Below are positions 1-64,000 of a DNA stretch of 64,000 nucleotides, one piece after another. The notes under the pieces were generated by a model. It was not told where the DNA came from. It searched no databases and saw nothing but the letters and a program-made list of their open reading frames with translations. The stretch lies in the NCBI GenBank assembly GCA_947475165.1, contig CANJLD010000001.1, positions 1 through 64,000 of the forward strand. The letters run 5' to 3'. The stretch comes from Bacteroidota bacterium. Lineage in GTDB: Bacteria > Bacteroidota > Bacteroidia > Chitinophagales > LD1. Every line of letters starts with the position of its first letter. The stretch's first letter is position 1. Both the position numbers and the translations under genes were made by a program.

Positions 1-1006
<1,006 letters not shown>

Positions 1007-1111
1007 CAATATACACAGGTTTACATGTTAGCAAAAAAGCAGGGGTAGCGAATTTGGCATTATTTATTGACAGAGGCAAATAAATAATGGTTGGTTAGCA
1101 ACAAAATAATC

Positions 1112-2056
1112 TTAGAACAGCTGAATGTCAAATATTTCCCTATCGTATTTAGCAGCTGAAATATTCAACTGGTCGTTTGAAACCGGAATTATAATTTCGG
1201 TTGATTCGTTGTCATCGCCATAATAGAAAGTAAGTTTTACTGAGAAGTCCTTTACATCAGCTTTTTGCGAACGTTCATCGGCTTTCATCAGGATTACTGA
1301 TTTGCCGTCTTCAATGATGGTTGTGCTTTCGCTGGTTGATACGAGAGTTATATCTGGGGTATATGCGGGAATTTTTGTAGAAACCTTTGAGCGTTTCAAT
1401 ACTATTTTGAATGAGTTGACCGGTGCAGTACTTTCTCCATAGCGAAGGATTCCAAGAAGATTTTCGGTATGCAGTTCTTTGAGCGGATTGGTGGCAGCTT
1501 TTTGCGAAGTGTAGCCGATGAAGCGCTTATCCTTTACGTTAGGAATAGCAACTTTTACTTCGCCATACGAACTGCTGAAAACTTCTTTGCCATTCAGCAA
1601 ACTGAATCTTTTCAGAAAGTCTTCTTCGCCATCGTTTGCTTCGTGAACTGCGAGGAGGGTATTGTCTTTAAACTGAATATCTGTGGCTACGAAATCTGCG
1701 CTCCATTCTACCGCTTTTGTATCCATTACGCTCTTGGCGGTGATTTCGTACACTTTGTGTTTGTTTACCGAATCGGCAAAGCAGAGTTCTGTTTTCTTTA
1801 TTTTGAGCAACAAAGGAATTTTAGCCGAGCCTTCGTAAGCATCTATCAGTTCATAATAAGTATTGCTTTGCTGCACGCATACTTTTCCGTTTTCGTTATA
1901 CACTTTTACGGAGGAGGAAGATGAGTCGGTGTAGACTTGTTTACCGGTGATTGAGGGAGTAATATCTGTTGAATGTTTTGGAGTTTCCTTACATGAATAA
2001 AGACCAAAGACCAAAGACCAAAGACCAAAGAGTAATACTGGTTTAGCTGATTTCAT
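1112..2056 (-). CDS. hypothetical lipoprotein
   Basis: A 314-residue protein of no family I recognise. The N-terminus is hydrophobic and ends in a lipobox (GLYSC, Cys22), so it is probably a lipoprotein anchored in the cell envelope. The rest looks like beta-rich extracytoplasmic sequence without catalytic motifs. Its ATG overlaps the end of folD by 14 bases, so the two are probably co-transcribed. The signal peptide is partly encoded by four tandem copies of a 7-base unit (2001-2028), which produces the duplicated [11 protein letters not shown] stretch. Confidence 0.75.
2001..2031. repeat. heptanucleotide tandem repeat inside a signal peptide
   Basis: Four exact copies of AGACCAA (2001-2007, 2008-2014, 2015-2021, 2022-2028) plus a partial fifth. 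They lie within codons 9-19 of the lipoprotein gene. Because 7 is not a multiple of 3, gain or loss of one unit would shift the frame. Confidence 0.9.
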
Positions 2057-2921
2057 TTTTTGCGGCTTTAAGTGTGTTTAGTAATAATGAGACTACCGTC
2101 ATGGGACCAACTCCACCGGGCACCGGTGTAATGGCAGAACACTTAGGTGACACTTCATCAAATTTCACATCTCCCTTTAAACGCCAACCGCTTTTAGTTG
2201 TTGTGTCGGTTACACGCGTGGTTCCTACATCAATTACCACTGCTCCTTGTTTTACCATTTCACCTGTAAGGAATTCGGGTTTGCCAAGAGCAGCTATTAT
2301 AATATCGGCCTGCAGGGTTATTTCTTTTAGGTTTTTAGTTTTAGAATGGCAGACTGTAACTGTTGCGTTTCCCGTTTTTGATTGTCCGCTCATGAGAATG
2401 CTCATTGGTCTGCCTACAATGTTACTCCTGCCTATTACCACGCAGTGCTTGCCGGCTGTTTCTATGTTGTAGCGTTCTAATATTTTAGTAATTCCCAGTG
2501 GTGTTGCTGAAACATAAGCAGACAGCCCAAGAGTAACTTTGCCTACATTAACCGGATGAAAACCATCCACATCTTTTTGCGGGCTGATGCTCATGATTAC
2601 CTTATCGGGGTTGATGTGTTTTGGCAGGGGAAGCTGGACGATGAAGCCGTCTACATCTTTGTTCTCATTCAGTTTACTTACCTCGTTCAACAAGAATTCT
2701 TCTGTAATGGAATCATCGAAATGAAGTAGTGTGGATTTAAAGCCAACCTGTTCGCATGATTTTACTTTGTGACCTACATAAGTAAGACTACCTCCATCGT
2801 TGCCAACCAGTATTGCCGCGAGGTGGGGCTGTTTGCCGCCTTTGGCAATAAATTGTTTTACGTCCTCTGCTATTTCAACTTTAAGTTCTTCGGATAGTTT
2901 CTTGCCATCGAGTAAGGTCAT
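2043..2921 (-). CDS. folD: bifunctional methylenetetrahydrofolate dehydrogenase / methenyltetrahydrofolate cyclohydrolase
   Basis: FolD interconverts 5,10-methylene-THF, 5,10-methenyl-THF and 10-formyl-THF using NADP in the cytoplasm, feeding one-carbon units to purine and formyl-Met synthesis. The 292-residue length is normal for the family. Visible signatures are the YxxxK active-site pair (Tyr48/Lys52), the QLPLP motif, the [10 protein letters not shown] Rossmann segment and the C-terminal [11 protein letters not shown] motif. It is the upstream gene of a two-gene unit with the lipoprotein. Confidence 0.97.
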
Positions 2922-3055
2922 GTGTATGTTTTGTTTGAGGGCAAAAGAAACTGTTTCGGGAAATATGAACGGAATAATTTTCTAACATCAATACGATAAA
3001 AAATTTCGAAAAGACAAATCTCATCCTGCGCATACTATGAGCGTTTTGTTCTACC

Positions 3056-3063
3056 TAACTTTG
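3056..3063 (+). promoter_or_regulatory. Bacteroidota-type -7 promoter element TAACTTTG
   Basis: Exact match to TAnnTTTG, 29 bases before the ATG at 3092. It would place the transcription start near 3070 and so argues for the ATG at 3092 over the upstream TTG at 3071. No clear -33 TTTG was found. Confidence 0.5.
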
Positions 3064-3091
3064 GTTTGATTTGCATCCTCTTAGAAATAAT

Positions 3092-4954
3092 ATGCGCAGT
3101 CTCTGTCTTTTACTTCTCGCCACTCAGTTCTCATTTTTTGCATTTTCTCAGTGTGTAAATACGTTCCCTTACAATGAAAATTTTGAAGCCAGCAACGGCA
3201 ACTGGACGAGTGGTGGAACAGGCGATGACTGGGCATGGGGAGCGGTTTCAAAAACTGTAATTGCACAAGCTGCCAGCGGCAGCAATTGCTGGATAACCGG
3301 TGGGCTTACCAATTCGTTTTACAATTTAAGCGAGCGGTCGTATGTGGAAAGCCCTTGTTTTGATTTCAGTGCCTTGCAATCTCCTTACATCAGTTTCAAT
3401 ATTTATTGGGAAACGGAATACAGCTATGATGGTGCGGTATTTCAGTCGAGTGTTGATGGCGGAACTACTTGGCAGAATGTTGGCAGCACGAGCAACCCGA
3501 CAGATTGCCTGAATGCGAATTGGTTCAATTTGTCCAGCGTTACTAATCTTACCGGTCTGGCTTCTCCAAAAGAAGGCTGGTCAGGAAATGTGCAGTCTAC
3601 CAGCGGAAGTTGTCAGGGAGGAAACGGGAGTAGTGGCTGGAAATTGGCTAAACATTGTATGCCTTCGCTAGCAGGTCAGCCGAATGTAGTTTTCCGATTT
3701 GCATTTGGAGCAGGCAGCACCTGCAACGATTATGATGGCTTTGCCTTTGATGATGTAACCATTAGCGAGGCACCGGCACCGGTTATTGATTTTACTTCTA
3801 CCTGCAGCGGCAACACTATTTCGTTTACCGGCACTTCTACTTTATGCCCCAATCAATTCAGCTGGCTTTTTGGCGATGGCGGAAGCGGAACCGGCTTAAC
3901 CGTTTCGCACACTTATACTACTACCGGAAACTACAACGTAACTTTTACAGCCGGTGGTAGCTGCTCTTTACCGGTTAATATTACTAAGCAGATACAAATG
4001 CTAAGTGCAATTGCTTCTTCCATTAATGTTTCGTGCAATGGCGGAAACGATGGCAAGGCATCAGTTACTGCAAGCGGTGGAAGCAATTATACTTATACAT
4101 GGAACTCCTCGCCTGCTCAAACTACCGATACCGCTTTTAACCTTGCCGCTGGAAATTATACGGTGACCGTGAGTGCGCCAAATTTTTGTGATGTAACAGC
4201 AAACGCAACGGTAAACGAGCCTGCGGCTATCGGCAATACTTTTTTTATAGTGTCAGATACTTGCCACACTTCTGCTGGAGAAATTACCACAACTTCAAGC
4301 GGAGGAAATCTTCCTTATCAGTTTATATGGAGTAACGGTGGCACAACAAATACAATTTTAAATCTTGCAGAAGGCAGTTATTCAGTAACTGTTACAGATG
4401 TAAACAATTGCTCCGCTGCTGCGCAGGCATTTGTGCCTTACGTATCGGGAATTGCTTTGAATGTTACTGCTGAAAATGTTTCATGCTACGGAACTAATGA
4501 CGGAGCAATTTCAATTACCGCCACCGGTGGGGCGCACGCATATAATTATGCGTGGTCAAACAATGCCAATACTTCTTCTATCAATCATCTTTCCGAAGGC
4601 AGTTATGAACTAACGGTAACAGATGTCAATAACTGCAGTGTGAGCGATTCTATTATTCTTATAAAAGAATTTTGCCCAAGCTATGTTTATTTCCCCACCG
4701 GCTTCTCTCCTAACGGTGATGGCCTGAACGACTTCTTTAAAGCTACCGCATCTGCCGATTTAAAGAAATTTTTTATCCGCGTTTACAACCGGTGGGGCGA
4801 AGAAGTTTTCGAATCGAATGATATAAGCGAAAGTTGGGATGGAGTTTATAAAGGAATTCCGCAACCGCTTTCTGCTTATGTTTGGTTTGCTGAATTTTCG
4901 TTCAACGATGGAAAGAAATATGCCCAATCGGGAAATATTACGCTGGTAAAGTAA
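3092..4954 (+). CDS. secreted adhesin-like protein with PKD and SprB-type repeats and T9SS type B sorting domain
   Basis: About 620 residues. Signal peptide MRSLCLLLLATQFSFFAFSQ. Residues about 25-225 form a beta-sandwich (NENFE, GDDWAWG, a FDDVTIS end), followed by a PKD domain (SWLFGDGGSGTG, HTYTTTGNYNVTF). Then come three SprB-like repeats with ATGG/SGG...Y.W and GSY.VTVTDVNNC motifs. The last ~90 residues are a gliding-motility-associated C-terminal (type B) sorting domain (FPTGFSPNGDGLNDFF, YNRWGEEVFES, SWDGVYKG). It is predicted to be exported through the T9SS and held on the cell surface. The ATG at 3092 was preferred because a -7 element sits at 3056 and the signal peptide starts cleanly there. 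Confidence 0.9.
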   Translation: MRSLCLLLLATQFSFFAFSQCVNTFPYNENFEASNGNWTSGGTGDDWAWGAVSKTVIAQAASGSNCWITGGLTNSFYNLSERSYVESPCFDFSALQSPYISFNIYWETEYSYDGAVFQSSVDGGTTWQNVGSTSNPTDCLNANWFNLSSVTNLTGLASPKEGWSGNVQSTSGSCQGGNGSSGWKLAKHCMPSLAGQPNVVFRFAFGAGSTCNDYDGFAFDDVTISEAPAPVIDFTSTCSGNTISFTGTSTLCPNQFSWLFGDGGSGTGLTVSHTYTTTGNYNVTFTAGGSCSLPVNITKQIQMLSAIASSINVSCNGGNDGKASVTASGGSNYTYTWNSSPAQTTDTAFNLAAGNYTVTVSAPNFCDVTANATVNEPAAIGNTFFIVSDTCHTSAGEITTTSSGGNLPYQFIWSNGGTTNTILNLAEGSYSVTVTDVNNCSAAAQAFVPYVSGIALNVTAENVSCYGTNDGAISITATGGAHAYNYAWSNNANTSSINHLSEGSYELTVTDVNNCSVSDSIILIKEFCPSYVYFPTGFSPNGDGLNDFFKATASADLKKFFIRVYNRWGEEVFESNDISESWDGVYKGIPQPLSAYVWFAEFSFNDGKKYAQSGNITLVK

Positions 4955-4955
4955 T

Positions 4956-4986
4956 ACCCCTAAATCCCCTGAAGGGGACTTAAATG
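4956..4986. repeat. CCCCTAAATCCCC palindromic repeat, copy 1 (terminator-like)
   Basis: ACCCCTAAATCCCC followed by TGAAGGGG and ACTT starts directly after the adhesin stop codon. CCCCT and AGGGG can form a small hairpin between convergent genes. Related copies lie at 13474, 36437 and (inverted) 43511. Confidence 0.8.
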
Positions 4987-4997
4987 CCAATAACTAA

Positions 4998-5786
4998 TTA
5001 TGCCTTTCTTTTCGGGAAACCGAAAATGGTGGAAGTTAAAATAGGTAGAAAGAAAAGAGCCACAGTGGAAAGAGAGAACACTAAGTCAGCCTTTTCACTT
5101 TCTAATAATTCGCAGAGATGTGAACCGGCACCGTATTGCGCACAGTAAAAACCAAGACAAAGTTTCAATCCTAAAATTCCTATAACCAAAAACGCAACGG
5201 TATCAAGAAATGGAAAGCGTTCCATTAACTTCACAAAGTAACCAGCTACAATACGCATGGTAATAATGCCTATAAACACACCGAGACAAACCAGATAAAT
5301 ATTATCGGTAAATGCTACCGCTGCAAAAACATTATCCAGCGAAAAGGTCATATCCATTACTTCCACCATAAGCACGGTGCTCCAGAACTGATTTAACCCG
5401 AAACGCCCTTTAGGGTGCTTTACGGTTTCGCTCAATTCTTCTTTTTCAATATCAAGAATGTGTTCGTGCTTGAAAATTTCTTTATAAAAAAAGTGAGTGC
5501 ACAGATACAACAGGTAACCACCGCCCACTAACTTCAACCAGTTTATCTTAATAAGAATACTGGCAAACACCAATGCTGTTCCCCTGAAAATATAAGCGAG
5601 AATTAAACCAATACGCAAAGCGCGTTTGCGTTCTTTCTCCGGCAAATCCATTACCATGGTTGCCAGCACCGCTGCATTATCTACCGATAGTAAACTCTCA
5701 ATCAAAATCAGGTTCAGCACCACTAGCAAAGCAGTCTTAGGGTCGGGCTGAATGAAGTGTGAAAAGAATTGTAGGATAGAATCCAC
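4998..5786 (-). CDS. TerC-family integral membrane protein
   Basis: A 262-residue polytopic membrane protein with about seven to eight hydrophobic segments. Two TerC hallmark segments are clear: LLSVDNAAVLATMV near residue 32 and MTFSLDNVFAAVAF near residue 150, each with the acidic residue inside a membrane helix. TerC proteins are implicated in metal ion (for example manganese) export and tellurite resistance. The substrate here cannot be told from sequence. It lies divergent from the HAD phosphatase gene with about 45 bases between them. Confidence 0.85.
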   Translation of the reverse strand: MDSILQFFSHFIQPDPKTALLVVLNLILIESLLSVDNAAVLATMVMDLPEKERKRALRIGLILAYIFRGTALVFASILIKINWLKLVGGGYLLYLCTHFFYKEIFKHEHILDIEKEELSETVKHPKGRFGLNQFWSTVLMVEVMDMTFSLDNVFAAVAFTDNIYLVCLGVFIGIITMRIVAGYFVKLMERFPFLDTVAFLVIGILGLKLCLGFYCAQYGAGSHLCELLESEKADLVFSLSTVALFFLPILTSTIFGFPKRKA

Positions 5787-5830
5787 TGAACCGGTTTTAT
5801 TCGCGCAATATTAGTTTGTAATTTCAAATT

Positions 5831-6484
5831 ATGCTTAAACAGTTCGATGCAGTTATCTACGATATGGATGGTTTGCTTATAGACAGTGAACCCTTTTGGC
5901 GGCAGGTAGAGATAAAAGTGTTTGCAACGGTGGGCTTGCAACTTACCGATAAAGACTGTGCCGAGCTGACCGGCTTTAGGTTTGATGAAGTGGTGGAACA
6001 CTGGTGGCGCAAAAGCCCCTGGACCGGTAAAACCAAAGAGCAGATTCATGACGAGGTGATTGATGAAATGGAACTTGCCATTACACACCACGCGCAGGCC
6101 ATGCCCGGTGTTCACGCCTCGCTTGATTTTTTTAAAAGCAAAAATGTAAAAATGGCGGTGGCTTCTTCATCGGCATTAAGGTTGATTAAGGCAACGGTAA
6201 ATAAGTTGAAGCTGGAAGATTACTTTACCCTGCTTGTTTCGGCTGAACACGAAACGCATGGCAAACCCCATCCGGCTGTGTTTATGCGCACAGCCGAAAC
6301 GCTGCGCGTGCAACCGGACCGGTGTTTGGTTATTGAAGATTCCTTCAACGGGCTATTGGCGGCAAAGGCTGCCAGAATGAAATGTGTGGTGGTGCCTTAT
6401 CCCGAAGATTTTAATAACCCCAAGCTTGCTATTGCCGATTGGAAATTGAATTCGCTGAACGAAATGCCGGGGTTGGCTTTTTAA
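5831..6484 (+). CDS. HAD-superfamily sugar-phosphate phosphatase (HxpB/YniC-like)
   Basis: A 217-residue HAD hydrolase of the beta-phosphoglucomutase-like branch. Motif I is YDMDGLLIDSEP (nucleophile Asp11, acid Asp13), motif II is ASSSALRL, the motif III lysine is in HGKPHP, and motif IV is VIEDSFNGLLAAKAA. The cap domain between motifs I and II contains LTGFRFDEVVEHWW, typical of hexitol/2-deoxyglucose-6-phosphate phosphatases. A cytoplasmic sugar-phosphate phosphatase is likely. The exact substrate is inference. Confidence 0.88.
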   Translation: MLKQFDAVIYDMDGLLIDSEPFWRQVEIKVFATVGLQLTDKDCAELTGFRFDEVVEHWWRKSPWTGKTKEQIHDEVIDEMELAITHHAQAMPGVHASLDFFKSKNVKMAVASSSALRLIKATVNKLKLEDYFTLLVSAEHETHGKPHPAVFMRTAETLRVQPDRCLVIEDSFNGLLAAKAARMKCVVVPYPEDFNNPKLAIADWKLNSLNEMPGLAF

Positions 6485-6493
6485 GCAAAAATC

Positions 6494-6583
6494 TTAGGTG
6501 TGGCGTTCGGGCGGGCTTTCGCTACAATCTTTTTAACCACGCAAAAGCCAAGCATAAAAAGGATTTACGCTCAATCCCTAACG
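6494..6583. repeat. dispersed Bacteroidota-type intergenic repeat
   Basis: Non-coding stretch with the blocks GTGGCGTTCGGGCGGGCTTT, CGCTACAATCTTTT, CAAAAGCCAAGC and GGATTTACGCTCAATCCC. I recall closely similar blocks as a recurrent intergenic element in Bacteroidota genomes. This is the only copy in the window, so the call rests on memory and not on an internal match. Confidence 0.45.
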
Positions 6584-6616
6584 CAAACAGCCGAATACAA
6601 TTGCCCGACTGCATTT

Positions 6617-6955
6617 TTACGCTAATTGGGCAACAATAACAAAGCCAAGTGCCAAGGCAGATATTAGTATCGTATTAATTACTCTAAGTTTGTAGAAATT
6701 TTTTCTTAGAAAATCATTACCAATTTTTTGGGCATTAGAATTGGCAAACCATAAAAGAAATAGATACATAAGTATGTTAATAATAGGTAGCATAAAAATA
6801 TAAATCTTATCCCCCCAGCCATCAATATTACCTAAAGAATCAAAGTGAGTTGGAATAGTGGTAGGTAAAGTACTCCACACGGAAGCACAATAAATAAACG
6901 GAATAATAAGCAGTAACAAAAAAAAAGATTCCGCTTTATAATTGATTGATTTCAT
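6617..6955 (-). CDS. small membrane protein with DUF1648-like domain
   Basis: A 112-residue protein with three hydrophobic segments. The motif LPTTIPTHFDSLGNIDGWGDK after the first helix is the DUF1648 signature seen in SdpI-like immunity and membrane proteins. The function of the stand-alone short form is unknown. It lies downstream of the RAYT/REP block on the same strand, with its start (ATG at 6955) only a few bases from that block. Confidence 0.75.
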   Translation of the reverse strand: MKSINYKAESFFLLLLIIPFIYCASVWSTLPTTIPTHFDSLGNIDGWGDKIYIFMLPIINILMYLFLLWFANSNAQKIGNDFLRKNFYKLRVINTILISALALGFVIVAQLA

Positions 6956-6959
6956 AATG

Positions 6960-7086
6960 TTAATTAATTGATTTATGTGCTACTTCATTGAGCTTTTCTG
7001 TAAATTGATGTGGAAGAAATACATCATCTAAATATGATGTTAAAATTACTTCAGAAAGAACTTCTTTATAATTTTGAAGTATAATC
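6960..7086 (-). other. coding-like remnant next to REP hairpin, not assigned
   Basis: On the minus strand, from the REP hairpin to a TAA at 6960-6962, one frame reads as a convincing protein end (IILQNYKEVLSEVI, then LDDVFLPHQFTEKLNEVA). It has no start codon of its own unless translation runs from inside the RAYT gene through the REP, which looks artificial. It may be the 3' remnant of a gene broken by the RAYT/REP insertion. I do not recognise the family. Confidence 0.35.
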
Positions 7087-7090
7087 CGCT

Positions 7091-7120
7091 GTTCGACATG
7101 TTCCGCAGGGCATGTCGAAC
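7091..7120. repeat. REP-like hairpin 3' of RAYT
   Basis: GTTCGACATG (7091-7100) and CATGTCGAAC (7111-7120) are perfect 10-base inverted repeats with a 10-base loop, about 30 bases beyond the RAYT stop. A compensated variant lies on the other side of the gene at 7754. Confidence 0.9.
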
Positions 7121-7149
7121 TTACAGAATTAAGGATTTTTAATCCGAAA

Positions 7150-7677
7150 TTAATACACCGCCAATTCAAGCAATCCTTTTCTGTTACCATAATAATCGCC
7201 ACAACTACTTAATAAATATTCTTCTTTCTTTTCTACTATACCTGCCCTTACCGGGTTTTGATGAATGTAATTCAATTTAGTTTTAAAAAAAGCTTCTGTA
7301 AATATTGCTTCTCCATGATAACCCTCTTCCCAAAACCATATTTTATCTTCCTTTTTAAACAACCAAAGCAACCAATTTTTTCTGCTTTCTCTCGAATTTT
7401 CACCGATGGCATTTACAACTTTTGTGGCGGTATATTTTTTAAAATCTCTGATAATATCGCTTAACGGTGTTTGGTTGCTTTGGATAATAAGGTGAACATG
7501 GTTGCTCATAATTACCCAACCGTAAATGAGCAGACCTTTTTCCTTTTGGCAAAATTTTAAACTGTTTATCAGAATATCAGAATAATCACGTCTGGTAAAA
7601 ACATCTGCCCATTGATGAACCGTAAACGTTACGAAGTGTAAGCCATGCTGATCTTTAATGGTATATGCAAATGCCAT
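7150..7677 (-). CDS. REP-associated tyrosine transposase (RAYT, Y1/IS200-like)
   Basis: A 175-residue single-domain HUH transposase. The HUH metal motif is NHVHLI (His60/His62), and the catalytic tyrosine is probably Tyr82 in FKKYTATKV. The N-terminal HFVTFTV strand and the C-terminal NPVRAGIV segment also fit the RAYT family, which nicks at and may spread REP hairpins. The gene is bracketed by REP-like hairpins at 7091, 7700 and 7754, as expected for a REPtron-like unit. Length and motifs are intact, so it may still be active. Confidence 0.9.
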   Translation of the reverse strand: MAFAYTIKDQHGLHFVTFTVHQWADVFTRRDYSDILINSLKFCQKEKGLLIYGWVIMSNHVHLIIQSNQTPLSDIIRDFKKYTATKVVNAIGENSRESRKNWLLWLFKKEDKIWFWEEGYHGEAIFTEAFFKTKLNYIHQNPVRAGIVEKKEEYLLSSCGDYYGNRKGLLELAVY

Positions 7678-7699
7678 TCAGTAAATTTATTTGAAATAA

Positions 7700-7742
7700 T
7701 GCCGATTTGCAAACCGCTTAATAGACCGATTGCAAATCGGCA
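7700..7742. repeat. inverted repeat upstream of RAYT
   Basis: TGCCGATTTGCAA (7700-7712) and TTGCAAATCGGCA (7730-7742) are a perfect 13-base inverted repeat with a 17-base loop, starting 23 bases before the RAYT start codon. Confidence 0.9.
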
Positions 7743-7894
7743 ATTATCTGTAAGTTCGAGATGCGCTGCGCTAACATCTCGAACAGCAGGATGTCTGTAT
7801 CATTAATTCTTATAAATCGTTTATTTGTATAGCATAGCCAGTCTATAACATCGCGCGTGGAAATATCTGTTTCCTCTGATAAGACTAATACCAT
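7718..7894 (-). pseudogene. truncated ATP-grasp peptide maturase (GwsG-like, grasp-with-spasm RiPP system)
   Basis: A 58-codon reading frame from the ATG at 7892-7894 to the TAA at 7718-7720. Its first ~34 residues (MVLVLSEETDISTRDVIDWL, then Y, NKRFIRINDTD) match the N-terminus I know from GwsG-type ATP-grasp maturases of Bacteroidota peptide-modification systems. The resemblance stops exactly where the REP hairpin (right arm 7775-7784) begins, and the rest of a normal ~320-residue protein is missing. It follows the DUF6624-like gene by 27 bases on the same strand, which suggests one operon with the double-glycine precursor. Family assignment from a short N-terminus is the main uncertainty. 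Confidence 0.6.
7754..7784. repeat. REP-like hairpin 5' of RAYT
   Basis: GTTCGAGATG (7754-7763) and CATCTCGAAC (7775-7784) form a perfect 10-bp stem. Compared with the hairpin at 7091 one base pair differs on both arms (C-G to G-C), so the pairing is preserved. Confidence 0.9.
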
Positions 7895-7921
7895 TAGCGT
7901 AATTAATAAAAATTCAGTGAT

Positions 7922-8842
7922 TTATTTTGGTAGGGAGTACTCTATACCGTAAAATAATAGATATTCAGTTAAAGGTTCAAGTCCCACCTTTTCTCTCCTT
8001 ATATCTACATTTTTTTCATCTTCGATAGGAAATAATTCATGTTTGTGGGTAAGTGTATTATACCTAACCTGCGAACCATACAATTGCTTTTTGTTTTCGT
8101 TTACTTGGATTCTATCATACATTAAAGCATAACTTTCCCAATCAGCTTGTTTCTGTTCGCAAAGGTTTTTTATAGTAGAAATATACTTTTTTTGAGTATT
8201 CAAATCTGAATGCTGAATAACAAAAAAAGCAGCACGTGCTGCGTCCTTTTTTACATCCGAATTTTTTGGCCAACCATATTTTTTAATCAGTTCTTCTAAC
8301 TCAAAAACACTTTCTTTATTTATTTTTCCTTTTAAATCCCATAACGCAATTACAATTGTGTTTCTTTCGCCTACTTTTTCTTCAGCGAGATTTATTTCTT
8401 TATAATAAGCCTGATCTAATGCTGCTAAATGCCATAGTTTTTCAGCATAATATAAATTACCAAATTTTCCATTTATACTTTCAGTATTCTTTGCAATAAT
8501 TTCTTCTATTTCTTTCCACCTTTTATCACTGTGCAAGTGAATTAGGTTAGGGTCGAAAAGCGTTCCCACTTCAAAAAATCTTCCAACTATTATTTGCAGA
8601 TATTTAAAAGCAGAATCAACCTGACCATCAATAGCGAGCGCACATGCATAATTATATACTTCAAAAATATTTGCTGAATCATATGCATTCATGTTCTTAT
8701 ATAATTCAATAGCACCTCTAATATCGCCAATATCGCTTAAACTATCGGCAATTGAATTAGCTGATAAAACTGTGGTGGGGTCTTGCGCCTTAACATTTGA
8801 GGTATAACTAATTAGTAGACCTATAAACAATAATAGTCTCAT
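7922..8842 (-). CDS. secreted TPR-like protein with DUF6624-like C-terminal domain
   Basis: A 306-residue protein with a signal peptide (MRLLLFIGLLISYTSNVKAQ). Residues about 30-110 look like TPR helices (DIRGAIELYKNM, FEVYNYACALAIDG, VDSAFKYLQI). The C-terminal half carries the block I associate with DUF6624: WESYALMYDRIQVNENKKQLYG, then RYN and RREKVGLEPL near the end. It sits between the double-glycine peptide gene and the truncated maturase gene on the same strand. Whether it works with them is inference. Confidence 0.65.
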   Translation of the reverse strand: MRLLLFIGLLISYTSNVKAQDPTTVLSANSIADSLSDIGDIRGAIELYKNMNAYDSANIFEVYNYACALAIDGQVDSAFKYLQIIVGRFFEVGTLFDPNLIHLHSDKRWKEIEEIIAKNTESINGKFGNLYYAEKLWHLAALDQAYYKEINLAEEKVGERNTIVIALWDLKGKINKESVFELEELIKKYGWPKNSDVKKDAARAAFFVIQHSDLNTQKKYISTIKNLCEQKQADWESYALMYDRIQVNENKKQLYGSQVRYNTLTHKHELFPIEDEKNVDIRREKVGLEPLTEYLLFYGIEYSLPK

Positions 8843-8915
8843 AAATAATAAATGAAAAACTAAATAAAATTAGTTTTTAGTGTAAATCAAGTAATAGGCT
8901 TAACATACGTGAATT

Positions 8916-9179
8916 CTAAAAATTTATTTTTTTAGAACCACTATCTTTAACGATAGGCCCTCCTCCTGCATTAAAGGGAGCTAAACAGTGGTCTTGATAA
9001 CCATAATCTCGATGTCCACCAGAATTATCTTTAGTCCACCAAGAACTGTAATGATCACGACAAGTTACTTGACCGTTAGTTATTGTCCAAGTATCTGGTC
9101 TTCCACCATTTACTTTCTCTGGGTGCTTGAGTTCATCAAATTTGAATTTTTCGAAGATATCTGCTTTTATTGATTCCAT
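8916..9179 (-). CDS. candidate RiPP precursor with double-glycine leader
   Basis: An 87-residue peptide. The first ~26 residues form a charged, amphipathic leader (MESIKADIFEKFKFDEL, then VNGG) ending in Gly-Gly, as in Bacteroidota natural-product precursors cleaved by C39 peptidase transporters. The remaining ~61 residues are rich in Trp, Tyr, His, Gly and Asp and hold two Cys (VTCRDH and DHCLAP). There is no signal peptide. It is the first gene before the DUF6624-like protein and the GwsG-like remnant. The precursor call is inference from leader shape and context. It could also be an unrelated small protein. Confidence 0.55.
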   Translation of the reverse strand: MESIKADIFEKFKFDELKHPEKVNGGRPDTWTITNGQVTCRDHYSSWWTKDNSGGHRDYGYQDHCLAPFNAGGGPIVKDSGSKKINF

Positions 9180-9217
9180 AAAGATTGAATTTACAAATTT
9201 TAAAATATATGTCTTAA

Positions 9218-9961
9218 TTAATCACACTTACTATCTGGTGCCTCTCCATCAAATATCATTTGCACATTGGGAGTCACCACCGGCCTCTGCGCCCACTTAA
9301 ATATTACCTTACCGGCAGTAAGAACCAAGGCAGAACCTAAGGAAACAACACTTGCAAATTTTCTTCCATCGGTGTTCCATACGTTGGCTTCGCCCATATT
9401 AGGTGCCTGTATTTGTGCAAAGCCTGAGAAGGTGCCAACTACACATGCCGTGTTCCAAAACGGAATATTGGCATAATTAATAGCTGCATTGCTATTAAGG
9501 TAAGTAGCCCAACCCCCGGGGGTGGTAACAATGTTTTTCCAATAGGCATCGTTTACCTGTGCTAAACCTATAGCTGCATAAATAGAAGTTTTAGAAATGG
9601 TATTGATGTCGCTGGTGGTTAACTGCTCCATGCAGGCAGCTAAGAAATCGCCCATACTATCTATACTTTGTTCTTTAATACCGCAAAGCACGGCATCTAC
9701 CATAGATGCCTCAGCACCACCAAAGTTTAGGTTCTGTGCAATTTTAGAATTTACATAATCGTTTACGCTGTTTGCCATACCGGTTATAATAAGCGGCATT
9801 CCCTCGGTTGGCGGAGAGGGCAGGGAGTTGAAATAATCTATAATAGTATCGCTAAGGGCGCTGTAAGTGGGGCTGCCGGGTATGTTGGCTATAATATAAT
9901 CTAAGCCATCGGTAAATAATTGTTCGCCTTCTTTGTAGGGGTTTAAAATTGGAATTGCCAT
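9218..9961 (-). CDS. hypothetical protein
   Basis: A 247-residue protein of unknown family, with no signal peptide. It is rich in Ala, Asn, Ser and Thr. A hydrophobic stretch near the C-terminus (SVVSLGSALVLTAGKVIF) could be a membrane segment or buried helix. Two Cys lie mid-protein, one late and one three residues from the end. It ends 38 bases before the start of the double-glycine peptide and lies on the same strand, so co-transcription is possible. Confidence 0.6.
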   Translation of the reverse strand: MAIPILNPYKEGEQLFTDGLDYIIANIPGSPTYSALSDTIIDYFNSLPSPPTEGMPLIITGMANSVNDYVNSKIAQNLNFGGAEASMVDAVLCGIKEQSIDSMGDFLAACMEQLTTSDINTISKTSIYAAIGLAQVNDAYWKNIVTTPGGWATYLNSNAAINYANIPFWNTACVVGTFSGFAQIQAPNMGEANVWNTDGRKFASVVSLGSALVLTAGKVIFKWAQRPVVTPNVQMIFDGEAPDSKCD

Positions 9962-10110
9962 GTGGTGAGTTTTATTGGTTTAAAAATTTGTTTTCTATTG
10001 GTATTAACCGGTTCCATTCAAGCAAGCATGGCAATCATAAAATCCTTCGGATGATTAAATGAAAGCATATTTTGTGAATGAATGAAATTTTTAAACGGTT
10101 TTTGTTTTAA

Positions 10111-10383
10111 GTATTCCTGTTTTAATTCGAGTTATTCCTGACATACTACGAAGTATTCCTGTTTTAATTCGAAGTATTCCTGACATACTACGAAGTATTC
10201 CTGTTTTAATTCGAAGTATTCCTGACATACTAAGATGTATTCCTGTTTTAATTCGAAGTATTCCTGACATACTACGATGTATTCCTGTTTTAATTCGAAG
10301 TATTCCGGGAATACTTCGGGTAATTCCTGTTTATATTGGAAGTATTCCTGTTTTTACTCAACTAATTCTTGGTTTAATTGCAA
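10111..10383. repeat. 13-copy tandem array of a 21-bp unit
   Basis: Units begin at 10111 and then every 21 bases without exception to 10363. The core is GTATTCCTG. Two variants, GTATTCCTGTTTTAATTCGA and GTATTCCTGACATACTACGA (each plus one A), alternate over most of the array, giving a 42-bp higher-order repeat. The last copies decay. Frames on both strands are open over part of it, but no start codon is in frame, so I read it as non-coding. An inverted copy of the core (CAGGAATAC) follows at 10390. The whole gap 9962-10408 holds nothing else I can name. Confidence 0.92.
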
Positions 10384-10408
10384 TAGAAACAGGAATACTG
10401 TCAGTTAG

Positions 10409-11056
10409 TCAGTTAACTAATACTAATACAACCTGCGAGTAAGGCGGCACACCCGTATCTTTATTAGTAATTACCTGTTTGCGGCAGTAAATTTTAGTGC
10501 CGGGCAAGGCACCGCTTACCCAGTTAACACTGCTGCGGGTAGATACCACAGCGGTGGTAAAATTAATACCGTTATTGCTGGTTTGAAAAATATAGGAAGC
10601 TACTACACCTCTATCGGCTGCTTTAGAGGCAAAGCGCAGCATACCTTGTGTGTTGGCTACATTGGTTACTGCAAAATCGGGTTTTGTTCTTGGGTTGGCG
10701 GTGCGCACCCGCATACCGCAACCCTGCACAATCTGCCGCGCTGCTTCTTCGTTAGCCGCGCTATCTGCCGCTAACTGCACTTCGGCTTTAAGCATGTTGG
10801 CATCATTTACTACTGCTGCCAGCGAAATGTTGCGCGTAGCGGCTGTGCCTTCGGCACGGGTGCCTGCTGCGGCTTCATCGGCAACCAACGTTGCAATGCG
10901 CCCGTTAATGGCGGTAACCACACCCGCTGCAAGGGTAATATAGGTATTGCCCGGTGCGGTGGTTAGTTTAAGCATAAGTTCCTGCATATCGCTTATAAAC
11001 TGCGATACCTTACGCGAAATAGCGAATACTGCAATGATTCGTTTTTTGTAAGCCAT
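10409..11056 (-). CDS. hypothetical protein with fibronectin-type-III-like C-terminus
   Basis: A 215-residue protein without a signal peptide. The first ~100 residues are helical and rich in Ala (AAAGTRAEGTAATRN, ADSAANEEAARQIVQG). The last ~80 residues (SYIFQTSNNGINFTTAV, STRSSVNWVSGALPGTKIYC, YSQVVLVLVN) look like one Fn3-type beta-sandwich. Similar two-part proteins occur in Bacteroidota. I know no function. It is divergent from the XRE regulator, across a region with repeated operator-like sites. Confidence 0.65.
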   Translation of the reverse strand: MAYKKRIIAVFAISRKVSQFISDMQELMLKLTTAPGNTYITLAAGVVTAINGRIATLVADEAAAGTRAEGTAATRNISLAAVVNDANMLKAEVQLAADSAANEEAARQIVQGCGMRVRTANPRTKPDFAVTNVANTQGMLRFASKAADRGVVASYIFQTSNNGINFTTAVVSTRSSVNWVSGALPGTKIYCRKQVITNKDTGVPPYSQVVLVLVN

Positions 11057-11128
11057 GATATTTTGTTTTTAGAGGATGAATTAATGCCGGCAAACATACA
11101 GGCGCAGGCAGACCTCTGAAAGTTTTTG

Positions 11129-11173
11129 CGGTTGTGCCGTGAAACCAAAACGGTTGTTTCGTGCAACCGTTTT
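11129..11173. promoter_or_regulatory. paired operator-like direct repeats and hairpin
   Basis: Two 18-base direct repeats matching at 15 positions lie at 11129-11146 (CGGTTGTGCCGTGAAACC) and 11151-11168 (CGGTTGTTTCGTGCAACC), 22 bases apart start to start (about two helical turns). The second is part of a perfect inverted repeat, AAAACGGTTG (11147-11156) with CAACCGTTTT (11164-11173). They lie upstream of the 10409-11056 gene. Confidence 0.6.
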
Positions 11174-11285
11174 AGGAACATTTTGGGAACATGGTAGGCA
11201 ATGGCTTAAAACGGGCGTTTTACCAATGTCACAGAATTGTCATTTTTTTAAGAAAACTCGATTTTTTTCTTTTTCTATTATAAAA

Positions 11286-11330
11286 TTTACAACCACAATC
11301 AGCGTTTTTACAACCAAACAGGTTGTAAAA
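11286..11330. promoter_or_regulatory. operator-like inverted repeat upstream of XRE gene
   Basis: TTTTACAACC (11306-11315) and GGTTGTAAAA (11321-11330) are a perfect 10-base inverted repeat with a 5-base loop, and a third half-site TTTACAACC lies at 11286-11294. Position just before the XRE gene suggests autoregulation. The GGTTG/CAACC core is shared with the 11129-11173 sites. Confidence 0.6.
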
Positions 11331-11370
11331 CCCGGAACCATTATTTATAAAACCCTCTAAATAACCGGCT

Positions 11371-11697
11371 ATGTATGCAAACGAAAACCTTCGCAAATGG
11401 CGTTTAGTGAGAGGCTATAAACAATACTATATGGGTGAGCAGGTAAACATAACCGCACAGGCTTACGGCAAAATTGAGCGGGGACAAACAAAATTTACCA
11501 AAGAGTTTGCCATAAAATTTGCGCTTGCATTAAATATTCCGCTCGAAGAAATTTACACAGATGAACATACCGGAGAAAATGACAGGCCGCTAACCGATAA
11601 AGAAAGGGAGTTTTACCAAAAGCAATTACAGGACAAGGAGAAAATAATTGCCTTGCAGGATATTATCATACAGCTAAAAACAAACAAGAAAAAATAA
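11371..11697 (+). CDS. XRE-family helix-turn-helix transcriptional regulator
   Basis: A 108-residue protein. Residues about 5-62 form a Cro/C1-type HTH (NLRKWRLVRGYKQYYMGEQV, then QAYGKIERGQTKF and FALALNIPLEEIY). A charged helix follows (EREFYQKQLQDKEKIIALQD), probably a coiled coil for dimerisation. The usual QxxxA in helix 2 is changed here (KQYYMGEQV), but the recognition helix ITAQAYGKIERG is normal. It likely binds the inverted repeats immediately upstream and may control the divergent 10409-11056 gene. Confidence 0.88.
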   Translation: MYANENLRKWRLVRGYKQYYMGEQVNITAQAYGKIERGQTKFTKEFAIKFALALNIPLEEIYTDEHTGENDRPLTDKEREFYQKQLQDKEKIIALQDIIIQLKTNKKK

Positions 11698-11709
11698 CCG
11701 GCTGCCTGA

Positions 11710-12198
11710 TTACAATCTCGTAAACGTAATTAAATCGGTACTGCTCAATTCTGTAAAACCAAGCTGGCGCAAAATAGTTACCATCTGCCCCCGGTGGAAG
11801 GTGCTGTGGTTAACTACGTGCATTATTATTTCCTCCACCGTAGATTTAAAGGCATCGCCTTTTACGTTTTTGTAGTGGCATACCTCCTGGCAATACGTTT
11901 CATCTTTACCGGCAATAAAATCATGCAGACTTTTTGAGCCGTCTGTCCATGCCTTTAAGGCTTCCGCTTTGCTGCCTGTAAAATTTTTACTCGGCCAGTC
12001 GTTCAGGCTTTCGCCCTGCAATCTTTTCAGCCATATAAACTCGGCATCCCAAACGTGGTAAACCGTTTTACGCAAGGTAGGGAAACTGCTTTTCACTTCG
12101 GTGTCAAAAAGTTTTTCATCTGCCTTCGCAATAAATTCAGCTATTTTGCCGTTAGCCCAAACGTTATAGGCAAGATGTTGTTGTAATGTATAAGTCAT
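11710..12198 (-). CDS. DinB-family metal-dependent protein
   Basis: A 162-residue four-helix-bundle protein of the DinB/YfiT type. The three expected metal ligands are His in KTVYHVWDAEF and the HVVNHSTFHRGQM helix, followed by the family-typical TILRQLG. Such proteins are often thiol transferases using bacillithiol or related thiols. The substrate here is unknown. It is divergent from the transsulfuration gene, and a second DinB protein is at 27.3 kb. Confidence 0.88.
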   Translation of the reverse strand: MTYTLQQHLAYNVWANGKIAEFIAKADEKLFDTEVKSSFPTLRKTVYHVWDAEFIWLKRLQGESLNDWPSKNFTGSKAEALKAWTDGSKSLHDFIAGKDETYCQEVCHYKNVKGDAFKSTVEEIIMHVVNHSTFHRGQMVTILRQLGFTELSSTDLITFTRL

Positions 12199-12211
12199 TT
12201 TAGTTTTGTTT

Positions 12212-12219
12212 TACGTTTG
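12212..12219 (+). promoter_or_regulatory. -7 promoter element TACGTTTG
   Basis: Exact TAnnTTTG match 13 bases before the ATG at 12232. It predicts a very short 5' leader for the transsulfuration gene and supports that start. Confidence 0.5.
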
Positions 12220-12231
12220 AGTAACTAAAGT

Positions 12232-13473
12232 ATGAAGAAGCGTCCTAAGATTCAAAATTCAAAATTCAAAACTCAGCATTCAAACTTGGGTTTTGCTTCT
12301 ATTACCTCGCAGGATAATTTTAATGAGCAGGTAAAAATTACTCCTCACGCTTCGCCTATTTTTACTTCTTCTACTTATGTATATGAAAGTGCCGAAAAAG
12401 CACAGCAGGTTTTCAGGGGCGAAGAGGAAGCGTTTATCTATTCGCGCTGGAGCCACCCCAATGCCGAGCTGGTAGAAAATAAATTAGAACAACTGGAGAC
12501 CTTCGGTTTGAATATAGAAGCGAAGGCCTTGGTTTTTTCTTCGGGCATGTCTGCCCTTGCTGCGCTTTACCAAAGTGTTTTAAAGCCCGGTGATAAAATT
12601 CTGGCACAGGGAAACATTTACGGAACGGCAGTTGATTATTTTAATCAGTATCAGGAAGCCTTTCAGATTGATGTAATTTTTGCCGACTTCAAAAACCTTA
12701 AAGAATTAGAATCTATTTTAAAAGCCGAGAAGAAGGTAAAACTGATTTATGCCGAAACACCTTCGAACCCCACACTGAATTGCTACGACTTAAAAGCCCT
12801 GAGCGCACTCGGCAAAAAGTATAAAGTAAAGGTGGCCGTTGATAATACGTTTGCTTCGCCTTACTTACAACAACCATTCAAATTCGGAGTAGATTTTATT
12901 ATTCATTCTTCCACCAAATATTTAAACGGCCACGGCACCGGCTTAAGTGGTTTCTTAATTGGAAGAGATGTGGCGTTTATGAAAAAGGAAGTCTGGAAAA
13001 TCCGCAAACTGAACGGCAGCATCTGCGCCCCGTTTGATGCCTGGCTGCTGAACATAGGCATGAAAACATTGTCACTGCGCATGGAGCAGCATTGCGCTAA
13101 TGCCTTAGCGGTGGCTAAATTTCTTCAATCGCATCCGGCAGTTTCAAAGGTGAATTACTTGGGATTAAAAGAACACGCTGACCACGCGCTTGCAAAAAGG
13201 CAAATGAAAAATTTTGGTGGTGTGCTGTCGTTCGAATTAAAGAACGGTTATAAAGCTGGAGAAAAACTGATGAAGAAAATCAAGTTCTGTAAACTCACCG
13301 CATCGCTCGGCACAATCGATACATTGATTCAGCATCCGGCAAGTATGAGTCATTCGTTTGTTCCAAAAGAACAAAGAGAAGAATACGGCATTACTGACGG
13401 CTTAGTGCGCTTAAGTGTAGGCATTGAAGATGTAAAAGATGTAATTGCTGATTTAGCGCAGGCTCTCAAATAA
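12232..13473 (+). CDS. PLP-dependent transsulfuration enzyme (cystathionine gamma-synthase / methionine gamma-lyase family)
   Basis: A 413-residue fold-type I PLP enzyme of the Cys/Met metabolism family. Visible are YSRWSHPNAELVENKL, FSSGMSALAAL, the ETPSNPTLN segment and the PLP lysine in DFIIHSSTKYLNGHG, with the C-terminal VRLSVGIEDVKDVIADL. Whether it makes cystathionine or degrades methionine/cystathionine cannot be decided. The N-terminus (residues 7-18, IQNSKFKTQHSN) is encoded by a heptanucleotide repeat and is not part of the family fold. No alternative start exists before the conserved region. Confidence 0.9.
   Translation: MKKRPKIQNSKFKTQHSNLGFASITSQDNFNEQVKITPHASPIFTSSTYVYESAEKAQQVFRGEEEAFIYSRWSHPNAELVENKLEQLETFGLNIEAKALVFSSGMSALAALYQSVLKPGDKILAQGNIYGTAVDYFNQYQEAFQIDVIFADFKNLKELESILKAEKKVKLIYAETPSNPTLNCYDLKALSALGKKYKVKVAVDNTFASPYLQQPFKFGVDFIIHSSTKYLNGHGTGLSGFLIGRDVAFMKKEVWKIRKLNGSICAPFDAWLLNIGMKTLSLRMEQHCANALAVAKFLQSHPAVSKVNYLGLKEHADHALAKRQMKNFGGVLSFELKNGYKAGEKLMKKIKFCKLTASLGTIDTLIQHPASMSHSFVPKEQREEYGITDGLVRLSVGIEDVKDVIADLAQALK
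12251..12286. repeat. heptanucleotide repeat translated in an N-terminus
   Basis: TTCAAAA at 12251-12257, 12258-12264 and 12265-12271, then a diverged unit and a further ATTCAAAC. It lies inside codons 7-18 of the transsulfuration gene. Confidence 0.85.
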
Positions 13474-13499
13474 ACCCCTAAATCCCCTAAAGGGGACTT
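13474..13499. repeat. CCCCTAAATCCCC palindromic repeat, copy 2
   Basis: ACCCCTAAATCCCC then TAAAGGGG and ACTT, starting directly after the transsulfuration stop codon and ending 8 bases before the isoaspartyl peptidase ATG. Confidence 0.85.
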
Positions 13500-13506
13500 C
13501 ATACAA

Positions 13507-14445
13507 ATGAGTAATAATTTTGGAATTGCAATACATGGCGGAGCGGGAACTATTCTGCGTTCGTCTATGACTGAAGAAAAAGAAAAGCAATACACCGCTG
13601 CTTTGCAGCAAGCCATTAACACCGGTTACACCATTCTGCAAAAAGGCGGAAGTTCTCTCGATGCAGTTGAGGAAGCTATTATAAGTTTAGAAGACTGCCC
13701 CTTGTTCAATGCCGGTAAAGGTGCGGTGTTCAACAATAAAGGCGGACACGAAATGGATGCCAGCATTATGTATGGCAAAGATTTAAGTGCCGGTGCGGTT
13801 AGCTTAATTAAAAATGTAAAAAATCCAATTTCGCTTTCACGCGCAGTGATGGAAAAAAGCGAACATGTTTTTTTATGCGGAGATGGCGCAGAAGAATTTG
13901 CGAAGAAGATGAATCTGCCATTCGAAAGCGATGAATATTTCCGCGATGAGTTTCGTTATCAGCAATGGCAGAAAGCTAAAGAAGCCGATGGAAGTTTTCT
14001 CGACCACAACGTTCAAACACAAAGCGACAAGAAATTCGGCACCGTAGGTGCAGTTGCATTAGACGTAAACGGAAATTTAGCCGCAGGAACATCTACCGGT
14101 GGAATGACTAACAAAAAATTCGGTCGCGTTGGCGATTCTCCCGTTATAGGTGCCGGTACGTATGCCAACAATAATACCTGCGCCATTTCCTGCACCGGTC
14201 ATGGCGAATTGTTTATTCGCGCAGTAGTGGCTTACGATATTTCTGCCTTAATGGAATACAAAAACCTTTCGCTTAAAGAAGCTTGTGAAGAAGTAGTTAT
14301 AAAAAAATTAGTAGCCATTGGTGGCGAAGGCGGCTTGATTGCCATTGATAAAAACGGAAATATTGAATTGCCTTTTAATTCAGAAGGAATGTATCGGGCA
14401 ATGAAAAGCAGCAAGGGAAAAGAATTAATTGCTATCTACAAATAA
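13507..14445 (+). CDS. isoaspartyl peptidase / plant-type L-asparaginase
   Basis: A 312-residue Ntn-hydrolase that cleaves itself before the nucleophile Thr179 (KFG/TVGAVALD). The GIAIHGGAGTI start, NAGKGAVF, GNLAAGTSTGGMTNK and GDSPVIGAGTYAN segments are family hallmarks, and the length is normal. These enzymes hydrolyse beta-aspartyl dipeptides. With cyanophycinase and cyanophycin synthetase nearby, the likely physiological substrate is beta-Asp-Arg from cyanophycin breakdown. That link is inference from context. Confidence 0.93.
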   Translation: MSNNFGIAIHGGAGTILRSSMTEEKEKQYTAALQQAINTGYTILQKGGSSLDAVEEAIISLEDCPLFNAGKGAVFNNKGGHEMDASIMYGKDLSAGAVSLIKNVKNPISLSRAVMEKSEHVFLCGDGAEEFAKKMNLPFESDEYFRDEFRYQQWQKAKEADGSFLDHNVQTQSDKKFGTVGAVALDVNGNLAAGTSTGGMTNKKFGRVGDSPVIGAGTYANNNTCAISCTGHGELFIRAVVAYDISALMEYKNLSLKEACEEVVIKKLVAIGGEGGLIAIDKNGNIELPFNSEGMYRAMKSSKGKELIAIYK

Positions 14446-14455
14446 CTAAAACAGT

Positions 14456-16225
14456 TTAGCTGGCTTTAGCTATTTCATCAAACACTTCCGTTTCCATCTT
14501 GTAATCCGAAGTCGCTTTTCTATCTACTGTTTTTTTTGCTAAACTGAAATAGAAAATGGAGCCTTTATCCAGTTCACTTTCTACCCACATTTTTCCTCCG
14601 TAGTTTCCCACAATCTTATTACAGATAGCCAAACCTACACCGGTACCTTCGTACTGGCTTGCGTTGTGCAGGCGTTTAAATATTTCAAAAATCTGCTTGT
14701 TGTATCGCTCCGAAATTCCTATGCCGTTATCGGCTACGCTTACTATGTAATCGTTTTCGTTTTCCAAACAATCTACCCTTACCTGCGGGTGAGGTGACTT
14801 ATTATACTTCAAGGCATTCTCTACTAAATTACTCAACAGCATATTCATATGTGCCGGTGCTACATACACCTTCGGCAAAGTGGAATGTTGCACTGCTGCA
14901 TTCTTTTTGAAGATGGTATCGCCTGCATTTTTTATTACTTCTTCCAACACAGTATTCAGGTTGGTAAGTTCTGTCGGCTTATCATTTTGGTCAGCCACCG
15001 AGTATTGATAAATATCGCGTATAAGCTGGTTAAGATGTTTTACGGAATTAATTGCATGTCCAATCATACTTACCGAATCTTCGTCCAGCTTTCCTGCATT
15101 TCTGCGCGCCAGCAATTGCAGATAAGAAGTAATATTTCGCAAAGGGCTCTTTAAATCATGCGAAGTGGCATGTACAAAATGCTTCAAATCATCATTCTTC
15201 CGCTCTAACTCCTGAGCGTATTCTTTTAGCTGATCATCGGCTTCTTTCATACTGGTAATATCAAGCGAGTAGCCAACCAAACAGAGCAGTTCTTTATTCT
15301 CGTTGTAAATTGGAGACGCGCCTTTAAGTGTGTGACACAACTTGCCATTTCTGTCAAGAAACGATTCTTCCATTTGCAAAGCAGTTCCCTTCTCCAATGC
15401 TTCATGCAAAATTTTATCGCGCTCTGTAGCACCGTTCATGTTCAACCCGCGCTCTCTGAAATAATCCTGATTGGTTTTTCCAATCATCCATTTCCGCATC
15501 ACCGGGTCGCTGATAGCGGCACTGTTGATGTAAGAATATCTCAACTCCTTATCAAACGTTACAATATCAATTGGAATTTGCTCAAGCAAACGCTCATATA
15601 ACTTTTTCTGTCCTATCAGCTGTTCTTCTTTCTCCTGTGCCTCACGTTCGTAGCGCGAGTTTTTATGGTAAATCAAATACAATAACACAACTAAGCAGAA
15701 AAACTTAACCGGTTCCGTTGTTTTGTTCACCACCAATTGCTCGGCAATAGGAACACCGTAAGTAGAAAGATACGGAGACAAAAAATAATACACGGCAAAT
15801 GGCACAATACTTAAAGCCACACCGCAAAAAATAAGCCTCTTGTTTTTCATTTCAAAAAAGTAAAGCGGAAGTAAAGCAGTGAGCAAAAGGAAATCAATAA
15901 CATGTGTATGCTCTCCTAAAAAAACCGCCATTGAAACGGTATTGTAGTTGATGAGAGTAATGCTTGAAATTTTAGCAATGTTCACATGACCTTTCCAAAC
16001 TAAAAGACGAATCAAGGCTAACCCGGCTATAAAGACCACCGTCATTAAAGCCGAGCGGTGCAGACCGTTAGCTATATGCGATGCCAAACTTAATACCTGA
16101 ATTAAAAGCAAAATAATTAAGCCGCGATTCAAATCAATCAGTTCTCTCTTCTCGCGCTCAGTGTGCGCAAAACGAATACCGGTATACGATATCATTCGCC
16201 ATAAATTGGTAAAGAAAGAAAACAT
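14456..16225 (-). CDS. membrane-bound PAS sensor histidine kinase
   Basis: A 589-residue kinase. Residues about 30-190 hold about six membrane helices, then a short coiled coil, a PAS domain at about 212-325 and a second coiled coil. The HisKA domain has its H-box VHATSHDLKSPL (His356). The HATPase domain shows the N-box NLVENALKYNKS, the G1 box DNGIGI and the G2 box GTGVGLAI. The domain order and LKHFVHATSHDLKSPLRN resemble phytochrome-like/CHASE kinases. No response regulator is adjacent, so the partner and signal are unknown. It sits in the cyanophycin region, convergent with the isoaspartyl peptidase. Confidence 0.92.
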   Translation of the reverse strand: MFSFFTNLWRMISYTGIRFAHTEREKRELIDLNRGLIILLLIQVLSLASHIANGLHRSALMTVVFIAGLALIRLLVWKGHVNIAKISSITLINYNTVSMAVFLGEHTHVIDFLLLTALLPLYFFEMKNKRLIFCGVALSIVPFAVYYFLSPYLSTYGVPIAEQLVVNKTTEPVKFFCLVVLLYLIYHKNSRYEREAQEKEEQLIGQKKLYERLLEQIPIDIVTFDKELRYSYINSAAISDPVMRKWMIGKTNQDYFRERGLNMNGATERDKILHEALEKGTALQMEESFLDRNGKLCHTLKGASPIYNENKELLCLVGYSLDITSMKEADDQLKEYAQELERKNDDLKHFVHATSHDLKSPLRNITSYLQLLARRNAGKLDEDSVSMIGHAINSVKHLNQLIRDIYQYSVADQNDKPTELTNLNTVLEEVIKNAGDTIFKKNAAVQHSTLPKVYVAPAHMNMLLSNLVENALKYNKSPHPQVRVDCLENENDYIVSVADNGIGISERYNKQIFEIFKRLHNASQYEGTGVGLAICNKIVGNYGGKMWVESELDKGSIFYFSLAKKTVDRKATSDYKMETEVFDEIAKAS

Positions 16226-16304
16226 GTGTGCGTTTACGACAAAACGCTTTGACGAGCCATTTTATGAATTTGTCATTCACAAAGCCCGGTTTGTAAGTGT
16301 TCAA

Positions 16305-17078
16305 CTATTCGGCATAAACGCTTTCTAGAAAGTCGTTCTCGTTTGCTTTTACAAGCTCCAGTATGTCTAACTTGGTTTGTTCATCCAAATGCAAAAACAA
16401 ATCGTGTCCTCTGCGAATAATTTCTCTGCCTAACTCAATGGCTTCAATTTCGTTGGCACTGTAAACATCCGTCTTGGCATACATTCGCTGCAACACATCA
16501 TCCATTATACTAATAGTTTTACCAAGCAAATCGGTATTCGAAAAGGCATGGAACAGCTCGCTTACTTCATTAATAAATTTCTGCAACTGCGGCTTAGGAA
16601 TAGATTTAAGGCACACATAAAACTGTTCATCGCTCAGCGGAACGGTAAATTTATTTTTGTTGGCTCCGGCTAGTAATGAATTTTCAAAATGCTTTGCTGA
16701 TGTGTGAACTTCCAAAGCATTCAATCCGCTTTTTATAGCTACAGGAAATTGAAATCCGAAACGAAGAATGGCACTTCCTATATTTCCAAGCAAATCGGTA
16801 ATCCTTCCCGGATGAAGAACATAATTCTGCAACTCTTCAAAAGCAGCATCTAACTTTTCGCGCTGCGAAGCTTCGGGATATAAACTTTCGAGAAAATATT
16901 TTTTGAGCTCGTCCACTACTTCTTTGTTTATGCTTTCCGGCAATTCAAAACTTTCATTAACCACTTTATAATCGTATCGCTTCTCCACTACTTCGCGGTA
17001 TTTTCCTATCAAATGATATTTCATTTCAACATCTGCTGTGCTGCTTTTTGCTTTTGGTGTCTTCTTCTTGGTAGCCAT
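16305..17078 (-). CDS. unknown protein co-transcribed with cyanophycinase
   Basis: A 257-residue, charged, mostly helical, probably cytoplasmic protein with no motif I recognise. The N-terminus is Lys/Ser rich (MATKKKTPKAKSS), the middle has a hydrophobic helix (NIGSAILRFGFQFPVAIKSG), and the C-terminus is acidic. Its start is 3 bases from the end of cyanophycinase on the same strand, so the two are almost certainly one operon. A role in cyanophycin granule handling is possible but only inferred from position. Confidence 0.8.
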   Translation of the reverse strand: MATKKKTPKAKSSTADVEMKYHLIGKYREVVEKRYDYKVVNESFELPESINKEVVDELKKYFLESLYPEASQREKLDAAFEELQNYVLHPGRITDLLGNIGSAILRFGFQFPVAIKSGLNALEVHTSAKHFENSLLAGANKNKFTVPLSDEQFYVCLKSIPKPQLQKFINEVSELFHAFSNTDLLGKTISIMDDVLQRMYAKTDVYSANEIEAIELGREIIRRGHDLFLHLDEQTKLDILELVKANENDFLESVYAE

Positions 17079-17081
17079 ATA

Positions 17082-17927
17082 TTAAACTGTAATTTTTTTC
17101 GTTTTGCAATTGTATAGGTTGCCTTTTTGCAGAATATGCACACGCAAATCTTCTAACGAAATAGGTGAGCCGTCTTTGATAGTTTTGATATTGTTATAAA
17201 CGATGTGTGAGCCGTCAACAATCATTACTGCACCACTTCCTATCACTTCCAACTCATCTGTTTTTGTAATGATTACACCGGTATCTTCTCCTAAACCAAC
17301 ACCGGTCAGTGAAGGATGAAGTGCCACCATTTGTGCCAAGCGTGTAAACCTTCCGCGCTTGTTTACATGCGAATCAATAATTACATCTTCTACAAAACCA
17401 AGACCGGTGGCATTTTTCACTTCTCCTTTTAAAAGTGAGTAGGCAGCATTGCCATCGCTAATCATCACATGACTCATCGCCATCGCACCGGCACTGGTTC
17501 CGGTAATTACAAAGTTCTCATGTTCATATCTGCTCTTCAGCGTTTTAAAAAACTCTGTTCCGCTGAAAACCGAAGTAATTTTGCTTTGATTTCCCCCGCT
17601 GAACATTATCAATTGACAACTTTTTAAACGCTCCAAAACATCTTCCTGTTCTGCATCTTTCACTTTGCGAATGCGCATGTGAAATACTTTCGTGCAGCCG
17701 AGTTTGGTAAAAGCATTCAGGTAATTCCGCCAAACTTCACCGGGAATTGACGATGCGGTAGTCACCACTTCAATATGTGCATGTTTTCCTCCGGCTTCAT
17801 CAACTATTCGCTTGAGCACACTAAGTTCCGAGTAGTTGGGATTGTTCTTGTGAACAGCAAATAAATCTTTATCCGTGCCTTTGTCTTCCGCTCCGCCAAT
17901 GGCAATCAATTTCCCTTTTGGTATCAT
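17082..17927 (-). CDS. cphB: cyanophycinase
   Basis: A serine exopeptidase of the S51 family that releases beta-Asp-Arg dipeptides from cyanophycin. At 281 residues it has the normal length. The nucleophile elbow is ITGTSAGAMA (Ser145). Also visible are the N-terminal GKLIAIGGAEDK, the IMFSGGNQ segment, and DSHVNKRGRFTRLAQ with GVGLGEDTG downstream, all typical of CphB. It heads a two-gene unit with the 257-residue unknown protein, and cphA follows about 1.1 kb away on the other strand. Confidence 0.95.
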   Translation of the reverse strand: MIPKGKLIAIGGAEDKGTDKDLFAVHKNNPNYSELSVLKRIVDEAGGKHAHIEVVTTASSIPGEVWRNYLNAFTKLGCTKVFHMRIRKVKDAEQEDVLERLKSCQLIMFSGGNQSKITSVFSGTEFFKTLKSRYEHENFVITGTSAGAMAMSHVMISDGNAAYSLLKGEVKNATGLGFVEDVIIDSHVNKRGRFTRLAQMVALHPSLTGVGLGEDTGVIITKTDELEVIGSGAVMIVDGSHIVYNNIKTIKDGSPISLEDLRVHILQKGNLYNCKTKKITV

Positions 17928-18052
17928 GCAATTTTTATAGTCAGCCGAAAATCAATAATTGAACTGCATTACAAAAAGATTTTTTCAACAATACCGTGTA
18001 ATGATTTCCGTCAGCATCCTGTTTCTTTATTTCTTAGCCGAAAATACCGGGT

Positions 18053-18952
18053 ATGATTTCTTACAATCCAAAAGATTGGTTCACCTTCATTTTTCGATTT
18101 CATAAGTCCGATACATTTCGTGCATTGCTACCCATGATTATTGCAATTTGCATTTACAGCGGTGTTGTAGCGTGGTTCGAAGTAGATTTCCTTAAAATGG
18201 AAAACGACAGCAAGCTGAAGAACCTTTCTATCATGCACTCGCTGCTTACTTTTGTTATTTCAACATTGCTTGTGTTCAGAACTAATACCGCATACGACCG
18301 GTGGTGGGAAGGACGAAAGCTCTGGGGCACATTGGTCAATAGCTCGCGCAATCTGGCAATGAAAATGAACGCGATACTACCGGAAGGCAAAAGAGATGAG
18401 CGAGACTTTTTTCTGAGTATGATTCCTAATTATGCCTTCACTCTTAAAAATCATTTGCGTTCAATCGTGCATGAAGAAGATATACAGGAGAATAATTTCT
18501 TTAAACGAACGGAGTTAAAACAGGAGCAACACAATCCGAATTATATTGCAAAGAAAATTTACGAACAGGTAGAAATGCTTCACCGTGATAAAACAATAAC
18601 CGACCAGCATTTAATTTATCTGAATAACGAGTTGATGAGTTTTACCGATGTGTGTGGTGCCTGCGAAAGAATTAAGAACACACCTATTCCTTATTCTTAT
18701 AGTTTGTTCTTAAAAAAGTTCATTTTCTTTTTCGTAATGAGTTTGCCGCTCACCCTTGTTTTTTCGCTTGGCTACTATTGCATACCGGTGGTGGCATTTA
18801 TTTTTTACGTGCTCACCAGTATGGAATTAATTGCCGAAGAAATAGAAGACCCGTTTGGCAAAGACAGTAACGATTTGCCGACCGATAGTATCAGCAAGAA
18901 CATTCGCAAACACGTGCATGAAATATTCAATTACACGGCAGAAAAAATTTAG
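18053..18952 (+). CDS. bestrophin-family anion channel protein
   Basis: A 299-residue membrane protein of the bestrophin/UPF0187 family. The signature NTAYDRWWEGRKLWGTLVNSSRNL is complete. Hydrophobic helices lie at about residues 22-42, 65-80 and 220-265, and the family-typical ELIAEEIEDPFG segment is near the C-terminus. Bacterial homologues form pentameric ion channels. It lies between cphB (divergent) and cphA (same strand, 89 bases downstream), so it may belong with cyanophycin metabolism, but no direct evidence shows this. Confidence 0.92.
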   Translation: MISYNPKDWFTFIFRFHKSDTFRALLPMIIAICIYSGVVAWFEVDFLKMENDSKLKNLSIMHSLLTFVISTLLVFRTNTAYDRWWEGRKLWGTLVNSSRNLAMKMNAILPEGKRDERDFFLSMIPNYAFTLKNHLRSIVHEEDIQENNFFKRTELKQEQHNPNYIAKKIYEQVEMLHRDKTITDQHLIYLNNELMSFTDVCGACERIKNTPIPYSYSLFLKKFIFFFVMSLPLTLVFSLGYYCIPVVAFIFYVLTSMELIAEEIEDPFGKDSNDLPTDSISKNIRKHVHEIFNYTAEKI

Positions 18953-18965
18953 CTGACAATTATTT

Positions 18966-19041
18966 AAGATTTAAAATTTAATATTGAACAGAGCAAGGCT
19001 GTTAATATTCAATCTTAAATTTTCACTATTAAATCTTACGC
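18966..19041. repeat. heptad-phased palindromic repeat upstream of cphA
   Basis: Seven-base units AAGATTT, AAAATTT and AATATTG (18966-18986) are followed, after a short spacer, by ATTCAAT, CTTAAAT, TTTCACT, ATTAAAT and CTTACGC (19007-19041). The last unit ends exactly at the cphA ATG. The two halves are partly complementary and can fold back. The 14-mer ATTCAATCTTAAAT recurs at 31231. Confidence 0.75.
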
Positions 19042-21696
19042 ATGAAAATTCTCGACATTAAAGTAATGAAAGGCCCTAACTACTGGAGCAATAAGCGTCA
19101 CAAGTTAATTGTAATGCGGCTTGATTTGGAAGATATGGAGCAAAAGCCCACCAACAAAGTTCCGGGCTTTGGTGAGCGCTTAGAAAAAATGTTTCCAAGT
19201 ATGTTTGAGCACCGGTGCAGTGAAGGGGTTGAAGGTGGATTCTTCTCAAGAGTAAAAGACGGCACATGGATGGGACATGTAATTGAACACATCGCTCTCG
19301 AAATTCAAACGCTTGCCGGAATGGATTGCGGATTTGGTCGCACGCGCGAAACTTCTACCAAAGGAGTTTATCATGTAGTGTTTTCTTATTTTGAAGAAAA
19401 AGCAGGAGTGGCAGCTGCAAAATATGCAGTGCGAATTGCAGAAGCATTAATTGCAGGAACGGATTATGATTTAGCAAAAGACATTCAGGACTTACGCGAG
19501 TTGAGAGAAGAAGAAAGATTGGGACCAAGCACCGGTTCTATAGTAGACGAAGCAGTGAAAAGAAAAATTCCGTGGATTCGCCTGAATCGTCATTCGCTTG
19601 TGCAGTTGGGTTACGGAAAAAATCAAAGACGCATTCAGGCAACAGTAGCATCTACTACTTCAAATATTGCGGTTGAGATTGCCTGTGATAAAGAAGACAC
19701 CAAGAATTTGTTAGATGCCGCACAGATTCCCGTGCCGAAAGGTTATGTAGTGTACGATGAAGATGATTTGAAAGATACGATTGATAAAATTGGCTATCCG
19801 GTTATTACGAAGCCCCTTGATGGTAATCATGGTAAAGGTGTTACTACTAATCTCCGTAATTGGGACGATGCGGTTAGAGGAATGACTGCTGCGAAAAAGT
19901 TTGGACGCGCTGTTATTTGCGAAAAATATATCACCGGTCGCGACCATCGCGTTTTGGTTATCAATTACAAGTTTGTTGCTGCTGCCCTTCGCACTCCTGC
20001 CGCTGTAATTGGCGATGGCAAAAGTTCTATTCAGCAATTAATTGACAAAGTGAATGCCGACCCGCGCAGAGGCTACGGTCATGAAAAGGTTTTGACTGCT
20101 ATTAAAGTAGATGACCAGACAGAAAATATTTTAGTGAAGCTTGGCTACACACTCGAAACTGTTTTAAAGAAAGATGAAGAATTATGGCTGAAACCAACCG
20201 CTAATCTATCCACCGGTGGAACGGCTACTGATGTTACAGACCTTGTGCATCCATCGAACGTATTTATGTGCGAGCGCATTGCTCGTATTATCGGGTTGGA
20301 TATTTGCGGTATTGATATTATGGCTGATAACTTAACTCAGCCTATTACTGAAAATGGCGGAGCAATTTTGGAAGTAAATGCTGCACCGGGTTTCCGGATG
20401 CACCTTGACCCTACGGAAGGCATTGGCAGAAATGTTGCTGAACCGGTGATTGATATGTTGTATCCTCCTGGAGTGAGTGCGCGTATTCCTATCATCGCTA
20501 TTTCGGGAACGAACGGAAAGACTACCACTACCCGCTTGATTGCCCACATTGTAAAACAAATGGGAATTAAAGTGGGCTTCACTACCACCGAAGGAGTTTA
20601 CATTCAAAACCAGATGATGATGCAGGGTGACTGCACCGGACCGGTGAGCGCGGAATTTGTTCTAAAGGACCCAACGGTGGAGTTTGCTGTACTTGAGTCC
20701 GCTCGCGGTGGTATTCTTCGTGCCGGTTTAGGGTTTCATAATTGCGATATGGCTGTGGTTACCAATATTGCACCGGACCACCTGGGTCTTGGTGGTGTTG
20801 ACACACTCGAACAATTAGCGCGCGCCAAAGCCGTAGTGGCGAAATCTGTTTTCCCTGAAGGATATGTCATACTGAATGCCGATGATGATTTGGTTTATAA
20901 GATGCGCGAAGATGTGGAATGTAAGGTTGCGCTGTTCAGTCTGGATGAAAACAATCCGCGCATTAAAGAGCACGCTGCCAATCATGGAATTTCCTGCGTT
21001 TACGAAAACGGTTACTTCACTATTCTTAAAGGAAGCTGGAAAATTCGTGTAGATAAGGTGAGCAATGCGCCTATTACTTTTGGTGGCAGGGCAGAATTTA
21101 ATATTCAGAATGCGCTTGGGGCTATTCTTGCTGCTTATTTATGCGATTTTAAAATTGAAGACATTAAGCTGGCACTTGAAACTTTTGTTCCATCACCGGT
21201 GCAAACTCCGGGGCGCATGAACATTTTCAACTTCAAGAACTTTACCGTAATGGCAGATTATGCGCACAACGCGCATGGTATGCGCGCTATAGGAAAGTTT
21301 GTTGCCAAAGTAGAAGCTACTAAGAAGGTGGGCGTAATTGCCGGTGTGGGTGACCGCAGAGATGAAGACACAATTGAATTAGCCGAAGAAGCAGCGAGAG
21401 TGTTTGACGAAATTATTATTCGCCAGGATAAGCACTTGCGCGGCAGAACGGAAGATGCCATCATCGCCCTGCTCACCACCGGCATCAGAAATATTGACCC
21501 GAACAAAAAAATTACGGTGATGAAAAAAGAAAGCGAAGCTATTGACTACGCTATCCGCAATGCCGAGAAAGGCTCTTTCATTGTCATCATTAACGATGTG
21601 GTACTCGCAGCACTCGACCAGTTGCAACGCTTAAAGGAAGCCGAAGACAACGGCTCACCTATACGTGTGGACAGTATGATGGACTGGGTGATTTAA
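19042..21696 (+). CDS. cphA: cyanophycin synthetase
   Basis: An 884-residue enzyme that builds the storage polymer multi-L-arginyl-poly-L-aspartate from Asp, Arg and ATP in the cytoplasm. It has the three-part CphA layout: an N-terminal domain (about 1-165, with WMGHVIEHIALEIQTLAGMD), an ATP-grasp domain (about 200-475, with VITKPLDGNHGKGVTTN and GAILEVNAAPGFRMH), and a Mur-ligase-like domain (about 485-884, P-loop ISGTNGKTTTTRL, then DYAHNAHGM and GVGDRRDEDT). The length is normal and all main motifs are intact, so it should be functional. Confidence 0.97.
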   Translation: MKILDIKVMKGPNYWSNKRHKLIVMRLDLEDMEQKPTNKVPGFGERLEKMFPSMFEHRCSEGVEGGFFSRVKDGTWMGHVIEHIALEIQTLAGMDCGFGRTRETSTKGVYHVVFSYFEEKAGVAAAKYAVRIAEALIAGTDYDLAKDIQDLRELREEERLGPSTGSIVDEAVKRKIPWIRLNRHSLVQLGYGKNQRRIQATVASTTSNIAVEIACDKEDTKNLLDAAQIPVPKGYVVYDEDDLKDTIDKIGYPVITKPLDGNHGKGVTTNLRNWDDAVRGMTAAKKFGRAVICEKYITGRDHRVLVINYKFVAAALRTPAAVIGDGKSSIQQLIDKVNADPRRGYGHEKVLTAIKVDDQTENILVKLGYTLETVLKKDEELWLKPTANLSTGGTATDVTDLVHPSNVFMCERIARIIGLDICGIDIMADNLTQPITENGGAILEVNAAPGFRMHLDPTEGIGRNVAEPVIDMLYPPGVSARIPIIAISGTNGKTTTTRLIAHIVKQMGIKVGFTTTEGVYIQNQMMMQGDCTGPVSAEFVLKDPTVEFAVLESARGGILRAGLGFHNCDMAVVTNIAPDHLGLGGVDTLEQLARAKAVVAKSVFPEGYVILNADDDLVYKMREDVECKVALFSLDENNPRIKEHAANHGISCVYENGYFTILKGSWKIRVDKVSNAPITFGGRAEFNIQNALGAILAAYLCDFKIEDIKLALETFVPSPVQTPGRMNIFNFKNFTVMADYAHNAHGMRAIGKFVAKVEATKKVGVIAGVGDRRDEDTIELAEEAARVFDEIIIRQDKHLRGRTEDAIIALLTTGIRNIDPNKKITVMKKESEAIDYAIRNAEKGSFIVIINDVVLAALDQLQRLKEAEDNGSPIRVDSMMDWVI

Positions 21697-21705
21697 TCCT
21701 ACGGT

Positions 21706-22218
21706 TTACTGCTTTTTAAACCCAATAGAAACAGAATTCACGCAATAGCGCACACCGGTTTGGGTGGGGCCGTCATCGAAGATATGACCTAAGTGGCCGC
21801 CACATTTAGCGCACATAATTTCGGTGCGCACCATTCCGTGTGAAGTATCAATATGTGTCTTAATCTTCCCACCGGCTATCTCTCTGTCAAAACTTGGCCA
21901 GCCGCAATGCGAATCAAATTTCATATCGCTGGTAAATAGCTCGTTGCCGCAGGCGGCACAGGTGTAAATGCCCGTTTCTTTGTTCTGCAAAAGCTTACCG
22001 GCAAAAGGTGCTTCAGTTCCTTTTTCGCGCATTATGTGATATTGCTCGGGGGTAAGAAATTGTTTCCATTCTTCTTCTGTCTTTTCCACTTTGGTGCTGT
22101 CGTTGTTATCGGTATTCATAGTTATTGGTTTGCTTATTGTTTTTAGTGAAGAATTCTTTTGCGCACATGAAGTAAGCATGAGCGATAGTCCGAGTAAAAT
22201 TAAAAAGGTGTTTTTCAT
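21706..22218 (-). CDS. msrB: peptide-methionine (R)-S-oxide reductase, lipoprotein form
   Basis: A 170-residue MsrB with an N-terminal lipoprotein signal (LMLTSC, Cys18), so it repairs oxidised methionine in envelope proteins. Two zinc CxxC motifs are visible (CAACGNELF and CAKCGGHLGHIF), and the catalytic Cys lies in RYCVNSVSIGF near the C-terminus. CGWPSFDREI is also a family hallmark. It is convergent with cphA, 9 bases from that gene's stop. Confidence 0.96.
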   Translation of the reverse strand: MKNTFLILLGLSLMLTSCAQKNSSLKTISKPITMNTDNNDSTKVEKTEEEWKQFLTPEQYHIMREKGTEAPFAGKLLQNKETGIYTCAACGNELFTSDMKFDSHCGWPSFDREIAGGKIKTHIDTSHGMVRTEIMCAKCGGHLGHIFDDGPTQTGVRYCVNSVSIGFKKQ

Positions 22219-22380
22219 AATTCATATTTTATGATTGGTCGCAGTGGCGAAGGTATTCCTTACATACGTAAATAGAATGCTTAACAGATTTTGGGTAAAC
22301 AAGTTCAAAACCGAACTACTCATAGTTCACCAATATTGTTCTGCTGTTTATACTTCCTTGTTCAACACACAAAATTCAGT

Positions 22381-22388
22381 TACGTTTG
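22381..22388 (+). promoter_or_regulatory. -7 promoter element TACGTTTG
   Basis: Exact TAnnTTTG match 31 bases before the ATG at 22420. A TTG about 22 bases further upstream may serve as the -33 part. Confidence 0.5.
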
Positions 22389-22419
22389 AGGCAAACATTT
22401 TTACAGAGAATAATTGAAT

Positions 22420-24144
22420 ATGCAGAAATACTTACTCGTCTTTGTTTTAACCGCGTTCTCCTTTTCTGCTTTTACTCAAGGCACTTTTGTTCCGCTTAAT
22501 GGCGATGCCGTTACCTATCTCGAACGCCTCGATATTAAATTCAGTAAGATACTGCCGGTGCAGCACACGGGCGATAAACCTTACCACCGGGGCAATGCTG
22601 CAAAAATTGCCGAGACCTTAATGCTTTCTAACCTGCGGTTTAATAAAACACTTCAATCGCAAGTTCAATATTTAATAGATGATAATGCCGACTGGACGGA
22701 CAGCATTGTAAGCAAAACACGTAAGCCGATCTGGAAGTTCTATCGTGAGCCGGCAAGTTTTCTGCATGTAAGTTCGAAGAAGAAAGGCTTGTTCGACATT
22801 CGCTTTAATCCGGTTATTGATGTTAAGCTGGGGGCAGAATCTTACAACAGCCGTTTTAATTTTCAGCGCGTAATTGGTTTAGAAGTGCGCGGAAACATTA
22901 AACGTGTGTTCAGCTTTTACTTTAGTGTGTTAGGTAGCTCGGCACGTGCGCCTAAGTATATTACTGAAAAAGCTATTTCTACTTCGCCATACAACAATCT
23001 GGTTTTTATTCCCGGTCAGTCGTATTACAAAATCTATTCTTCTAAACTGTTTAAATACACCGATGCGCTCGATTACTTTGACGCGCGTGGTTACGTTAAC
23101 ATTAACGTGCTGAAGTATATGAACCTGTCGTTTGGGCGCGATAAGTTTTTTATAGGTAACGGACAGCGTTCACTTTTCCTTAGCGACAATGCCGCGCCTT
23201 ATCTCTTCCTTAAGTTCAACATCAACGTTTGGCGATTTAACTACCAAAGCATTTTTGCCGAAATTACTAACCAGTATGTGCGCGGCAGCGACCAGTTACT
23301 TCCTAAAAAATATATGGCGGTGCATCACCTTAGCATCCAGGCAACGCACTGGTTAAATTTAGGTTTGTATGAGTCGGTGATTATGAAACGTTCGAATCAT
23401 TTCGAGTTGCAGTATCTTAACCCTATTATCTTCTATCGCTCGGTGGAACACGCGCTGGGCAGTCCTGATAACGTGATGATAGGCGGAGATTTTAAAATGA
23501 ACTTCGTGAACCACCTTTCTATTTACGGACAGTTCCTTTTCGATGAGTTTAATTTCTCGCACATATTTAAACGCGATGGCTGGTGGGCAAACAAATACGG
23601 CATACAGGTGGGTATTAAATACATTGACATTGTTCCGAATTTAGACGCACAGATAGAGTTCAATTTTGTTCGTCCTTTTACTTACACGCATAGCGAGGAA
23701 GTAAACTACACGCATTACAACCAACCGCTGGCGCATCCGCTGGGTGCAAACTTCTACGAGTTTATTTTGAATGTGCGTTATCAGCCTATTCCGCGTTTAT
23801 CAATTAACGCTAAATACTTTATGGCAAAAGTGGGTGACGATACTTTGCAAAACGGAGTGCCTACCAATTTTGGTGGCGATATTTTCCGCAGCACCGGTTA
23901 CGGTGGCAGCACAGTTACCAATGACCTGAACAACAAAGTGGCACAGGGAGCGAAAGGCACTATCAACTATTTGCAGCTGCTGGCAACTTATCGCGCATGG
24001 CACAATATTTACTTCGACCTCGAACTTCTGTATCGCAGCAAATCAACGCTCAAGTCGAGTAACAATCCGTTGGTTGGGGCTTCATCGCTTATGTTTAGTG
24101 TAGGAGCGCGAATGAATTTGCCGTATAAGCGGTATGAGTTTTAG
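22420..24144 (+). CDS. outer-membrane beta-barrel-like protein (RemB/Wzi-like)
   Basis: About 574 residues with a signal peptide (MQKYLLVFVLTAFSFSAFTQ). The body alternates short aromatic beta-strands (FNYQSIFAEITNQYV, KMNFVNHLSIYGQFLF, LLATYRAWHNIYFDLELLY) and ends in VGARMNLPYKRYEF, as an outer-membrane barrel would. It resembles proteins annotated as gliding protein RemB or capsule-assembly Wzi-like, but that label is weak. I chose the ATG at 22420 over a TTG at 22414 because it starts the signal peptide. The -7 element at 22381 fits. Confidence 0.7.
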   Translation: MQKYLLVFVLTAFSFSAFTQGTFVPLNGDAVTYLERLDIKFSKILPVQHTGDKPYHRGNAAKIAETLMLSNLRFNKTLQSQVQYLIDDNADWTDSIVSKTRKPIWKFYREPASFLHVSSKKKGLFDIRFNPVIDVKLGAESYNSRFNFQRVIGLEVRGNIKRVFSFYFSVLGSSARAPKYITEKAISTSPYNNLVFIPGQSYYKIYSSKLFKYTDALDYFDARGYVNINVLKYMNLSFGRDKFFIGNGQRSLFLSDNAAPYLFLKFNINVWRFNYQSIFAEITNQYVRGSDQLLPKKYMAVHHLSIQATHWLNLGLYESVIMKRSNHFELQYLNPIIFYRSVEHALGSPDNVMIGGDFKMNFVNHLSIYGQFLFDEFNFSHIFKRDGWWANKYGIQVGIKYIDIVPNLDAQIEFNFVRPFTYTHSEEVNYTHYNQPLAHPLGANFYEFILNVRYQPIPRLSINAKYFMAKVGDDTLQNGVPTNFGGDIFRSTGYGGSTVTNDLNNKVAQGAKGTINYLQLLATYRAWHNIYFDLELLYRSKSTLKSSNNPLVGASSLMFSVGARMNLPYKRYEF

Positions 24145-24147
24145 AAC

Positions 24148-25659
24148 TCAAAGTTTATAAATCACATCCAGATATTTCTTCAAAATATCACTCACCATTC
24201 CACGAAACGGCAATGAAGCAGCCATACCGTAAACCGGTGCAAGCCCTTCCTTATTTCCTGGGTTTGCTTTTACATAGGCTACCGATTCTTTTAAATCATT
24301 GATGAACCTTTCTGCTACGCCCGGTTGAGTGTGACGAAGCGTAAGCGCGATATGAAAGCAGGCTGGTTTGTGCAAACCATTCAGATTCCAATTCTTCTTG
24401 CCCATTTGGTCGAGCACTTCGTAAATATTTATTGTATCGCTGGCGAATGCAAAAATCCAAACCGGTTCGCCCAAAATCTTCAACTCAGGAATTGCTTTTA
24501 CTCCTTCGCTTATTTTATCGGCTGTTTCAAGAATGGCTTTGGTAGCTTTCAAGTAACCCTCCTCTCCCATGGCCAGCATAGCAGCCCAGCAAGCGGCACT
24601 CAAAGCACCGGGGCGCGAACCGGCAAGCGTAGGAGAAAAATAAAGTCCACCGGGCCATTCAGTAAGTGTATAGAATTGGTAGTGACGCAATTCTTCTGTT
24701 CTGTAAAGAACTACCGAAGTTCCCTTTGCTGCGTAACCATACTTGTGCGTATCTACACTCATACTGGTAACACCGGGCAAGCGGAAATCAACCACCGGTA
24801 CTTTGTAGCCTAACTTCTCTGCAAATGGAACTACAAAGCCACCAAGGCAGCAATCGGTATGAAAACCAATGCCATGTTTCAGCGCAATATCACTCATCTC
24901 TTTAATTGGGTCAAATGTTCCGTGCGGAAACGAAGGTGCGGAACCGACAATCACTACCGTGTTGTTATTGATAGCACGCTTGATCGCACTAATATCTGCG
25001 GAATAATTACCGGTAACAGGAATTTTCACCTGCTTAATATTAAAGTATTGCGAAGCCTTATCAAAAGCAGCATGAGCAGTTGTAGGAAGAATCATCTCCG
25101 GCTCAGTAATTCCCTTTTCCTCGCGCGCGCGGTCGCGGTAGCTTTTCATTGCCACCAAAATACTTTCTGTTCCTCCACTTGTTACAGTTCCGCACACCGG
25201 TGCATTGTCAGGTGTTTTTCGTTTACCGTGCATATGTGCCGCCATCGAAACAATTTCTGCTTCAAATTTTGTTGCAGAAGGAAATAAATCAGAGTGCAAC
25301 GGGTTGCTCTGCGACTGCAAGGCGTAAACTTTATTCAAAAATTCGATATGCTCATTATCGCCATGATAAATTCCCCCACTCACAAATCCTTCTTTCCATC
25401 TTCCGCTTTCTTTCTCATTCATCTGTTTAATTTCAGAAAGAATCTGTTCGCGGCTAACACCGGCTAACGGAAGCGAGGCATGTTTATCGAACTTACCGTC
25501 ATAAGGTCGCAAAGAGTGTTCAAGCACGGCCATAGCTTTATCGTTCTCTAAATCAATCATTTTCTTTACCGATGGAATTTTCTTCACACGCTTTTCAATA
25601 AAGCGGGCAGCAGATGGAGGAAGCCAGGAAAGTTTGGAGGAGAGTTCTTCGATATTCAT
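24148..25659 (-). CDS. PLP-dependent decarboxylase-family lyase, sphingosine-1-phosphate-lyase-like
   Basis: A 503-residue group II decarboxylase-fold PLP enzyme. The pattern is that of sphingosine-1-phosphate lyase: a GGIYHGD motif, YALQSQSNPLHSDLFPSATK, TSGGTESILVAMKSYRD, DCCLGGFVVPF, and the PLP lysine in SVDTHKYGYAAKG. Such enzymes cleave phosphorylated long-chain bases to an aldehyde and phosphoethanolamine. The presence of a serine palmitoyltransferase-like gene at 43.8 kb makes a sphingolipid role plausible. A glutamate/tyrosine-type decarboxylase is a less likely alternative. Confidence 0.82.
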   Translation of the reverse strand: MNIEELSSKLSWLPPSAARFIEKRVKKIPSVKKMIDLENDKAMAVLEHSLRPYDGKFDKHASLPLAGVSREQILSEIKQMNEKESGRWKEGFVSGGIYHGDNEHIEFLNKVYALQSQSNPLHSDLFPSATKFEAEIVSMAAHMHGKRKTPDNAPVCGTVTSGGTESILVAMKSYRDRAREEKGITEPEMILPTTAHAAFDKASQYFNIKQVKIPVTGNYSADISAIKRAINNNTVVIVGSAPSFPHGTFDPIKEMSDIALKHGIGFHTDCCLGGFVVPFAEKLGYKVPVVDFRLPGVTSMSVDTHKYGYAAKGTSVVLYRTEELRHYQFYTLTEWPGGLYFSPTLAGSRPGALSAACWAAMLAMGEEGYLKATKAILETADKISEGVKAIPELKILGEPVWIFAFASDTINIYEVLDQMGKKNWNLNGLHKPACFHIALTLRHTQPGVAERFINDLKESVAYVKANPGNKEGLAPVYGMAASLPFRGMVSDILKKYLDVIYKL

Positions 25660-25664
25660 GTGTT

Positions 25665-27233
25665 CTATTTATTCAGTTTGGCAAAAATTGGTTTGTTCTT
25701 ATTATAGATTTCTACAAAACGCCCGAACATTTCATCATACATAGCGCGGTTATCGGGATTTGGTAAAAACACTTTCTTAGGCTCTACAACTTTCGATACA
25801 TCATCAAGGCTTATCATCTTTAGGGCAAGCAAAGCAAGTATTGCAGTTCCTCGCGAATTACTCATTAACGGCTCTTTCATTTGCTTAATCGGGCGATTAA
25901 AAATATCCGCCACAATCTGGCTCCATACTTCGCTGTTTGCTCCACCACCAATAAAATTAACGGCATCAAAAGGCTTACCGGTCATCTTTTCTACATACAT
26001 CAACAGCCAACGTGCGTTTAATCCCACTCCTTCAAGCACCGAACGCATCATGTGCGTTCGGTTATGGTTCAGCGAAAGATTATAGAACCCACCGCGCACC
26101 GAATGGTCGTCAACCGGTGAGCGTTCACCGTATAACCAAGGCAGAAAATAAAGTCCATCGCTTCCGGCAGGAACTTTAGCAGCTATCTGGTCTACCATTT
26201 TGTAAAAATCTTTTGGCGCAGCACCGGTATTCAATTCATCTGCGTGATACAACAAATTATTCTTTACAAAGTTCAGACAGTTGCCGGCACTCTCCTGCTC
26301 GTTCGCAATTAAATATCTGCCCGGCAAAGCAGAAGGAATGGTTCCCATGTTGTGAAACATATCCGTCTTCTTAAACGGAACATGACAAACCAGCCAAGAG
26401 GAAGTGCCCACGTAAAAATGCCCTTCAAAATCTTTCACTGCACCAGAACCTATGGCAGCACTTTGCACATCAGGTGTGCCGGATATAACTTTTACATCGC
26501 TGTTCAGGTTAAACTCTTCAGCAATCTCTTTAGTAATATTCGCCAACACCGAATTGGTTGGAACCAATTCAGGAAGTTTGCTTTTATCAATACCTGTCAG
26601 GTTGATTAAGCCATCGTGGTAAGTAATATTATTTATGTCACGGTTATCGGTCAACCAGTATAGCAGAATAGAATCGAACGAAGCGGCAAACCTACCGGTG
26701 AGCCATAGGTTCAAGTAATCTTTCGGTTCTAAAAATTTATACGTCTGCTCATAAACCTTCGGCAGCTTATTCTTTATGTAAAGGATATGCGCAATAGAAT
26801 CTTTCCCTGACTTAGTTGGTCCGCCACCGGTTAAGCGAATCCATTGCAGAATCTTTCCTATTCCGTAACCCTCTACGCGAATAGGACCGTGCGTCAGTTT
26901 CTTTACATACTCCGCTCCTCTCGTGTCCATCCAAATCACCGAATCCATCAACTCTTTTCCATTCTTATCTACGCAAACCGTTCCGCTCCATTGCGCAGTG
27001 CAGTTAATGGCAACAATTTTTTTTGTATCAATCTGTAAAGTTGAAATCAGTTTCTTGTAACAACTCTTAATTGCATTTGTCCAGTCCGAAGGTTTTTGCT
27101 CTGCGCCTCCCCCTTCGTACAACAACAAAGGCACTTCCTGAAATTCGTAACCGATACATTTTCCCTTCGAATCGAACAAGGCAACCTTAGGTCCTGATGT
27201 GCCAAGGTCAATCGTAAGAATAAGCGCAGACAT
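25665..27233 (-). CDS. FGGY-family carbohydrate kinase (xylulokinase-like)
   Basis: About 522 residues of the FGGY sugar-kinase fold. The N-terminal phosphate loop is LTIDLGTSGPKVALFD, the sugar-site MDTRGAE segment follows, VISGTPDVQSAAIGSGAV sits mid-protein, and the C-terminal ATP site is VNFIGGGANSEVWSQIVAD. It phosphorylates a pentulose or related sugar. The substrate is not certain. The ATG at 27233 starts directly at the conserved MSALILTIDLGTSG and is preferred over a GTG nine codons upstream. It is 5 bases from the lyase gene, so the two may be one unit. Confidence 0.87.
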   Translation of the reverse strand: MSALILTIDLGTSGPKVALFDSKGKCIGYEFQEVPLLLYEGGGAEQKPSDWTNAIKSCYKKLISTLQIDTKKIVAINCTAQWSGTVCVDKNGKELMDSVIWMDTRGAEYVKKLTHGPIRVEGYGIGKILQWIRLTGGGPTKSGKDSIAHILYIKNKLPKVYEQTYKFLEPKDYLNLWLTGRFAASFDSILLYWLTDNRDINNITYHDGLINLTGIDKSKLPELVPTNSVLANITKEIAEEFNLNSDVKVISGTPDVQSAAIGSGAVKDFEGHFYVGTSSWLVCHVPFKKTDMFHNMGTIPSALPGRYLIANEQESAGNCLNFVKNNLLYHADELNTGAAPKDFYKMVDQIAAKVPAGSDGLYFLPWLYGERSPVDDHSVRGGFYNLSLNHNRTHMMRSVLEGVGLNARWLLMYVEKMTGKPFDAVNFIGGGANSEVWSQIVADIFNRPIKQMKEPLMSNSRGTAILALLALKMISLDDVSKVVEPKKVFLPNPDNRAMYDEMFGRFVEIYNKNKPIFAKLNK

Positions 27234-27276
27234 AAATTCTGATTTATATTTTAGAAGCACGAATGTAGAAGAAGTA

Positions 27277-27311
27277 AGTTTATAGTTTACAGTTTGAAGT
27301 TTAGAGTTTGA
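27277..27311. repeat. five-unit heptanucleotide repeat
   Basis: AGTTTAT, AGTTTAC, AGTTTGA, AGTTTAG and AGTTTGA follow without gaps from 27277 to 27311, between the divergent kinase and DinB genes. The AGTTT core is constant and the last two bases vary. Confidence 0.9.
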
Positions 27312-27353
27312 TATTTGCCATAAAATTACCTACAACAACTAAATCAATTGAGT

Positions 27354-27872
27354 ATGCTTATTACAAAACCCGAGCCTTCGGAATTTGCGTCTTACTATGG
27401 AACGTATATCAACAAAGCAGAAGGCAACGATTTACTTGCAGCTTTAAGAGAAAATGCCTTGTCATTTTCCAATTTCATTCTAAGCATTCCTGCTGAAAAA
27501 CTCGACTTCAGCTATGCGTATGGTAAATGGACCATTAAAGAAATTATCGTTCACCTGACCGATGCAGAAAGAATTTTTGCTTATCGCGCTTTGCGTTTTG
27601 CGCGTAAGGACAAAACACCGCTCTCTGGTTTTGAAGAGAACGATTATGTTCCCGAAAGCAATGCTGCGAACCAAAGTCGAGATCAATTGTTATCGGAGTT
27701 TCTTTCCGTTCGTGTAGCCAGCATTAATTTATTTGAAAGCTTTACGCGCGAAATGTGTTTGCGAACCGGTTCTGCAAATGGAAAAGAAATTTCTGTGCGT
27801 GCGCTTGGCTTTATTATGGTTGGGCATACTGTTCACCATCTTCAAACAATTCGCGAACGCTACCTGAATTAG
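27354..27872 (+). CDS. DinB-family protein
   Basis: A 172-residue DinB/YfiT-type four-helix bundle. Metal-ligand histidines are in KEIIVHLTDAERIF and the C-terminal GHTVHHLQTIRERYL helix. YAYGKWTIKEIIVHL is the family-typical W..KE..HL segment. I chose the ATG at 27354, since the TTG two codons upstream adds nothing. Its substrate is unknown. It shares little visible identity with the other DinB protein at 11.7 kb. Confidence 0.88.
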   Translation: MLITKPEPSEFASYYGTYINKAEGNDLLAALRENALSFSNFILSIPAEKLDFSYAYGKWTIKEIIVHLTDAERIFAYRALRFARKDKTPLSGFEENDYVPESNAANQSRDQLLSEFLSVRVASINLFESFTREMCLRTGSANGKEISVRALGFIMVGHTVHHLQTIRERYLN

Positions 27873-27926
27873 ATTTTTCTCCAAATGGTTTGTTTGTTTT
27901 AATTTGTAGCATATTTTCAGCGCGTA

Positions 27927-28457
27927 ATGTTCAAACACTTTCTCTTTGTTTTGCTTACTGTATTCGTACTGGCAGCCTGTGACGATGGTCCTCCTAAACG
28001 TGTTTTTCCGAAAGGGAGAGTTCCCATAATTGCTGAAAAAGAATTTCCGAAAGACAAAGAAACTCCGATTGAGATTCCTCCTCCACCTGCCCCTTATACC
28101 GGTCCAAAAAAGTTTTGTTTTGAAATGGAGTTAGGAAATTATCCGAACGACATGACGCGGATGCAATTTATTTTAGATGATAACGATAGTATTCGCGGTA
28201 GGCTCGACCATTCGTTTACAGACAGAACACCAATACACGGAACCATTGAAGGTGTAAAAGAGGGTAAATTTATTGAAGTCAATTACTGCTATATTGACAG
28301 TGGGCGAAAAAAATCAGAGCTACTCATTCTTAAACTGGAAGAAGATAAACTGTATAAAAAAACAGGTCCTGTGATTGAGGAGGATGGAATACTTGTTCTG
28401 GAAGAACCCCTAAAAGCAACACTTCAGTTATTCCTAATGAAGGTAGATTGCAAATAA
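27927..28457 (+). CDS. hypothetical lipoprotein
   Basis: A 176-residue protein with a lipoprotein signal (VFVLAAC, Cys18), followed by a Pro-rich linker (EIPPPPAPYTGP) and a compact beta-rich domain of about 120 residues with the segments RMQFILDDNDSIRGRLDH and HGTIEGVKEG. This looks like a small lipocalin-like or beta-sandwich fold. The family is unknown to me. It ends 5 bases from the convergent phosphoglucosamine mutase gene. Confidence 0.75.
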   Translation: MFKHFLFVLLTVFVLAACDDGPPKRVFPKGRVPIIAEKEFPKDKETPIEIPPPPAPYTGPKKFCFEMELGNYPNDMTRMQFILDDNDSIRGRLDHSFTDRTPIHGTIEGVKEGKFIEVNYCYIDSGRKKSELLILKLEEDKLYKKTGPVIEEDGILVLEEPLKATLQLFLMKVDCK

Positions 28458-28462
28458 AATTC

Positions 28463-29857
28463 TTACTCGCTTTTCTTTTTGCTGAAAGTTTGCAAATCGT
28501 TCATCAATTGATTCGCAATATTATCTGCTGTAGTTGTTGAGTTGCTTTCCGAGTAAATGCGAATGATAGGTTCTGTATTAGACCTGCGAAGATGCACCCA
28601 CTCGTTTTCAAAATCAATTTTCACACCGTCAATAGTATTAACAGGATATTTAGAATATTTCTTTTCTACCTCATTAAACAACTTATCAATGTTCACCGAT
28701 AAATCGAGGTCAATTTTTTTCTTCGCCATGTAATAGCTCGGATACTTTGCGCGTAACAAAGAGGCAGTTTTACCAAACTTTGCAAGGTGCGATAGAAATA
28801 ATGCAATGCCCACCATAGCATCGCGACCATAGTGCAACTCGGGGTAAATAATTCCACCGTTGCCTTCGCCACCAATTACTGCTTTCACTTCTTTCATCTT
28901 CTCCACCACATTTACTTCGCCAACTGCTGAAGCAAAATATTCACCACCAGCTTTTTTTGTTACATCGCTCAATGCGCGGGTTGATGAAAGATTGGAAACT
29001 GTGTTTCCTTTTTTCTTACCTAAAATATAATCTGCCACTGCAACCAGCGTATACTCTTCCCCAAACATATTTCCGTCTTCACATACTAAGGCTAACCGGT
29101 CAACATCAGGGTCAACCGAAATTCCTAAATCGGCATTTTGTTTCTTAACTGTAACAGAAAGTTCGTTCAGATTTTCAGGAAGCGGCTCCGGGTTATGCGG
29201 GAAGTTTCCATTTGGCTCGCAGTAGATTTCCGTTACTTGTTCTACGCCTAACGCCTTCAATAACTTTGGCAAAGCAATACCACCAGTAGAGTTTACACAA
29301 TCAATCACTACTTTAAAATTCCTTTTTGTAATGGCTTCTACATCTACCATCTTCAATTTCAGGATTTTTTCAATGTGCTTATCTATATATGAACTATCAG
29401 AAGAGTAAACACCAATTGAGTTTACGTCTTCAAACTCTATCGTTTTATCTTCTGCAATACGGAGAAGTTCTTCACCGGCTTTAGCAGAAATAAATTCTCC
29501 GTGGCTGTTCAACAACTTTAAAGCGTTCCATTGCTTCGGATTATGCGAAGCAGTGATAATAATTCCTCCTCCAGCTTTTTCTTCGTGCACCGCAATTTCA
29601 ACTGTAGGTGTTGTAGATAAACCAAGATCAACCACATCAATACCGATAGATAAAAGTGAGCCTACAACAATATTATTTACCATTTCCCCGCTCACGCGCG
29701 CATCTCTTCCAATTACAATTTTGCGGTTGCCTTCATTGTTTTTCACCCATTCGCCAAAGGCAAGAGTAAACTTCATGATATCAATCGGGGTGAGGTTAGC
29801 ACCGGGAAAACCTCCAATAGTTCCGCGTATTCCTGAAATAGATTTTATTAGTGACAA
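28463..29857 (-). CDS. glmM: phosphoglucosamine mutase / phosphohexomutase
   Basis: About 464 residues of the alpha-D-phosphohexomutase family. GlmM converts glucosamine-6-phosphate to glucosamine-1-phosphate for peptidoglycan and LPS. Visible are the SISGIRGTIGG start, the phosphoserine loop IIITASHNPKQWNA, the metal loop DPDVDRLALV, the sugar loop GGEGNGGIIYP and the phosphate site RRSNTEPIIRIY. A TTG at 29855-29857 is the best start. The conserved N-terminus begins there, and a perfect -7 element at 29883-29890 lies between it and the farther upstream candidate. Phosphomannomutase activity cannot be excluded. Confidence 0.9.
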   Translation of the reverse strand: MSLIKSISGIRGTIGGFPGANLTPIDIMKFTLAFGEWVKNNEGNRKIVIGRDARVSGEMVNNIVVGSLLSIGIDVVDLGLSTTPTVEIAVHEEKAGGGIIITASHNPKQWNALKLLNSHGEFISAKAGEELLRIAEDKTIEFEDVNSIGVYSSDSSYIDKHIEKILKLKMVDVEAITKRNFKVVIDCVNSTGGIALPKLLKALGVEQVTEIYCEPNGNFPHNPEPLPENLNELSVTVKKQNADLGISVDPDVDRLALVCEDGNMFGEEYTLVAVADYILGKKKGNTVSNLSSTRALSDVTKKAGGEYFASAVGEVNVVEKMKEVKAVIGGEGNGGIIYPELHYGRDAMVGIALFLSHLAKFGKTASLLRAKYPSYYMAKKKIDLDLSVNIDKLFNEVEKKYSKYPVNTIDGVKIDFENEWVHLRRSNTEPIIRIYSESNSTTTADNIANQLMNDLQTFSKKKSE

Positions 29858-29882
29858 AGCGTTCGTTTTTATTTTGGGAGCG

Positions 29883-29890
29883 CAAATGTA
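29883..29890 (-). promoter_or_regulatory. -7 promoter element TACATTTG for glmM
   Basis: Exact TAnnTTTG match on the minus strand, 26 bases before the TTG start. It rules against translation beginning at 29944 because that codon would be upstream of the transcript start. Confidence 0.6.
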
Positions 29891-29947
29891 TAAATTTCGA
29901 CTTTTTAGAAAAGGCGCACACAGAACACTTATACACAAAAACATAAA

Positions 29948-30682
29948 ATGTCAGCAAAAAACTGGTTCGAAGAATGGTTTAACTCACCTTACTACCATGT
30001 GTTGTATGCAAACCGCAGCGAAGCAGAGGCAGAAGATTTCATTACCAAAATTTCCGGATGTCTAAATGCCGCTACCGGTGCCAAAGCTTTAGATGTAGCT
30101 TGTGGCAAAGGCCGGCATTCAAAAACACTGGCGAAACTAGGTTTTGATGTAACCGGTATTGATTTATCTGAAAACAGTATTGCGGAAGCAAGGAAGTTTA
30201 ACTGCACAAACATGAGGTTTGATGTTTGGGATATGCGGAAGACTTATAAGCAGAATGAGTTCGACTTTGTTTTTAATCTGTTCAGCAGCTTTGGATATTT
30301 TGATGATGAGAGGGATGATTATGCCTGTATTAATGCTTTCTACGAAAACCTGAAATCCGGAGGAACGCTCATTTTAGATTATATCAATACAGAATATGCT
30401 GTAAAGAATATGAAGCCGCGCGAAATAATTCAGCGGGGAGAAATTCAGTTTCATATTCAGAAGAAACTGGAAAATGGTTTCATTAAAAAGAAGATTGAGT
30501 TTTTGGCTGACGGAGGAAATTATTCTTTTGAAGAACAATTGAAAGTTATCAATCAATTTAAGTTTACACAAATGTTAGAGGAGGCAGGTTTTGAATTGAA
30601 ATATACATTTGGAGATTATCAGTTGAATAAATTTGATTCGTCTGCTTCGCCACGCTTAATTTTTGTTGCACAGAAGAAATGA
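29948..30682 (+). CDS. class I SAM-dependent methyltransferase
   Basis: A 244-residue Rossmann methyltransferase. Motif I is ALDVACGKGRHSKTLAK, followed by the motif II acidic end VTGIDLSENSI and the post-I region WDMRKTY. The motif IV-like FDFVFNLFSSFGYF and the GGTLILDYIN strand are normal. The substrate is not evident. It overlaps the PAP2 gene by 4 bases (ATGA), so the two are translated from one mRNA. It is divergent from glmM with about 90 bases between the starts. Confidence 0.92.
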   Translation: MSAKNWFEEWFNSPYYHVLYANRSEAEAEDFITKISGCLNAATGAKALDVACGKGRHSKTLAKLGFDVTGIDLSENSIAEARKFNCTNMRFDVWDMRKTYKQNEFDFVFNLFSSFGYFDDERDDYACINAFYENLKSGGTLILDYINTEYAVKNMKPREIIQRGEIQFHIQKKLENGFIKKKIEFLADGGNYSFEEQLKVINQFKFTQMLEEAGFELKYTFGDYQLNKFDSSASPRLIFVAQKK

Positions 30683-31242
30683 TAGAAACACTCCGCCATA
30701 TTGACCATCAGGTTTTTTATTTTATAAATGAAATGATGGCTAATTCATTTTTAGATTGGCTTTGTGTTGGCTTAAGAGACAAACCGTTTCTTGTAGTTTT
30801 TTATGCTGCGCTTAGCTATAGCTTTTACAAATTTTACCCTAAACACTTTTTAAAAATAGTAATTGCAGGCGCGGTTACTTTTCTATTAACCGACCAACTA
30901 TCCGCGCATTTAATTAAACCCATCATGCATCGCATTCGCCCATGTAACAATCCCGAAATACATGCACGGCTGTTGCTTGAACATTGCGGCAGCGGCTTTA
31001 GCTTTGTTTCCGCTCATGCGGCTAATAGCTTTGGAATTGCAACTTTTGCTTCAATCATCATTATTAAATCAAGGGCCGTTTTAATTCTAGTCATCTGGGC
31101 TTCACTCGTTTCTTTTTCGCAGGTATATGTAGGTGTTCACTTTCCTGCCGATGTAGTTGGAGGGGCATTGCTTGGAGTAGCAGTTGGCGCAACAACCGGA
31201 ATTATTTTAAAAACTAAATTCGATTTCAATATTCAATCTTAA
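30679..31242 (+). CDS. PAP2-family membrane phosphatase
   Basis: A 187-residue integral membrane phosphatase with about five helices. All three PAP2 motifs are present: KPIMHRIRP (KxxxxxxRP), SFVSAHAANS (the variant of PSGH with the catalytic His) and SQVYVGVHFPADVVGG (second His and Asp). Likely substrates are undecaprenyl diphosphate, lipid A phosphates or phosphatidic acid. The sequence does not decide. Its last codons (NIQS, stop) are encoded by the heptad repeat at 31224-31251. Confidence 0.9.
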   Translation: MIETLRHIDHQVFYFINEMMANSFLDWLCVGLRDKPFLVVFYAALSYSFYKFYPKHFLKIVIAGAVTFLLTDQLSAHLIKPIMHRIRPCNNPEIHARLLLEHCGSGFSFVSAHAANSFGIATFASIIIIKSRAVLILVIWASLVSFSQVYVGVHFPADVVGGALLGVAVGATTGIILKTKFDFNIQS

Positions 31243-31251
31243 ATATTCAAT
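31224..31251. repeat. heptanucleotide repeat spanning a stop codon
   Basis: TTTCAAT, ATTCAAT, CTTAAAT and ATTCAAT run without gaps, ending 5 bases before the enoyl-CoA hydratase ATG. They encode the last residues and the stop codon of the PAP2 gene. The 14-mer at 31231-31244 is identical to 19007-19020. Confidence 0.85.
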
Positions 31252-31256
31252 CAAGT

Positions 31257-32030
31257 ATGGAATTCATAAAAGTAAATAAGCAACACGAAAAATTTATTGC
31301 TGTAATAGAGCTAAACCGCCCTAAAGAGCTAAACGCGCTGAACCGTGAACTGATGCTGGAGATACGCGATACTTTGCGTGAGCTTGATGAGGATGAGAAC
31401 GTACGTGTAATTATCTTAACCGGTGGGCAAAAAGTATTTGCTGCCGGTGCAGACATAAAACAGATGGCGAGTGCCACAGCAATTGATATGCTGAACATTG
31501 ACCAGTTCAGCACCTGGGACGGCATTAAGAAAACCAAGAAACCAATCATTGCTGCTGTTTCAGGTTTTGCTTTAGGTGGAGGCTGTGAGTTAGCCATGAC
31601 CTGTGATATGATTGTGGCAAGTGATACCGCTAAATTCGGGCAGCCGGAAATTAAGATTGGAACAATGCCCGGTGCCGGAGGAACACAACGTTTAACACGT
31701 GCAATGGGCAAAGTGCTGGCAATGGAATTAGTATTGACCGGTAAGTTTATTTCAGCCGAAGAAGCATTAGCAGGTGGATTGATAAACAAAATTGTGCCGG
31801 CTGAATTATTGCTTGATGAAACTTTAAAACTTGCGCGATTGATTGCCGCACAATCACCGGTGGCGGTAAAGCTGGCTAAAGAAGCAGTGAATAATGCGTT
31901 TAACTCAACGCTTGATGAAGGTTTGATTTTCGAACGGAAAAATTTCTACCTAACTTTTGCTTCGGCAGATCAGAAAGAAGGTATGGCTGCTTTTGTAGAG
32001 AAGAGAGTGCCGGTCTTTACAGGGAAGTAA
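31257..32030 (+). CDS. enoyl-CoA hydratase / crotonase-family protein
   Basis: A 257-residue crotonase. The oxyanion-hole segments are FAAGADIKQMA and SGFALGGGCELAMTCD. The two catalytic glutamates are expected at GGCELAM and in FGQPEIKIGTMPGAGGTQRL, and both are present. It most likely hydrates 2-enoyl-CoA in fatty-acid or amino-acid degradation. Thiolase and FadB-like genes are at 55.8-59.3 kb. Confidence 0.94.
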   Translation: MEFIKVNKQHEKFIAVIELNRPKELNALNRELMLEIRDTLRELDEDENVRVIILTGGQKVFAAGADIKQMASATAIDMLNIDQFSTWDGIKKTKKPIIAAVSGFALGGGCELAMTCDMIVASDTAKFGQPEIKIGTMPGAGGTQRLTRAMGKVLAMELVLTGKFISAEEALAGGLINKIVPAELLLDETLKLARLIAAQSPVAVKLAKEAVNNAFNSTLDEGLIFERKNFYLTFASADQKEGMAAFVEKRVPVFTGK

Positions 32031-32047
32031 CATCAAAAAAAATTGCC

Positions 32048-32917
32048 TTGAAGTATTTCCTCCTTATTGCTTTTCATCTTCTTGTTTATGCTTCTGCTTT
32101 TGCAAAACAGGATGCTTCTTTTAAAAATATTTCACTTCAAACACAGGTCAATAAAGAGGCAAGTTATCTCGTTATAAAGTTTGATGTTGTGTTGAAATAT
32201 TCTTTTAATCAAATGCTAAAGCAAGGCGATAGCTGCGACCAATACAAAATTGAAGTCCGTTTAAAACAAAATAAACTACTATCAGTTACCAAAGGATACA
32301 GCAACTATCAGGATGAAGAAGGATACCTTAAAACAAGTTATTCCATTCCGCTTTCTAATGATGTTCACTTGTTTGAAAATATAACGGTGATGATTCCGCT
32401 TGCCGCGATTGATTTACCTGAAGGCGCGCAAACCATAAAGCCGGGCTTTAAGTTAGTGGATAAACAAAATCGCGTAATAAATAATTCTGTTGCCGGAGAG
32501 AGCTACACCGTAAACTTTCCGCAAAAAATCAGATTGAAAATTGCTGTAAAAGAAATTGAGGTAGCGGAAACAGATTTCAGCAATGAGTTTTGGGATTACT
32601 TTTTTGTAGATACTAATGGTGCCCGACCGGAAGTTTGCTGGAGTGTTTTATTGGCCGGCAGAAAGATAAACGGTTCACCATTTACCGATAACAGTTTCTT
32701 CTATAAAGACTTGAACGGAAACGATGCAGTAGAATTTACCATTTCAAAAAATGATATTTTCTATATCAACGTTTACGATTTTGACAAACTTAGCTTTAGC
32801 GATGATGTAGGCAGTTTAAGAATGGATATGAACGAAACAAAATATACGAGCGGAGGCAACTTTGTTTCAAACTTTGGAAAGGTGCTAAAGATGAATTTTG
32901 CGGTGACTGTACTTTGA
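32048..32917 (+). CDS. hypothetical secreted protein
   Basis: A 289-residue protein of unknown family. A TTG codon at 32048 is the only plausible start. It gives a clean signal peptide (MKYFLLIAFHLLVYASAFAKQ). The mature part is beta-rich with two sections, about 22-150 and 155-289, and ends in LKMNFAVTVL. The second section has a C2-like flavour (FYINVYDFDKLSFSDDVGS), which could bind calcium or lipid. It ends 2 bases from the convergent cytochrome gene. Confidence 0.72.
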   Translation: MKYFLLIAFHLLVYASAFAKQDASFKNISLQTQVNKEASYLVIKFDVVLKYSFNQMLKQGDSCDQYKIEVRLKQNKLLSVTKGYSNYQDEEGYLKTSYSIPLSNDVHLFENITVMIPLAAIDLPEGAQTIKPGFKLVDKQNRVINNSVAGESYTVNFPQKIRLKIAVKEIEVAETDFSNEFWDYFFVDTNGARPEVCWSVLLAGRKINGSPFTDNSFFYKDLNGNDAVEFTISKNDIFYINVYDFDKLSFSDDVGSLRMDMNETKYTSGGNFVSNFGKVLKMNFAVTVL

Positions 32918-32919
32918 GT

Positions 32920-34023
32920 TTACTGCTTTCTTCCGCAGGCATCCCATTTCATCTCCGCAATCCACTTTTCAATTAAGGCAATACCTTCGGTATGTAATAA
33001 GCCTTTCCCTAACTCAGGCATACGAATGCCCGGGTCTTCGCTCTTCATGCGAAAGACCATAATCGATTCATCGGGGTTGCCGGGAACTATATCGTAGAAA
33101 TGGTTACCGGTTGCTTTGCCGGCTGCTACCGGTGTTTTGCAGTAGCCAAGGTTTTCGAAATTAGCATTGTCAACATTCAGGTAAAGACCGGAGGTGTAGG
33201 CAGGGCCATTGGGATTATGACAGTGGCCGCAGTTCATTTCTAAATATGCGCGAGCGCGTTCGTTTGTTGTGTAGTGAACAGAGTCGGCCCAGTCGGCAAG
33301 TTTTGGAGAGGAAGCAGGGACAGGAGCATTTTTCAGAAAGCCCATTTTAGTCCAGCGGGCTAATTGGTTTTCTTTCCCATCGGCATATTCAAAATCGCGG
33401 TTGAGGTTGCGCACCTTCGGGCCAATGGGAACTATGTTTGTTCCGTTGTTCCAGTGGCAGCCTTTGCATTGGTTCTTGTTCGGAATAATGTAATCTGCTT
33501 TACGCTTAGTGCCGTCATAGTGAATCCAGTTGACTTCTTTTATATCACCGGCATTTTCTAACTGCGCTTCGGTTTGCTCATCGTTCCAGATGTAGTCGAG
33601 AGCTTCCCATGCGTCTTTGCGGTGAACGAGTATTCGGGTTTCCATAATTCTGCGTTTGCCGTTCTTTACTCTGAAATCTTCGGGATAGTAGAAGTTCTTG
33701 ATTAAACATGCCCCTACCGGTAAATCGAGAGTCTTTGAAGTATCATATTCAGCAGATATTCCTTCGGGCATGTAGAGGAAGCGGGCTTTGTGTGCGTAGT
33801 CGGTAAAGAGAGGAGTAATTAAATCGTAAGGAAGAACGCGCGGGTTTGGTTTCAACTCATTCATTACTCCGCTAAAGAAATTATACTCTGAAAGTTTTTC
33901 GAATGGCTTAGCCGCAACATCTAAAGCAACAGCAGTTGATTGTTTGAGGTTGCAACTGATAACGTAAACCGAAAACAGAACAGGAAGCAGAAAGAATAAA
34001 GCAAAGCGAATAAGTGATTTCAT
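32920..34023 (-). CDS. diheme c-type cytochrome (SO2930-like), lipoprotein
   Basis: A 367-residue envelope protein with a lipoprotein-like signal (YVISC, Cys24). Two haem-binding CxxCH motifs are visible, CKGCH near residue 190 and CGHCHNPNGPA near residue 270. The segments LPYDLITPLFTDYAHKARF and NFYYPED match the conserved SO2930 family of putative diheme cytochromes. In many genomes this family sits beside a parallel beta-helix protein, and that is the case here (34130-35350). The electron partner is not known. Confidence 0.88.
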   Translation of the reverse strand: MKSLIRFALFFLLPVLFSVYVISCNLKQSTAVALDVAAKPFEKLSEYNFFSGVMNELKPNPRVLPYDLITPLFTDYAHKARFLYMPEGISAEYDTSKTLDLPVGACLIKNFYYPEDFRVKNGKRRIMETRILVHRKDAWEALDYIWNDEQTEAQLENAGDIKEVNWIHYDGTKRKADYIIPNKNQCKGCHWNNGTNIVPIGPKVRNLNRDFEYADGKENQLARWTKMGFLKNAPVPASSPKLADWADSVHYTTNERARAYLEMNCGHCHNPNGPAYTSGLYLNVDNANFENLGYCKTPVAAGKATGNHFYDIVPGNPDESIMVFRMKSEDPGIRMPELGKGLLHTEGIALIEKWIAEMKWDACGRKQ

Positions 34024-34070
34024 ACTACAGATTTACAGCGGCTAAGTTGATTGAAAACAATTGTAAATAA

Positions 34071-34101
34071 AAAAGGTTGCCGGAATTAACAGCAACCTTT
34101 T
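34071..34101 (-). terminator. intrinsic terminator after the beta-helix gene
   Basis: On the minus strand AAAAGGTTGC pairs with GCAACCTTTT (10-bp perfect stem, 11-base loop), followed by a T-run. It lies between the beta-helix gene and the cytochrome gene, so the two may be separate transcripts or partly coupled. Confidence 0.85.
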
Positions 34102-34129
34102 AAAGAAATTCAAAGCATGAGTTTTATCA

Positions 34130-35350
34130 TTACTGAATAAGTTTTACTTCGGTTAAGGCCGGAGTGGTGCAATCGAACTTGCTCATATCGTTGTTTCGGT
34201 TCTTGCCTTTGTTTACCAAATCCATATTGCTGAAGGTAACCTCACCGTTGTTGCGAATGCATATTTTCTGGTCTTCTTTTGTTGAGCCATCTGCATTTTT
34301 GTAGGCAGGGTTTACAAAGCCATCATAAACAATATCGGGAACCTTTGTGCCGAACATGGCTGCAAACATTTTTCCGAACACCACGGTTTGGTCGGTGCCG
34401 CCACTGCCGCGGGCAATTTTATTGTCGTGAACGAAGATGCCACCGCAGTAAGGGTCGTAGACAGTATCTTTGAATGGTTTGTTTAATGCGTAGTAGCTAA
34501 CTATGGCTGTGCTTACTGTATTGTTTCCGCCAATTTCGTTGTTGAAAAGTTCGCACTGGTTGGTTGCCATTACAATTACACCGGTACCGGCAGGAATTTC
34601 GCCAACGGTTGTTCCTTTTACTCCAAAGTTAGGAACGTTGTTGTTCACTATTTTGTTGTTGTAAACGCGGCAACGGCTTCCGTTTTTCTTTTGCAAATCG
34701 GGTAAGTCGAAAATTAAAATGCCACCGGTGTTGTTGGTGGAGATGTTATCGTATACATCGGCATCGGTGCAGTTTTCTATTTCAATGCCGGCTACGTTAT
34801 CGTGCACGTTGTTCTTTCTTACAATAATGTTTTTTGATTGACCAACATAAACGCCCGCATCGCTTGAACCGAATACATCGCATTCTTCAATCAACACGTT
34901 TGTGCAACCAACAGGGTAAGTAGCGTAAGAACCATTCTTGGTATCGTGCAGTGAAGTCCAGCCCATTTTCATTCTGCGGAAAGTAACACCGGTGGCGTCC
35001 TGCACTTTTATGCAATCGCCTTTGGCATCGAGAACAGTGAAGTCTTCCATTACCACACCATCGGCAGTAATGCGCAAACCTTCTGCTCCGTCTTTCTGCC
35101 CTTTGAAGGAGAGAATGGTTTTATCTCTTCCTTTTCCTTTGATGGTTACGTTTTTGATTCCGTCAAGAATGAGTGAGCGATTCAAAGTGAAAGTTCCTTC
35201 GGGTAATTCAATTACATCGCCTTCTTTAGCGTTGATGAATTTTTCCTGTAGTTGTTTCTCGAACTCGGCATCTACTTTGCCAGCCGGTTTGTTATTACAT
35301 GCAGAAAAGAAAAGTGCGGAAGCGAAAACAAGGAAGAGGAATTTTTTCAT
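34130..35350 (-). CDS. parallel beta-helix repeat lipoprotein (partner of SO2930-type cytochrome)
   Basis: A 406-residue protein with a lipobox (ALFFSAC, Cys18). From about residue 45 it is a right-handed parallel beta-helix with many short N-rich turns (NVHDNVAGIEIENCTDADVYDN, split by turns; LFNNEIGGNNT; VHDNKI). It opens with FINAKEGDVIELPEGTF, typical of this family. The usual neighbour is a diheme cytochrome, found here just downstream. The reaction, if any, is unknown. Carbohydrate or metal binding is conceivable. Confidence 0.85.
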   Translation of the reverse strand: MKKFLFLVFASALFFSACNNKPAGKVDAEFEKQLQEKFINAKEGDVIELPEGTFTLNRSLILDGIKNVTIKGKGRDKTILSFKGQKDGAEGLRITADGVVMEDFTVLDAKGDCIKVQDATGVTFRRMKMGWTSLHDTKNGSYATYPVGCTNVLIEECDVFGSSDAGVYVGQSKNIIVRKNNVHDNVAGIEIENCTDADVYDNISTNNTGGILIFDLPDLQKKNGSRCRVYNNKIVNNNVPNFGVKGTTVGEIPAGTGVIVMATNQCELFNNEIGGNNTVSTAIVSYYALNKPFKDTVYDPYCGGIFVHDNKIARGSGGTDQTVVFGKMFAAMFGTKVPDIVYDGFVNPAYKNADGSTKEDQKICIRNNGEVTFSNMDLVNKGKNRNNDMSKFDCTTPALTEVKLIQ

Positions 35351-35468
35351 GATGAGGTTTTGGTTTTAAATTTTGGCGCCTGCCTGCCGGTAAGCGGGCG
35401 CAAATATAATCAGCTATACCAAACGGGTTGAATAGATTTTGCTCTTGACAATAGTTGTTTCGCCAACT

Positions 35469-35486
35469 ATATTTTAGCTAAAATAT
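35469..35486. promoter_or_regulatory. 18-bp perfect palindrome upstream of rpoD
   Basis: ATATTTTAGCTAAAATAT reads the same on both strands. It lies 86 bases before the rpoD start in the otherwise unassigned gap 35351-35571. It could be an operator or part of the promoter. Confidence 0.45.
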
Positions 35487-35571
35487 TTCTTCAAATATTT
35501 TTTTGTAACAGGAAAAAAGATTTTTTTAGACGAAACAAAAACAACATTAGCGAAACAAATCTACCCCCCAC

Positions 35572-36444
35572 ATGCGACAGCTTAAAATCTCGAAGAGCAT
35601 CACGAACCGTGATAGCGCTTCACTGGAACGTTATTTACAGGAAATTAGTCGGGTTGACCTGATTACAGCGGAAGAAGAAGTTGTGTTAGCCCGAAAGATA
35701 AGGCAGGGCGATACCAATGCTCTTGAAAAGCTTACCAAGGCCAATCTGCGCTTTGTGGTTTCTGTTTCAAAACAGTACCAGAACCAGGGACTTACTCTTG
35801 CTGATTTAATTAATGAAGGAAATTTGGGTTTGCTAAAAGCCGCTGAACGTTTTGATGAAACGCGGGGCTTTAAATTTATTTCGTATGCCGTGTGGTGGAT
35901 TCGCCAAAGTATATTGCAGGCTATTGCAGAGAACTCGCGGATTATCCGTTTGCCGCTGAATAAGGTTGGCTCGCTGAATAAAATAAATAAAGCATTTGCG
36001 GACCTGGAACAGAAGTATGAGCGCGAACCTACACCGGATGAATTAGCGGGTTTGCTGAATATTGAAATTGATGAGGTGCGTTCAACGTTAGGTGTGGCGG
36101 GCAGACATGTTTCGATGGATGCACCTTTTGTGAATGGTGAAGAAAATTCGTTGCTGGATGTGTTGGAAAATACGAATTCGGAACAGGCGGACAGGCATGT
36201 GGGTTACAGCGAATCGCTTTGTTTGGAGGTGCAGCGGACGCTTTCTGTGCTTTCTGCCAAGCAGTCGGAGGTAATAAAACTTTATTTTGGCATCGGTGTA
36301 GAGCAGCCTTTGAGTTTGGAGGATATTGGCAACCGGTATGATTTAACGCGCGAACGGGTAAGACAGATAAAGGATAAGGCTTTACAGCGCTTGAAGAGTG
36401 CTGATAAGTGTAAGTTGCTGAAGAGTTATTTGGGAAACCCCTAA
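35572..36444 (+). CDS. rpoD: primary RNA polymerase sigma factor (RpoD/SigA, short Bacteroidota form)
   Basis: A 290-residue sigma-70 factor without the long N-terminal region. It shows region 1.2 ([20 protein letters not shown]), regions 2.1-2.4 ([35 protein letters not shown]), region 3 ([16 protein letters not shown]) and region 4 ([33 protein letters not shown]). This is the form that reads the TAnnTTTG promoters of this phylum. The last codons and stop (GNP, stop) are encoded by a CCCCTAAATCCCC repeat, so the native C-terminus has been extended or replaced by a few residues. Confidence 0.96.
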
Positions 36445-36454
36445 ATCCCCTTTA
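36437..36454. repeat. CCCCTAAATCCCC repeat, partial copy overlapping the rpoD stop
   Basis: ACCCCTAAATCCCC is present but the second arm (AGGGGACTT) is missing. The rpoD stop codon TAA lies inside it. Confidence 0.75.
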
Positions 36455-37021
36455 TAACCTATACCATTGCAACAAACTGATTAGACGCTGGTTGCGCTAA
36501 ATAATTTGCAGTCTAGGGACGGAATAGGGACATTTTAATGATAAATTTTAGTCAAAATGAGTTCAGAAACAAGCAAGGTTACAGAATTTTTTCTGAAACT
36601 TTGTTTGTTTTATCAACGACACACTTAGTTCAAGGTGATTTACCTTCATTGCTCCACCGTTGGAATTCCGCACAAACCCTGCACTCTCCTGTGTTGGCTC
36701 GGCAATGCGTTGGCGTTTTTTGCAATCAGTTTATAGATAGCTCGGTTGTGCCTTTGAAATAGTTTTTTAATTCTCTCCACTGCCAATAACTATTTGATTT
36801 TCTCTTGCCCCAACCTAATGTGGTTTTGTCGCAAGTGGTTAGAAAATTTCACTTCGTTTTCTGTAAGCCGGTGCAAGTTTTGATGACACCGCTTAACAAT
36901 TAAATTCACAGATTAAATTGGCGACAGGCTATCAATATTTTGCGCTGGCGCAAACATCCAAAAGCGGATGTAGTTGCTCTTCACAAGGTTTAGATTAACT
37001 TCTGTATAGTTGCTTACGATT
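36455..37021. other. intergenic region without a convincing gene
   Basis: About 570 bases. One frame of 74 codons (36538-36762) is open but looks like no protein. Small hairpins are visible near the end: TTTGCGC/GCGCAAA and CATCC/GGATG at about 36938-36970. This is the left part of the fragment-rich segment. Confidence 0.5.
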
Positions 37022-37411
37022 ATGACTCCACGAGAACTACAGAAAGCGGAAGCATTTGAAGAAATGAAAAACTTAGCGAAAGCTAAAGGAGGCATCTGTC
37101 TTTCCAAAGAGTATGTGACGAGTAAAAAAAATTTGGACTGGCGATGCGCTCAAGGACATGAGTGGCAAACAACGCCAAACAGTATTAAAAATACCTGGTG
37201 CCCTACTTGCTCTGACATTGAATGGAAAATTCTTTCGCTTGAAGACATGCGAAAATTAGCAGAGAGTAAAGGCGGTAAATGCCTCTCTTCTGACTATGTA
37301 AGTATCAAATCAAAACTTCTTTGGCAATGTAGCCAAGGGCATAAATGGGAAGCTGTTCCCGCCACAGTCAAAATTGGACATTGGTGTCCGTCATGCGCGC
37401 ATATGCGTTAA
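37022..37411 (+). CDS. tandem zinc-ribbon (treble-clef) protein, probably truncated
   Basis: A 129-residue protein made of two repeats of about 57 residues. Each has a helical part (EMKNLAKAKGGICLSKEY and DMRKLAESKGGKCLSSDY) and a zinc site (CAQGHEW...WCPTC and CSQGHKW...WCPSC). Such repeats are often found in long arrays with VSR-like nuclease domains. Here the protein stops just after the second CxxC (CAHMR), at a CGCATATGCG palindrome, so it is probably the front part of a longer gene. ATG 37022 was preferred over TTG 37010. Confidence 0.75.
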   Translation: MTPRELQKAEAFEEMKNLAKAKGGICLSKEYVTSKKNLDWRCAQGHEWQTTPNSIKNTWCPTCSDIEWKILSLEDMRKLAESKGGKCLSSDYVSIKSKLLWQCSQGHKWEAVPATVKIGHWCPSCAHMR

Positions 37412-37447
37412 GCGCATTGCAATAGTAATTCCACCTAAAGTCAAAAA

Positions 37448-38680
37448 GTGTTGCGGGGTATTGCGGGAGTGTTGCGGAAAGTATTGCAGAATACTAATCC
37501 TAATGAAATGTTAGGCTGTACGCCTTACTCAATTCAGAAAATTCTCCTGTGGTATGGTATAGAAGTGAGTGCCGGATATGATTTTGTGTATGGAGTGCGA
37601 GTTAATAATGAAAGCAAACTTCCTGACGATGGGCTTGGCTACCTCGGTATTTCGGTGCCGCTTCTCAAGAACATGCTGATGGATAAGCAACGGGCAACGT
37701 TGCGAAAGGCACAAATATTTCGCGATGCCAGCGAGCAGCAACGGCTTCTTATTCTAAACGATTTATTGCTTGATGCCTTAAAAGCATATTACAACTGGAG
37801 TTATGCTTACAACGAGTATCAGATTTATTCCCAAGCTACCGATGTTGCTCTCTTACGTTTCAATGCAACTGTGCAGGCAAATTTATTTGGCGACCGGGCG
37901 GCTATTGATACCACCGAAGCACTCACACAATTGCAGAGCCGTCAGTTTCAACTAAACGATACGCGTTTACTTTTTTTAAACAGTGGGCTTGCACTCCACA
38001 ATTATTTATGGATGGAAAACGAACAACCGCGTTTGTTCGACACAACAATAACTCCTGCGCAATTAACATCAGAATTTACAAGACAAGAATTGGCACTTAC
38101 TCAATTAGATGAACTGGTTTATCAACTTAAACAAACGCACCCTGTCTTGTTGAATTACAATTTCAAATTGCGCCAATTAGATATTGAACGCAGATTGAAA
38201 ATTGAAAACCTAAAGCCCACGTTGAATGCAAAATATAATCTGCTGAGCGAACGGTTCAATTTCCAAAGGAACATTGGAATAATTTTTACCAATAACTACA
38301 AATTTGGAATCAATTTTTCTATGCCGCTTGCATTTATGCAGGGTCGTGGAGCATTGCGCTTAACCAAAATCGAAATTCAAAACACCCGTTATGCCATTGA
38401 TTACAAACTACAGGAACTGACCACCAAACTGAAAAGCTATTTCAACGAACTAATTAATCTTCAACAACAAACCAAATTGTACCAGGAAACAGTGCGCGGT
38501 TTCAAAACACTTTTTGATGGAGAAACTATTCGGTTCAACAATGGTGAGAGTTCCCTCTTTTTAGTAAACGCCCGCGAAAACCTTTACCTGGATTCGCAGG
38601 TAAAACTACGAGAATTACAGGCAAAGTATTTTAAAACAGAAGCTGAATTAAAATGGGCAGCAGGAAATATCAGCCGATAG
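37448..38680 (+). pseudogene. 5'-truncated TolC-family outer-membrane efflux protein
   Basis: The frame from about residue 40 on is a clear TolC-family protein: two helical hairpin repeats with coiled coils (QQRLLILNDLLLDALKAYYNW, LTQLQSRQFQLNDTRLLF, LQELTTKLKSYFNELINLQQ). What is missing is the signal peptide and about the first 100 residues. The first ~35 codons come from unrelated DNA with TTGCGG repeats spaced 10-11 bases. Without export it cannot work, so I call it a pseudogene. No inner-membrane or periplasmic efflux partner is nearby. Confidence 0.75.
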
Positions 38681-38738
38681 ATTGTGCAATGATTGAGAAA
38701 CAGAAAAAAATATAAAGTCATTGTTGTAAAACCATTCA

Positions 38739-39755
38739 GTGAAACAAATCAAGAGTATACTTTCCATAGATGGTGGCGGAATAAGAGGAATTATTCCTGC
38801 TTTAGTATTGGTTGAACTCGAAAGAATTTTGCAACAAAAAACAAACGATGAAAATTCAAGGGTGGCTCAATACTTCGACTTATTTGCTGCTACGAGTTCA
38901 GGAGCAATTCTTACTTGTATTCTTTTATTCCCCGATAAAGATGGAATAAAGCCAAAGTTTTCAGCACAGGATGCGGTCCAACTTTATATTGAACACGGTG
39001 CCGAAATTTTCCATACAAGCACTATATCAAAACTGCTGGCAAAGGTTGGTTTGCTATCAGAAAAATTCAACCCCAACAATATGGAGCAAATTTTTACTTC
39101 CTATTTTGGCGAAACAAAAATCAGCGAGTTATTAAAACCCTGCTTAATTACTTCTTACAATATTGAATTAAGAAAAGCGCATTTTTTCCGTCAGCATGTA
39201 GCTAAACAGAAGGGCAATATCAAAGATTTTTATATAAGGGATGCTTGCCGTGCCACCTGTGCTGCGCCATCTTATTTTCCACCTGCCGAAATATAATCGC
39301 TTTCAAAAACCCGTTATCCTTTAATTGACGGTGGTATTGTTGCCAACGACCCCATTCTTGCAGCCCTTATAGAATCCGAACGAATTTCAGATGCAGACAA
39401 TGCAACAAAAAAAATCGTATTGTCTTTAGGCACCGGCATCAACTCAACCGCCTACCACTACGACATCATGAAAAATCGTTCCGCAATTCGCACCGTACCC
39501 TACCTCTTGGATATGATGATGAGTTCAAGTAGCGAGATAAGCCAATTTATTGCCAAAGGTATTTTCAAAACAAACCGCCAATCCAACCATTACTTACGTA
39601 TTACTCCCACTAACCTCAGCAGTATTGACGAAAATATTGACAACGCTTCACCCAAAAATATTGACAAAATCAAAGCATTAGGCGAACGTTTGGCTACCGA
39701 AAACAGCGAAGCAATAGAAACGTTGGTAGAAGCATTGTTGGAAAATGTAAAATGA
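38739..39755 (+). pseudogene. patatin-like phospholipase split by an in-frame stop codon
   Basis: From the GTG at 38739 the frame gives the patatin start SILSIDGGGIRGIIPALVL (oxyanion loop) and a nucleophile elbow with ATSSGA, and stops at TAA 39294-39296. The same frame resumes at once (SLSKTRYPLIDGG, then NDPILAAL) and runs to 39755. The catalytic Asp of the Ser-Asp dyad is in LIDGG after the stop. A single base change (for example AAA to TAA) would explain it. Without readthrough neither part is an active lipase. Overall length (338 codons plus stop) is normal for the family. Confidence 0.85.
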
Positions 39756-40249
39756 AAACCTCAACCCTCATAAAAAATGCAACTATAATCAACGAAGGCA
39801 AAAACTTTGTTGCCGATGTATTAGTGGAGGATGGTATTATTTCAAAAATCGGGAACTTGCCTCCAACTTCAAGTTACAAATTTATTGACGGCACCGGCAA
39901 ACATCTCTTCCCCGGCATTATTGACGCACAAGTCCATTTTCGCGATCCCGGGCTAACGCATAAAGGCGACATCAGCACCGAAAGCAAAGCGGCTGTTGCA
40001 GGTGGAGTAACCTCATTTATTGATATGCCAAATACAGTTCCCAATGTATTAACTACTGAAATCCTGAATGAAAAATACCGCATCGCCTCTGAGAAATCGT
40101 TAGCCAATTTTGGTTTCTTCTTGGGTGCGAACGAAAGCAATATTGACGATGTAATAAAAAAGGACACCTCTCAATTCATTGGCGTTTCAGACGATAGACT
40201 TTACTTTTCGGGGAAAGGAAATTTGCTTGCCGATAGAGCCGGAGGGTAA
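39752..40249 (+). pseudogene. 3'-truncated dihydroorotase
   Basis: 165 codons matching the N-terminal third of a class I dihydroorotase (pyrC type, about 420-445 residues). It has the metal motif IDAQVHFRDPGLTHKGDI and the following GGVTSFIDMPNTVPN. Likeness ends around LYFSGKGNLLAD, after which unrelated sequence brings a stop. In another frame the next bases read EGKYIYPFYGCKTYKV, stop, which looks like the tail of a different protein. The start overlaps the patatin stop by 4 bases. It lacks most of the barrel, so it cannot be active. Confidence 0.85.
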
Positions 40250-40529
40250 ATACATCTACCCATTCTACGGTTGCAAAACTTATAAAGTATAATCCTTCGG
40301 GGTTGTTGAACTTGTATTTGGAGCTCATAATTTTGTTGCCAAAATTGTAAGTTGCAAACTTACAAAATACAAAAGAGGCACAAGTTGCGCTGCTCTAAAC
40401 TTGCGCCAGCGGGGGAATAGTAAAGCTGATAACAGTCATGATAAGTTGCTTATCCTATCTCTGTTTCAATTCAAAATAATTGGCATATTCGCGGCTCTAA
40501 AAAATTAAGAACCTTTAAATATTACAGCC
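40250..40529. other. intergenic region with hairpin, upstream of GAPDH
   Basis: Holds a perfect inverted repeat, TTGTAAGTT (40345-40353) with AACTTACAA (40357-40365), followed by a block of two imperfect direct repeats (AAGTTGCGCTG and AACTTGCGCCAG at about 40383-40410). No gene was seen. Confidence 0.6.
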
Positions 40530-41975
40530 ATGCCGGAAAGCTATGAGAATGAACTGAAACAATGGGTAGATAATGAAAGAACCACTTTAGAACTGCAACA
40601 CATAGCCAGCAAGCTTTTGCTGGAAAAAGATGTGGAGCTGGTGTTGTTCCGCAGAAAGTTTTTTGATAAGAAGCTGAGTGAGATTATTCACGACCATAAT
40701 TACCTGTCGGAGTTTGCGGGGGTTACGCTTTCTACCACGCTTTCGAAAAATTTAGCTGAGGCTATTTGGAAGTTAGACATTGCCCCTTCGAAGATTGACT
40801 TAGGAAGACTATCGAGCGAATACAATGCAGAGGGAAAGAACTTTGGCAGCGTAGATGAGTTTGTAAAAGCAAAGCTTGCAGCATTTATAGGTGCCAACAA
40901 GAAATTAGTTCCGCGCGATGTGGTGTTGTATGGTTTTGGACGGATAGGAAGGTTAGCTGCCCGTATTTTAATGGACCATGCAGGAAGCGGCCATCAATTG
41001 CGCTTGAAGGGAATTGTAACCCGCGAGCGTTCGACAGATGATTTGCCAAAACGCGCAAGTTTGCTGCGTAAGGATTCGGTGCATGGAAAGTTTGGCGGTG
41101 TGGTATTGCCGGATGTGGCTAACAGCGCTATTAACATTAACGGGCATACAGTGAAAATGATTTCGGCCTCCTCTCCTGCTGAAATTGATTACACGGCTTA
41201 TGGAATTAACGATGCGATTATTATTGATAACACGGGAGTTTGGAGAGATGAGAAAGGATTGGGCGAGCACCTGAAAGCAAAGGGAGCGGGCATGGTTATT
41301 TTAACTGCACCGGGCAAGGGCGATATTCCGAATATTGTTTACGGTGTTAATCATGAGGGTTATAATGCTACTTCTTCAAAAATATTTTCGGCAGCAAGCT
41401 GCACGACTAATGCTATTGTGCCGGTGATTGATGTGGTGGAAAATTGTTTAGGTATTGAACAAGGGCATATTGAAACGGTTCACGCTTATACCAATGACCA
41501 GAATCTGTTGGATAATTATCATAAGAAATCGCGCAGAGGACGCAGTGCCCCGGCAAACATGGTAATTACTGAAACCGGTGCAGGGAAGGCGGTAACAAAA
41601 ATATTTCCGGATATGAAAGGCAAGTTGACATCGAACGCGGTGCGTGTGCCGGTGCCGAATGTTTCGCTGGCAATTTTGAGTTTGACGGTGAAGAGAAAAA
41701 CTACTGTAGAAGAAGTAAACGGATTTTTGCGCAACGCTTCGCTTTACGGAAAGCTGGTAGAGCAGATTGATTTTTCTGTTTCGGACGAAATAGTTTCTAG
41801 CGATGTGATAGGCAACAGCCACGGTTGTGAGATTGACAGCAAGGCAACAATAGTTTCGGAAGATGGAAAGCGTGTGGTGGTTTATGCCTGGTATGATAAT
41901 GAGTATGGGTATACCAGTCAGGTGATTCGTTTGGCTAAGTATCTGGCTGATGTGAGAAGATTGGTTTATTACTAA
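40530..41975 (+). CDS. gap: glyceraldehyde-3-phosphate dehydrogenase, long form
   Basis: A 481-residue GAPDH with an additional N-terminal region of about 125 residues before the NAD-binding fold (LYGFGRIGRLAARIL at about residue 130). The catalytic Cys is in SAASCTTNAIVPV (near residue 291), with HAYTNDQNLLDN and WYDNEYGYTSQV further on. The long form is common in Bacteroidota and some proteobacteria, where it often serves as a separate glycolytic or gluconeogenic isozyme. Whether it prefers NAD or NADP is not evident. Confidence 0.95.
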   Translation: MPESYENELKQWVDNERTTLELQHIASKLLLEKDVELVLFRRKFFDKKLSEIIHDHNYLSEFAGVTLSTTLSKNLAEAIWKLDIAPSKIDLGRLSSEYNAEGKNFGSVDEFVKAKLAAFIGANKKLVPRDVVLYGFGRIGRLAARILMDHAGSGHQLRLKGIVTRERSTDDLPKRASLLRKDSVHGKFGGVVLPDVANSAININGHTVKMISASSPAEIDYTAYGINDAIIIDNTGVWRDEKGLGEHLKAKGAGMVILTAPGKGDIPNIVYGVNHEGYNATSSKIFSAASCTTNAIVPVIDVVENCLGIEQGHIETVHAYTNDQNLLDNYHKKSRRGRSAPANMVITETGAGKAVTKIFPDMKGKLTSNAVRVPVPNVSLAILSLTVKRKTTVEEVNGFLRNASLYGKLVEQIDFSVSDEIVSSDVIGNSHGCEIDSKATIVSEDGKRVVVYAWYDNEYGYTSQVIRLAKYLADVRRLVYY

Positions 41976-41994
41976 ACAATAATTGAACTTGAAC

Positions 41995-42027
41995 AAAAAA
42001 GGTATCGGCTAAACCGATACCTTTTTT
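41995..42027 (+). terminator. strong intrinsic terminator after gap
   Basis: AAAAAAGGTATCGG (41995-42008) and CCGATACCTTTTTT (42014-42027) form a 14-bp stem with a 5-base loop. The A and T runs would let it work in both directions. Confidence 0.92.
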
Positions 42028-42063
42028 GTTTTGTGTTTCTGAAACTTATCTTGCTACACGAAC

Positions 42064-42711
42064 ATGGATTTATCGCGAATAAAATTTAATAAGGCAACGC
42101 TCAGTATTATTCTGTGGAATCTAACTCCTTACTGGGGAGTTTATTTTTTGCATTGGGAACCTATAACTGTTTTGATATGCTACGCAATGGAAACTATTGT
42201 GATAGGCGGGTTTAATGTTTTTAAAATGGTGGCGGTGTATTGGTATGGTATGCCGGAAGAAGATAATCGGTATGTAGCACCCGGGTTTAGTTCCATTCCT
42301 TTTTTCATTATAGCCTATACGTTTTTAGTATTCTTTCAGCTGACTTCATTTTTTGCAGTAATTGATGTAATAAACCAAGAGCATCAGATTACTGTATTTG
42401 GCGCAATAAGACAATTTATGGATGATGAAACAACGTATCTGGCATGCACTGCGTTTGTGGTGTTCAATGCGTACTCTTTTGTAACTGAATTTATTTTAAC
42501 CGAAGAATACCGAAAGAAAATGTTGCGCGACCAAATGACAGAACCACTTCCGCGCGTAATATTTTTGCAGATAGTAGTTACTGCTGCAGGGTTTATTTAT
42601 TTAAAAACCGGAAGTAACCTGGCAGTACTTGCAGGATTTTCCGGTGTAAAAATTATAGCAGAAATTGCTTTGAAGAATTATACCGTAAGCGAATTGCTTA
42701 GTTCGGAATAA
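42064..42711 (+). CDS. membrane protein with DUF6498-like domain
   Basis: A 215-residue protein with about five membrane helices. The opening ILWNLTPYWGVYFLHWEP, followed by AMETIVIGGFNVFKM, is the pattern I know from DUF6498. The function is unknown. It starts 37 bases after the gap terminator and ends directly against the convergent transaldolase gene. Confidence 0.75.
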   Translation: MDLSRIKFNKATLSIILWNLTPYWGVYFLHWEPITVLICYAMETIVIGGFNVFKMVAVYWYGMPEEDNRYVAPGFSSIPFFIIAYTFLVFFQLTSFFAVIDVINQEHQITVFGAIRQFMDDETTYLACTAFVVFNAYSFVTEFILTEEYRKKMLRDQMTEPLPRVIFLQIVVTAAGFIYLKTGSNLAVLAGFSGVKIIAEIALKNYTVSELLSSE

Positions 42712-43368
42712 CTAGCCGTTTACCTTTTTATAGTCGGCTAAGAATTGTTCTAAGCCAATATCGGTTAACGGATGTTTGAACAAGCCGAGAATAGAAGAAA
42801 GCGGACAGGTAGCAATATGCGCACCGGCTTCGGCACATTTTACAATGTGCAGTGATGAGCGGATAGAAGCTGCAAGAATTTCTGTTTCGAAATTATGCAC
42901 GGCATAGATATGCGCAATCTGTTCAATCAATTCTACTCCATCCCAATTGCTGTCGTCAATTCTGCCAATAAAAGGCGAAACCATACTTGCGCCTGCTTTG
43001 GCAGCAAGGATTGCCTGCGCAGCAGAAAATACTAAAGTGCAATTGGTTTTAATTCCGTTATCGGTAAAATATTTTATGGCTTTCACGCCTTCTTTAATCA
43101 TCGGAACTTTCACCACAATGTTTGGATGAAGCGCAGCGAGTGCTTCGCCTTCACTTACCATTCCCGCAAAGTCAGTTGAAATAACTTCAGCACTCACCGG
43201 TCCGCTTACCATTTCGCAAATGGTTACATAGTGCTTAAGAATATTGTTCTGCCCTTTGATTCCTTCTTTTGCCATCAAAGATGGATTGGTGGTTACTCCG
43301 TCAAGAATACCGAGAGATTCAGCTTCTTTAATGTGTTCGAGGTTTGCGGTGTCGATGAAGAATTTCAT
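42712..43368 (-). CDS. transaldolase / fructose-6-phosphate aldolase (TalC type)
   Basis: A 218-residue single-domain class I aldolase of the small transaldolase family. It starts [10 protein letters not shown], has [14 protein letters not shown], the Schiff-base lysine in NIVVKVPM (Lys87), [18 protein letters not shown] and the phosphate-site end [10 protein letters not shown]. It moves a dihydroxyacetone unit in the pentose-phosphate pathway. TalC and FSA differ by few residues, so the exact activity is left open. Confidence 0.93.
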
Positions 43369-43510
43369 TGCTATAGTTTTAAGTAGTTTGTTTCATCCCG
43401 CTTTTCGTAGCGGGAAGTAAATAGTAATTAGAAAATAACTGCGCGAATATGAACGCAGAGAAACAAAACATGAAGAAGAGAAATAAACAGTTTGTGGAGA
43501 GTCTGTATTG

Positions 43511-43536
43511 AAGTCCCCTAAAGGGGATTTAGGGGT
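43511..43536. repeat. CCCCTAAATCCCC palindromic repeat, inverted copy
   Basis: AAGTCCCCTAAAGGGG followed by ATTTAGGGGT, the reverse complement of the copy at 13474. It lies in the gap between the transaldolase gene and the SRP RNA. Confidence 0.85.
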
Positions 43537-43556
43537 GGGATTGTTGTAAATAAAAA

Positions 43557-43655
43557 TAGGGCAAGCTGACTATATCGCACCGCTTCAACCGTCTGCCTTT
43601 GCTGCGTTTCCGCCCTGGAGGATTGAACAGGAGCTGATCGTATAGGGCTCACCCC
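43557..43655 (-). ncRNA. ffs: signal recognition particle RNA, small bacterial type (4.5S)
   Basis: Read on the minus strand, the apical part contains CCAGGGCGGAAACGCAGC followed by AAAGGCAGA, matching the conserved SRP core (E. coli has GGTCCGGAAGGAAGCAGC then CAAGGCAGA). The ends pair: GGGTGAGC near 43654 with GCTTGCCC near 43559 (with wobble pairs). The inner arms around ATACGATCAGC and GATATAGTCAGC continue the rod. Length is about 97 bases, normal for the small type. The RNA binds Ffh and directs membrane proteins to SecYEG. Exact ends are estimated from pairing. Confidence 0.9.
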
Positions 43656-43713
43656 GAGCGCAAATGTAACAGAGTTATTGGTTTAAGGAAATTGACAAAA
43701 CTTTGACGAATAA

Positions 43714-43741
43714 AAAAGGGTTCCGCAAGCGGAACCCTTTT
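43714..43741 (-). terminator. intrinsic terminator after the serine palmitoyltransferase-like gene
   Basis: AAAAGGGTTCCG (43714-43725) and CGGAACCCTTTT (43730-43741) form a 12-bp stem with a CAAG loop, followed on the minus strand by a T-run. Confidence 0.92.
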
Positions 43742-43763
43742 ACTAAACTAAAACAATCAATTG

Positions 43764-45062
43764 TTAAGCTGTTTGTGCCAAAACAGAGTATGCGTTCATA
43801 GCTACCTGCTGAGGACGTTTCATTCCAAATGCTTCGTAAATTTCCTCGTAGCTGTAACCTTCCTCCTCAACTATGCGCGGTAGGTGGTAAGCCATACTTT
43901 CTAAAAGTGTATTAATATCCTGTAATGTATGATGGTTGGTAAGTGTAATACGGGCACCGGCATTTTGCATAGATACAGCAGGGAACTGAGCCAGGTTAAA
44001 CATCATACCGTCTTTATTAACTGCTTCGGCAAGCTTAAAGCCAATGTCCTGTTTTGCTACGCCAATATAGAAGATTGGAGTAAGCTCCTGGCTAATAAGC
44101 GGAAGGTCTAATTCATGTGCTTTTGTACGGAAGAACAACATGCGCTCATACAAATCATTCTGAAGTGTTGTAATTTCAGGGCTTAAGTGAATTTCGCAAG
44201 CGGCTTTAATGGCACCCAGCACTGCAGGCTGAAGTGGGCCCGAGAAGATGAATGAGCTTCCGCAGTTTTTAATCGTTCTCATATCTTCCTCGTTGCTGAA
44301 GGTTAACACCCCTCCGCAGTTGCCAAATCCTTTTGCCAATGATGAAGCCACTATCATACGCGGGTGATGAGGCATATTGTTTAGCGCTACTCCGCGTCCG
44401 TTCTTTCCCGCCCAGCTCATGCCATGTGCATCATCTACATAAAAGCGGAAGTTCTCATACTTATCCAGCATTTTCCAAATCTGTTTAAAGTTGGCAATGT
44501 CGCCATACATAGAGTAAACCCCATCGGCAAAATACCAAACGTTATCGAAGCGGGTGCTCAGGTCGGCAATACGCAGCTCCAGCATGTGCATGCTGTTGTG
44601 CGGCAGTGTTTCTACATAAACGTTATCACCTTTTACCATCTGAACGGCATTGCGCACGCTGTTGTGAACCTGCTTGTCGCAAATAACTGCATCGCGGTCA
44701 CCTACCAATACAGGAATGGTAGAAATGTGCCCTAAGCTGGTGGTTGGAGCCAGTATGGTAGGGTTGCCCATTATTTCGCTTAACATACTTTCCACTTCAT
44801 CGTAAAGCCCCATTTGCAAAAATGTACGAGAGCAGCTAAACTGCGAGCCGTAACGCTGAATTGCGTCCATCGCTCCTTGCTTCAGTCGCTCATCGGTTTC
44901 AAGGCCTAAGTAGCTGCACGAGCCGTAATAAACCATTTTGTTTCCACGAACGGTTACGTGCTTTCCGTCCCAGGTCAGGTCTTGGGTAGAGCCTTGCAAA
45001 TGGCCCAGTTCACGGTTTTTGTTAAAAATTCGGTTGATCCCGTCTGTAAATTCCTTTTTCAT
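43764..45062 (-). CDS. alpha-oxoamine synthase family enzyme, serine palmitoyltransferase-like
   Basis: A 432-residue PLP enzyme of the SPT/KBL/AONS family, which condenses an amino acid with an acyl-CoA and releases CO2. Visible are YYGSCSYLGLETDERL, ILAPTTSLGHIS, the DDAHGMSWAGKNGRG cofactor Asp and the PLP lysine in ASSLAKGFGNCGG. Bacteroidota make sphingolipids, and an S1P-lyase-like gene is at 24.1 kb, so serine palmitoyltransferase is the best guess. Aminoketone synthases for other lipids are alternatives. The ATG at 45062 was chosen because the promoter at 45141-45172 would leave a longer start at 45143 outside the transcript. Confidence 0.8.
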   Translation of the reverse strand: MKKEFTDGINRIFNKNRELGHLQGSTQDLTWDGKHVTVRGNKMVYYGSCSYLGLETDERLKQGAMDAIQRYGSQFSCSRTFLQMGLYDEVESMLSEIMGNPTILAPTTSLGHISTIPVLVGDRDAVICDKQVHNSVRNAVQMVKGDNVYVETLPHNSMHMLELRIADLSTRFDNVWYFADGVYSMYGDIANFKQIWKMLDKYENFRFYVDDAHGMSWAGKNGRGVALNNMPHHPRMIVASSLAKGFGNCGGVLTFSNEEDMRTIKNCGSSFIFSGPLQPAVLGAIKAACEIHLSPEITTLQNDLYERMLFFRTKAHELDLPLISQELTPIFYIGVAKQDIGFKLAEAVNKDGMMFNLAQFPAVSMQNAGARITLTNHHTLQDINTLLESMAYHLPRIVEEEGYSYEEIYEAFGMKRPQQVAMNAYSVLAQTA

Positions 45063-45140
45063 AGTGCTGAATTTTTTGTTGCCTACTCTGTTAATATCTG
45101 CTTTTCGGCTTTTGCGCGGTGATTCTCTCAATTCCTGATA

Positions 45141-45172
45141 CAAGGTTACGCTAACGCCAAAAGGCAGGCAAA
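45141..45172 (-). promoter_or_regulatory. promoter TTTG-20-TAACCTTG
   Basis: On the minus strand, TTTG (45169-45172) is separated by 20 bases from TAACCTTG (45141-45148), one mismatch from TAnnTTTG. The spacing fits Bacteroidota promoters. It would start the serine palmitoyltransferase-like transcript near 45134. Confidence 0.5.
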
Positions 45173-45218
45173 GACAGATTTTGTCGATTTTTACAAATCG
45201 AGCTTTGTTTTTTTTGTT

Positions 45219-45226
45219 TATCTTTG
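45219..45226 (+). promoter_or_regulatory. -7 promoter element TATCTTTG
   Basis: Exact TAnnTTTG match 27 bases before the hairpin/T-run at 45253-45295. It would start a short leader near 45233. Confidence 0.5.
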
Positions 45227-45252
45227 GTGGAAGACAGCAGTTTTTACCAATG

Positions 45253-45295
45253 AAAATGGCATTACAGTTGACCCGACAAGGGTGCCATTTTTTTT
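45253..45295 (+). terminator. leader hairpin with T-run (attenuator or short RNA end)
   Basis: AAAATGGCA (45253-45261) pairs with TGCCATTTT (45283-45291), followed by a run of eight T (45288-45295). It lies between a -7 element and the start of the frameshifted gene at 45327. It may end a short (~60 base) RNA or attenuate the gene. Confidence 0.65.
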
Positions 45296-45326
45296 ACAAA
45301 AAACCCGCTAAAAACCGCATTCAGGA

Positions 45327-46795
45327 ATGCATTTAAGTAAGTTAGTTACCACCTTACAGGCATTAGATGAGACTACTTTTAAGTCTCTGCGCGATTACGT
45401 ACACTCCCCATATTTCAAAGTTCCCACGGGTTCTGTTACTCTGTTTGACTATTTATACCCTTTGTACCCCGATTTTACCGATTGTACCCCGATTTTACCG
45501 AAAAGAAAGTAAACCCCGATAGCATAGGGGCAAAAGCACAAAATCTTTCAACCCCCGCCAAGCAATCGCGTGCGGGCAGTGAGCTGCTGGAAGCAGTGGA
45601 AGAGTTTTTAGCTGTGGAGCAATGGCCCAAAAATCAGCGGGCGCACACTTTTAATAAGCTGCAGGCCTTTCAGCGGTTTCAATTACCTCAATTTGCCAAG
45701 AGCTATGAAAGCGAAATGGAATTGCTTCAGAATAACAGCGAGCAGGATATAAATACTTTTTTTTACCGCCATCTGCTTATCGAGCTTTCGTTTAACGGTT
45801 TCGATGCTAAGATGAACAGGACTTCACAAAACGATTTAAAGCCTGTAATACAATCGCTGGATGAGTTTGCTGCGCTCAAAAAACTGCGTTACCTCTGCGA
45901 AGCCCTCAGCCGTAAGCAGATACTCGGCATTTCCTATAATGAAGAACCGGTAAAAGATTTACTGAAAATACTTGAGCCTAACACAAACGAGCATTACCCG
46001 TACGTATATCTGTTTGTAAATGTTTACCGCATGATGGAGGAAACTGCTTATGCTGATAGCGATGTATACTATCAGTTTATCAAGCAGTTTGCCGACAAGC
46101 AGGATTTCGATAAAAGCCCGCAGAGCTTAACCGAAATAACTACCTACACCATTAACCATTGCCTCAAGTGGTACAATAAAGGGTACGAAACTGCCGGTGA
46201 TGAATATTTATGGTGGATGGAGTGGAAAATGAAATACGACTTACTGCTCGAAAACGGCAAACTCCTTCCTATCGTCTTCCGCAACATTATCAGCATTGCA
46301 GTGTTGAACAAAAAAAATCCCGAATGGATTGACAAGGTAATTAAGACCTATGCAGCGCGCTTACCTGAAGAACATTATGAGACCAATCTGGCCTTCGCAC
46401 AAGGGCTTTATCAATATGCACTCAAAAACCATAAAGAAGCTATCCGCCAATTCTTAATTGCCCAGGCTAAAGAAGAGGTGATATTCAATTGCATTATCAG
46501 GCGTTGGCAATGGGTGAGTTTGTATGAATATGATTCAGCCGATATTGATGCGCTTTTGAACCACCTTTTTGCATTCGAGAAATACTTATTGCGTTACAAA
46601 ACCGAAATGCAGCATCTTTCCGGTGTCTTTACCACCTTTATCAACTATGCCGGCAAATTGCTTAAGGCCAACAAGAGCGAAGCAGAAGCAGTTCTTACCG
46701 AAATAAAAAATGCCGGGCATTTCCCCGGCAGCAATTGGTTAATAGAGCAGTTGGCTGAAAAAAGTAAAGGCGCCAAACCAGCAAAGGTTGGCTAA
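45327..46795 (+). pseudogene. Bacteroidota hypothetical protein, frameshifted by a 20-bp tandem duplication
   Basis: The first part (MHLSKLVTTLQALDETTFKS, SPYFKVPTGSVTLFDYLYPL) runs from 45327 and stops at 45510-45512. The second (NPDSIGAKAQNL to AKPAKVG) runs in another frame to 46795. TTGTACCCCGATTTTACCGA is present twice in a row, at 45462-45481 and 45482-45501. Taking out one copy joins both parts into one frame of about 483 codons. The N-terminus resembles large Bacteroidota proteins of unknown function that open with an SPYF segment, and the rest is helical and TPR-like. It could be a true pseudogene, an on/off switch or an assembly error. Confidence 0.85.
45462..45501. repeat. perfect 20-bp tandem duplication
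   Basis: Two identical copies of TTGTACCCCGATTTTACCGA, 45462-45481 and 45482-45501, inside the gene at 45327-46795. Confidence 0.97.
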
Positions 46796-46805
46796 CTTTT
46801 CTGAA

Positions 46806-47129
46806 CTATTGTTTTCTGAATTGTTTTGTATACGAAGTATTAGTGGTAACTACTTTAACTACATAGGCTCCTGCAGGCAACCAAGAAATATCTGTTTGAG
46901 CGCTGTAGCTGCCATCTCCGCTCTGCGTAGACATCAATTTACCATCAGGAAGTTTTTTAACCTCCACCAAGGTAATTGGACCATCTTCTGTTTGTGAACT
47001 AGATAATAGCACATAACCCTCAATACCGACATTAACAATGCGTTTTTTTGCAGATTCCTTTGCTGTAATTGTTGTAGATGGTAACAGCATTCCCAATCCC
47101 ATTAGACATACGAGTAAAAAATTTTTCAT
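46806..47129 (-). CDS. small secreted protein resembling a stand-alone T9SS C-terminal domain
   Basis: A 107-residue protein with a signal peptide (MKNFLLVCLMGLGMLLPS). The mature ~80 residues are one beta-sandwich-like unit ending in ISWLPAGAYVVKVVTTNTSY and TKQFRKQ, the usual end of T9SS type A sorting domains (D.S.L..G.Y.V.....G....K..K). The usual N-terminal FPNP motif of the domain is missing. It may be a small exported protein that is mainly a sorting domain. The ATG at 47129 starts the signal peptide. Confidence 0.7.
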   Translation of the reverse strand: MKNFLLVCLMGLGMLLPSTTITAKESAKKRIVNVGIEGYVLLSSSQTEDGPITLVEVKKLPDGKLMSTQSGDGSYSAQTDISWLPAGAYVVKVVTTNTSYTKQFRKQ

Positions 47130-47363
47130 GGTGTAGTTTTTTACTCTGTCTGCGCTACGTTCGTGCGGTAGGTTATGTTTAAAAAACAAGTTACATGCGT
47201 ACTTTAAAGCCTGCTTTTTGAAACTTTTTTTTGCATCGGAATTATTTCCATTCCTGCAAGGAGTGGTAAATGGTTTTACTGGTAATACATTCTGCTCACT
47301 TTCGGAAAGTATATTCTCACTCTACCCTTTTTTCATAGATTCACGGCTCAAATTTTCGAAGTC

Positions 47364-49001
47364 ATGGCAAATACGAATTTAGAGTTCAACAAGAATGAAG
47401 ATGCAATGAAACTGGTGATGAGCGATCTAAAAAGATTAGCCGACCAGATTAAGTTAGGAGGTGGTAAAAAATCAATAGAAAAGCATAAAGCAAAAGGAAA
47501 ATTAACCGCACGTGAAAGAATTGAATTGCTTTTAGATAAAGGCAAACCTTTAACTGAAATTGCAGAGTTTGCCGGTTGGGGAATGTATGAGGAACAGGGC
47601 GGTTGTCCTTCGGGCGGAGTAGTAGTGGTAATGGGCTATGTGAAAGGAAGATTGTGTATGATAGTAGCCAACGATGCAACAGTAAAAGCAGGTGCATGGT
47701 TTCCGATTACCGGTAAGAAAAATTTACGCGCGCAGGAAATTGCCATGGAGAATCATATCCCTGTAATTTATCTGGTAGACAGTGCCGGTGCATTTTTGCC
47801 TATGCAGGATGAAATTTTTCCTGATAAAGAAAACTTCGGTCGCATTTTCTACAACAACTCTATTATGAGTTCTATGGGCATCCCTCAAATTTCTGCCATT
47901 ATGGGAAGTTGCGTTGCCGGTGGTGCTTATCTTCCAATTTTGAGCGATGAAGCCTTGATTGTAGAAGGAACAGGTTCGGTTTTTCTTGCAGGAAGTTACT
48001 TAGTAAAAAGTGCAGTGGGCGAAGAAGTAGATAATGAAACTCTTGGTGGCGCAGTAACACATTGCGAAATTTCAGGGGTTACCGATTATAAAATGAAGAA
48101 TGATGAAGAGTGCTTGAAAACTATTCGCAATCTGGTTGACAAGTTCGGCAAACCAGCTGATGCTGGTTTCGACAGAACTACTCCTGCCAAACCAGCTTTA
48201 GATGAAAAAGAAATCTATGGCATTATTCCGGAGAGTATTACGAGTCAATATGACATGCATGAAATTATCAAACGCTTAGTTGATAATTCGGAAATTGAAG
48301 AATACAAAGAAGATTACGGAAAAAGCATAATTACCTGTTACGCACGCATTGATGGTTGGGCAGTTGGTATTGTTGCAAATCAACGTAAAGTGGTAAAGAG
48401 CAAGAAGGGCGAAATGCAGTTTGGCGGAGTGATATATTCCGACAGTGCCGATAAGGCCGCACGCTTTATCATGAATTGCAATCAGAAAAAAATCCCTTTA
48501 GCGTTCTTGCAAGATGTAACAGGTTTTATGGTGGGCAGCCGTAGCGAGCACGGAGGAATTATTAAAGATGGCGCCAAAATGGTGAATGCCGTTTCCAATT
48601 CTGTAGTTCCTAAGTTTACTATTGTAATCGGCAACAGTTATGGCGCTGGAAATTATGCCATGTGCGGGAAAGCCTACGGACCGCGCTTAATTTACGCATG
48701 GCCAACATCGCGTATAGCTGTAATGGGTGGAGACCAGGCAGCTAAGGTGATGTTACAAATTGAAGTTGCCGCGTTAAAAGCAAAAGGACAGGAAATTCAA
48801 CCGGAGGACGAGAAGAAACTGCTCGATAAAATAAAGGATAGATATTTTAAAACACTTGACCCTAAATATGCAGCAGCCCGTTTATGGACCGATGGCATTA
48901 TTGACCCGCTTGATACCCGCAAAGTAATTTCGATGGGAATTGAAGCTGCGAATCAGGCTCCGATTACGAAACAGTTTAGCGTTGGTGTTATTCAAACTTA
49001 A
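47364..49001 (+). CDS. acyl-CoA carboxylase beta (carboxyltransferase) subunit
   Basis: A 545-residue carboxyltransferase of the methylcrotonyl-/propionyl-CoA carboxylase type. It moves CO2 from biotin to an acyl-CoA. Typical segments are KGKLTARERIELLLDKG, GMYEEQGGCPSGGVVVVMGY, YLVDSAGAFLPMQDEIFPD, GSCVAGGAYLPILSDE, FLQDVTGFMVGSRSEHGGI and SYGAGNYAMCGKAYGPR. The DSAGAFLP and GRIFYNN segments favour methylcrotonyl-CoA (leucine degradation), but propionyl-CoA cannot be excluded. No biotin-carrier alpha subunit lies next to it. Confidence 0.92.
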   Translation: MANTNLEFNKNEDAMKLVMSDLKRLADQIKLGGGKKSIEKHKAKGKLTARERIELLLDKGKPLTEIAEFAGWGMYEEQGGCPSGGVVVVMGYVKGRLCMIVANDATVKAGAWFPITGKKNLRAQEIAMENHIPVIYLVDSAGAFLPMQDEIFPDKENFGRIFYNNSIMSSMGIPQISAIMGSCVAGGAYLPILSDEALIVEGTGSVFLAGSYLVKSAVGEEVDNETLGGAVTHCEISGVTDYKMKNDEECLKTIRNLVDKFGKPADAGFDRTTPAKPALDEKEIYGIIPESITSQYDMHEIIKRLVDNSEIEEYKEDYGKSIITCYARIDGWAVGIVANQRKVVKSKKGEMQFGGVIYSDSADKAARFIMNCNQKKIPLAFLQDVTGFMVGSRSEHGGIIKDGAKMVNAVSNSVVPKFTIVIGNSYGAGNYAMCGKAYGPRLIYAWPTSRIAVMGGDQAAKVMLQIEVAALKAKGQEIQPEDEKKLLDKIKDRYFKTLDPKYAAARLWTDGIIDPLDTRKVISMGIEAANQAPITKQFSVGVIQT

Positions 49002-49067
49002 AATCTCCCCTGCCAAGAACAATTGGCAGAGTAATTGTCTATCTTCGAAACAACAAAAATCCCAGTC

Positions 49068-49610
49068 ATGAAGAAAGTTTTGTTCGCTGTTCCGGTTCTT
49101 ATTGCAATAGTTGCTTTATCGTTTATCCATAAACCCGCTGAAGAAGGTGGAATTAAATGGATGACGTTGAAAGAAGCAGAAGAAGCACAGAAAAAACAAC
49201 CGCGTAAAATTGTGGTGGATGTTTATACCGAATGGTGCGGTTGGTGTAAGCGAATGGATGCGACTACTTTTAAGCATCCGGAAATTGTGAAGTATGTAAA
49301 CGAGAATTTTTACGCTGTAAGGTTTGATGCGGAAACTAAAGAGACCATCCGGTTTAATGGAAAGGACTATAAGTATGCCACTCAGAATAACAGAGGGTAT
49401 AATGAATGGGCAGCAGTTATGCTGAACGGAAATTTAGGTTATCCAACTACTGTTTATTTCGATGAGCAGCTGGATGAGATTTTACTCGCTCCCGGTTATC
49501 AGGACCCGCAAACATTTGAAACCTATTTGAATTTTATCGCGAGTAATAGCTATAAAACAATTAAATGGGAAGAATATCAGGTGAAGTTTAGAGGAAAAGT
49601 GAGCAATTAA
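49068..49610 (+). CDS. thioredoxin-like periplasmic protein (DUF255/thioredoxin fold)
   Basis: A 180-residue protein with an N-terminal hydrophobic segment (VLFAVPVLIAIVALSFI) for export or anchoring, then a thioredoxin fold. The redox motif is EWCGWCKRMD (CGWC), followed by the long insertion typical of the DUF255/YyaL-like branch and a cis-Pro in NLGYPTTVYFDE. It probably reduces or isomerises envelope disulfides. The ATG at 49068 is favoured because a -7-like element (TATCTTCG, 49040-49047) lies before it and after the TTG at 49035. Confidence 0.85.
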   Translation: MKKVLFAVPVLIAIVALSFIHKPAEEGGIKWMTLKEAEEAQKKQPRKIVVDVYTEWCGWCKRMDATTFKHPEIVKYVNENFYAVRFDAETKETIRFNGKDYKYATQNNRGYNEWAAVMLNGNLGYPTTVYFDEQLDEILLAPGYQDPQTFETYLNFIASNSYKTIKWEEYQVKFRGKVSN

Positions 49611-52429
49611 TTTCGCTCACAGATATTTTTAAAGTCGCAGAACTTACAGCGCTCTTCGTCTGTTGTTTTTATAAACGGAACTTCTTCATTCAGCATTTCG
49701 GCTAAAACAGATTTCAATTTTTCTTCAAACCGGAGAATTGTTTCTGCGTTCAAAACATCATTTGTTTTATCAATGCGGACAGTATCTAAACTTTTCTTGC
49801 TTTCGCGTAGCCAATAAATACCTGAACGAATGGGAGCATCTTTTCGGTTCATCCGGTTATACAGCCAGGCGTAAACCATCAACTGCACAGGCTTAGAATA
49901 TATGGGGTCATTTGTAAGAGCTCCCCACGTATCTTCATCCAAAACAGGAATGGTGGAATACTTCGAAGTTTTGTAATCGGCAATTTGAATTACTCCACCC
50001 ACACTTTCAATTCTATCAACACGACCTGCAACTTTAATTTGTTTTCCATTGATTGGAATAATGTATTCCAACTTTCCTTCCAGCAATTCTATTCGTAAAT
50101 CTTCTCCGGCATCATTTAATTGCTGAATATTTTTCTTCTCGTGTTTCAAATATTCTTCTGTCAACTTTATACAAACCTTAAAGAGAAGAAGATTTTTACC
50201 GCTACTCAAACTTTCATTATCAAAACGCTTAGCCAAATGTTCGCGAATTAAATCTTCAATGCGTTGCTTGTTTTTTAGTTGTGCTTCAATAAAATCTACG
50301 GACACTACTGCTCCAATTTTTTCTTCAAAAATTTTCTCCAGCGCATGGTGTACTGCTGAGCCGATAGTAGCCGCTTGCATGTTTTCTTCCATGTCTTCTT
50401 CTTCACGCAAACCCGCTATGTAGCGGAAGTAATATTGAAGCGAACAATTGATGTAAGTATTCAATGCAGAAGGCGAAAGACCGGATGTAGTGAGAATACC
50501 TTCCAGCTTTTGAAGAATATTTTCGTTCTTCTGAATCACAATTTCCTTTTCTGTAATTCCTGCCGGAGGATCAATTGCAAAAATCATATCCTTAATTTCT
50601 GCTTTCGGATTTACCGGTTGTAATTCCTGTTGTAACTGAAGAATGAATCTACTCTTCTCTCCTCCTCCTAATTCATCAGGTTCGGTATTGTAGAGAATAA
50701 AAATATTCTCTGCCTGATGAAACAGCCGATAGAAAAGATAAGCCGTTACTGCATCGCGCTCCTTATGCGTAGTCAAAAATTCGCTGCGCATTTCATAAGG
50801 AATATACGAGCGCATGTTTTTACCCGAAGGCAGAATGCCTTCGTTAGCAGAAAGAAAGATTACATTCTTAAAATCCAGCGAACGGGTTTCCTGCAAACCC
50901 ATTATCTGCAACCCCTGCACCGGGTCGCCTTCGAGTGGTACGCGAGTGTTTCGAAAATCTTCTTTCAGCAAAGCGATGTACGTTTTAATTGTGATGTTAT
51001 CGCCACCGCTGAAAATACTTTGCGTATTGTTGATGATGTTCAGTAAACGGAAAGTGATTTCTGTTTCTGCCGCCAATGCCGAATTACCACCACGCGCACG
51101 CTTCACTAATTTATCAAGTAACGTGTTGACGATTGCAGAAAGATACTGCGCGTATAATTTCGTATCGTCTCCTTCAAACAAAATTGAATTTATTTTTCCT
51201 TCAAATGCTTTCTCTAATTCTTCATAACGAATCAAAATTCTGTTTTGCGATTTCATCGTTTCAACAAAGTGTTCTGTTTTCAAACTACCGAAAAGCAAAC
51301 GGAAATAATTGTGTTGCAGTAAATCGAAAACATCTTTGTAATAGAGGCGCTGTGTGCGGTTCTTAGAATGATATTTTTGCGAGTTATGATAGAGACGAAA
51401 AAGAATATCAATAAAGGTTGCAGGGTTACTTCCGGCAATAGTTACACCCATAGTAATATTGAGCGCGGTAATGTTGGAAGGTATATTTGCGATAAGCGGA
51501 CTCAATAGTTTTTCATCAGGCACAACAATGACAGTTTCCAGCGCGTTGAGTTCATTTATCTGCAACTGATTTTGAAGAATATCTGCCACCACCTTCACCT
51601 GACCGACATTCTTTGCTGCACCAATTATTTGAATTTTCTTTTTTGTTGTGCTTATGCCATCCGTAAAAACTTTATCACCGGTTCTAAACTTTGATTTGTA
51701 TTGACGAAAGAACAAACCGGCTTCCTTCATTTCATCACGCACATAATAATTATCAGCATCCCATATTACTTCTGCGTTGGTGGTGGCAATTAAATGAGAG
51801 ATGATTACTTCATCAGTTTTATTCAAGCCACTGAAACCAATCAAATATACAGCCCCTCCTAAATCCTCTTGTACTGGGAGGGCTTTAAGATTATCTGCTA
51901 CATGGCGGAGAATCATCCCGCGATATGCTTTCTTGTTGACAAATAATTTTTCGCGCAGCAGATGATACATTTTGCCAAAGTCTTCCCAAAACTTGCGATA
52001 CTCTAACTTATATTCCGTTGGCACTTCACCAGGCTCATAGGTTTTCATGCTCTGCAGCATCTCTAAGTTTTTGAAGAATGATTTTGCATTAGCCATCTGC
52101 AAATCGATTTCATCAAAATCTTGTAGCAGAACATTGGCTGTGCCGATAAAATCATCTAAGGCAAGCGTGCCGCCAATCTGCTTATGGCAGGCATAAAGTT
52201 CGGAGACCAGTTCAATACTGTCCGTTACTGCTAAATCGCTGTGAGCCAGCATCCAGTTTTGCAGTGTAGAAATTTCAGGAGCGAATACGGCTTGCTGTGC
52301 TTGCCCCTTTAACTCATTTCTAAAGTAGGTACATGAACGCTGATTGGGCATAAGCACCAACACATCGCTTAGGTTGTTGCTATGCTTTGCTAAAATTTGC
52401 TCTGCAGTTCTTTCTAAAAATTTCTTCAT
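49607..52429 (-). CDS. AddB-like PD-(D/E)XK nuclease/helicase-fold subunit
   Basis: About 940 residues. The N-terminal part is a degenerate UvrD-like fold (LVLMPNQRSCTYFRNEL). The C-terminal ~250 residues are an AddB/Cas4-type nuclease: GSAVHHALEKIFE, AGRVDRIES with DYKTSKYS (catalytic Asp and DYK), and an iron-sulfur set of one Cys in INCSLQYYF plus three in CKFCDFKNIC. It works with AddA in double-strand break processing. The ATG at 52429 overlaps the AddA stop by 4 bases (ATGA). Residues about 180-193 are encoded by a palindromic repeat (51851-51891). Confidence 0.9.
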   Translation of the reverse strand: MKKFLERTAEQILAKHSNNLSDVLVLMPNQRSCTYFRNELKGQAQQAVFAPEISTLQNWMLAHSDLAVTDSIELVSELYACHKQIGGTLALDDFIGTANVLLQDFDEIDLQMANAKSFFKNLEMLQSMKTYEPGEVPTEYKLEYRKFWEDFGKMYHLLREKLFVNKKAYRGMILRHVADNLKALPVQEDLGGAVYLIGFSGLNKTDEVIISHLIATTNAEVIWDADNYYVRDEMKEAGLFFRQYKSKFRTGDKVFTDGISTTKKKIQIIGAAKNVGQVKVVADILQNQLQINELNALETVIVVPDEKLLSPLIANIPSNITALNITMGVTIAGSNPATFIDILFRLYHNSQKYHSKNRTQRLYYKDVFDLLQHNYFRLLFGSLKTEHFVETMKSQNRILIRYEELEKAFEGKINSILFEGDDTKLYAQYLSAIVNTLLDKLVKRARGGNSALAAETEITFRLLNIINNTQSIFSGGDNITIKTYIALLKEDFRNTRVPLEGDPVQGLQIMGLQETRSLDFKNVIFLSANEGILPSGKNMRSYIPYEMRSEFLTTHKERDAVTAYLFYRLFHQAENIFILYNTEPDELGGGEKSRFILQLQQELQPVNPKAEIKDMIFAIDPPAGITEKEIVIQKNENILQKLEGILTTSGLSPSALNTYINCSLQYYFRYIAGLREEEDMEENMQAATIGSAVHHALEKIFEEKIGAVVSVDFIEAQLKNKQRIEDLIREHLAKRFDNESLSSGKNLLLFKVCIKLTEEYLKHEKKNIQQLNDAGEDLRIELLEGKLEYIIPINGKQIKVAGRVDRIESVGGVIQIADYKTSKYSTIPVLDEDTWGALTNDPIYSKPVQLMVYAWLYNRMNRKDAPIRSGIYWLRESKKSLDTVRIDKTNDVLNAETILRFEEKLKSVLAEMLNEEVPFIKTTDEERCKFCDFKNICERN
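51851..51891. repeat. palindromic repeat translated inside AddB
   Basis: AGCCCCTCCTAAATCCTC then TTGTACT and GGGAGGGCTTTAAGAT. It is built like the CCCCTAAATCCCC family and lies in frame within the nuclease gene, giving LKALPVQEDLGGAV. Confidence 0.7.
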
Positions 52430-55400
52430 AGAACCACCTCCTTCTTTTGCTCTGCTGTGTAGAAAAGTATTTTCTCTTGCACCTTCACCCCTGCTTCTTC
52501 CAGCCAATTGGCGTAATCCTTCAATTGCTGTTGATGTTCAGATTTGCGTTTACCGGTTTTGTAATCGAGAATAAAAGCTTCGCCATTCTTTAAAATTACT
52601 CTATCCGGTATTCTTGTTTTCTCATTCTGTTTTAGCAATGGTCTTTCTGTAATTATTTTGAAATCTCTTTTGAAGAACGCGTTTAACTCCGAGTGATAAA
52701 TCACTTCTTTCAGTTTTGCCTGCAGTTCATTTCTTTCTTCCTCATTCAACAGACCTTCCGCTTTCATTTTATTTACCACTACTTCTTCATCACCTTCATA
52801 CTTCACTTGCTTGAGTGCTTCGTGCAACAAATTACCAGCATCTATTTTACCGGTAGCGGCATAGCTCCATAACAAATCGGCTTTCATTTTTACTTTGATG
52901 GCAGAAGCCAATAGATCAGCTGATTGAGATGTCTCTTTCTTATACAATTCAAACTTTTGCTTCTCCCCTTTCTTAGAAACCTTCTTTTCAAAATTCTGCA
53001 CGCCAAAAACATATTGCTGAAAGCCATCCCATTGCTGTTGCTTCTTCAAGAAAGCAATGAGCAAAGCAGTTACCGAGTTGTTCTCTTCCGGTTCTTTCTC
53101 CATCTCTTCTGACAAAATATAGAGCGCATCTTCCGGTCGCGTTGTTCCTACATAAAGCAGATTGAGCAGGTCAAGGAAAGATTGTTCATCTTCTCTTTCA
53201 TACAAGGCAGAGAACTCCGTTTGCAACATTTGTTTGTTGCGCGGAAGCAAACCGATATTCAATTGAGGCAAATACGTTTTGTTGAGCGGCACCCAGAAGA
53301 AATTCTTTGTCAGCTTCTTTTCTTCCACTGCATCTGCCAATATTACGATTGGAAACTGCAATCCTTTCGATTTATGAATCGTCATGATTCGAACCGCATC
53401 TAAACTTTCAGGATAGATGATGCTCTTCTTATGCTTTACGCCATCCCACCAAACAAGAAAATCTCCAATAGAGTTTCCATAGCGAGAAGTATAAAGAAGA
53501 ATTTCATCGAGGAAGAATTGCAGGAAAGGGTCGTCATCATTCAGGTTAAAAATGCGAATGAGTTGCTGCGTTAAATCAGCGAGGCGACCGGTAGACAGTT
53601 CTGTTGAATTAAATTCTATTTCAGTTTGTTCTCTGAAAATATTTTCGAACTCGTAAGAGGCAGTGCCGAAATTTATTTGTTCAAACTGAGCGGTTTTGTT
53701 TTGCAATAACTGCGCGTAGTAAAATATTTCTGCGCGGGCAATATGATTGTCTTTCCGGTTCAGGTAATTAAATACCGCCAACAGCAACTGCACTTTCTGC
53801 GATTGGTTAATGAGCAAACTCTCGGGTGAGATAACACGGATGTTCTTCTGCACTAAGTATGATGCAATTTCACTTGCATTGCTATTACTTCTGGCGAGGA
53901 TAGCCACATCGCGCCACGAATAGCCGTGCGTCGAAACATCTTTGATAATTTCTTCCACTCTTGCGCATCGCATATCGTTGATTGTATGCTCTGCATCTTC
54001 ATCTCCTTTTAAAAACTCTATGCTTACAAAACCACCGGTTTTGTCTTTGCCCTGCTGCTGAAAAAAATCAGCATAAATGGCTTTATTCTTTAACTCAGGC
54101 AGGTCCAGCATTTCTTTGTAGAAGGCGTTGTTGAAGTCAATCACTTCCTTTGCACTGCGGTAATTGCTTTCAAGCAGTTCCACTTCTGCTCCGTAATTGT
54201 TTACAGCTATTTCGCGTTGCTTGAGTAATTCATCTTCATCGCTGCCATAAACCTGTGGCAATACCGAGAACTGTTCTACTTCTCCTCCGCGAAAACGATA
54301 GATGGCTTGTTTGCCATCCCCAACTATTAAGCTGTCTTCGTTTTTGAATTGGGAGTTTTCAATCAATGGTAAAAGGTTGCGCCATTGAATAACCGATGTA
54401 TCCTGAAACTCATCAATTAAAATATTATCGTACTTATCTCCGATGCGCTCGTAGATAACCGGTGCATCCTGCTCCTTTACAATTTCAAAAACCTTATGAT
54501 GAAAATCTCCAATGTGCAGTATGTTATTGTCCTTCTTTATTTCTTCCAACAGCTTTTGTAAGTCGGCAAGAAGAATGAAGGAGTAAAAGTTCTTCAGCAG
54601 TAAATCAGCAAGGAAATAATCTTTCCCTTCTTTATCCCATAGCAAAAGAAGGTTCTGATAATGGTTGCGCAATTGTTCTTTCAATCCTTCATCGAGCGCA
54701 TCTTTCTTTCCCCATTTGTTTTCTTCCAAACAAGCTTTTACATAGGTGTTACCGGTTACATCTTTCGGGAAACTTTCATCAGCATATTTGTTGAAGTAGC
54801 CGAACACTCCTTTTGCACCCTGATAAAAATCTTTTGCCATAAGTCCGTTGTTGAGGATAAGGTCAAAGGCTTTCTTTCCTTCTCCATAAACCTTTTGCTC
54901 AAATAATTTCATCTGCGCGTGTAATGCACCTTTTGCTTCGCGCATCTTTTCAAACTCGACCAGACTTAGTTGTTTAATAAAAGGCATGGCTTCATCAACA
55001 AACAATTCTTTGCCCAGCTTCTGAATTTCAAACTCTATGTTCCAGCTTTTGCCGTCTTCAATTTTTGTTTCGGCAAACTCCAACACGGCTTGCGTAATCT
55101 GTGCATCGCTTTCGCTTAGTCTATCAAGAAGCAAATCAACAGCATCGTGCAATAGCTTGCCGCTATCCATTTCTATCTCGAAACTCATAGAGAGCCGAAG
55201 GTCATGAGCAAACGAGCGCACTATGCGGTGCACAAAACTATCGATGGTGCTAACTGAAATATCGCTGTAGTTATGCAGCATATTGCGGAGAATAATGCCC
55301 GCATCGTGCTGTAACTGTTCTTCTTTTTTATTGGTAAGTTGACAGAGTTCTGTCTTGAGCAGATTATATTCTTCCTCGCCTTTGCTTATTCCTTCCAGTG

Positions 55401-55563
55401 CTTCAAGAATGCGGTTTTTCATTTCTGCCGCTGCCTTGTTGGTAAAGGTAATAGCGAGAATGTTCTTATACTTAGTAGTGCTTGCAAACGCCAGCCGTAA
55501 ATACTCTTTTACAAGCGTATAAGTTTTGCCACTACCGGCTGATGATTTGTAAATGCGAAGCAT
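52426..55563 (-). CDS. AddA-like UvrD-type helicase-nuclease subunit
   Basis: A 1045-residue SF1A helicase. Motif I is the Walker A IYKSSAGSGKTYTLV at the N-terminus, motif Ia is ILAITFTNKAAAEMKNRI, motif II is ILIDEFQDTSVIQW, motif III is VGDGKQAIYRFRGG, and motif V is VRIMTIHKSKGLQFPIV. The C-terminus has a PD-(D/E)XK nuclease (RIPDRVILKNGEAFILDYKT). Domain order matches AddA. It is co-translated with the AddB-like gene and should unwind and resect DNA ends for RecA. Confidence 0.93.
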   Translation of the reverse strand: MLRIYKSSAGSGKTYTLVKEYLRLAFASTTKYKNILAITFTNKAAAEMKNRILEALEGISKGEEEYNLLKTELCQLTNKKEEQLQHDAGIILRNMLHNYSDISVSTIDSFVHRIVRSFAHDLRLSMSFEIEMDSGKLLHDAVDLLLDRLSESDAQITQAVLEFAETKIEDGKSWNIEFEIQKLGKELFVDEAMPFIKQLSLVEFEKMREAKGALHAQMKLFEQKVYGEGKKAFDLILNNGLMAKDFYQGAKGVFGYFNKYADESFPKDVTGNTYVKACLEENKWGKKDALDEGLKEQLRNHYQNLLLLWDKEGKDYFLADLLLKNFYSFILLADLQKLLEEIKKDNNILHIGDFHHKVFEIVKEQDAPVIYERIGDKYDNILIDEFQDTSVIQWRNLLPLIENSQFKNEDSLIVGDGKQAIYRFRGGEVEQFSVLPQVYGSDEDELLKQREIAVNNYGAEVELLESNYRSAKEVIDFNNAFYKEMLDLPELKNKAIYADFFQQQGKDKTGGFVSIEFLKGDEDAEHTINDMRCARVEEIIKDVSTHGYSWRDVAILARSNSNASEIASYLVQKNIRVISPESLLINQSQKVQLLLAVFNYLNRKDNHIARAEIFYYAQLLQNKTAQFEQINFGTASYEFENIFREQTEIEFNSTELSTGRLADLTQQLIRIFNLNDDDPFLQFFLDEILLYTSRYGNSIGDFLVWWDGVKHKKSIIYPESLDAVRIMTIHKSKGLQFPIVILADAVEEKKLTKNFFWVPLNKTYLPQLNIGLLPRNKQMLQTEFSALYEREDEQSFLDLLNLLYVGTTRPEDALYILSEEMEKEPEENNSVTALLIAFLKKQQQWDGFQQYVFGVQNFEKKVSKKGEKQKFELYKKETSQSADLLASAIKVKMKADLLWSYAATGKIDAGNLLHEALKQVKYEGDEEVVVNKMKAEGLLNEEERNELQAKLKEVIYHSELNAFFKRDFKIITERPLLKQNEKTRIPDRVILKNGEAFILDYKTGKRKSEHQQQLKDYANWLEEAGVKVQEKILFYTAEQKKEVVL

Positions 55564-55651
55564 GATTGCAAAATAAGAATTAGGGACACAAATAAAGGAG
55601 CTCAGAGCGCAATGTATATGCGTGGGCGAATTGTTGCGAGTTAAGTTTTTT

Positions 55652-55718
55652 GTAGCGAAGCAATCTCCATACGTAATGAAGGGATTGCTTCTCAGAGCAT
55701 CGCATTCTACTGTGCTAC
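55652..55718. repeat. cruciform-type intergenic repeat
   Basis: GAAGCAATC (55657-55665) pairs with GATTGCTTC (55683-55691), and outside it GTAGC (55652-55656) pairs with GCTAC (55714-55718). GAAGCAATCTC blocks of this kind are a common dispersed repeat in Bacteroidota, as I recall. It lies in the gap 55564-55804. Confidence 0.65.
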
Positions 55719-55804
55719 TTGTTTGAATTATACAGAAACACTTCTAATCTTGTAACCACAACGGTATTATCTAATTACTCAATAGTAACTACTAAATATA
55801 TTTT

Positions 55805-57013
55805 ATGAAAGAAGCATATATCTACGACAGCATACGCACCCCTCGCGGCCGCGGAAAGAAAACCGGTTCGCTTTACGAAGTAAAACCGGTTGATTTACTC
55901 GCTACACTTTTCCGCGCCATGCACAAGCGCAACAATCAATTCGATACCTCACAGGTTGATGATGTGGTGTTGGGTTGCGTAACGCCAATTGGTGAACAAG
56001 GTGGAGACATTGCCAAGTTTGGTCACGCAATGGCGGGTTGGAGTACGAAAGTATCGGGGGTACAAATCAATCGCTTTTGCTCTTCTGGTTTAGAAGCTAT
56101 CAATCTTGCTGCTATGAAAATCCGCAGCGGTTGGGAAAACTTAGTAGTAGCCGGAGGAGTAGAAAGTATGAGCCGCAACCCTATGGGCAGTGATGGCGGT
56201 GCCTGGTATCTTGACCCACAGGTAAATTCAAGAACCGGTTTCATTCCGCAGGGTATTTCTGCCGACTTAATTGCCACCGTGGAAGGTTTCAGCAGAGAGA
56301 CCGTAGATAATTACGCACTCGATTCGCACCGCAAAGCAGCGTTGGCAAGAAAGAACGGGTATTTTAAAAACTCTATCATACCTGTGGTTGACCAGAACGG
56401 TTTAACCATTTTAGATTTCGATGAAACCATTCGCGAAGATGCTTCTATGGCGGCTATGGCAAAGCTCGACCCGAGTTTTGCCATGATGGGCGAATTCGGT
56501 TTTGATGCAGTAGCCATGTTGAAATATACTTCGGTAGAACAAATCAATCACGTGCACACACCGGGTAATTCATCGGGCATTGTGGACGGTGCGGCTATCA
56601 CCTTAATAGGAACAAAAGAGATGGGCGAGAAATTCGGATTGAAACCACGCGCACGCATTGTAGCCGGTGCAGTAACTTCTGCCGACCCTACTATTATGCT
56701 CACCGGTCCTTCGTTCTCTGCTAAAAAGGCATTGGCTGTTGCCGGTATGAACGCTAAAGATATTGACATCTACGAAATGAATGAAGCCTTTGCTTCGGCA
56801 GTATTAAAGTTCCAGCGCGAAATGGATATTGATGATTCTATACTGAACGTAAACGGTGGTGCAATCGCTATGGGTCACCCGCTTGGAGCCACCGGTTCAA
56901 TGTTATTGGGAACAGTATTAGATGAATTAGAAAGAACCAATAAATCAACCGGTTTGATTACGCTTTGCGTGGGAGGCGGAATGGGAGTAGCAACTATTAT
57001 TGAAAGAATTTAA
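55805..57013 (+). CDS. fadA: acetyl-CoA C-acyltransferase (3-ketoacyl-CoA thiolase)
   Basis: A 402-residue thiolase for the last step of beta-oxidation. The nucleophile Cys is in [11 protein letters not shown] (near residue 91), the catalytic His in [15 protein letters not shown] and the second Cys in [25 protein letters not shown] is the usual start. It is followed after a repeat-containing gap by the FadB/FadJ-type gene on the same strand. Confidence 0.95.
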
Positions 57014-57020
57014 AAAAATA

Positions 57021-57103
57021 GAACGCTGATGACGCAGATGATTATGATTTACGCTGATTTAAAATCTGTGTTTATCCGCTCAATCAGCGTCATCCACGTG
57101 CCA
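57021..57103. repeat. palindromic intergenic repeat between thiolase and FadB/FadJ genes
   Basis: Contains ACGCTGATGACGCAGATG and ACGCTGATT (57051-57059) on the left and AATCAGCGT (57082-57090) followed by CATCCACGTG on the right. The halves are inverted repeats of each other. I recall similar ACGCTGATGACGC elements in intergenic DNA of many bacteria. Confidence 0.7.
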
Positions 57104-57117
57104 ATGTATTTTGTATT

Positions 57118-57138
57118 AAATCTGAAATCTAAAATCTT
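57118..57138. repeat. heptanucleotide repeat upstream of the FadB/FadJ gene
   Basis: AAATCTG, AAATCTA and AAATCTT run without gaps, ending 6 bases before the ATG at 57145. Confidence 0.8.
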
Positions 57139-57144
57139 ATTCGC

Positions 57145-59295
57145 ATGATAAATTATTCAAAAGACGCTGACAACATTGTAATGCTTACGCTTGACAATCC
57201 TGATAAGTCAGCCAATGTGGTGAACCTGAAATTCGGTGCTGCTTTTAAAGCAACTATTGAAAGATTGCAGCAGGAGAAAGATTCCATTCGTGGTATCATT
57301 ATCACCTCAGCTAAAGAAACTTTTTTTGCCGGTGCGGATATTGATGAAATGTTTGCCGTAAGCGATGCCAAATATTTCTTCGACCGCTCGCTTGAATTTA
57401 AAGCAGGCTTGCGCTATTTAGAAACACAAGGCAAACCGGTAGTAGCTGCCATCAACGGAACATCGCTTGGAGCGGGTTTCGAAATTCCATTGGCTTGTCA
57501 CAGCAGAATTGCGATTGATAATCCGAAAACGCAAATCGGTTTACCGGAAGTTACACTTGGATTATTGCCCGGTGGTGGTGGTGTAACGCGCATAGTTCGC
57601 CTGATTGGTTTACAACCTGCCATGCAATACTTAACCGAAGGCAAAAAGGTTTCTCCGCAACAGGCATTAAGCGATGGCTTAATTCATGAGTTGGCAAAAG
57701 ACAAAGAAGATTTATTAGCAAAAGCAAGAGCATGGGTTCTCGAAAACAAAACTGCCAAAGCTCCATGGGATACAGACGGATTTAAAATTCCCGGGGGCTC
57801 ACCAACCACTCCAAAGGTGGCACAGATGCTTCCTGTAGTTCCTGCTGTATTGGCTAAGAAAACTTATAACAACTATCCTGCACCGCTTGCTATTATCAGC
57901 GTAGCGGTAGAAGGTGCGATGGTAGATTTTGAAACCGCAGCAAGAATAGAATCAAGATACTTTGCAGAACTGGCTACCGGTAAGGTGGCTAAGAATATGA
58001 TTAAAGTTTTCTGGAAACAGTTGAATGCGATTAACGCAGGCAACAGCCGCCCCAAGACCGATATGAAAGGTGATTTTAAGAAGGTAGGTGTACTCGGTGC
58101 CGGTATGATGGGAAGTGCCATTGCGTATTGCTCAGCCATAAGCGGAATTGAAACTGTATTGAAGGATGTAACACAGGAAGGTGCCGATAAAGGCAAGGCC
58201 TACTCCGAAAACATTTTGAAGAAGCGCGTGAGCAAAGGCAAGATGACGAAAGAAAAAGCAGATGGTGTTTTGTGTAAAATAAAAGCAACCGCCAGTACCG
58301 ATGACTTGGAAGGATGCGATTTAATTATAGAAGCTGTTTTCGAAAACCGCGAACTGAAAGCAAAGGTTACACAGGAAGCCGAAGCACAAATGAACCCAAC
58401 CGGTGTGTTTGCTTCTAATACTTCAACACTCCCAATCAGTGGTTTATCAAAAGCATCTTCGCGTCCGTCAAATTTTATCGGATTGCACTTCTTCTCTCCT
58501 GCCGATAAAATGCCATTGGTAGAAATTATTGTAGGTAAAGACACCAGCGATGAAACACTCGCCCGTGCTTTCGATTTTGTAAAAGCAATTAAGAAAACTC
58601 CTATTGTAGTAAACGATAGCAGAGGATTCTATACTTCACGCGTATTCGCCACTTATGTGCAGGAAGGAATGGCTTTGTTACACGAAGGTTACAATGCGCG
58701 TTCAATAGAAGCAGCAGGATTACAAGCCGGCATGCCGGTTGGTCCCTTGGCATTGACAGATGAGGTTTCTCTTTCATTAATGGCACATATCCGCAAACAA
58801 ACTGCGGAAGATTTAAAAGCAGAAGGCAAACCGGTGCCGCAACATGCCTCATTTGAAGTAGCAGAAAAATTATTGGCATTAAACAGAGCGGGTAAAGCAG
58901 CCGGTGGTGGTTTTTATGAATATCCGCAAGGCGGAAAGAAACATTTGTGGAGCGGCTTGAAAGATTTATTTGAAACCAAAGAAAAGAACCGCGATGATGT
59001 TGACCGCATGAAGACAGAAGAAAAAGAAATGATTGACCGGATGCTCTTTATTCAATGCATTGAAACCGTTCGTTGTTTAGATGAAAAGGTTTTGCGTTCG
59101 GTAGAAGATGCGAACATCGGTTCTATCTTCGGTTGGGGCTTTGCTCCGTTTAAAGGCGGCACACTTCAGTTCATTAATGATTATGGTGTAAAAGAGTTTG
59201 TTGCACGCGGCAAAGAACTTCATACCAAATACGGTGAGCGGTTTGCTGTTCCTGCTTCTTTAGAAAAGATGGCTGCAGAAGGGAAAGAGTTTTAA
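57145..59295 (+). CDS. 3-hydroxyacyl-CoA dehydrogenase / enoyl-CoA hydratase (FadB/FadJ-like)
   Basis: A 716-residue bifunctional beta-oxidation enzyme. Residues about 1-190 are a crotonase domain (FFAGADIDEMF, NGTSLGAGFEIPLACH, GLPEVTLGLLPGGGGVTR, with both catalytic Glu). Residues about 310-500 are the NAD-binding domain (VGVLGAGMMGSAIAYCSA, then FASNTSTLPISGL and GLHFFSPADKMPLVEII), followed by the C-terminal dehydrogenase domains. With the upstream thiolase it completes the cycle from enoyl-CoA to acetyl-CoA. Confidence 0.95.
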   Translation: MINYSKDADNIVMLTLDNPDKSANVVNLKFGAAFKATIERLQQEKDSIRGIIITSAKETFFAGADIDEMFAVSDAKYFFDRSLEFKAGLRYLETQGKPVVAAINGTSLGAGFEIPLACHSRIAIDNPKTQIGLPEVTLGLLPGGGGVTRIVRLIGLQPAMQYLTEGKKVSPQQALSDGLIHELAKDKEDLLAKARAWVLENKTAKAPWDTDGFKIPGGSPTTPKVAQMLPVVPAVLAKKTYNNYPAPLAIISVAVEGAMVDFETAARIESRYFAELATGKVAKNMIKVFWKQLNAINAGNSRPKTDMKGDFKKVGVLGAGMMGSAIAYCSAISGIETVLKDVTQEGADKGKAYSENILKKRVSKGKMTKEKADGVLCKIKATASTDDLEGCDLIIEAVFENRELKAKVTQEAEAQMNPTGVFASNTSTLPISGLSKASSRPSNFIGLHFFSPADKMPLVEIIVGKDTSDETLARAFDFVKAIKKTPIVVNDSRGFYTSRVFATYVQEGMALLHEGYNARSIEAAGLQAGMPVGPLALTDEVSLSLMAHIRKQTAEDLKAEGKPVPQHASFEVAEKLLALNRAGKAAGGGFYEYPQGGKKHLWSGLKDLFETKEKNRDDVDRMKTEEKEMIDRMLFIQCIETVRCLDEKVLRSVEDANIGSIFGWGFAPFKGGTLQFINDYGVKEFVARGKELHTKYGERFAVPASLEKMAAEGKEF

Positions 59296-59372
59296 TGCAA
59301 CAAAACAAGAGCGTAACCTTTTTACAGCTACTACCGTAAACGTAGGTGTATCGCTTAACAATGGCGCCAGAT

Positions 59373-59412
59373 AAATCCCTCTGCAGATGATAAATGTGGG
59401 GGGATTTTTCTT
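59373..59412 (+). terminator. probable intrinsic terminator after the FadB/FadJ gene
   Basis: AAATCCC (59373-59379) pairs with GGGATTT (59401-59407) across a 21-base loop, followed by TTTTTCTTTTT. The stem is short, so this is moderate evidence. Confidence 0.6.
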
Positions 59413-59575
59413 TTTATGGCACTCTGCCTTCATCATTTGCCTTCATTTTTCATTCTCACACAATTTCGGCTTTGTAACAAATAAGTAAGATTTAGTGTAA
59501 CCTTTCTTGACAAGTGTTTTCTTGTAACCTATATTGTTTGTGTAGGCAGTTATTAAAACTAAAAACGCAAACACC

Positions 59576-60748
59576 ATGAACAAGCTAACCAACCTTTTCG
59601 CAGCCGCCCTTCTTACTATCTCTTTCAATTCTTTTGCAGGAACCTGCCCTGCCCTTTCGGGAGAGTTTACAATCGGTAAAAGCGCAAACGCTGATTTCTC
59701 TACCATACAAGATGCCAGCAACGCGCTAATGTGCGGTGGGGTTTCAAGCCCGGTTATCTTCCGTATAGAAAATGGCACTTATAACGAACGCGTAATTCTT
59801 TCAAATATCTCCGGAACTTCTGCTCTCAACACCATCGTTTTCGAATCAGCGTCAGGCGAAAAATCTGACGTAATAGTAAGCTACCAATCCTCTGATGCTA
59901 CTATAGTAATTAACGGAACATCGTATGTTTCGTTCGAAAATATTACGGTTGACCACAAAAGAGCCAGCTACGGCAACTGCGTTCGCGCAGAAGGCAAGGC
60001 AAGCCACTTAGTGTTCAAGAATGTAATTTTAGATGGTGTTGAGGCAGAGTGCTCAGGTGTGGCTTCAGCTGTGGCTTACTTTACTCCTACTGCGCCAAAA
60101 AGTGACATTGCTTTTATTGATTGCGAGATAAACAATGGCAGCGTGGGAATTTTGAAAGGCGGAATGGATGCCGATAACCGCGATAACAAAACAGTAATAA
60201 GCGGCAATCTTTTCTTCAATCAACAACAAACCGGTATTGCTTTAAGCAACGAAGATGCTCCTGAAATTTCGAGCAATGTGGTAAGCACAACTTCTTCATC
60301 TGAAGCTTTCAGAGGTATTACTTTGATAAACGCTTCTAATCAAATCATCATTACCAAGAATGTAATTAATGCTCCGGACGGTGCGGTAGGTTTAGCTCTT
60401 ACAAATTGCGAAGCAGCGGCAACTAATATGGGACAAATCAACAACAACTCTATAGTATCGGGTGCTGCGGGAATTACTATCAACGGCTCTACTGATAATC
60501 AGATTTTGAACTTTAACCGGGTTAAACTTTCTATTAACGGTGGTAACAAAAGATACTACGCTAACAATGGTAGCGGCAACAACATTAACATGATGAACAA
60601 TATTTTCTTTGATATGGCTACCGGTGGTTACACTGTGCTTGGCAACTCTTACAAAGATTTCTTTAACCAATTGCCGGGACAAAGCAATCCTGAAATGACG
60701 GCTTCTGCCAATGGCATTTCGGTTGAGAAAGTATCTCCTATAAAGTAA
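59576..60748 (+). CDS. secreted right-handed parallel beta-helix protein
   Basis: A 390-residue protein with a signal peptide (MNKLTNLFAAALLTISFNSFAG). After the opening SGEFTIGKSANADFSTIQDA it forms a beta-helix with repeated I.N....V.N turns (FENITVDHK, VISGNLFFNQQ, IITKNVINAP, QINNNSIVSG, MMNNIFFDMA). This opening is typical of Bacteroidota secreted proteins with pectate-lyase-like folds. No catalytic residues can be pointed out, and no T9SS tail is visible. It probably binds or acts on polysaccharide. Confidence 0.8.
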   Translation: MNKLTNLFAAALLTISFNSFAGTCPALSGEFTIGKSANADFSTIQDASNALMCGGVSSPVIFRIENGTYNERVILSNISGTSALNTIVFESASGEKSDVIVSYQSSDATIVINGTSYVSFENITVDHKRASYGNCVRAEGKASHLVFKNVILDGVEAECSGVASAVAYFTPTAPKSDIAFIDCEINNGSVGILKGGMDADNRDNKTVISGNLFFNQQQTGIALSNEDAPEISSNVVSTTSSSEAFRGITLINASNQIIITKNVINAPDGAVGLALTNCEAAATNMGQINNNSIVSGAAGITINGSTDNQILNFNRVKLSINGGNKRYYANNGSGNNINMMNNIFFDMATGGYTVLGNSYKDFFNQLPGQSNPEMTASANGISVEKVSPIK

Positions 60749-60773
60749 TCGTTCTTTTAGTTTGTTCGCGTTT

Positions 60774-60803
60774 AAAGGTTCGGGTTGCTCCGGACCTTTT
60801 TTT
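60774..60803 (+). terminator. intrinsic terminator after the beta-helix gene
   Basis: AAAGGTTCGG (60774-60783) pairs with CCGGACCTTT (60790-60799) with one G-U pair and a 6-base loop, followed by a T-run. Confidence 0.88.
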
Positions 60804-60927
60804 GTTTGTAGCTCTCCGGTTGTGTTTTTGGAGAAGAAGAAGTTGATGATTGGCGTTCGCTACATATTATAATAGTATACGCACGATGTTTCGTTTTGTT
60901 ACACCAATTGTTATAAAAATATTACTT

Positions 60928-60968
60928 AAAAAGAGATGCCATCGCACAAAACGATGGCATCTCTTTTT
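60928..60968. terminator. 17-bp perfect hairpin with A/T flanks (bidirectional terminator-like)
   Basis: AAAAAGAGATGCCATCG (60928-60944) and CGATGGCATCTCTTTTT (60952-60968) form a perfect stem with a 7-base loop. It shares its GATGCCATCG core with the hairpin at 61354. Confidence 0.85.
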
Positions 60969-61032
60969 AAAAGCTAGGATTGCCCCAAACCTTTTTTTGT
61001 TTTAGCATAGCTTATTTAAAGGCAATAAATTC

Positions 61033-61117
61033 TTCAAAAGTTGCTATCATAGGAACAAGAGTTTCTATCATACGAACACAAGTTGCTATCATACGAACAG
61101 GAGTTGCTATCATAGAA
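61033..61117. repeat. second 21-bp tandem array (four copies)
   Basis: Units start with GTTGCTATCATA or GTTTCTATCATA and are 21 bases long, for example GTTGCTATCATACGAACAGG plus A. Four copies follow each other without gaps. The unit length is the same as in the array at 10111 but the sequence differs. The gap 60749-61401 holds this array, three hairpins and no gene. Confidence 0.88.
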
Positions 61118-61353
61118 ACTTGATTGCTGATTCAGCCTGTCGGATTGCCTTTATTGATTGATTTATAGACCACAAAGGCGATAGGATTGCCATTTGTAGC
61201 CTGAGGATGGTCATTCGAACTAATATGAGATGCCTTAGAAATTAGTGGAGTAGCGGTGGAATATGTGTGATAGCATCTGCTTCACGTATAACTGCATTCT
61301 GAGTATACGTTACTGCTTTCGGAAGCCGAAATAATGCAGATGACAGACAATAG

Positions 61354-61382
61354 AGATGCCATCGCTTGGAGCGATGACATCT
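61354..61382. repeat. hairpin related to the one at 60928
   Basis: AGATGCCATCGCT (61354-61366) pairs with AGCGATGACATCT (61370-61382) with one mismatch. It lies just downstream of the M43 protease gene on the minus strand, where it may also end transcription. Confidence 0.7.
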
Positions 61383-61401
61383 GTTTGTAAAGTTTAAATA
61401 T

Positions 61402-62703
61402 CTATCGCACCAACTGAAACTTCTTTACCACCACCTGCTCATCGCAAGTAATCTTTGCAAAGTAAATTCCCGATGGTTGAGCAGATAGATAGATACTGCG
61501 GTGGTTACTTGACGAAGTGAGATTGTTTTCTCCGGTCAGCTTCTCCCCTATCGCATTGTAAATTTCGTAGCTGTAATTCTTACCGTTCTTTACCTGTGCA
61601 TTTAAATAAATAGTACCGGTTGAAGGATTAGGGAAAAGCTGAATGGTTTCGAAATTATTCTCCGCATTTTTAATACCGGTACCGGTTACTACAGTAGCTA
61701 CACCCGCACGCGAAGTTTGGAGCATAGCGTGAATAAGTCCTATCTGCTCTTTGGTAAACATATTTACACACCGGTCATCAGAATAGTCCATGTAGTTTTC
61801 AATCATATCATGAAAATCGGTTGGCGCATCGGGGCATGAATTAATAACTGTATCGCAGGTTTGTTGCGAAGCATCGGAAGCATACGGTGTATCGTTAATA
61901 CCATCATCATTGTTGCAACCGGTGCTATCGCCCCAAATGTGGCGCAGGCCGAAGTAGTGTCCGAGTTCGTGTGTTAAAGTTCTGCCACCGGCAACTGTTT
62001 GGTCAATAGGCTGCGAGAAGTTTCTGCCCACCGCAGCATAATGTAAAGCCACTCCTTGAAGTGCAGAATCAGTTGATAGAGAAAGACTATCCCAGTTAGG
62101 AGCATTAGAAGGTGGGTAAGAATAGCCCAGCACTATTCCAAAGAAAATATTGCATACCCAAACATTTACATACCGGTCAGTTGGCCACGGAGCTTTGCCG
62201 CCCGGTTCTTTTTTTACATCATCGGCAAAAGGGCTGTAGCCGATAAAACTACCGCTGCCCGGTGTGCGGGTAATACCGGTGGTAGTGTTTCCATCAGGGT
62301 CAGTAGTGGCGAGGACAAATTCAATATGCGGGTCTCCGGCAACCGGTAAAAACTCGCTGCGGGTACGGGCAGTATCTGCATTCAGTCTGCGGTAATCTTC
62401 GTTTAATACTTCCAGTTGCGAATAGATAACCGAATCAGGAATATTTTCAAGAGCAGAATTATACACCACATGAAACACCATTTGAACGCGGTAAACGGTA
62501 TCGCTGCCTGAACGATTGGCTTTGTTGGCATCGGCAATTTGCTTGGCGTTTTCGAAACAGGCTTGGGTGCGTGCCAGGTAACCGGGTTGCTGCTGCTCGC
62601 GGAATTGTATAGCATTAAAAGTGCCGCAGCGGTTAAGGTTTGCCTGTGCAAAACAGTTGAAGGAAATAAATAGAGTTAAGACAAGCGTAAAGAGTTGTTT
62701 CAT
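61402..62703 (-). CDS. secreted M43-family (pappalysin-like) zinc metalloprotease with T9SS type A tail
   Basis: About 433 residues. Signal peptide MKQLFTLVLTLFISFNCFAQ, a pro-region, then the protease domain. The zinc motif is LTHELGHYFGLRH (HExxHxxGxxH), followed by NYMDYSDDRCVNMFTKEQ with the Met-turn (YMDYS) of the metzincin M43 group. The last ~80 residues are a T9SS type A sorting domain (LFPNPSTGTIYL, GIYFAKI, VVVKKFQLVR). The ATG at 62703 starts the signal peptide. It should be exported and cell-attached or released. Confidence 0.93.
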   Translation of the reverse strand: MKQLFTLVLTLFISFNCFAQANLNRCGTFNAIQFREQQQPGYLARTQACFENAKQIADANKANRSGSDTVYRVQMVFHVVYNSALENIPDSVIYSQLEVLNEDYRRLNADTARTRSEFLPVAGDPHIEFVLATTDPDGNTTTGITRTPGSGSFIGYSPFADDVKKEPGGKAPWPTDRYVNVWVCNIFFGIVLGYSYPPSNAPNWDSLSLSTDSALQGVALHYAAVGRNFSQPIDQTVAGGRTLTHELGHYFGLRHIWGDSTGCNNDDGINDTPYASDASQQTCDTVINSCPDAPTDFHDMIENYMDYSDDRCVNMFTKEQIGLIHAMLQTSRAGVATVVTGTGIKNAENNFETIQLFPNPSTGTIYLNAQVKNGKNYSYEIYNAIGEKLTGENNLTSSSNHRSIYLSAQPSGIYFAKITCDEQVVVKKFQLVR

Positions 62704-62735
62704 GCTGATTGGCTTCTTTATGATGAATGAATACA

Positions 62736-62775
62736 AGATTTCTCACTTCGCAAAGCCTACGCTCGAAATGACAAA
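62736..62775. repeat. dispersed intergenic repeat (CATTTCGAGCG type)
   Basis: On the minus strand it reads TTTGTCATTTCGAGCG, then TAGGCTTTGCGAAG and TGAGAAATCT. I recall this TGTCATTTCGA...GAGAAATCT element as a very common intergenic repeat in Bacteroidota. It fills the gap between the two protease genes. Confidence 0.65.
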
Positions 62776-62778
62776 CCT

Positions 62779-64000
62779 TTACTTACTGATAAGCAACTTC
62801 TCAGTTTGAGAACTCTTCTCTCCTTTCAAATGCAAAAGGTAAAGACCGTTAGCGAATTGATTAACGGGAATGATGATAGCGTTATCGGTAATGTTGGTTT
62901 CGTAAACCAGTTCACCCATGCTATTGATTAACTGAATCTGCTCAAACGGATGATTAGCCGGTAAGCGAACAGCTACTAAGTTATTAGCGGGATTAGGGAA
63001 AATTTTTACATCGGCTTTTTCTATTTCGTTTACGGTAAGCGATGTATTGTTCTGCACATTAATGTTGTCTATATACATAGCATTTCCCCAACCGGTAACA
63101 TTCTCAAACTTAAAGCTCACTTTGTTTTGCAGCGAAAGATTAACTACCGGAACTGTAACTGTTTTCCATTCGGTAGAAGTTGGTGTAAACAAAGTAGTTT
63201 GGTCGGGTGCTGTGGCAAGTGCGCTGCCTTTCTGGTTCCATATTTTAATCCAGTTGCTTCCGCAATCAAGGCTGTAATAAACTTTCAATGAATCTGCACG
63301 GCTGGCACTGTATTGCGCATACGCTACATCAAATTTTAATTCTGGGTAAGCAATAGAAGAAAAATCGTAAGCGTCTGTAATCAGCGCGTCTTTCTTTTTG
63401 TTTGGATTGGCACCGTAAGCGGTGTTATCTATAACTACCGAACCGCTGCTGCTACCATAGCCGCCATACGAGTTACTCTTCTCCCACGTTACATCATTGT
63501 TCGGATTGTAAATGCTCCAGTTAGCGGCAGGGAAAGTGGCTTCAAAAGTTTCGGTAAACGGAACGGCACTACCGGCTACGCCATTGTAGGCATAAAAGGT
63601 TATGCTCTTGCTATCGTTACCCGAAAAGTTATCTGACGCCTGTCCGTTGGCGTTTCCGAAAGTTATATCGAGCGTATGCACATCTTCAATAAAAACCAGC
63701 TGCACCGGAAGCGTTATCTGCACTTCGCCCTGCGTTGGCAGCGAGCCATTCCAGTTATAAATCTGTACTACATCGCCATCTACCTGGTAATAGAATTTGC
63801 CGGAAGTAAGTGTGGTGGTTCCTTCGTTCTTAATCGTTACAACCGGACGAAAAGTAAACGAGCAGATAGTATCCTTTGGAAAACTGATATTGAGCACCGC
63901 AACATCAAGATTTAAAAAACAAGAAGAAGAAGCAGTTAAAATATCGGGGCGAAACTGGCTCAACACGGAATGAATATTATTTGACTGACCGGCAGAGAAC
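62779..64000 (-). CDS. C-terminal part of a secreted M43-type metalloprotease-like protein with T9SS type A tail (5' end beyond right edge)
   Basis: The frame is open to the right edge, so the start is outside. The first visible residues (FSAGQSNNIHSVLSQFRPDI) match the end of an M43 protease domain, where MF..GQ...M...L follows the Met-turn. After this comes a beta-sandwich (about 100 residues), a jelly-roll-like domain (PFTETFEATFPAANWSIYNP to MYIDNINVQ) and a T9SS type A sorting domain (IFPNPANNLVAVRLP, NGLYLLHLKG, TEKLLISK). A GTG at 63966 is internal and is not the start. Confidence 0.85.
   Translation of the reverse strand, partial: FSAGQSNNIHSVLSQFRPDILTASSSCFLNLDVAVLNISFPKDTICSFTFRPVVTIKNEGTTTLTSGKFYYQVDGDVVQIYNWNGSLPTQGEVQITLPVQLVFIEDVHTLDITFGNANGQASDNFSGNDSKSITFYAYNGVAGSAVPFTETFEATFPAANWSIYNPNNDVTWEKSNSYGGYGSSSGSVVIDNTAYGANPNKKKDALITDAYDFSSIAYPELKFDVAYAQYSASRADSLKVYYSLDCGSNWIKIWNQKGSALATAPDQTTLFTPTSTEWKTVTVPVVNLSLQNKVSFKFENVTGWGNAMYIDNINVQNNTSLTVNEIEKADVKIFPNPANNLVAVRLPANHPFEQIQLINSMGELVYETNITDNAIIIPVNQFANGLYLLHLKGEKSSQTEKLLISK

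Follow-up and report, generated by a model that had tools for sequence, protein, structure and literature searches.

Grasp-with-spasm operons and related graspetide clusters

Graspetides are peptides in which an ATP-grasp enzyme joins Thr, Ser or Lys to Asp or Glu side chains by ATP-driven ester or amide bonds. In grasp-with-spasm operons (TIGR04192/TIGR04193), the ATP-grasp maturase GwsG would bind the leader of the precursor and link Thr, Ser or Lys to Asp or Glu side chains of the core via such ATP-driven bonds, the SPASM protein GwsS would work on that peptide as well, and a C39 peptidase would cleave after Gly-Gly. In the accessible part of a recent survey of graspetide clusters, DUF6624 was reported at high frequency in groups 18, 20, 23 and 42 and SPASM in group 14, and DUF6624 was proposed as a biosynthetic enzyme (Carter et al. 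2026, PMC13097080). An earlier study, again in its accessible part, reported a 'cluster 23' protein in almost all Bacteroidetes branch-5 ATP-grasp loci, which have SPASM enzymes. This protein belongs to a family with no known function, with conserved His and Arg and, in many members, a signal peptide; in these loci a small LPL protein precedes the SPASM gene (2022, PMC8939145). Since the traits described there match, 'cluster 23' and DUF6624 are very probably one family.

Organization of the locus

The window, i.e. the whole stretch of 64,000 nucleotides that was analyzed, carries on its minus strand genes for a 247-aa protein, an 87-aa peptide and a 306-aa protein, then a 58-codon frame, followed by the gene of a RAYT (REP-associated tyrosine transposase) between inverted REPs. 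The features are as follows.

9218..9961, minus strand: gene of the 'MAI' protein (label coined here), 247 aa; heads the conserved order
8916..9179, minus strand: precursor peptide gene, 87 aa; Gly-Gly leader MESIKADIFEKFKFDELKHPEKVNGG; frame intact
7922..8842, minus strand: DUF6624 protein gene, 306 aa; PF20329, 54.1 bits
7718..7894, minus strand: GwsG start, 58 codons, of which codons 1 to about 35 are gwsG-derived and the remainder is REP and element DNA
7744..7789, minus strand: REP, 46-bp hairpin, where GwsG likeness stops
7700..7742, no strand assigned: second hairpin, a 13-bp perfect inverted repeat between REP and RAYT; fold z -6.2
7150..7677, minus strand: RAYT, 175 aa; NF047646
7085..7127, plus strand: second REP, inverted relative to the first; hairpin z -4.0
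6963..7088, minus strand: 42-codon frame, the tail past the second REP, with no NCBIfam or Pfam family match over cut-off

The locus is highly likely to represent the 5' portion of a grasp-with-spasm (graspetide-type) operon that no longer functions. An earlier note on this DNA, made from the sequence alone, had placed three frames here on one strand, which were located as described, on the minus strand, at 9179-8916 (87 aa), 8842-7922 (306 aa) and 7894-7718 (58 aa), and its main point is right. The locus belongs to an established class of operon but is broken.

The 87-aa peptide has a Gly-Gly leader, as the earlier note had it; its core contains Thr, Ser and Asp as well as two Cys. It matches no NCBIfam or Pfam family, precursor models included; its first 42 residues are 52% identical to those of the peptide at the same position in a genome of the same genus, G001, and a peptide also occupies this position in a second one, G010. 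A precursor with a Gly-Gly leader resembling that of G001 thus lies beside the maturase frame. The 306-aa protein, described before as DUF6624-like and secreted, scored 54.1 bits against PF20329 (gathering cut-off 27), and its N-terminal hydrophobic stretch, judged by eye, is a probable signal peptide.

Truncation of gwsG at a RAYT/REP element

The 58-aa frame matched TIGR04192, the grasp-with-spasm ATP-grasp maturase family, over positions 1-51 of 318 with an E-value of 5.3e-8 (32.5 bits), so that the HMM search proposed in the earlier note bears out its reading as the start of a GwsG-type maturase. A full-length ATP-grasp over the TIGR04192 cut-off is absent from the window (32.5 bits vs 230). 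When all six frames of the window were scanned from stop to stop (1803 frames of 20 residues or more), this was the sole GwsG-like frame at E up to 1, found at E 1.1e-9 by a profile built from relatives only, which together with the TIGR04192 value rules out a chance match.

Aligned pairwise with the intact GwsG of G001, the frame shows likeness over residues 1-34 (20/34 identical) and then stops. A lone REP on another contig of the same genome (C5; 46 bp, 97.8% identity) aligns to window positions 7744-7789, so that the edge of the REP falls on base 7789, where codon 36 starts. The claim that the likeness ends exactly at the REP hairpin is accordingly right within 1-2 codons. The profile alignments (TIGR04192 and relatives-only) reach residue 50-51, about 15 residues inside REP-derived sequence; as that DNA is common to the lone REP, this is taken as over-extension. 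gwsG is cut at about codon 35/36, at the REP of a RAYT element. The RAYT scored 110.3 bits against NF047646 (cut-off 80), the first REP hairpin (7744-7789) has a fold z of -3.1, and the exact hairpin pattern occurs in three copies in the genome, two flanking the RAYT and one lone, so that REP hairpins lie both beside the RAYT and elsewhere.

The operon had been described as destroyed by RAYT/REP insertion. The cut at the REP edge stands; a GwsG remainder was found neither on the far side of the element nor elsewhere in the genome. A clean insertion into an otherwise intact operon would account for the pairwise likeness stopping beside the REP edge and for the two inverted REPs flanking the RAYT, but it predicts that the gene continues from codon 36 past base 7085. 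Among the 1803 window frames the stub alone matched the GwsG profile at E 1, with no match past the RAYT and second REP, and the GwsS and C39 profiles matched none. The 42-codon frame at 6963-7088 was considered as the tail of GwsG, GwsS or C39 and rejected, as no gws profile matches it and a comparison with 17 further genomes of the genus gave nothing better than E 0.0975. In the whole genome, a profile search at E 0.001 returned one TIGR04192 match, the stub; no match to the G001 GwsS protein was found at E 1, in a search run without its own positive control, so that a TIGR04193 SPASM maturase is seen neither in the window nor in the genome by this query; and no C39 leader peptidase or transporter (PF03412) was found, in a search that was positive in 8/14 control genomes. 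These results come from a 45-contig draft with a completeness of 99.72%, in which a missing gene could sit in a gap. No DNA match for the operon was obtained in a plasmid collection. The search for a SPASM partner and C39 protein elsewhere in the genome, suggested previously, gave neither.

For the assembly as it stands, clean insertion is thus rejected and is extremely unlikely overall. A misjoin of two distant stretches at the 46-bp REP would make the break an assembly artefact, which the near-identical REP on another contig and the draft state of the assembly (45 contigs) would allow. In that case, however, the rest of GwsG together with GwsS and C39 should lie on other parts of the assembly, where none was found, and G010 has its own truncation with other DNA at the cut, although its contig comprises 3355 bases and ends there; this explanation is very unlikely. 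The RAYT/REP element lies at the break, yet the downstream half of the operon is lost too, and since the missing part of GwsG turns up neither past the element nor in the rest of the genome, insertion by itself does not explain the damage. With no other GwsG, no GwsS and no C39 in the genome, the grasp-with-spasm system of this organism looks dead, and the 87-aa precursor would not be maturable in it, since the rest of gwsG and everything downstream were not found.

One whole and two broken operons in the genus

TIGR04192 was searched at E 0.001 in 30 genomes of the family, the window's own included. A match was present in 5/30, strong and full-length in one, the same-genus G001; the three in genomes other than G001 and the window's own were weaker (52.7, 46.5 and 23.5 bits). 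In G001 the genes run in one direction and encode a relative of the 247-aa protein (39% identical, same position), the precursor, a DUF6624 protein 47% identical to that of the window over 300 residues, GwsG, an LPL-like small protein (a 69-aa frame containing KLPLHYS), GwsS and a C39 peptidase. This is the same order as in the window, made whole by the SPASM partner and the peptidase, which upholds the earlier interpretation of the locus as grasp-with-spasm-type remains. G001 GwsS scored 321.3 bits against TIGR04193 (cut-off 175). G001 GwsG matched TIGR04192 over positions 1-318 of 318 with 206.7 bits, below the cut-off of 230, and therefore even this intact ATP-grasp protein is an outlying member of the family. 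The G001 C39 peptidase (L009 543-1001) is a free-standing domain of 152 aa, unlike the C39 frames of the surveyed loci described below, of which 36/41 measure 729-774 aa, the size of C39 transporters.

The second relative, G010, has on a contig of 3355 bases the end of the 247-aa gene, a Gly-Gly peptide, an uninterrupted DUF6624 frame of 307 aa and the first part of GwsG in a frame of 56 codons, after which other DNA runs to the end of the contig. Its DUF6624 protein scored 26.9 bits against PF20329 (cut-off 27) and 142.9 bits with a local profile. The GwsG stub (L165 3088-3355) matched TIGR04192 weakly, over residues 3-38 (E 0.0036), and the local profile with 25.7 bits (E 5.9e-8 among 153 frames). 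Past the stub, the contig ends in an incomplete frame on the minus strand that could belong to a mobile element; the DNA past the stub had no DNA match in the plasmid collection. Precursor, DUF6624 and GwsG genes are thus together in G001 (whole) and in G010 (broken). A further candidate remnant in the same genus, G017, was rejected: its TIGR04192 match (E 4.1e-5, 23.5 bits) has two internal stops, and none of four local profiles matches any of its 690 frames.

Altogether, this gene order is found in 3/18 genomes of the genus, once whole and twice broken. The two gwsG breaks are a few codons apart, which may be chance, and both leave precursor and DUF6624 frames whole. A RiPP operon that one species has lost is whole in a congener, and a second copy, in another, is broken separately.

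Association of DUF6624 with grasp-with-spasm operons

The occurrence of DUF6624 beside GwsG was surveyed in 396 genomes of the order. At E 1e-20, TIGR04192 gave at least 80 matches in 47/396 genomes, with up to five candidates scored per genome, and 60 stretches around most of these order-wide matches, together with that of G001, were taken, the weakest being partly left out. Local profiles identified 69 GwsG frames of at least 240 bits and at least 600 bases, 55 of them with GwsS downstream within 1.7 kb. Upstream sequence of at least 1.3 kb was available for 49/55 of these GwsG-GwsS loci, and a DUF6624-like gene was present on the same strand within 1.7 kb in 26/49, as counted with a local DUF6624 profile trained on the same frames; in 21/26 it lies directly 5' of GwsG, with a gap of -31 to +36 bases. 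One more weak case brings the count to 27/49, leaving 22 to 23 of 49 loci in which DUF6624 was not found, and on these counts DUF6624 as an obligatory gws part was rejected. PF20329 at E 0.01 matches 18/29 gws-linked proteins (28 of 31 local-profile hits plus that of the window). The position of the gene in the operon varies: at L114 6248-9798, DUF6624 is flanked by a small protein of 77 aa and by GwsS, and not by precursor and GwsG.

In a linkage count with Pfam's own model, which was not trained on these frames, over 32 genomes, picked from the 47 for stronger GwsG matches and with near-duplicate loci of sister genomes included, 15/48 PF20329 places lay within 2 kb of a GwsG (58 GwsG places), where uniform placement expects 0.071. 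DUF6624 is strongly linked to grasp-with-spasm operons, being found beside GwsG about 200 times above uniform placement in these 32 gws genomes, which provides independent numbers for an association published without a function. The other 33/48 copies are farther than 2 kb from every listed GwsG, so that a large part of the family has another task or acts in other places. Likewise, 4 of 22 loci drawn by DUF6624 likeness (that of G001 included) have an adjacent GwsG, and the domain therefore has a wider life.

As a separate observation on the SPASM proteins, 0/48 GwsS frames of at least 300 aa (L009, L042-L101) contain the radical-SAM motif CX3CX2C in the first 220 residues, a count that covers one motif spacing; because of this absence, the surveyed proteins may perhaps not be radical SAM enzymes.

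Structure and possible roles of the DUF6624 protein

The predicted structure of the 306-aa protein is mainly helical (mean pLDDT 88.4). Its N-terminal ~90 residues resemble TPR repeats, the best rows having Z 8-11 and many extending over ~90 residues, possibly a mere common helical arrangement. Foldseek, run with the whole model, had a best E of 0.014 and none at or below 0.001, with TPR-like and helical-repeat rows, and a profile search of solved structures returned TPR chains at about profile positions 20-90; rows for retroviral matrix and hemagglutinin-fusion proteins in the latter were set aside as weak by-matches. Beyond TPR-type repeats the fold search was uninformative for the DUF6624 part, and no function follows from it.

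Three loci encode OmpA-DUF6624 fusions of 614-635 aa directly 5' of GwsG (L042 7894-9801, L045 5571-7415 and L053 5725-7608). OmpA-type domains bind peptidoglycan, and on account of these fusions the DUF6624 domain probably works in the periplasm, after export. The protein would probably be exported and would act there on or against the finished peptide. The fusions make two concrete roles testable, namely late processing and immunity.

The first role, that of a further peptide-processing enzyme, is a tentative possibility with somewhat less than even chances. It was proposed for DUF6624 in one paper and for a family that is very probably identical with it in another, as far as the accessible parts of the two go (PMC13097080, PMC8939145). 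In an alignment of 14 proteins, that of the window included, His211 and Asp243 are invariant and Asp143, Gln144, Arg244, Gln253 and Arg283 nearly so, which is in favour of this role, but the set of invariant residues shifts with the choice of proteins: among 23 drawn by DUF6624 likeness, fragments included, Asp243, Lys277 and Arg283 do not vary, and His211 falls short even of near-invariance, whereas among 29 gws-linked proteins His211 is the one invariant residue. The fold matches beyond TPR-type repeats likewise give nothing on the DUF6624 part, and likely export would place the protein after C39 cleavage.

In the second role, precursor and DUF6624 would still be used, the latter serving in the periplasm for immunity or scavenging and being retained once the maturases are lost, which would make the organism an immune non-producer. 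Both broken operons retain an uninterrupted DUF6624 frame (306 aa in the window, 307 aa in G010), the OmpA fusions of the three loci point to the periplasm, and a majority of DUF6624 copies (the 33/48 above) lie away from GwsG, all of which is consistent with such use. A whole frame is, however, also expected after a recent break, and 22 to 23 of 49 gws loci yielded no DUF6624 gene; continued use is unlikely. We know of no immunity assay for DUF6624. The more specific proposal, that DUF6624 is a periplasmic self-protection or peptide-capture protein of grasp-with-spasm peptides, kept on maturase loss, and that the organisms of the window and of G010 are both immune non-producers, is quite unlikely.

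The 247-aa protein and its neighbours

The 247-aa 'MAI' protein matches no Pfam or NCBIfam family over cut-off. Relatives occur in 11/396 genomes of the order, with three copies in the window's own genome; the protein is lineage-specific and occurs also without gws genes. It was rejected as an obligatory gws part, as 8/11 genomes having a relative are without a GwsG match in the searches of the family and of the order and, among 64 loci searched, that of G001 alone has it. Together with a 215-aa protein it forms a lineage-specific pair (window 9218-9961 and 10409-11056) that recurs on two further contigs of the genome, C10 and C20, and in another genome, G006 (loci L154, L155 and L156). Between the pair in the window lies a tandem array of a 42-base unit in 5.8 copies (10109-10350), and on C10 and C20 the pair is accompanied by repetitive frames of similar appearance. 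In G049 (L162 3034-9425), the genes of a LanC-like protein and a lantibiotic dehydratase are immediately preceded by those of two relatives of the 247-aa protein, so that the family adjoins two kinds of RiPP genes; it might represent a long precursor or a partner. One of these G049 relatives also matches the flagellar hook domain PF22692 (35.7 bits).

Comparison with known systems

With whole grasp-with-spasm systems (TIGR04192/TIGR04193), the locus shares the Gly-Gly precursor, the start of GwsG and the gene order of the whole same-genus copy; it differs in keeping the ATP-grasp start alone, the SPASM protein and C39 peptidase being found nowhere in the genome. The element at the break resembles other RAYT/REP elements in having a RAYT gene between inverted REP hairpins and a lone REP elsewhere, with three exact-pattern copies in this genome as against the usual number of REPs, more than 100 copies as given in the accessible part of the source (PMC2817692).

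The earlier note had suggested that the DUF6624-like protein could be an unrecognised part of such systems. This does not hold, since DUF6624 in graspetide clusters is already in print (PMC13097080), as is what is very probably the same family (PMC8939145), to judge from the accessible parts of both papers; the association of DUF6624 with gws operons is thus not new, and the find is mostly ordinary. Added here are the OmpA-DUF6624 fusions beside GwsG and the whole DUF6624 frames in both broken operons. As described in the accessible part of PMC13097080, graspetide clusters have DUF6624 beside the graspetide synthetase and precursor, as here, with DUF6624 in groups 18, 20, 23 and 42 and SPASM in group 14. 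Traits are also shared with the branch-5 loci of PMC8939145, again as far as its accessible part goes: both are from Bacteroidetes and combine a SPASM enzyme, a secreted protein with conserved His and Arg and an LPL protein (KLPLHYS in G001), whereas 'cluster 23' occurs in almost all branch-5 loci and DUF6624 in 26 to 27 of the 49 GwsG-GwsS loci.
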